Positions 1-14,778 of a stretch of 14,778 nt of DNA are shown one piece after another; within the stretch, counting starts at the first letter, position 1, and every line of letters starts with the position of its first letter. The position numbers were made by a program, and so were the translations under genes. The notes beneath the pieces were generated by a model that worked only from the letters and a program-made list of their open reading frames with translations, was not told the DNA's origin and ran no database searches. Where the stretch lies: assembly GCA_013696525.1 (NCBI GenBank), contig JACCYK010000466.1, forward strand, positions 1-14,778, given 5' to 3'. Source of the DNA: Chloroflexia bacterium. Its GTDB lineage: Bacteria; Chloroflexota; Chloroflexia; Thermomicrobiales; UBA6265.

Positions 1-26
1 AGTCCCGCATCCGTGGAAGCGGGACT
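1..26 (-). terminator. Hairpin downstream of the protease gene
   Basis: AGTCCCGC (1-8) and GCGGGACT (19-26) are perfectly complementary, giving an 8-bp stem with a 10-base loop. It lies 16 bases beyond the stop of the minus-strand protease gene, where a transcription terminator is expected. The window edge cuts off any following T tract, so intrinsic termination cannot be confirmed. Confidence 0.5.
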
Positions 27-42
27 CGGCCACGTCTTGGGG

Positions 43-1302
43 TTAAGGGTCCCGCTCGCCGAGGGTGATCTCGACCTGAAACTCATCGTTGCCGCGGATC
101 AGCGTCACCGGCACGGTATCGCCCGGCTCGAACTGAAAGAGCACTTCGGAGAAGCTGCGTTCGGCGTCGATCGCCTCGTCACCGAGCGCGGTCACGATGT
201 CGCCGCTCTCGATCCCCGCCTGGTCAGCCGGTGTCCCCGGCTCGACCTCGATCAAAAAGGCGCCATAGTCGACCGGCAAGTCGAACTCGGCGGCCAGCTC
301 GGGCGAGATTTCTCCCGGCGTGGCCCCGAAGTAGGGATAGATGGCCCGGCCGTATTCGATCAGTTGCGAGGCGATCCGGGCCACGCTATTGGACGGGATG
401 GCGAAGAACAATCCCTGGACCGGCGCTCCATCCGGCGACACCGGGATCCCCAGCGTGTTGACGCCGACCACGTTGCCCGCCAGGTCAAACAGCGGCCCAC
501 CCGAGTTGCCAGGGTTGATCGCCGCGTTGTGCTGGATCAGGTTGTTGTATTCGGCCAACCCCACCGAACCCGACTGCCGCGGAAAGTCCCGGTTCAAGGC
601 GCTGATGATGCCGTCGGTGACGGTGCCGGTGAACTCGCCGAGCGGCGAGCCAATCGCCAGGATCGGCTGCCCGACTTGCAAGGACTCGGAATCGCCAAAC
701 TCGACCACCGCCGGCAGCTCACCATCGACCCGCACCACCGCCAGATCACTCAGGCGATCGGTACCCACCAACTCGGCCGGGCGCTTCTCGCCATCGGAGA
801 AGATCACCTCGAGCCGGTCGCCGCCCGCCACGACATGCTGGTTGGTCACGATATGGCCCTGCTCGTCGATGACGAAGCCGGTCCCCCGGCCCGCTTGCTG
901 CACGCCGCCCTCGCCAAAGGGCCCGGTTGACACCCCGTTGATGACCGTGACCACGGCCGGCCAGACTTCATCGACCACATCGACGGCCGACATCGGCACC
1001 AGGGCGCTGGCATCGGGCGCCGAACGAGCGCCGGTGCTACTGGCCCGCTCGTCGCCTTCAACCGGATCATTCGTCTGTAGCTGAAGGCTGGGCGGCGTCG
1101 CTGGATCGTCCGGACGCGCCGTCACGGCGGGAGCCGCCGTGGACGGCCTCGTCGCCGGGGCGGGATCGACCGTGGGACGCACGGGCCCAGCGCCGGTCGG
1201 CCCCGTCGCCGTGGGTGGTGGCGGCTCGAGCGTCAGCGAGCCGCACCCGGCCAAGACAAGGATGAAGAGCATCGCTCCGAAGAGCGCGATGTGCTTAGCC
1301 AT
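43..1302 (-). CDS. HtrA/DegP-type serine protease, lipoprotein with PDZ domain
   Basis: Predicted 419-residue extracytoplasmic serine protease of the S1C (HtrA/DegP/DegQ) family, which handles misfolded exported proteins. A hydrophobic N-terminus ends in a lipobox, LAGC with Cys20, so membrane anchoring by lipid is likely. A Pro/Thr/Ala-rich linker of about 80 residues follows. The protease domain has the complete triad: His156 in TNQHVV, Asp186 in LSDLAVV and Ser267 in NPGNSGGPLF. One PDZ domain fills about residues 325-415 (GTPADQAGIESGDIV). One PDZ rather than two fits the DegS/HtrA-like group common in Gram-positive and Chloroflexota genomes. The ATG at 1302 is chosen because it is followed by the signal sequence and has GAAGGA 12 bases upstream. 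An in-frame ATG at 1323 lacks a ribosome site, and the open frame running back to 2067 is read-through opposite the repeat gene. The gene is divergent from the secreted repeat protein. Confidence 0.93.
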   Translation of the reverse strand: MAKHIALFGAMLFILVLAGCGSLTLEPPPPTATGPTGAGPVRPTVDPAPATRPSTAAPAVTARPDDPATPPSLQLQTNDPVEGDERASSTGARSAPDASALVPMSAVDVVDEVWPAVVTVINGVSTGPFGEGGVQQAGRGTGFVIDEQGHIVTNQHVVAGGDRLEVIFSDGEKRPAELVGTDRLSDLAVVRVDGELPAVVEFGDSESLQVGQPILAIGSPLGEFTGTVTDGIISALNRDFPRQSGSVGLAEYNNLIQHNAAINPGNSGGPLFDLAGNVVGVNTLGIPVSPDGAPVQGLFFAIPSNSVARIASQLIEYGRAIYPYFGATPGEISPELAAEFDLPVDYGAFLIEVEPGTPADQAGIESGDIVTALGDEAIDAERSFSEVLFQFEPGDTVPVTLIRGNDEFQVEITLGERDP

Positions 1303-1507
1303 CGACAGGGGACGTCCTTCCATAAGTGCGCGAAACGGACGGCAGTTCGAGCGCGAATCTTTGATGATGCGTCGTCCTGACGATACCAACGTCGATCGCA
1401 ACGTGACCCGCTGGCACTCGAACTGCGTAAGACGACGGAACGACTCACCCACGCTGCACGTTCTAATTGTGGGAAGGGTACTTGAACAACACTGCAAGGA
1501 GGCCCAA
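1303..1507. promoter_or_regulatory. Divergent intergenic region
   Basis: This 205-base gap separates two divergent genes for exported proteins, so it must hold promoters in both directions unless transcription enters from elsewhere. No convincing sigma-70 promoter was found for the minus-strand protease. On the + strand, GGAAC (1437-1441), 17 bases, then CGTT (1459-1462) resembles the -35/-10 pattern of ECF sigma factors. ECF promoters are often used for envelope-stress genes, but the match is short and could be chance. Confidence 0.3.
1496..1502 (+). promoter_or_regulatory. Strong ribosome binding site fixing the GTG start at 1508
   Basis: AAGGAGG is a full Shine-Dalgarno match five bases before GTG at 1508. 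It settles the start of the repeat protein. The longer open frame back to 1139 runs opposite the protease gene and has no comparable site. Confidence 0.8.
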
Positions 1508-3118
1508 GTGACTCGCCCGTACCAGCAACGAACAGGACCAACCCGACAACCGGGTTCGGCGCGGATCGCGCTCAGATCACTGACCACGAGCCTGCTCCTG
1601 GGAGGTCTCTTGGCATCCGGCATGCCAGCGGCCGCCGACACGGGGAGCAGCGGCGCCTGCGGCTGTCCCACGACCCGGCAGGCCGACCAAAACCCCGGTG
1701 CCGGCCGCGCCGTCATCAACGAGGAGTTGAGCGAAGGGGACGATGTCGTTGTCGAGTTCATCCCCAGTGATCTCCCCGCCGGGCCCCGGAAAGATCGCGC
1801 CCCGGTGCCGGCGTTCGGGGATACCGCCGTGTCCGGCGGCGACGTCGAGAACACCACCTCGATCGCGGTCGACGCCTCGGGCGGTGACGCCGACGCCGAT
1901 GCCGGTGGCGGCGATCTCAACCTCGTCGAGGTCGTCACCCGCGGACAGGGCGACGTGGATGCCGATGCCGGCTCCGGCGGCACGGCGGACGCGGACGCCT
2001 CCGGCGGCGTGGTCGTGATTGGCAACGTCAACAGTGGCAACAACCAGGGATCCGAGATCGAGGTCAACCAATTTTCGACCGGCCGGCTCGTCTGCTACCT
2101 GCCTAGCGGCAAAGCGCTAGTCGAAGTCCCGGCCCGGTACTCGTTGCCAGCGGGCAATGTCGAGGTTGATGCCGGGTCGGTCTCGAACGAGACGACGATC
2201 GCGGTCGACGCCTCCGGCGGTGAAGCCGAGGCGGATGCCAGCGGCGGCGATGGCAACATCGTCATCGTCAGCGGCCGTGGGAACACGAACGCCAGCGCGG
2301 GCACCGGCGGCACCGCCGACGCCGACGCCAGCGGCGGCGCGGTCGTCATCGGCAACGTCAACACGGGTGGCAACCAGGGCAGCCAGGTGACGGTCGGCGG
2401 CAACGCCGGTGACGGCCAAGGCGACCGCGAGCTGACCCGCGAGGAGCGCCGCGCGGCGCGACAGGGCGGCTGTGTGCCGCCGCCATGCCAGGTGCCCGGC
2501 GCGGTCAACACCGTGGTCGAGGGCGGCGATGTCAGCAACACGACCGATATCGCGGTCGATGCCTCGGGCGGCGACGCTAGCGCCGATGCCAGCGGCGGCG
2601 ATGACAACCTCGTCCAGGTTGAGACCTCGGGCCAAAATGTGACCGTTGATGCCAGCGCCGGCACCGGCGGCACCGCTGGCGCCGATGCCTCCGGCGGCGT
2701 GGTCGAGATCGGCACCGTGCGTAGCGGCGGCAACACGGGGTCGGATATCCGCCTCAACAACGTCGCCGGCCGCCTGCTCTGCCTGTCCGGGAACGACTCG
2801 CTGCTGCTGGAGCTCGACTTCGGCTTTGCCGACGACACCTCGCGCCGGGGTCGACCGGACCGGGAGGTCACCGGCGGCACGGTGACAAACGAGACCGAGA
2901 TCTCGGTCAGTGCCGCTGGCGGTGAGGCCGAGGCGGATGCCAGCGGCGGCGACGGAAACATCGTCATCACCGGCGGCCGCGGCAACACGGACGCCAGCGC
3001 CGGCAGCGGCGGCACCGCCGACGCCGACGCCAGCGGCGGCACCATTGTCATCGGTGATGTCAACAGCGGCGGCAACCGCGGCAACGACATCGACGATGAC
3101 GACGATGATGATGATTAG
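1508..3118 (+). CDS. Secreted Asp/Ala/Gly-rich repeat protein with poly-Asp tail
   Basis: Predicted 536-residue exported protein of unknown function. A Sec-type signal is visible: basic N-terminus, hydrophobic stretch at about residues 25-37, and an AAA/D cleavage site near residue 43. The mature part holds four modules at about residues 112-212, 217-297, 340-442 and 456-528. Each contains an NxT(x)I(A/S)V strand, an xADASGGD turn, a hydrophobic strand, GGTADADASGG and an IGxVxSGGNxGS ending. Modules 1 and 3 share a tail with RL(V/L)C; modules 2 and 4 share EAEADASGGDGNIVI, so the order is A-B-A-B. Alternating Asp-Ala suggests beta strands with one acidic face, perhaps a calcium-dependent solenoid or surface fibre; that is inference. 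The protein ends in eight consecutive Asp. Five or more Cys lie outside the repeat cores. No sortase motif or C-terminal membrane helix is seen. It is divergent from an HtrA-like protease. Confidence 0.85.
   Translation: MTRPYQQRTGPTRQPGSARIALRSLTTSLLLGGLLASGMPAAADTGSSGACGCPTTRQADQNPGAGRAVINEELSEGDDVVVEFIPSDLPAGPRKDRAPVPAFGDTAVSGGDVENTTSIAVDASGGDADADAGGGDLNLVEVVTRGQGDVDADAGSGGTADADASGGVVVIGNVNSGNNQGSEIEVNQFSTGRLVCYLPSGKALVEVPARYSLPAGNVEVDAGSVSNETTIAVDASGGEAEADASGGDGNIVIVSGRGNTNASAGTGGTADADASGGAVVIGNVNTGGNQGSQVTVGGNAGDGQGDRELTREERRAARQGGCVPPPCQVPGAVNTVVEGGDVSNTTDIAVDASGGDASADASGGDDNLVQVETSGQNVTVDASAGTGGTAGADASGGVVEIGTVRSGGNTGSDIRLNNVAGRLLCLSGNDSLLLELDFGFADDTSRRGRPDREVTGGTVTNETEISVSAAGGEAEADASGGDGNIVITGGRGNTDASAGSGGTADADASGGTIVIGDVNSGGNRGNDIDDDDDDDD
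1841..3091 (+). repeat. Four imperfect coding repeats in A-B-A-B order
   Basis: Units at about 1841-2143 (A1), 2156-2398 (B1), 2525-2833 (A2) and 2873-3091 (B2) encode the modules of the repeat protein. B1 and B2 remain close at DNA level, for example around GCCGACGCCGACGCCAGCGG in both. A1/A2 share the RLxC tail that B units lack. This pattern points to duplication of an A-B pair after an older A/B duplication. It also produces long spurious open frames on the minus strand. Confidence 0.8.
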
Positions 3119-3154
3119 GCGGTAGACCCTCGAACGAGTCACACCGTAGGATTC

Positions 3155-3180
3155 CAGGGGCGGGCACATGCCCGCCCCTG
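3155..3180 (+). terminator. Strong hairpin after the repeat gene
   Basis: CAGGGGCGGGC (3155-3165) pairs perfectly with GCCCGCCCCTG (3170-3180) around the loop ACAT, an 11-bp GC-rich stem. It begins 36 bases after the repeat gene stop and ends before the methyltransferase ribosome site. There is no T run after it, so it may be a non-canonical terminator or an RNA 3'-end stabiliser. Confidence 0.6.
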
Positions 3181-3229
3181 ATCCGTGTGGCCGCGGAACA
3201 GGACGGGCCGAAACCGGAGGGGGTTCGAG

Positions 3230-3976
3230 GTGGGCAAACCGACCGCGTACGACCAGTTCTTGGCCGGGATGCGCGACGTGTGGTCAGCTCGGGCCGAAGA
3301 ATGGGACATCAGGGCGGAGGCGAACCGGACGGCCCCCGACCGCCGGGCCGACCTCGACCGCACCTCGGCCGCGCTTCGGTTGGAGCCCGGTTCGAGAATG
3401 CTCGATGCTGGCTGCGGCACCGGGCAGTTCGCGCTCGAGTTTGCCGCCCGCGGCTGCATCGTGACGGCGATTGATGTCACCCCCGCCATGATCGAGCGAG
3501 CCCGCGCCCACGGCACCGAGCGCCAGCTCGAGGTCGAATGGCGCGTTGGCGATCTCTCCACCCTGGCCGACCCGGCGGCGAGCTACGACGCGATCCTGGC
3601 GCGGGTCTCGCTCCAATTCGTGCCCAACCCGTGGACCGCGCTGCAGGAGCTGCGCCGGGTGATCCGGCCCGGCGGGCGCCTGTACGTCAGCGTGCCCGGG
3701 GCGCTGTCCCCGATCTATCGCGACCGCTGGCGCCGGTTCGCCTTCCCCGATGAGGTCCTGCCCAATGGCATCATGCCTTGGGAGCTGGAAACCCTGCTCC
3801 AAAACGATGGCTGGACGGTGCTTGACGGTTGGGGTGAGTTTGGCACCGACATGCGCGGCAACCAGAACGCGCTCTCGGCTGATGACGTGGGTTCGCTCGA
3901 TCTCCGGCTGCAACAGGCGGCGGCGACCATCTGGACCGTCGTCGCCCGCCCGAGCGATCCGGCCGCGACCGCGTAG
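3230..3976 (+). CDS. Class I SAM-dependent methyltransferase
   Basis: Predicted 248-residue cytosolic methyltransferase of the Rossmann-fold (class I, Methyltransf_11/25) type. Motif I is MLDAGCGTGQF with the D59-x-G-x-G-x-G65 pattern that binds S-adenosylmethionine. An acidic residue follows strand 2 (TAIDVTPAMIERA), motif IV-like sequence is SYDAILARVSLQFVPNP, and a post-motif RPGGRLYVSVPG follows. The substrate cannot be told from the sequence; relatives act on small molecules such as quinones, lipids or amines. GTG at 3230 is chosen because GGAGG sits nine bases upstream (3216-3220); an in-frame GTG at 3185 has no such site and falls just after the terminator hairpin. The gene seems to stand alone between two hairpins. 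Confidence 0.85.
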   Translation: MGKPTAYDQFLAGMRDVWSARAEEWDIRAEANRTAPDRRADLDRTSAALRLEPGSRMLDAGCGTGQFALEFAARGCIVTAIDVTPAMIERARAHGTERQLEVEWRVGDLSTLADPAASYDAILARVSLQFVPNPWTALQELRRVIRPGGRLYVSVPGALSPIYRDRWRRFAFPDEVLPNGIMPWELETLLQNDGWTVLDGWGEFGTDMRGNQNALSADDVGSLDLRLQQAAATIWTVVARPSDPAATA

Positions 3977-3997
3977 AATGGCGGCATCGCCCCCATT
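3977..3997. terminator. Imperfect 21-base palindrome right after the methyltransferase stop
   Basis: AATGG-C-GGC-ATC-GCC-C-CCATT forms a hairpin with a 5-bp and a 3-bp stem separated by one C/C mismatch and a three-base loop. It starts directly after the TAG at 3974-3976. Position suggests a weak terminator or attenuator; a protein-binding operator is also possible. There is no T tract. Confidence 0.35.
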
Positions 3998-4023
3998 GGC
4001 GGGTGAGGAAGGATGCCCAGAGG

Positions 4024-5118
4024 ATGCTGGATCGCCGTCAGACCGCGGAGACTTCGGGACGACAGTGGAGACACGCCGGGTGGCCGGCGACGCTGTCCCT
4101 CATTTTGGTCGTCAGCGTTGGCGTTGTCGCCGCCCTGGTCAGCCATGCCGGACGGCAATCCTCGGCGGGTTTCGGTCAGGAAACGAGTCCCACCGGAACC
4201 AGCCGGAACGATCCCGTCCCCCTTGGCCAGGCGGCGATCGCCGGCCCCCTCCGGATCACCGTGAGCGACGTTTCGTCCGGGCCGGCCGCGGTCGAACGGG
4301 TGCTGGCGACCACGCCGAACAACCCGGCGCCGCGCCAGGATCACACCTTTGTCCTGACCTATGTCACGGTCGGCAACGAGGGCGAAACGCCGGTCTTTGT
4401 CAGCAACGACGATTTCGGCCTGACCGGCTCCTCCGGCATCGTCCACCGGTTCTTGATCGCCGAGCCGCCCGCGCCGGCCCTGTTCGCCACGATCGATCCC
4501 GGCGCCAGCGCCGAGGGCTGGCTCGTCTTCGAGGCACCAACCGCGGAGACCGAGCCGCTCCTCGTCTTTGACAGCCCGAGCTTCCCCGGCACCTGGGCCC
4601 GCCAAACGCTGACCCTGCTCGCCGGCGCCAGCATCCCGGACGCGGCCTCGCCCGCCGCCGCCCGGAGCGAGGTCGGATTGACGGCCGAGGCCCCAGCCGG
4701 CCTCAACACGGCGATCGTGAGCGGAACCTGGCAGGTCGAGCTGATCGATGTCGCGGTTGGGGCCGACGTTTTCGCCCTGGTCGACTACCGGACGGGCGCC
4801 CTCGGGATCGAGGACTCGAACAATGACTCACCGTGGCTGGCGCTGCGGGTGCGGGTCACCAACATCGGCACTGGCGGCGATCCGTCCTTCTTCCCGCCGA
4901 ATGCCTTCGCCCTGGCCGACGCCACCGGCGCCCCCTTGCTCGATTTCGTTACCCTGACCCCGCCCGTGCCCGATGCCAGCGGCGCCTACTACCCCGGCGC
5001 GTCACGCGACGGCTGGGTCGCCTTCGAGCTGCCCAACTACGACCCGTTCCTCATCATCTTCGACCCCTACGACGTGACAACCGAAAATCCAGATCCCCGC
5101 TACCTCACCTACCAGTGA
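4024..5118 (+). CDS. Membrane-anchored exported protein with two DUF4352-like domains
   Basis: Predicted 364-residue protein. A single hydrophobic segment at residues 21-41 (LSLILVVSVGVVAALV) acts as signal anchor, leaving the rest outside the cytoplasm. Two similar domains follow, about residues 62-190 and 208-362. Both begin with an Ala/Gly-rich strand leading into a (L/Q)xxxxDV segment, contain an extended YVTVGNEG or VRVTNIG strand, and end with PGAS(A/R)(E/D)GW(L/V)(V/A)FE followed by a LVFD or LIIFD strand. This is the layout of DUF4352 (telokin-like, immunoglobulin-like) domains, usually found in cell-surface lipoproteins; function unknown. ATG at 4024 has AGGAAGG 11 bases upstream; GTG at 4003 is an in-frame alternative. 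It lies 81 bases before the PmoC-like membrane gene and could belong to the same unit. Confidence 0.75.
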   Translation: MLDRRQTAETSGRQWRHAGWPATLSLILVVSVGVVAALVSHAGRQSSAGFGQETSPTGTSRNDPVPLGQAAIAGPLRITVSDVSSGPAAVERVLATTPNNPAPRQDHTFVLTYVTVGNEGETPVFVSNDDFGLTGSSGIVHRFLIAEPPAPALFATIDPGASAEGWLVFEAPTAETEPLLVFDSPSFPGTWARQTLTLLAGASIPDAASPAAARSEVGLTAEAPAGLNTAIVSGTWQVELIDVAVGADVFALVDYRTGALGIEDSNNDSPWLALRVRVTNIGTGGDPSFFPPNAFALADATGAPLLDFVTLTPPVPDASGAYYPGASRDGWVAFELPNYDPFLIIFDPYDVTTENPDPRYLTYQ

Positions 5119-5183
5119 GTGACGCGTCGCCCATGTCATGGCATTATTTATTGGCCGCGATCCGCTGCCGTGATCACACAAAA

Positions 5184-5190
5184 AGAGGAG
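5184..5190 (+). promoter_or_regulatory. Ribosome binding site fixing the GTG start at 5200
   Basis: AGAGGAG lies nine bases before GTG at 5200. It decides that start over the open frame reaching back to 5119, whose first residues are not hydrophobic or conserved-looking. Confidence 0.7.
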
Positions 5191-5199
5191 TCTCACGTC

Positions 5200-6360
5200 G
5201 TGGCTACATTGGTTGCTCGTCCGACCCGCTCGCCGGCCCGGTCGCCGGTGCTGGCCCACGACCGGTTCCGGGTCGTCGCCTCGATCCCGTTTCTGATCGG
5301 CATCTTGCTGTCGTTCCTCGGGTTTGCCTGGGACGTGCAGTGGCACAGCGATGTCGGGCCGGATACCTTCTTCACCGCGCCGCACCTCGTCCTCTATGCC
5401 GGCATCGCCATCGCCGGGCTCACCGCGCTCACCGTGGTCCTGGTGATCACTTTCCGCTATCGCGGGGTCACGGAGGGGACGGTTTCGGTGCTGGGCGGCC
5501 TGTTTCGCGGGCCCGCCGGGTATGTCATCGGCGGCATCGGGGCCGCGATGTTCCTTGCCTACGGGCTACTCGATCAGTGGTGGCACGGTATCTACGGGTT
5601 CGATGTCACGCTGGTGTCGCCGCCCCATGTCGGGCTGGTCCTGTCGGTCCTGATCAGCATGGTTGGCTGCCTCTGTACCTTCGCCGCCGAGGTCCGGCGG
5701 GCGGCTGACCAGGGGCGAAGCTGGATCGCCCCCGCGGTTGGCTTCGCGGCGGCCACCGCCTTGCTGACCGCCTTTGTCACCCCCAGCGCGATCGATGTGA
5801 TGCTCACCGTCGCCGCCGGCCTCGGCATCGATCCCGATCCCAACGGCACCCTCGCCCTGCTGTACGCTACTACCCTCTTGCTGGTCGCGGCGGTGCTGCG
5901 CCGGCCCGGCGCCGCCACGCTGGCGGCGCTGATGTTCACCATCCTCCGGATCGGGCTCTGGGACTTCGCGCCCTGGATCACCGTCGAGTACGCCGCCGCG
6001 GTCGGGCTGTTCGCGCGGGACAACACGCGGGGCGCCCCGATCATCCCGGGCATGCTCCCGGCGTATCTCCTCCTCGCCGGCATCGTCGTCGATCTCGTCC
6101 TGCTCGCCGGCCGCCGGTTCGGCTGGAATGTCTGGCTGACCGTTATCGCCGCCGGCGCCCTGACCCCCGCCGTCATCCAACTGACCGAGCCGGTGCCCGC
6201 GCTCTTTACGCGCCTGCCGGCGCTCTTCCCGCCCCTGGCCCCGCTGGCCAGGCTGGGCCACTTCTCACTCGTCCCATCGCCATCGGCGCCATCGGCGGCG
6301 TCCTCGGCTGGATCGTCGGCTATGTCTTGCGAAACCAGGAGCAACCGGCGCCGGCAATGA
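5200..6360 (+). CDS. PmoC/AmoC-like polytopic membrane protein, 3' end frameshifted
   Basis: Predicted integral membrane protein of 386 residues as read, with about nine hydrophobic helices. At the end of helix 1 and start of helix 2 it has Asp45, His49 and His62 in DVQWHSDVGPDTFFTAPH. The spacing D-x3-H-x12-H and the surrounding W, DT, F and T match my memory of the copper-site segment of PmoC/AmoC (D..WH.....DT.FT..H). A second copy, Asp125-x3-His129-x13-His143 (DQWWHGIYGFDVTLVSPPH), sits at the end of helix 3 and start of helix 4. A divergent membrane protein binding copper or another metal is therefore plausible; oxygenase activity is not shown. It is not a standard PmoC: no PmoA or PmoB gene lies alongside. 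The reading frame appears shifted near 6273-6275. In the neighbouring frame the protein would continue to 6392, gain a last helix and overlap the next gene by one base. Alternatives: an uncharacterised membrane family, or a copper transport protein. Confidence 0.75.
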   Translation: MATLVARPTRSPARSPVLAHDRFRVVASIPFLIGILLSFLGFAWDVQWHSDVGPDTFFTAPHLVLYAGIAIAGLTALTVVLVITFRYRGVTEGTVSVLGGLFRGPAGYVIGGIGAAMFLAYGLLDQWWHGIYGFDVTLVSPPHVGLVLSVLISMVGCLCTFAAEVRRAADQGRSWIAPAVGFAAATALLTAFVTPSAIDVMLTVAAGLGIDPDPNGTLALLYATTLLLVAAVLRRPGAATLAALMFTILRIGLWDFAPWITVEYAAAVGLFARDNTRGAPIIPGMLPAYLLLAGIVVDLVLLAGRRFGWNVWLTVIAAGALTPAVIQLTEPVPALFTRLPALFPPLAPLARLGHFSLVPSPSAPSAASSAGSSAMSCETRSNRRRQ

Positions 6361-6392
6361 TGGGGTTGGGTATCGCGCGCCAGGCTGCCTGA
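6271..6392 (+). other. Out-of-frame true 3' end of the PmoC-like gene
   Basis: After GTC at 6271-6273, the annotated frame turns into a Ser/Pro/Ala-rich tail ending at 6360. Read from ATC at 6276, the neighbouring frame gives IAIGAIGGVLGWIVGYVLRN, a clear membrane helix with a basic end, and runs to TGA at 6390-6392. That stop shares its A with the ATG of the next gene (TGATG). Adding one C to the CCC at 6273-6275 would join the frames as GTC-CCC-ATC. This is either a one-base assembly error or a real deletion; no standard -1 slippery heptamer is visible. Confidence 0.75.
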
Positions 6393-6925
6393 TGCGCCGT
6401 CTGCTGCTCGTCTCGCTACTGTTGACGATAGCCATGGCAACGTCACTCGCCAAGGCCCACGAAGCGGTGCCCTACCAGGAGCACATCATGGTCGGTCCGT
6501 ACCCGGTCGAGGTCTGGGTCAGCGACTGGCCGATCGCGGCCGAGCGGTCGGTGGACTTCACGTTCAATCCGGCGGGCGGCATCCAGGACAAGACCGGCAC
6601 CATCTCCTTCATCCAGCCAGACGGCGACCTGTACTTCGAGGCGCCGCTGCCGCGCCATCCTCGCAACCGCGCGGTCTGGGGCATCGATCTGATCGCGCTG
6701 CCAGCGTCCGGCCCGTGGACCATCCAGCTCACCATCGACGGCCCGGACGGCGCCGGTAGCGGCGCCTTCGGCCCAATGAACCTGACCGAACAACCCGGCC
6801 CGCCGCCGGTCGTCAGTTGGATCGCCGGCGTCCTGCCGCCGCTCCTGTTCCTGGGCTGGCTCCTCGTCTCGAGCCTCCGGCGATTCCATGCCGCCTCACG
6901 CCGCCTCGCATGGTCTTGGCCGTAG
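6392..6925 (+). CDS. Exported, C-terminally anchored protein with N-terminal histidine after cleavage
   Basis: Predicted 177-residue protein. Residues 1-22 form a clear signal peptide ending AKA, so the mature chain should begin His23-Glu24. A beta-sandwich-like domain follows (GPYPVEVWVSDWPI, FTFNPAGG, then GPWTIQLTIDGPDGAGSGAFGP), and a single helix at about 141-161 anchors it, followed by a basic tail. Other histidines are at 31 and 89. An N-terminal His in a secreted beta domain is known in CopC and in PmoB, where it helps bind copper; the general look also recalls YtkA/CopC-like proteins. I infer a copper-binding partner of the PmoC-like protein. Start ATG at 6392 has no clear ribosome site, which fits translational coupling to the restored upstream stop. 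Function not established. Confidence 0.75.
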   Translation: MRRLLLVSLLLTIAMATSLAKAHEAVPYQEHIMVGPYPVEVWVSDWPIAAERSVDFTFNPAGGIQDKTGTISFIQPDGDLYFEAPLPRHPRNRAVWGIDLIALPASGPWTIQLTIDGPDGAGSGAFGPMNLTEQPGPPPVVSWIAGVLPPLLFLGWLLVSSLRRFHAASRRLAWSWP

Positions 6926-7018
6926 TCCGCGGGGCATGGCGCGAGTCCTTTTTCAGCGGCTACACTGACCATATCATCTGCATGTTGCGCCCGTTCCAGA
7001 CACGCTCTTGTGCGAAAT

Positions 7019-7024
7019 TATGAT
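7019..7024 (+). promoter_or_regulatory. Possible -10 element of the toxin-antitoxin operon
   Basis: TATGAT (7019-7024) is a good sigma-70 -10 match within the AT-rich stretch before the antitoxin gene, and would start transcription just before its ribosome site. No matching -35 is seen at 16-18 bases, so the call is weak. The rest of the 120-base gap from 6926 to 7045 shows no gene or clear terminator. Confidence 0.3.
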
Positions 7025-7045
7025 GACCAATGTGGGAGGAGCGGA

Positions 7046-7390
7046 ATGCGCCAGCAACAGCCAACGACCCAGACCATGAAGATCTCGGAGGTCAAGCGCC
7101 GCCTCAGCGCCCTCGTCAACGAGGTCTACCGCGAGGAGTCAAGGGTACTCATTGAAAAGAGTGGCATCCCGGTGGCGGCCCTCGTCTCACCAGCGGATTT
7201 TGACCGGCTGGTGCGCTTCGATCGGGAACGCGAGGAACGGGAGCGAGACTTCGCCATCATCGACGAGATGCGGGAGTCGTTCAAGGACGTCCCGCCCGAG
7301 GAGATCGAACGAGAGTCTATTCGGATCGTTGCTGAGCTTCGAGCGGAAAAGGAGGCCGAGCGTCAGGCGAAGGCCGCTGCAATCGCGTGA
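7046..7390 (+). CDS. Phd/YefM-type antitoxin
   Basis: Predicted 114-residue antitoxin of the Phd/YefM family, which binds DNA with its N-terminal fold and neutralises the partner toxin with its C-terminal part. The family core is visible at about residues 10-58: MKISEVKRRLSALVNEV, then the RVLIEKSGIPVAALVSPADF segment with its typical KxGxPVAxLVSxxDF ending. The C-terminal half is highly charged and helical, rich in Glu and Arg, ending in an Ala/Lys-rich tail. ATG at 7046 is chosen for GGGAGGA five bases upstream (7034-7040). The stop overlaps the toxin start in GTGA, so the two are translationally coupled. Such operons are usually repressed by their own antitoxin; no operator was identified. 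Confidence 0.88.
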   Translation: MRQQQPTTQTMKISEVKRRLSALVNEVYREESRVLIEKSGIPVAALVSPADFDRLVRFDREREERERDFAIIDEMRESFKDVPPEEIERESIRIVAELRAEKEAERQAKAAAIA

Positions 7391-7821
7391 TCCGAGTTAC
7401 CCTGGACACCAATGTGCTAGCTTCGGGCGCCACCTCCGTCGCCGGTCCTGTTGCAATCTTGATGGAGGCTTGGCGCCGCGCTGACCTGATCGTGGTAGTC
7501 TCCTCCCACATCTTGGCCGAGCTGGAGGAGGCGCTGCGCAATCCGTACTTTGCGCAACAACTCGATCGGCGGTCACGCAACGTGTACCTCCGCCTCGTCC
7601 GACAACGCGCGATTGTCATCCCCATCACCACGCCGGTTCCGACCATCGTCTCAGAATACGACGACAATCTCGTCCTTGCCACGGCGGACAGCGGCGGTGT
7701 TACCTACCTCGTCACCGGGGATGCGGAGCTTCTGCGACTTGGCGCCTTTCGTGACATTGCGATCCTGTCGCCCCGTTCATTCCTCGCTGGGCTGGACCCG
7801 CGAGAACGGGCGGAGCCGTGA
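7387..7821 (+). CDS. PIN-domain toxin
   Basis: Predicted 144-residue PIN-domain ribonuclease of the putative toxin group COG1569. PIN toxins cleave RNA with a Mg2+ or Mn2+ site built from conserved acids. These are visible as Asp7 in VTLDTNVLASG, Glu45 in HILAELEEAL, Asp93 in the EYDDNLVLATA segment and Asp112 in LVTGDAELL. The length is typical for the family and the site looks intact, so the toxin is probably active. The GTG start at 7387 overlaps the antitoxin stop by four bases. Its RNA target cannot be inferred. Confidence 0.88.
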   Translation: MIRVTLDTNVLASGATSVAGPVAILMEAWRRADLIVVVSSHILAELEEALRNPYFAQQLDRRSRNVYLRLVRQRAIVIPITTPVPTIVSEYDDNLVLATADSGGVTYLVTGDAELLRLGAFRDIAILSPRSFLAGLDPRERAEP

Positions 7822-7897
7822 GTGATTGACGCCACCGGCAACCGGTTGTATCGTGCGTCAATGTCAACGCCGTTCACGGATAGCGCGAGTTGAGCCG

Positions 7898-9235
7898 GTG
7901 CCGGTTACGGTCCTTCGCGATGCGGACATCTTCACCGCCGATGCCGAGCATCGCGTCCTCGCGGGCGGCTGGCTCGCGATCGCGAATGGCCGGATCGTGG
8001 ACATTGGCCCGGCGGGCACGGCGCCGCCGGGCGCCGGTTCCGATTCCGTGGTCGACCTGAGCGGCCACGCCCTGCTGCCGGGCCTCGTCAATGCCCACAC
8101 CCACTCGCCCATGATCCTGTTCCGGGGCCGGGCCGAGGGCCACAGCCTGCTGACCATGGACGGCTGGTGGCGGGCGATCCGGAAGCCGGAGCTGCATCTC
8201 ATCGCGGCCGATATCCACCCGGCCGCCGCGCTCTCCTACGCCGAGATGGCCCGTTGCGGCACCACGCTCGTCGCCGATCAATACTTCTTTGCCGACGAGA
8301 TCTACGCCGCCGCCCACGCCTCCGGGTTGCGGGCCGTGATCGCCTACGGCATCGTCGAGCTGGGCGATGAGGCGCGGGGCAAGCGCGAGCTGGCGACGGC
8401 GGTCGATTTCGTCGAGCATGCCGCCAGGGCGGGCAATGACAAGGTGCGGGGCTGGATTGGTCCCCACGCGCCGTTTGTCGACAATTCGGAGTCGCTGTTG
8501 CGAGCGGAAGCGTCGGCGGCGAACGCCCATGGGGTCGGGCTCCATCTACACATGGCGGTCGGCCCGGAAGACAATGAGCACACGCTGGCGTCGCGCGGCG
8601 TCACCGCCGCGGTCGCGCTGGATCGGATCGGCTTCTTTGCAGCCCGCGTCCTAGCCGCCCATTGCTTGGACTTGGCAGCGGCGGACATCGCGGTCTTCGC
8701 CAACGCCAAGCACGCCGCGGTCGTTCATTGCCCGACCGCCGGCCTTCGCTCCGGCCGGCCGGCCATCACGCCGGTCGTCGACCTGCTGGCGGCGGGAGTC
8801 ACGGTCGCCCTCGGCACGGACAACGCGGCGGCCAATACCAGCTATGATCTGTTCACCGAGATGAAGGCGGCCGGGCTGGCCGCGTCGCACCGGGAGGGCC
8901 GCGCCGGCGCCCTTCCCGCCGGCACCCTGCTCCGGATGGCGACGATTGACGGCGCCCGCGCGCTTGGTCTCGACCTGGAGACGGGTAGCCTAGAGATTGG
9001 CAAGGCGGCCGACCTGATCGCGGTCGATTGCCGGGGGCCGGGGTATTCAGCCGCCCCCGACCTGGCAACGCTGCTCGTGTACTCCGGCTCCGGGCACGGT
9101 GTCCGGCATGTCCTAGTGGCGGGAGATTGGATCGTGAAGGACAATCAGCTCATGGGGACTGATCTCCACCGCCTCAGCGATGCGTACCAGCGGACGTATC
9201 GGCACTTTTGGGATCGCGTCGAGGCCGCGACGTAG
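7898..9235 (+). CDS. Amidohydrolase, SAH/adenosine/guanine deaminase-like
   Basis: Predicted 445-residue cytosolic metal-dependent amidohydrolase of the TRZ/ATZ-SsnA-MtaD group, which removes amino or halide groups from purines, pterins and triazines. The metal site is largely visible: His67 and His69 in LVNAHTHSP, His218 in GLHLHMA, His255 in LAAHC and Asp308 in ALGTDNAA. His190 in GPHAP and the C-terminal GSLEIGKAADLIAVD strand are typical of the group. One key residue is unusual: the HxxE motif that normally supplies a catalytic Glu reads His218-Met-Ala-Val221. Either catalysis uses another acid nearby (PEDNE follows) or the reaction differs. Its position 62 bases before a nucleoside-type importer suggests a purine nucleoside or base substrate. 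Start is uncertain: GTG 7898 fits family N-termini, with only a weak GCGAG upstream; TTG 7826 and GTG 7853 are in-frame alternatives. Confidence 0.85.
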   Translation: MPVTVLRDADIFTADAEHRVLAGGWLAIANGRIVDIGPAGTAPPGAGSDSVVDLSGHALLPGLVNAHTHSPMILFRGRAEGHSLLTMDGWWRAIRKPELHLIAADIHPAAALSYAEMARCGTTLVADQYFFADEIYAAAHASGLRAVIAYGIVELGDEARGKRELATAVDFVEHAARAGNDKVRGWIGPHAPFVDNSESLLRAEASAANAHGVGLHLHMAVGPEDNEHTLASRGVTAAVALDRIGFFAARVLAAHCLDLAAADIAVFANAKHAAVVHCPTAGLRSGRPAITPVVDLLAAGVTVALGTDNAAANTSYDLFTEMKAAGLAASHREGRAGALPAGTLLRMATIDGARALGLDLETGSLEIGKAADLIAVDCRGPGYSAAPDLATLLVYSGSGHGVRHVLVAGDWIVKDNQLMGTDLHRLSDAYQRTYRHFWDRVEAAT

Positions 9236-9243
9236 CGGTCAGA

Positions 9244-9273
9244 CGCCCGAGCGGGCGCGCGGTGGGTGCGCCC
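9244..9273 (+). promoter_or_regulatory. Two overlapping hairpins before the importer operon
   Basis: CGCCC (9244-9248) can pair with GGGCG (9253-9257), while GGGCGC (9253-9258) can instead pair with GCGCCC (9268-9273). The shared strand makes them mutually exclusive, an arrangement seen in attenuators. AAAAATA follows, then the ribosome site. GC-rich DNA gives such pairs easily, so this is weak evidence of regulation. Confidence 0.25.
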
Positions 9274-9297
9274 AAAAATAGCGAGGAGACGATGCGG

Positions 9298-10347
9298 ATG
9301 GATACGAGAATCGTCAGCCGATTTGCCCTGGCCTGCCTGCTGATCGTGACCGGGCTGCTCGCCCAGACCGGTTTGCGCCAGGCCGCCGCCCAGGATGACC
9401 CGCTCCGGGTGGTGTTCGTGGTGAACGGCGTGCTGGGCGACAAGAGCTTCTTCGATTCCGCCGCCGAGGGCATGAACCGGATGGAAGCGGAGCTGGGGGT
9501 CGAGGCCGACATCCTGGAAGCCGGGTACGACCGCGCCCGCTGGGAACCGGCCCTGGCCGAGGCCGCCGACAGCGACTATGACATCATCATCGTCGGCACC
9601 TTCGACATGAACGGGTACCTGACCGAGATCGCGCCCGAGTACCCGGACACGCGATTCATCATCTTCGATGACGTGGTCGATTACAGCACCGGCTGCTGTG
9701 ACAACGTCTACTCGATCCAGTACGGCACCTCCGATGCCGCCTACCTGGCCGGCTACGCCGCCGCCATGGTCAGCGAGACCGGTGTCCTCGGCACTATCCT
9801 CGGGGCCGAAGGCGGGCCGGTGCTCGAGTTCGCGGTTGGCTTCGAGCAGGGCGCCGAGGCGGCGAACCCAGACGTCGAGGTGCTGCAGGCGGTCGTCGGC
9901 GGCGCCAACCCCTACTCCGATCCGGCGAAGGGCAAAGAGCTGGCCCTAGCCCAGATCCAGCAGGGCGCCGACGTGATCTTCCCGATCGCGGGCAGCTCCG
10001 GCATCGGCTCGCTCCAGGCCGCGCGCGACGAGTCGGTCCTGGCGATCGGCGTCGATTCGGACCAGGCCGCGCTCTTCGCCGAGACTGACCCGGCCCAGGC
10101 CGAGGTCATCTTTACCTCGGTCCTGAAGAACGTTGGCCAGTCGCTCTTCCTCGCGGTCGAAGGCACGATCGACGGCACCACCGAGTACGGCACGGCGGTC
10201 ACGCTGGGCCTGGCCGAGGGCGCGGTCGACATCGTGCAGGACGAGAACTACAACGAGGTCGTGCCGGAAGAAGTGCGGACCACCATCGATGAGCTGCGCG
10301 AGCAGATCGCCAACGGCGAGATCGAGGTCGAAGGCGCGATCAACTAG
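9298..10347 (+). CDS. BMP-family substrate-binding protein of a nucleoside-type ABC importer
   Basis: Predicted 349-residue extracytoplasmic binding protein of the BMP/PnrA/Med family, whose characterised members bind purine nucleosides. A Sec signal occupies residues 1-31 with an AxA site (RQAAAQDD). The mature start shows the family pattern VVFVVNGVLGDKSFFDSAAEGM, with two Rossmann-like lobes; the hinge region keeps AIGVDSDQAALF (Asp253, Gln256). There is no lipobox, unlike many family members, so anchoring is unclear. A vicinal Cys pair at 133-134 is unusual for an exported protein. ATG at 9298 is preferred over ATG 9292, because the AGGAG at 9284-9288 is nine bases from the first and only three from the second. 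It is the first gene of a four-gene importer operon; the ATPase gene follows after 22 bases. Confidence 0.92.
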   Translation: MDTRIVSRFALACLLIVTGLLAQTGLRQAAAQDDPLRVVFVVNGVLGDKSFFDSAAEGMNRMEAELGVEADILEAGYDRARWEPALAEAADSDYDIIIVGTFDMNGYLTEIAPEYPDTRFIIFDDVVDYSTGCCDNVYSIQYGTSDAAYLAGYAAAMVSETGVLGTILGAEGGPVLEFAVGFEQGAEAANPDVEVLQAVVGGANPYSDPAKGKELALAQIQQGADVIFPIAGSSGIGSLQAARDESVLAIGVDSDQAALFAETDPAQAEVIFTSVLKNVGQSLFLAVEGTIDGTTEYGTAVTLGLAEGAVDIVQDENYNEVVPEEVRTTIDELREQIANGEIEVEGAIN

Positions 10348-10369
10348 CCGCCGGACCGAGTACCGGCCG

Positions 10370-11920
10370 ATGGACGCCCCGTTTGCCCTGGAGATGCGTG
10401 ACATCTCCAAGCGCTACCCCGGCGGCACGCTGGCGAACGCCGACGTCAGCCTGGACGTGGCCGCCGCCGGGGTGCATGCCATCGTCGGTGAGAATGGCGC
10501 CGGTAAGTCGACGCTGATGAAGATCCTGTACGGGATCGAACAGCCCGACTCCGGCGCCATCCTCCTCGACGGCACGCCGGTCCAGATCAGCTCGCCGGCC
10601 CGAGCGATCGCGCTTGGTATCGGCATGGTGTTCCAGCACTTCTCGCTGGTACCGTCGCTCAGCGTGGCCGAAAACGTCGTCCTCGGCGCCGAGCCCCGTC
10701 GCGGCCTGGTTCTCGATCTGCCGGCGGCGCTACGGTCGGTGGGCGAGCTGGCGGAGCGGTTCGGGCTGCCGGTCGATCCGGCGGCAACCGTCGGCACGAT
10801 CCCGGTCGGCCAGCAGCAACGAGTCGAGATCCTCAAGGCGCTCTACCGCAACGCCCAAATCCTGATCCTCGACGAGCCAACCGCGGTGCTGACCCCCCAA
10901 GAGGTGGCCGAGCTCTTTACCGCCATTCGCGGCCTGGTGGCGCGGGGGCGGACCGTCCTCTTCATTGCCCACAAGCTGCCGGAGGTACTCGCGATCTCCG
11001 ATGCGATCACGGTGATGCGCGGTGGCCGGGTGGTCGGCAACCTCCGAACCGCGGATGCCACCGCCGAGGAGTTGACGCGCCTGATGGTCGGGCGCGATGT
11101 CTCGCTCCAGGTGGCGCGCACGAGCCACGCCGTCGGGCCGGTCGTCTGCGCGATTGAAGGGGTCAGCGCCAACAACAGCGCCCAACTGCCGGCGGTCAAC
11201 GATGTCTCGTTCGTCGTCCGCTCGGGCGAAATCCTCGGCATCGCCGCGGTCGAGGGGAACGGCCAGTCGGAGCTGCTCGAAGTCCTCTCCGGCCTCCGCC
11301 AGCCGACGGCCGGCCGGATCACGCTCGGCGCGGAGGATGTCACCGGCTGGAGCGTTCGCCACCTGCGCCAGGCCGGCGTCGCCAGCATCCCGGAGGACCG
11401 GCTGGCGCGAGGCCTGGCGGCCGAAGCGACGATCGCGGAAAACATGGTGGCCGAACGGATCGACCGGCCGCCGCTGGTCAACCGCGGCATCCTCGATTGG
11501 AGCGCGATCCGGCGCGCGGCGACCGAGCTGGTGAACGCCTACGGCGTGCGAACGAGCTCGGTTCAGGTGCCGGTGGACACGCTCTCCGGCGGCAACATGC
11601 AGAAGGTCGTCATCGCCCGCGAGCTTTCGAGCCAGCCCAAGCTGCTGCTGGCGGCGCAGCCGACCCGCGGCATCGACATCGGCGCCACCGAGTTCGTCTG
11701 GCAAAGTCTCATCCAGGCCCGAAACCGGGGCGCCGCGATCATCTTGACCTCGGCCGACCTAACCGAGCTGTTGGCCCTGGCGGATCGGATCATCGTCCTC
11801 TCCAAGGGCCGCCTCGTGGCCGCCTTTCCCGACCCGGCCAACCTGACGCCGGAGGATTTGGGCACCTACATGCTCGGGGCGCGGGAACAACCGGCGGCGG
11901 AGCGAGCGATGGCGTCATGA
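10370..11920 (+). CDS. Double ABC ATPase of the nucleoside-type importer
   Basis: Predicted 516-residue ATPase with two ABC domains in one chain, as in sugar- and nucleoside-type importers (RbsA/YufO-like). Domain 1 (about 6-240) has Walker A GENGAGKST at 40-48, the Q-loop Gln89, a signature of the form IPVGQQQ at 144-150, Walker B ILILDEPT with Asp168-Glu169, and switch His201. Domain 2 (about 260-505) has a degenerate Walker A, AAVEGNGQS, without the Lys; a proper LSGGNMQ signature at 405-411; and LLLAAQPTRGID in place of Walker B, lacking the Asp-Glu. This asymmetry is normal for the family: one competent and one degenerate site. The ATG at 10370 has only a weak ribosome site. The stop overlaps the first permease start in ATGA. 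Confidence 0.93.
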   Translation: MDAPFALEMRDISKRYPGGTLANADVSLDVAAAGVHAIVGENGAGKSTLMKILYGIEQPDSGAILLDGTPVQISSPARAIALGIGMVFQHFSLVPSLSVAENVVLGAEPRRGLVLDLPAALRSVGELAERFGLPVDPAATVGTIPVGQQQRVEILKALYRNAQILILDEPTAVLTPQEVAELFTAIRGLVARGRTVLFIAHKLPEVLAISDAITVMRGGRVVGNLRTADATAEELTRLMVGRDVSLQVARTSHAVGPVVCAIEGVSANNSAQLPAVNDVSFVVRSGEILGIAAVEGNGQSELLEVLSGLRQPTAGRITLGAEDVTGWSVRHLRQAGVASIPEDRLARGLAAEATIAENMVAERIDRPPLVNRGILDWSAIRRAATELVNAYGVRTSSVQVPVDTLSGGNMQKVVIARELSSQPKLLLAAQPTRGIDIGATEFVWQSLIQARNRGAAIILTSADLTELLALADRIIVLSKGRLVAAFPDPANLTPEDLGTYMLGAREQPAAERAMAS

Positions 11921-13038
11921 GCCGCTGGCCGGAGTGGGCGTTCGAGGTGCTGCGGACGGTCCTCGCCCTGGTCGTCGCCCTGATCATCACCTTCATCATC
12001 GTCCTGGTCGTCTCCGCTGAGCCGGGCGAGGCGTTCGCCGCCCTCCTCGGCGGTCCCCTCGGCAGCCCCCGCACGATCGGGGTCTGGCTCGACGACGTGG
12101 CAAAGCTGACGCTGGCCGGCCTGGCCTTGAGCCTGGTCTTCCAGGCCCGGCTATTCGCGCTCGGGGCGCAGGGTCAAGCCTATCTCGGGGGCTTGGCCGC
12201 CGGCGTCATCGCCCTCTCCAGCCTGGGCCAGTCCTGGCTCTCAATCCCCCTCGGCCTCGTCGCGGCGGCGGTCACCGGCGCCGCCTACGGCTGGATTCCC
12301 GGCATCATCAAGGCCCGCTTCGGCGCCAACGAGATCGTCTCCACCTTGATGCTCAACTACATCGCGATCGACGTCTTCGCCTGGCTGATCCGGACCCGGA
12401 TTTCCCCCCCTGGCTCGGGCCTCACCCGCTCCGACCCCTTCCCCGAGAGCGCCGTCTATCCCACCCTGATCCCGCGCACCCGGATCGATCTCGGCATCGT
12501 CATCGCCATCATCGCCGTGATCGCAATCTGGTTCTATCTCTACCGAACCAAGCGTGGCTTCGAGCTGAGGATGGTCGGCTTCAACCCCCGGTTCGCCGAG
12601 TACGCCGGGATCAACGTGCCCCGCACGATCGTGCGGACGATGGCCGTTTCCGGCGCCATCGGGGGCATCCTGGGCGCGGTCTTCGTCCAGGGCTCCGCCT
12701 ACGGCGAGCTGGCGGTCGGGTTCGAGGGGCTCATCACCTTCGAGGGCATCCTGGTCGCGATCGTGGCCCGCAACCGCCCGCTGATCGTCCCGGTCGCGGC
12801 CCTCTTCTATGGATATTTGCGCCAAGGGGCGGTGCTGATGGGGCTCCGCAGCGATGTCCCGACCGAGATGATCGGCATTATCCAGGGGGTCGTGATCCTC
12901 CTGGTCGCCTCCGCCGGCCTCTATGGCTGGCTCCGCGCCAGCCAGGCCAACCGCGCCCCGGACACCGATAGCGACCCCGACGCGCCGCAACCGCCGATCA
13001 TCGGCGGCGGTCCACTCACGGAGCAGGCGGTCCGATGA
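11917..13038 (+). CDS. ABC importer permease, NupP/YufP-like
   Basis: Predicted 373-residue inner membrane permease of the BPD_transp_2 family, with about nine to ten hydrophobic helices. The first helix is at residues 14-33. Family marks include LFALGAQGQAYLGGLAAG after helix 3 and FGANEIVSTLMLNYIA at about 135-150, the segment that contacts the ATPase in relatives. The C-terminus is a polar, Asp/Pro-rich tail of about 30 residues that is longer than usual and probably cytosolic. It is coupled to its neighbours on both sides by four-base ATGA overlaps, which fixes the start. It pairs with the second permease as a heterodimer. Confidence 0.92.
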   Translation: MSRWPEWAFEVLRTVLALVVALIITFIIVLVVSAEPGEAFAALLGGPLGSPRTIGVWLDDVAKLTLAGLALSLVFQARLFALGAQGQAYLGGLAAGVIALSSLGQSWLSIPLGLVAAAVTGAAYGWIPGIIKARFGANEIVSTLMLNYIAIDVFAWLIRTRISPPGSGLTRSDPFPESAVYPTLIPRTRIDLGIVIAIIAVIAIWFYLYRTKRGFELRMVGFNPRFAEYAGINVPRTIVRTMAVSGAIGGILGAVFVQGSAYGELAVGFEGLITFEGILVAIVARNRPLIVPVAALFYGYLRQGAVLMGLRSDVPTEMIGIIQGVVILLVASAGLYGWLRASQANRAPDTDSDPDAPQPPIIGGGPLTEQAVR

Positions 13039-13994
13039 CGGAGTTGCTGACGACGATCATTTCGGCCACCTTCTTCTTCGCCGTGATCCGAACCACGGTG
13101 CCGCTCCTGCTGGCGGCCCTGGGCGGGCTGCTGGCGGAGCTGTCCGGCGCCCTCAACGTCGCCCTGGAAGGGATGATGCTGTCGGCGGCGCTGACCGCGG
13201 TGATCGTCTCCGCCTCGTATCCCTGGTGGATCGGGCTGCTCGCCGGCGTCCTGGCCGGCATGGCGTTGGGCGCCGTGATGGCGCTCTTCCACCTCCGGTT
13301 CGGGGCCGATGTCGTACTGGTCGGCTTCGCGATCAACTTGATGGCCGCCGGCGGCACCGTCTTTATCCTGGCCCAGGCCACCGGCGGCGACCGGGGTACC
13401 TCGCTGGCCCTGCCTTCAAAGAGCATCCCGCGGCTCAGCCTCTCCTGGCTGGGGGCGATCCCCGGCGTCGGCGGCACCCTCGAGGCGGCCCTCTCGGGTC
13501 ACTCCTACCTGACCTGGGCGACCGTCATCCTGGTCGCCGGCATCTGGTTCATGCTCTACCAGACCGCGACCGGTTTGCGCCTGCGGGCGGTCGGCGAGTA
13601 CGCCCCGGCGGCGGCGGCGGCCGGCATCTCGCCCGATCAAATGCGAGCCCTGGGGCTGATCCTGTCCGGCGCCCTGGCGGCGCTGGGCGGGGTGCAGCTG
13701 GCGATGTTCAACTACATCGGCTTTACCCGCGACATGACCGCCGGCCGCGGCTTCATCGCCCTGGGGGCGGTCCTGCTCGGGGCCCGCCGTCCCGGCGGCG
13801 TTGCCATCGCCGCCCTCCTCTTCGGCGCCTTCGAGGCGTTGGCGATCGTTCTGCCGGCGCTCTACACCAGCATCCCGGGCGAGCTGATCCACAGCATCCC
13901 CTTCGTCGTCACCCTGGTCGCGCTGGTGATCTACGCCCGCCGGGCTCAATTACTCACCCGCCGCCGCGTCGCCGGGGTCGAAGGAGCAACCTAG
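13035..13994 (+). CDS. ABC importer permease, NupQ/YufQ-like
   Basis: Predicted 319-residue second permease of the same importer, BPD_transp_2 family, with about eight to ten hydrophobic helices. The conserved opening LLAELSGALNVALEGMMLSA (about residues 32-51) is typical for the YufQ-like subunit, as are VGFAINLMAAGGTVFIL and LGAVLLGARRPGG near the C-terminal third. The ATG at 13035 overlaps the preceding stop in ATGA. It is the last gene of the importer operon; the 119 bases after it hold the next promoter and no clear terminator. Confidence 0.92.
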   Translation: MTELLTTIISATFFFAVIRTTVPLLLAALGGLLAELSGALNVALEGMMLSAALTAVIVSASYPWWIGLLAGVLAGMALGAVMALFHLRFGADVVLVGFAINLMAAGGTVFILAQATGGDRGTSLALPSKSIPRLSLSWLGAIPGVGGTLEAALSGHSYLTWATVILVAGIWFMLYQTATGLRLRAVGEYAPAAAAAGISPDQMRALGLILSGALAALGGVQLAMFNYIGFTRDMTAGRGFIALGAVLLGARRPGGVAIAALLFGAFEALAIVLPALYTSIPGELIHSIPFVVTLVALVIYARRAQLLTRRRVAGVEGAT

Positions 13995-14020
13995 CACGCG
14001 AAGCGCCACCTACCGGGGGT

Positions 14021-14048
14021 TGACAGATGGTCGTCGGTGGTGTATTAT
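14021..14048 (+). promoter_or_regulatory. Near-consensus sigma-70 promoter
   Basis: TTGACA (14021-14026), a 16-base spacer, and TATTAT (14043-14048) form a promoter with a perfect -35 and five of six -10 bases. Transcription would start near 14055, about 60 bases before the SRPBCC gene. It is the clearest promoter in the window and stands out from the GC-rich surroundings. Confidence 0.8.
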
Positions 14049-14052
14049 ACTG

Positions 14053-14070
14053 ATTAGCTAAATAGTGAAT
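14053..14070. promoter_or_regulatory. Candidate operator at the transcription start
   Basis: TTAGCTAA (14054-14061) is a perfect 8-base palindrome directly after the -10 box, inside an AT-rich segment ATTAGCTAAATAGTGAAT. Its place over the expected start suits a repressor site. SRPBCC/AHSA1 genes are often found with ArsR-type repressors, but no regulator gene lies inside this window. Confidence 0.35.
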
Positions 14071-14113
14071 TACAGGCTGGTCGCGAGCGAGGCACAGAAC
14101 AGGAGCGGACACC

Positions 14114-14626
14114 ATGACGAGCGGCGCTAACCCCACCACGTTCACCCGGCTCTCGGATCGGGAAGGCAGCATGAGCCGCGTCTTCGACGCCCCCCGCGAG
14201 CTCGTGTTCCAAGCCTACACCGATCCCGCGCACATCCCGCACTGGTGGGGACCGCGCGACGTGACGACCACGGTCGACACGATGGACGTCAAGCCGGGCG
14301 GCGCCTGGCGCTACGTTCATCGCGGCGCCAACGGCGCGGAGTACGGCTTCCGCGGCGAGTATCGCGAGGTCGTGCCCCCGGAGCGCCTGGTCTCCACCTT
14401 CGAGTTCGAGCCGATGCCGGGCCACATCGTCGTCGATACCGCCATCTTCGAAGACCTCGACGGCAAGACCAAGCTGACAGTCACCTCACTCTTCCAGAGC
14501 GCGGCCGACTTCGACGGCATGCTCGAGTCGGGGATGGAGTCGGGCGCCACCGAAAGCTGGGACCGCCTCGCCGAACTGCTGGCCAGCCAGCAGGAACGAA
14601 CCAGCGCGCCAAGACCGACCGGCTGA
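14114..14626 (+). CDS. SRPBCC (AHSA1-like) domain protein
   Basis: Predicted 170-residue cytosolic protein of the SRPBCC superfamily, AHSA1/activator-of-Hsp90-ATPase-like branch, a helix-grip fold that encloses a hydrophobic ligand; bacterial members have varied or unknown roles. The family pattern is visible: SRVFDAPRELVFQAYTDPAHIPHWWGP near residues 21-47 with the WWGP turn, then DVKPGGAWRYV, EYREVVPPERLVSTFEFE, a strand TKLTVTSLF, and a C-terminal helix ESGMESGATESWDRLAELLA. Length is typical. The ATG at 14114 has AGGAG eight bases upstream (14101-14105). It has its own strong promoter and is probably not part of the importer operon. The function cannot be assigned. Confidence 0.9.
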   Translation: MTSGANPTTFTRLSDREGSMSRVFDAPRELVFQAYTDPAHIPHWWGPRDVTTTVDTMDVKPGGAWRYVHRGANGAEYGFRGEYREVVPPERLVSTFEFEPMPGHIVVDTAIFEDLDGKTKLTVTSLFQSAADFDGMLESGMESGATESWDRLAELLASQQERTSAPRPTG

Positions 14627-14735
14627 TACGGACTTCGGATATTCACTTGGGCCTCGGCGGCACCGTGATCCGCGGTCCTAAGAGGACGTTTCCGGTGCTC
14701 AGCGCGGAAGTCATTCCAGCGTGTCGATAGCACAC

Positions 14736-14768
14736 GTATTCATCCGAAACTCGTGTTTCGGCGAATAC
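14736..14768. terminator. Strong hairpin near the window end
   Basis: GTATTC (14736-14741) pairs with GAATAC (14763-14768), and CCGAAAC (14744-14750) with GTTTCGG (14755-14761), around loop TCGT. The two stems are separated only by AT on one side and C on the other. It could be a terminator between the SRPBCC gene and whatever follows, although no T run is present, or a repeat element. The rest of 14627-14778 shows no gene. Confidence 0.45.
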
Positions 14769-14778
14769 ACGGCAATCC

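Follow-up and report, generated by a model that had tools for sequence, protein, structure and literature searches.

The forward-strand gene at 5200..6357 of the window (the whole 14,778-nucleotide Chloroflexia contig analysed here) is an open frame of 386 amino acids that encodes a membrane protein with a PmoC-like N-terminal and a PmoA-like C-terminal half. The best-supported statement is that this protein is a distant relative of subunit C of the copper membrane monooxygenases (CuMMOs: pMMO, AMO and hydrocarbon monooxygenases), probably of C and A together, that retains both metal sites and has a copper-protein-like partner. We assign a probability of roughly 0.5 to the fuller reading, namely a very distant CuMMO relative of about ten helices that has kept two PmoC-type sites and has a putative copper–O2 redox function. 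Methane and ammonia oxidation begin with pMMO and AMO, enzymes whose origin and active site are both disputed. A far relative keeping both PmoC sites in variable surroundings would show which residues are essential, and would serve as a one-chain model for mutagenesis and as a root for the CuMMO tree. PMC12576850 describes conflicting models of the active site, and a passage of PMC6215863 on the CuMMO trees names archaeal AMO, a CuMMO itself, as the sole logical outgroup.

Two metal-site motifs and the family that carries them

The first motif (D45-x3-H49-x12-H62, residues 45-62, 5332..5385, forward strand) has the spacing of the CuC ligands of pMMO, Asp156/His160/His173, and the second (D125-x3-H129-x13-H143, residues 125-143, 5572..5628, forward strand) that of the CuD ligands, Asn227/His231/His245, as these are listed in PMC12576850. 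The spacings of 4/13 and 4/14 are identical in the window protein and PmoC and the order is the same, the two motifs lying 80 residues apart in the former versus 71 in the latter. The initial annotation had claimed for residues 45-62 a gapless alignment with an AmoC/PmoC-type sequence, with 8 of 18 residues in common and all three ligands of the copper site present. This was confirmed with Mycobacterium HmoC (P0142), where DVQWHSDVGPDTFFTAPH, from the translation of 5200-6392, aligns without gaps to DASWHQIVIRDTAFTPSH and has D, W, H, D, T, F, T and H in common (8/18). The second site, the PmoA-like half and the conserved partner gene go beyond that annotation.

Conservation was counted in an alignment of 224 sequences (the window protein, 104 of the 120 proteins listed by the search described below, and 119 frames out of retrieved loci), which gives 221 distinct rows, the window included, once a second window copy (L001) and identical strings are removed. 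D45, H49 and H62, whose conservation among homologues had been put forward as a check, are kept in 220/220, 219/220 and 220/220 of the rows with a residue there, and D125, H129 and H143 in 221/221 each. All six ligands are complete in 219/221 rows, the exceptions being P0070 (H49 replaced by Q) and P0089, which starts past motif 1. P54, sited between the ligands, is kept in only 184/220. Counted from the alignment, P54 takes the position of PmoC Arg165 and is Arg in distant clades, where motif 1 reads WDxxWHxxxGRDxFxxPPH; Arg165 touches a water close to CuD. PMC12576850 cites two recent studies preferring CuD as the active site. The residue at the CuD position is Asp in all 221 family rows versus an Asn that is invariant in 31 aligned AmoC sequences. 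The two ligand sets share one side of the membrane, where the adjoining helices 1-2 and 3-4 have their facing ends.

A search of 5.8 billion proteins, with 8000 candidates scored, yielded 203 relatives at E <= 1e-3, 120 of them listed; among the listed ones the first pattern occurs in 118/120 and the second in 120/120. Hosts named among the relatives include Thermomicrobiales, Caldilineaceae and actinobacteria. Scanning a collection of genomes gave 216 confirmed relatives, and the 80 best of these were retained. The family is present in at least 47 of 301 evenly drawn genomes of the window's phylum and in at least 20 of 296 from the phylum of Nocardia panacis, many matches being very distant; both fractions are lower bounds since at most five candidates were scored per genome. 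In very distant relatives (L117 2371-3576 and L119 1453-2802, also L108-L118) motif 1 is altered (DGWAHNH...TFFTPWH) or beyond the aligned part, with D-x2-WH...SPxH of motif 2 kept; ten distant relatives scanned against Pfam gave no named match above cut-off. A literature search that covered few subscription papers found no description of the family.

Comparison with PmoC and PmoA

Actinobacterial HmoC loci were fetched for reference (in the genus of L030, PF04896 matches 4/198 genomes). Searching with one of these HmoC proteins gave 54 proteins, all with an AmoC domain, 31 of which form the AmoC alignment. The window protein has no AmoC match in Pfam (hmmscan, Pfam-A up to E 1) or NCBIfam, and sequence searches of Pfam, NCBIfam and PDB likewise returned none, whether the query was the protein or the profile of its family. 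Untrimmed, the comparison of the family with the AmoC profile was weak (P 0.056). With both sides trimmed to the helical core, hhalign gave a probability of 95, E 3.7e-8 and a score of 55.7 (family profile of 223 rows, 100 of them left after hhalign's own filter), the alignment spanning 97-99 columns. The two ligand sets are in register in it, and the aligned AmoC stretch is seven residues shorter. After three plasmid-borne reference sets, one from a methanotroph, had joined the AmoC profile the score was 55.6. Controls reached 18.3 with the profile reversed and maxima of 21.8 in 60 permutations and 27.6 in 60 block shuffles, and the profile of the PmoC-like half scored 11.7 against PmoA. Two further clades of the family, each alone against AmoC and compared without clade-specific shuffles, scored 49.5 and 44.1. 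The relation to AmoC/PmoC that the initial annotation had proposed is thereby supported beyond the motif.

The four-helix half comprises residues 11-174 (5230..5721, forward strand), as delimited by the hhalign alignment with AmoC and the structural alignment with 7s4h_C (11..176 to 120..278). Its structural matches include PmoC/AmoC chains, the four-helix core being aligned over about 150 residues at 17-19% identity, about twice that of other matches, with Z not higher. The first four helices would correspond to the metal-binding core of PmoC, with the CuC-like and CuD-like Asp/His/His sets kept, and homology to PmoC is in our judgement likely.

The second half (residues 175-350, 5722..6249, forward strand) is delimited on the weaker basis of a fused homologue and the family profile. 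Residues 170-391 of the fused homologue P0038 align structurally with two PmoA/AmoA chains over 184-187 residues at 11-14% identity, and hhalign gives 29.6-29.9 against PmoA, a weak match near the helices with R-x-P-x-x-A-T and A-x-x-x-D. The PmoA signature GDW-x-F-W-x-DWKDR, invariant in four aligned PmoA/HmoA sequences, is not in the window translation; viral contigs searched for extra PmoA gave two poor matches, which were left out. The second half probably corresponds to PmoA, placing subunits C and A in one chain in xmoCAB order, and its descent from the PmoA line is somewhat favoured.

The frame as annotated holds only in part. Motif and family match agree with it, but the 386-residue frame to 6357 leaves the family past about residue 335-355. 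The family's C-terminal helix, GAIGGVLGWIVGYVLR, is read on in a different frame, whose stop is the TGA at 6390-6392. The last helix thus lies in another frame past about 6205-6275 (forward strand; the stretch is defined by six close relatives, and the remainder is open to that TGA), which implies one frame break on the contig, a true lesion or an assembly error that one contig cannot separate. The assembly comprises 3.63 Mb in 689 contigs, is 79% complete and contains one family match.

The partner gene and its neighbours

Directly behind the C gene lies B2 (6392..6925, forward strand), its ATG overlapping the TGA of the preceding frame such that the last base of the stop is the first base of the start. 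By eye B2 has a signal peptide and a C-terminal membrane helix, and judging from the model of a fused homologue it carries a beta-sandwich domain. It is a conserved partner of the C gene, linked or fused; of the 120 relatives listed out of 203, 44 have the two joined in one protein. The best fold matches of the domain are CrdA, CopC and FetP(P19), at 9-17% identity. PADLOC gave no match for either gene.

Several identities were tried for B2. The definition of PmoD in PMC6189053 includes two strictly conserved cysteines; two or more cysteines occur in the matched part of only 1/96 B2 rows, and B2 was rejected as PmoD. A conserved N-terminal copper histidine was rejected too: the window sequence reads AKA-HEAVP (cleavage site by eye), but in some relatives the position of the histidine is taken by D, Q, Y or V. 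Against the N-terminal domain of PmoB, B2 scored 34.5 with signal peptides and 20.6 without them, so this assignment is not supported.

In actinobacteria a histidine-rich neighbour has, by eye, a soluble, two-helix, soluble layout and HxH motifs; PmoB has the same succession of soluble, two-helix and soluble parts. As a PmoB candidate the neighbour is alike in architecture only: without signal peptides, it and B2 score 20.6 and 20.6 against a PmoB profile of six sequences, versus block-shuffle maxima (n=50) of 30.3 and 27.3. Its profile found nothing significant among PDB sequences (best E 0.28). The window's own genome encodes, at a distance from the C gene, a protein (G000:C299:1289-1990, L131) that matches the C-terminal His-rich domain of this neighbour (E 9.1e-30).

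The gene directly upstream of the C gene (4003-5118) encodes a protein with two DUF4352 stretches (Pfam E 1.2e-13); by eye a similar gene lies upstream in L002 and L004, and it may therefore be part of the Chloroflexota version of the unit. Elsewhere in the window are a 659-residue glycine/aspartate-rich protein (1139-3118) with, by eye, about four DASGG-containing repeats and no Pfam match; an HtrA-like serine protease on the reverse strand (43-2067), recognised by eye from NPGNSGGP; at 7010-7821, a Phd/YefM-like antitoxin (E 1.4e-9) and, behind it, a PIN-domain protein (E 2.3e-15); and, at 7826-13994, an amidohydrolase (E 1.7e-43) and a Bmp-type binding protein (E 1.4e-57), after which come what by eye are an ATPase and a pair of permeases, a purine/nucleoside-type importer cluster. 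In actinobacteria a HisKA_3 histidine kinase is found at L015 2064-3922, and by eye also in L030, L048 and L067; in several of these hosts, again by eye, a response regulator accompanies a histidine kinase and is oriented away from the cluster. In one Chloroflexota group an acetyl-CoA-synthetase-like AMP-binding gene adjoins the unit (L145 6826-8826, reverse strand; by eye L150 and L153), and such a gene is also downstream in the hmo operons of NBB4 and WAY2, which may be chance. The window's own genome gave no match above cut-off for a PQQ alcohol dehydrogenase.

Possible function and relation to known systems

Judging from the charge distribution, the ligand loops are expected to face outward, where the B2 domain is expected as well. 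The mechanism judged most likely has one or two copper ions bound at the outer face of the membrane, which would use O2 for a redox reaction whose substrate is small or dissolved in the membrane. The anchored beta-sandwich of B2 may supply copper or electrons, as might the histidine-rich neighbour in actinobacteria. Given homology, a redox enzyme rather than a copper-handling protein is an even call, or barely better.

Copper handling is the rival that survives best, although we consider it somewhat unlikely. The protein would then be part of a module for acquiring copper or another metal, an importer or delivery protein with extracellular entry ligands fed by beta-sandwich copper chaperones in the style of CopC-CopD or YcnJ, even with a fold akin to that of PmoC/PmoA. 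Neither CopD nor any other transporter family was among the Pfam and NCBIfam matches, and PmoC is marked by two separate acid/His/His sites spaced exactly as CuC and CuD. Were this rival true, it would point to shared descent of a gas-oxidising enzyme and a copper-delivery protein.

Less probable still is that the protein is unrelated to PmoC by descent, an acid/His/His site on facing helix ends having arisen twice and the rest being generic membrane likeness. With the whole of motif 1 masked the score is 22.8, within the null (maximum 28.9), and with 15 motif residues masked it is 15.8, which equals noise, while masking motif 2 leaves 46.7; the sequence evidence is therefore strong but lies mostly in and around motif 1. 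Against separate origins, the score with only the six ligand columns masked (26.1) exceeds all 60 shuffles (maximum 18.6), the register is unchanged even with the 15 residues masked, and the two sites have the same order and spacings and are followed by a PmoA-like half in CA order. A haem- or quinone-binding electron carrier of the cytochrome b561 kind, its histidines being haem ligands and its likeness to PmoC a matter of four-helix arrangement, is improbable: b561 haems sit on two sides of the membrane whereas both ligand sets here share one, where helices 1-2 and 3-4 have their facing ends, identity is 8% versus 17-19% for PmoC, two conserved Asp would be left unexplained, and of the AmoC, PmoA and PmoB profiles AmoC alone matches the PmoC-like half.

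Returning to the CuMMO reading, it can be extended, tentatively, to an ancient unrecognised outer branch in Actinomycetota and Chloroflexota, in which C and A (in many, e.g. Thermomicrobiales, C, A and the beta-sandwich partner) form one polypeptide; such an O2-activating enzyme with a new substrate could serve as an outgroup for rooting pMMO and AMO. The initial annotation had suggested a separate branch or an ancestor of subunit C. The relation to PmoC/AmoC is supported, membership of AmoC is not (no Pfam match, Asp for Asn), and nothing supports subunit C having arisen from this protein. Its placement of the gene outside a pmoCAB or amoCAB operon proved correct: no A, B or C subunit of xmoCAB is found among the nine window proteins scanned, and PF04896 matches 0/61 of the own and related genomes (the same query matches 4/198 elsewhere).

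Among known systems, PmoD/AmoD differs from B2, which is without conserved cysteines. CrdA, CopC and FetP(P19) resemble the B2 domain in overall fold; B2 differs in being anchored or fused to a PmoC/PmoA-like chain. PmoB/AmoB is similar to the histidine-rich neighbour in layout and HxH, but the HxH lies in another domain and the profile similarity is inside the null. Compared with PmoA/AmoA, the A-like half is joined to the C-like half in one chain and DWKDR is absent. Where xmoCAB has three genes C, A and B, here there are a fused A-like half and a candidate B-like partner, and no separate PmoA or PmoB genes adjoin. Lacking a PF04896 profile match, the Asn ligand and xmoCAB surroundings, the protein is not filed as a PF04896 member; this takes nothing from the view that it may bind metal as PmoC does. 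With PmoC, AmoC and HmoC (PF04896) it has in common the successive patterns D-x3-H-x12-H and [D/N]-x3-H-x13-H, as well as D-T-x-F-T.
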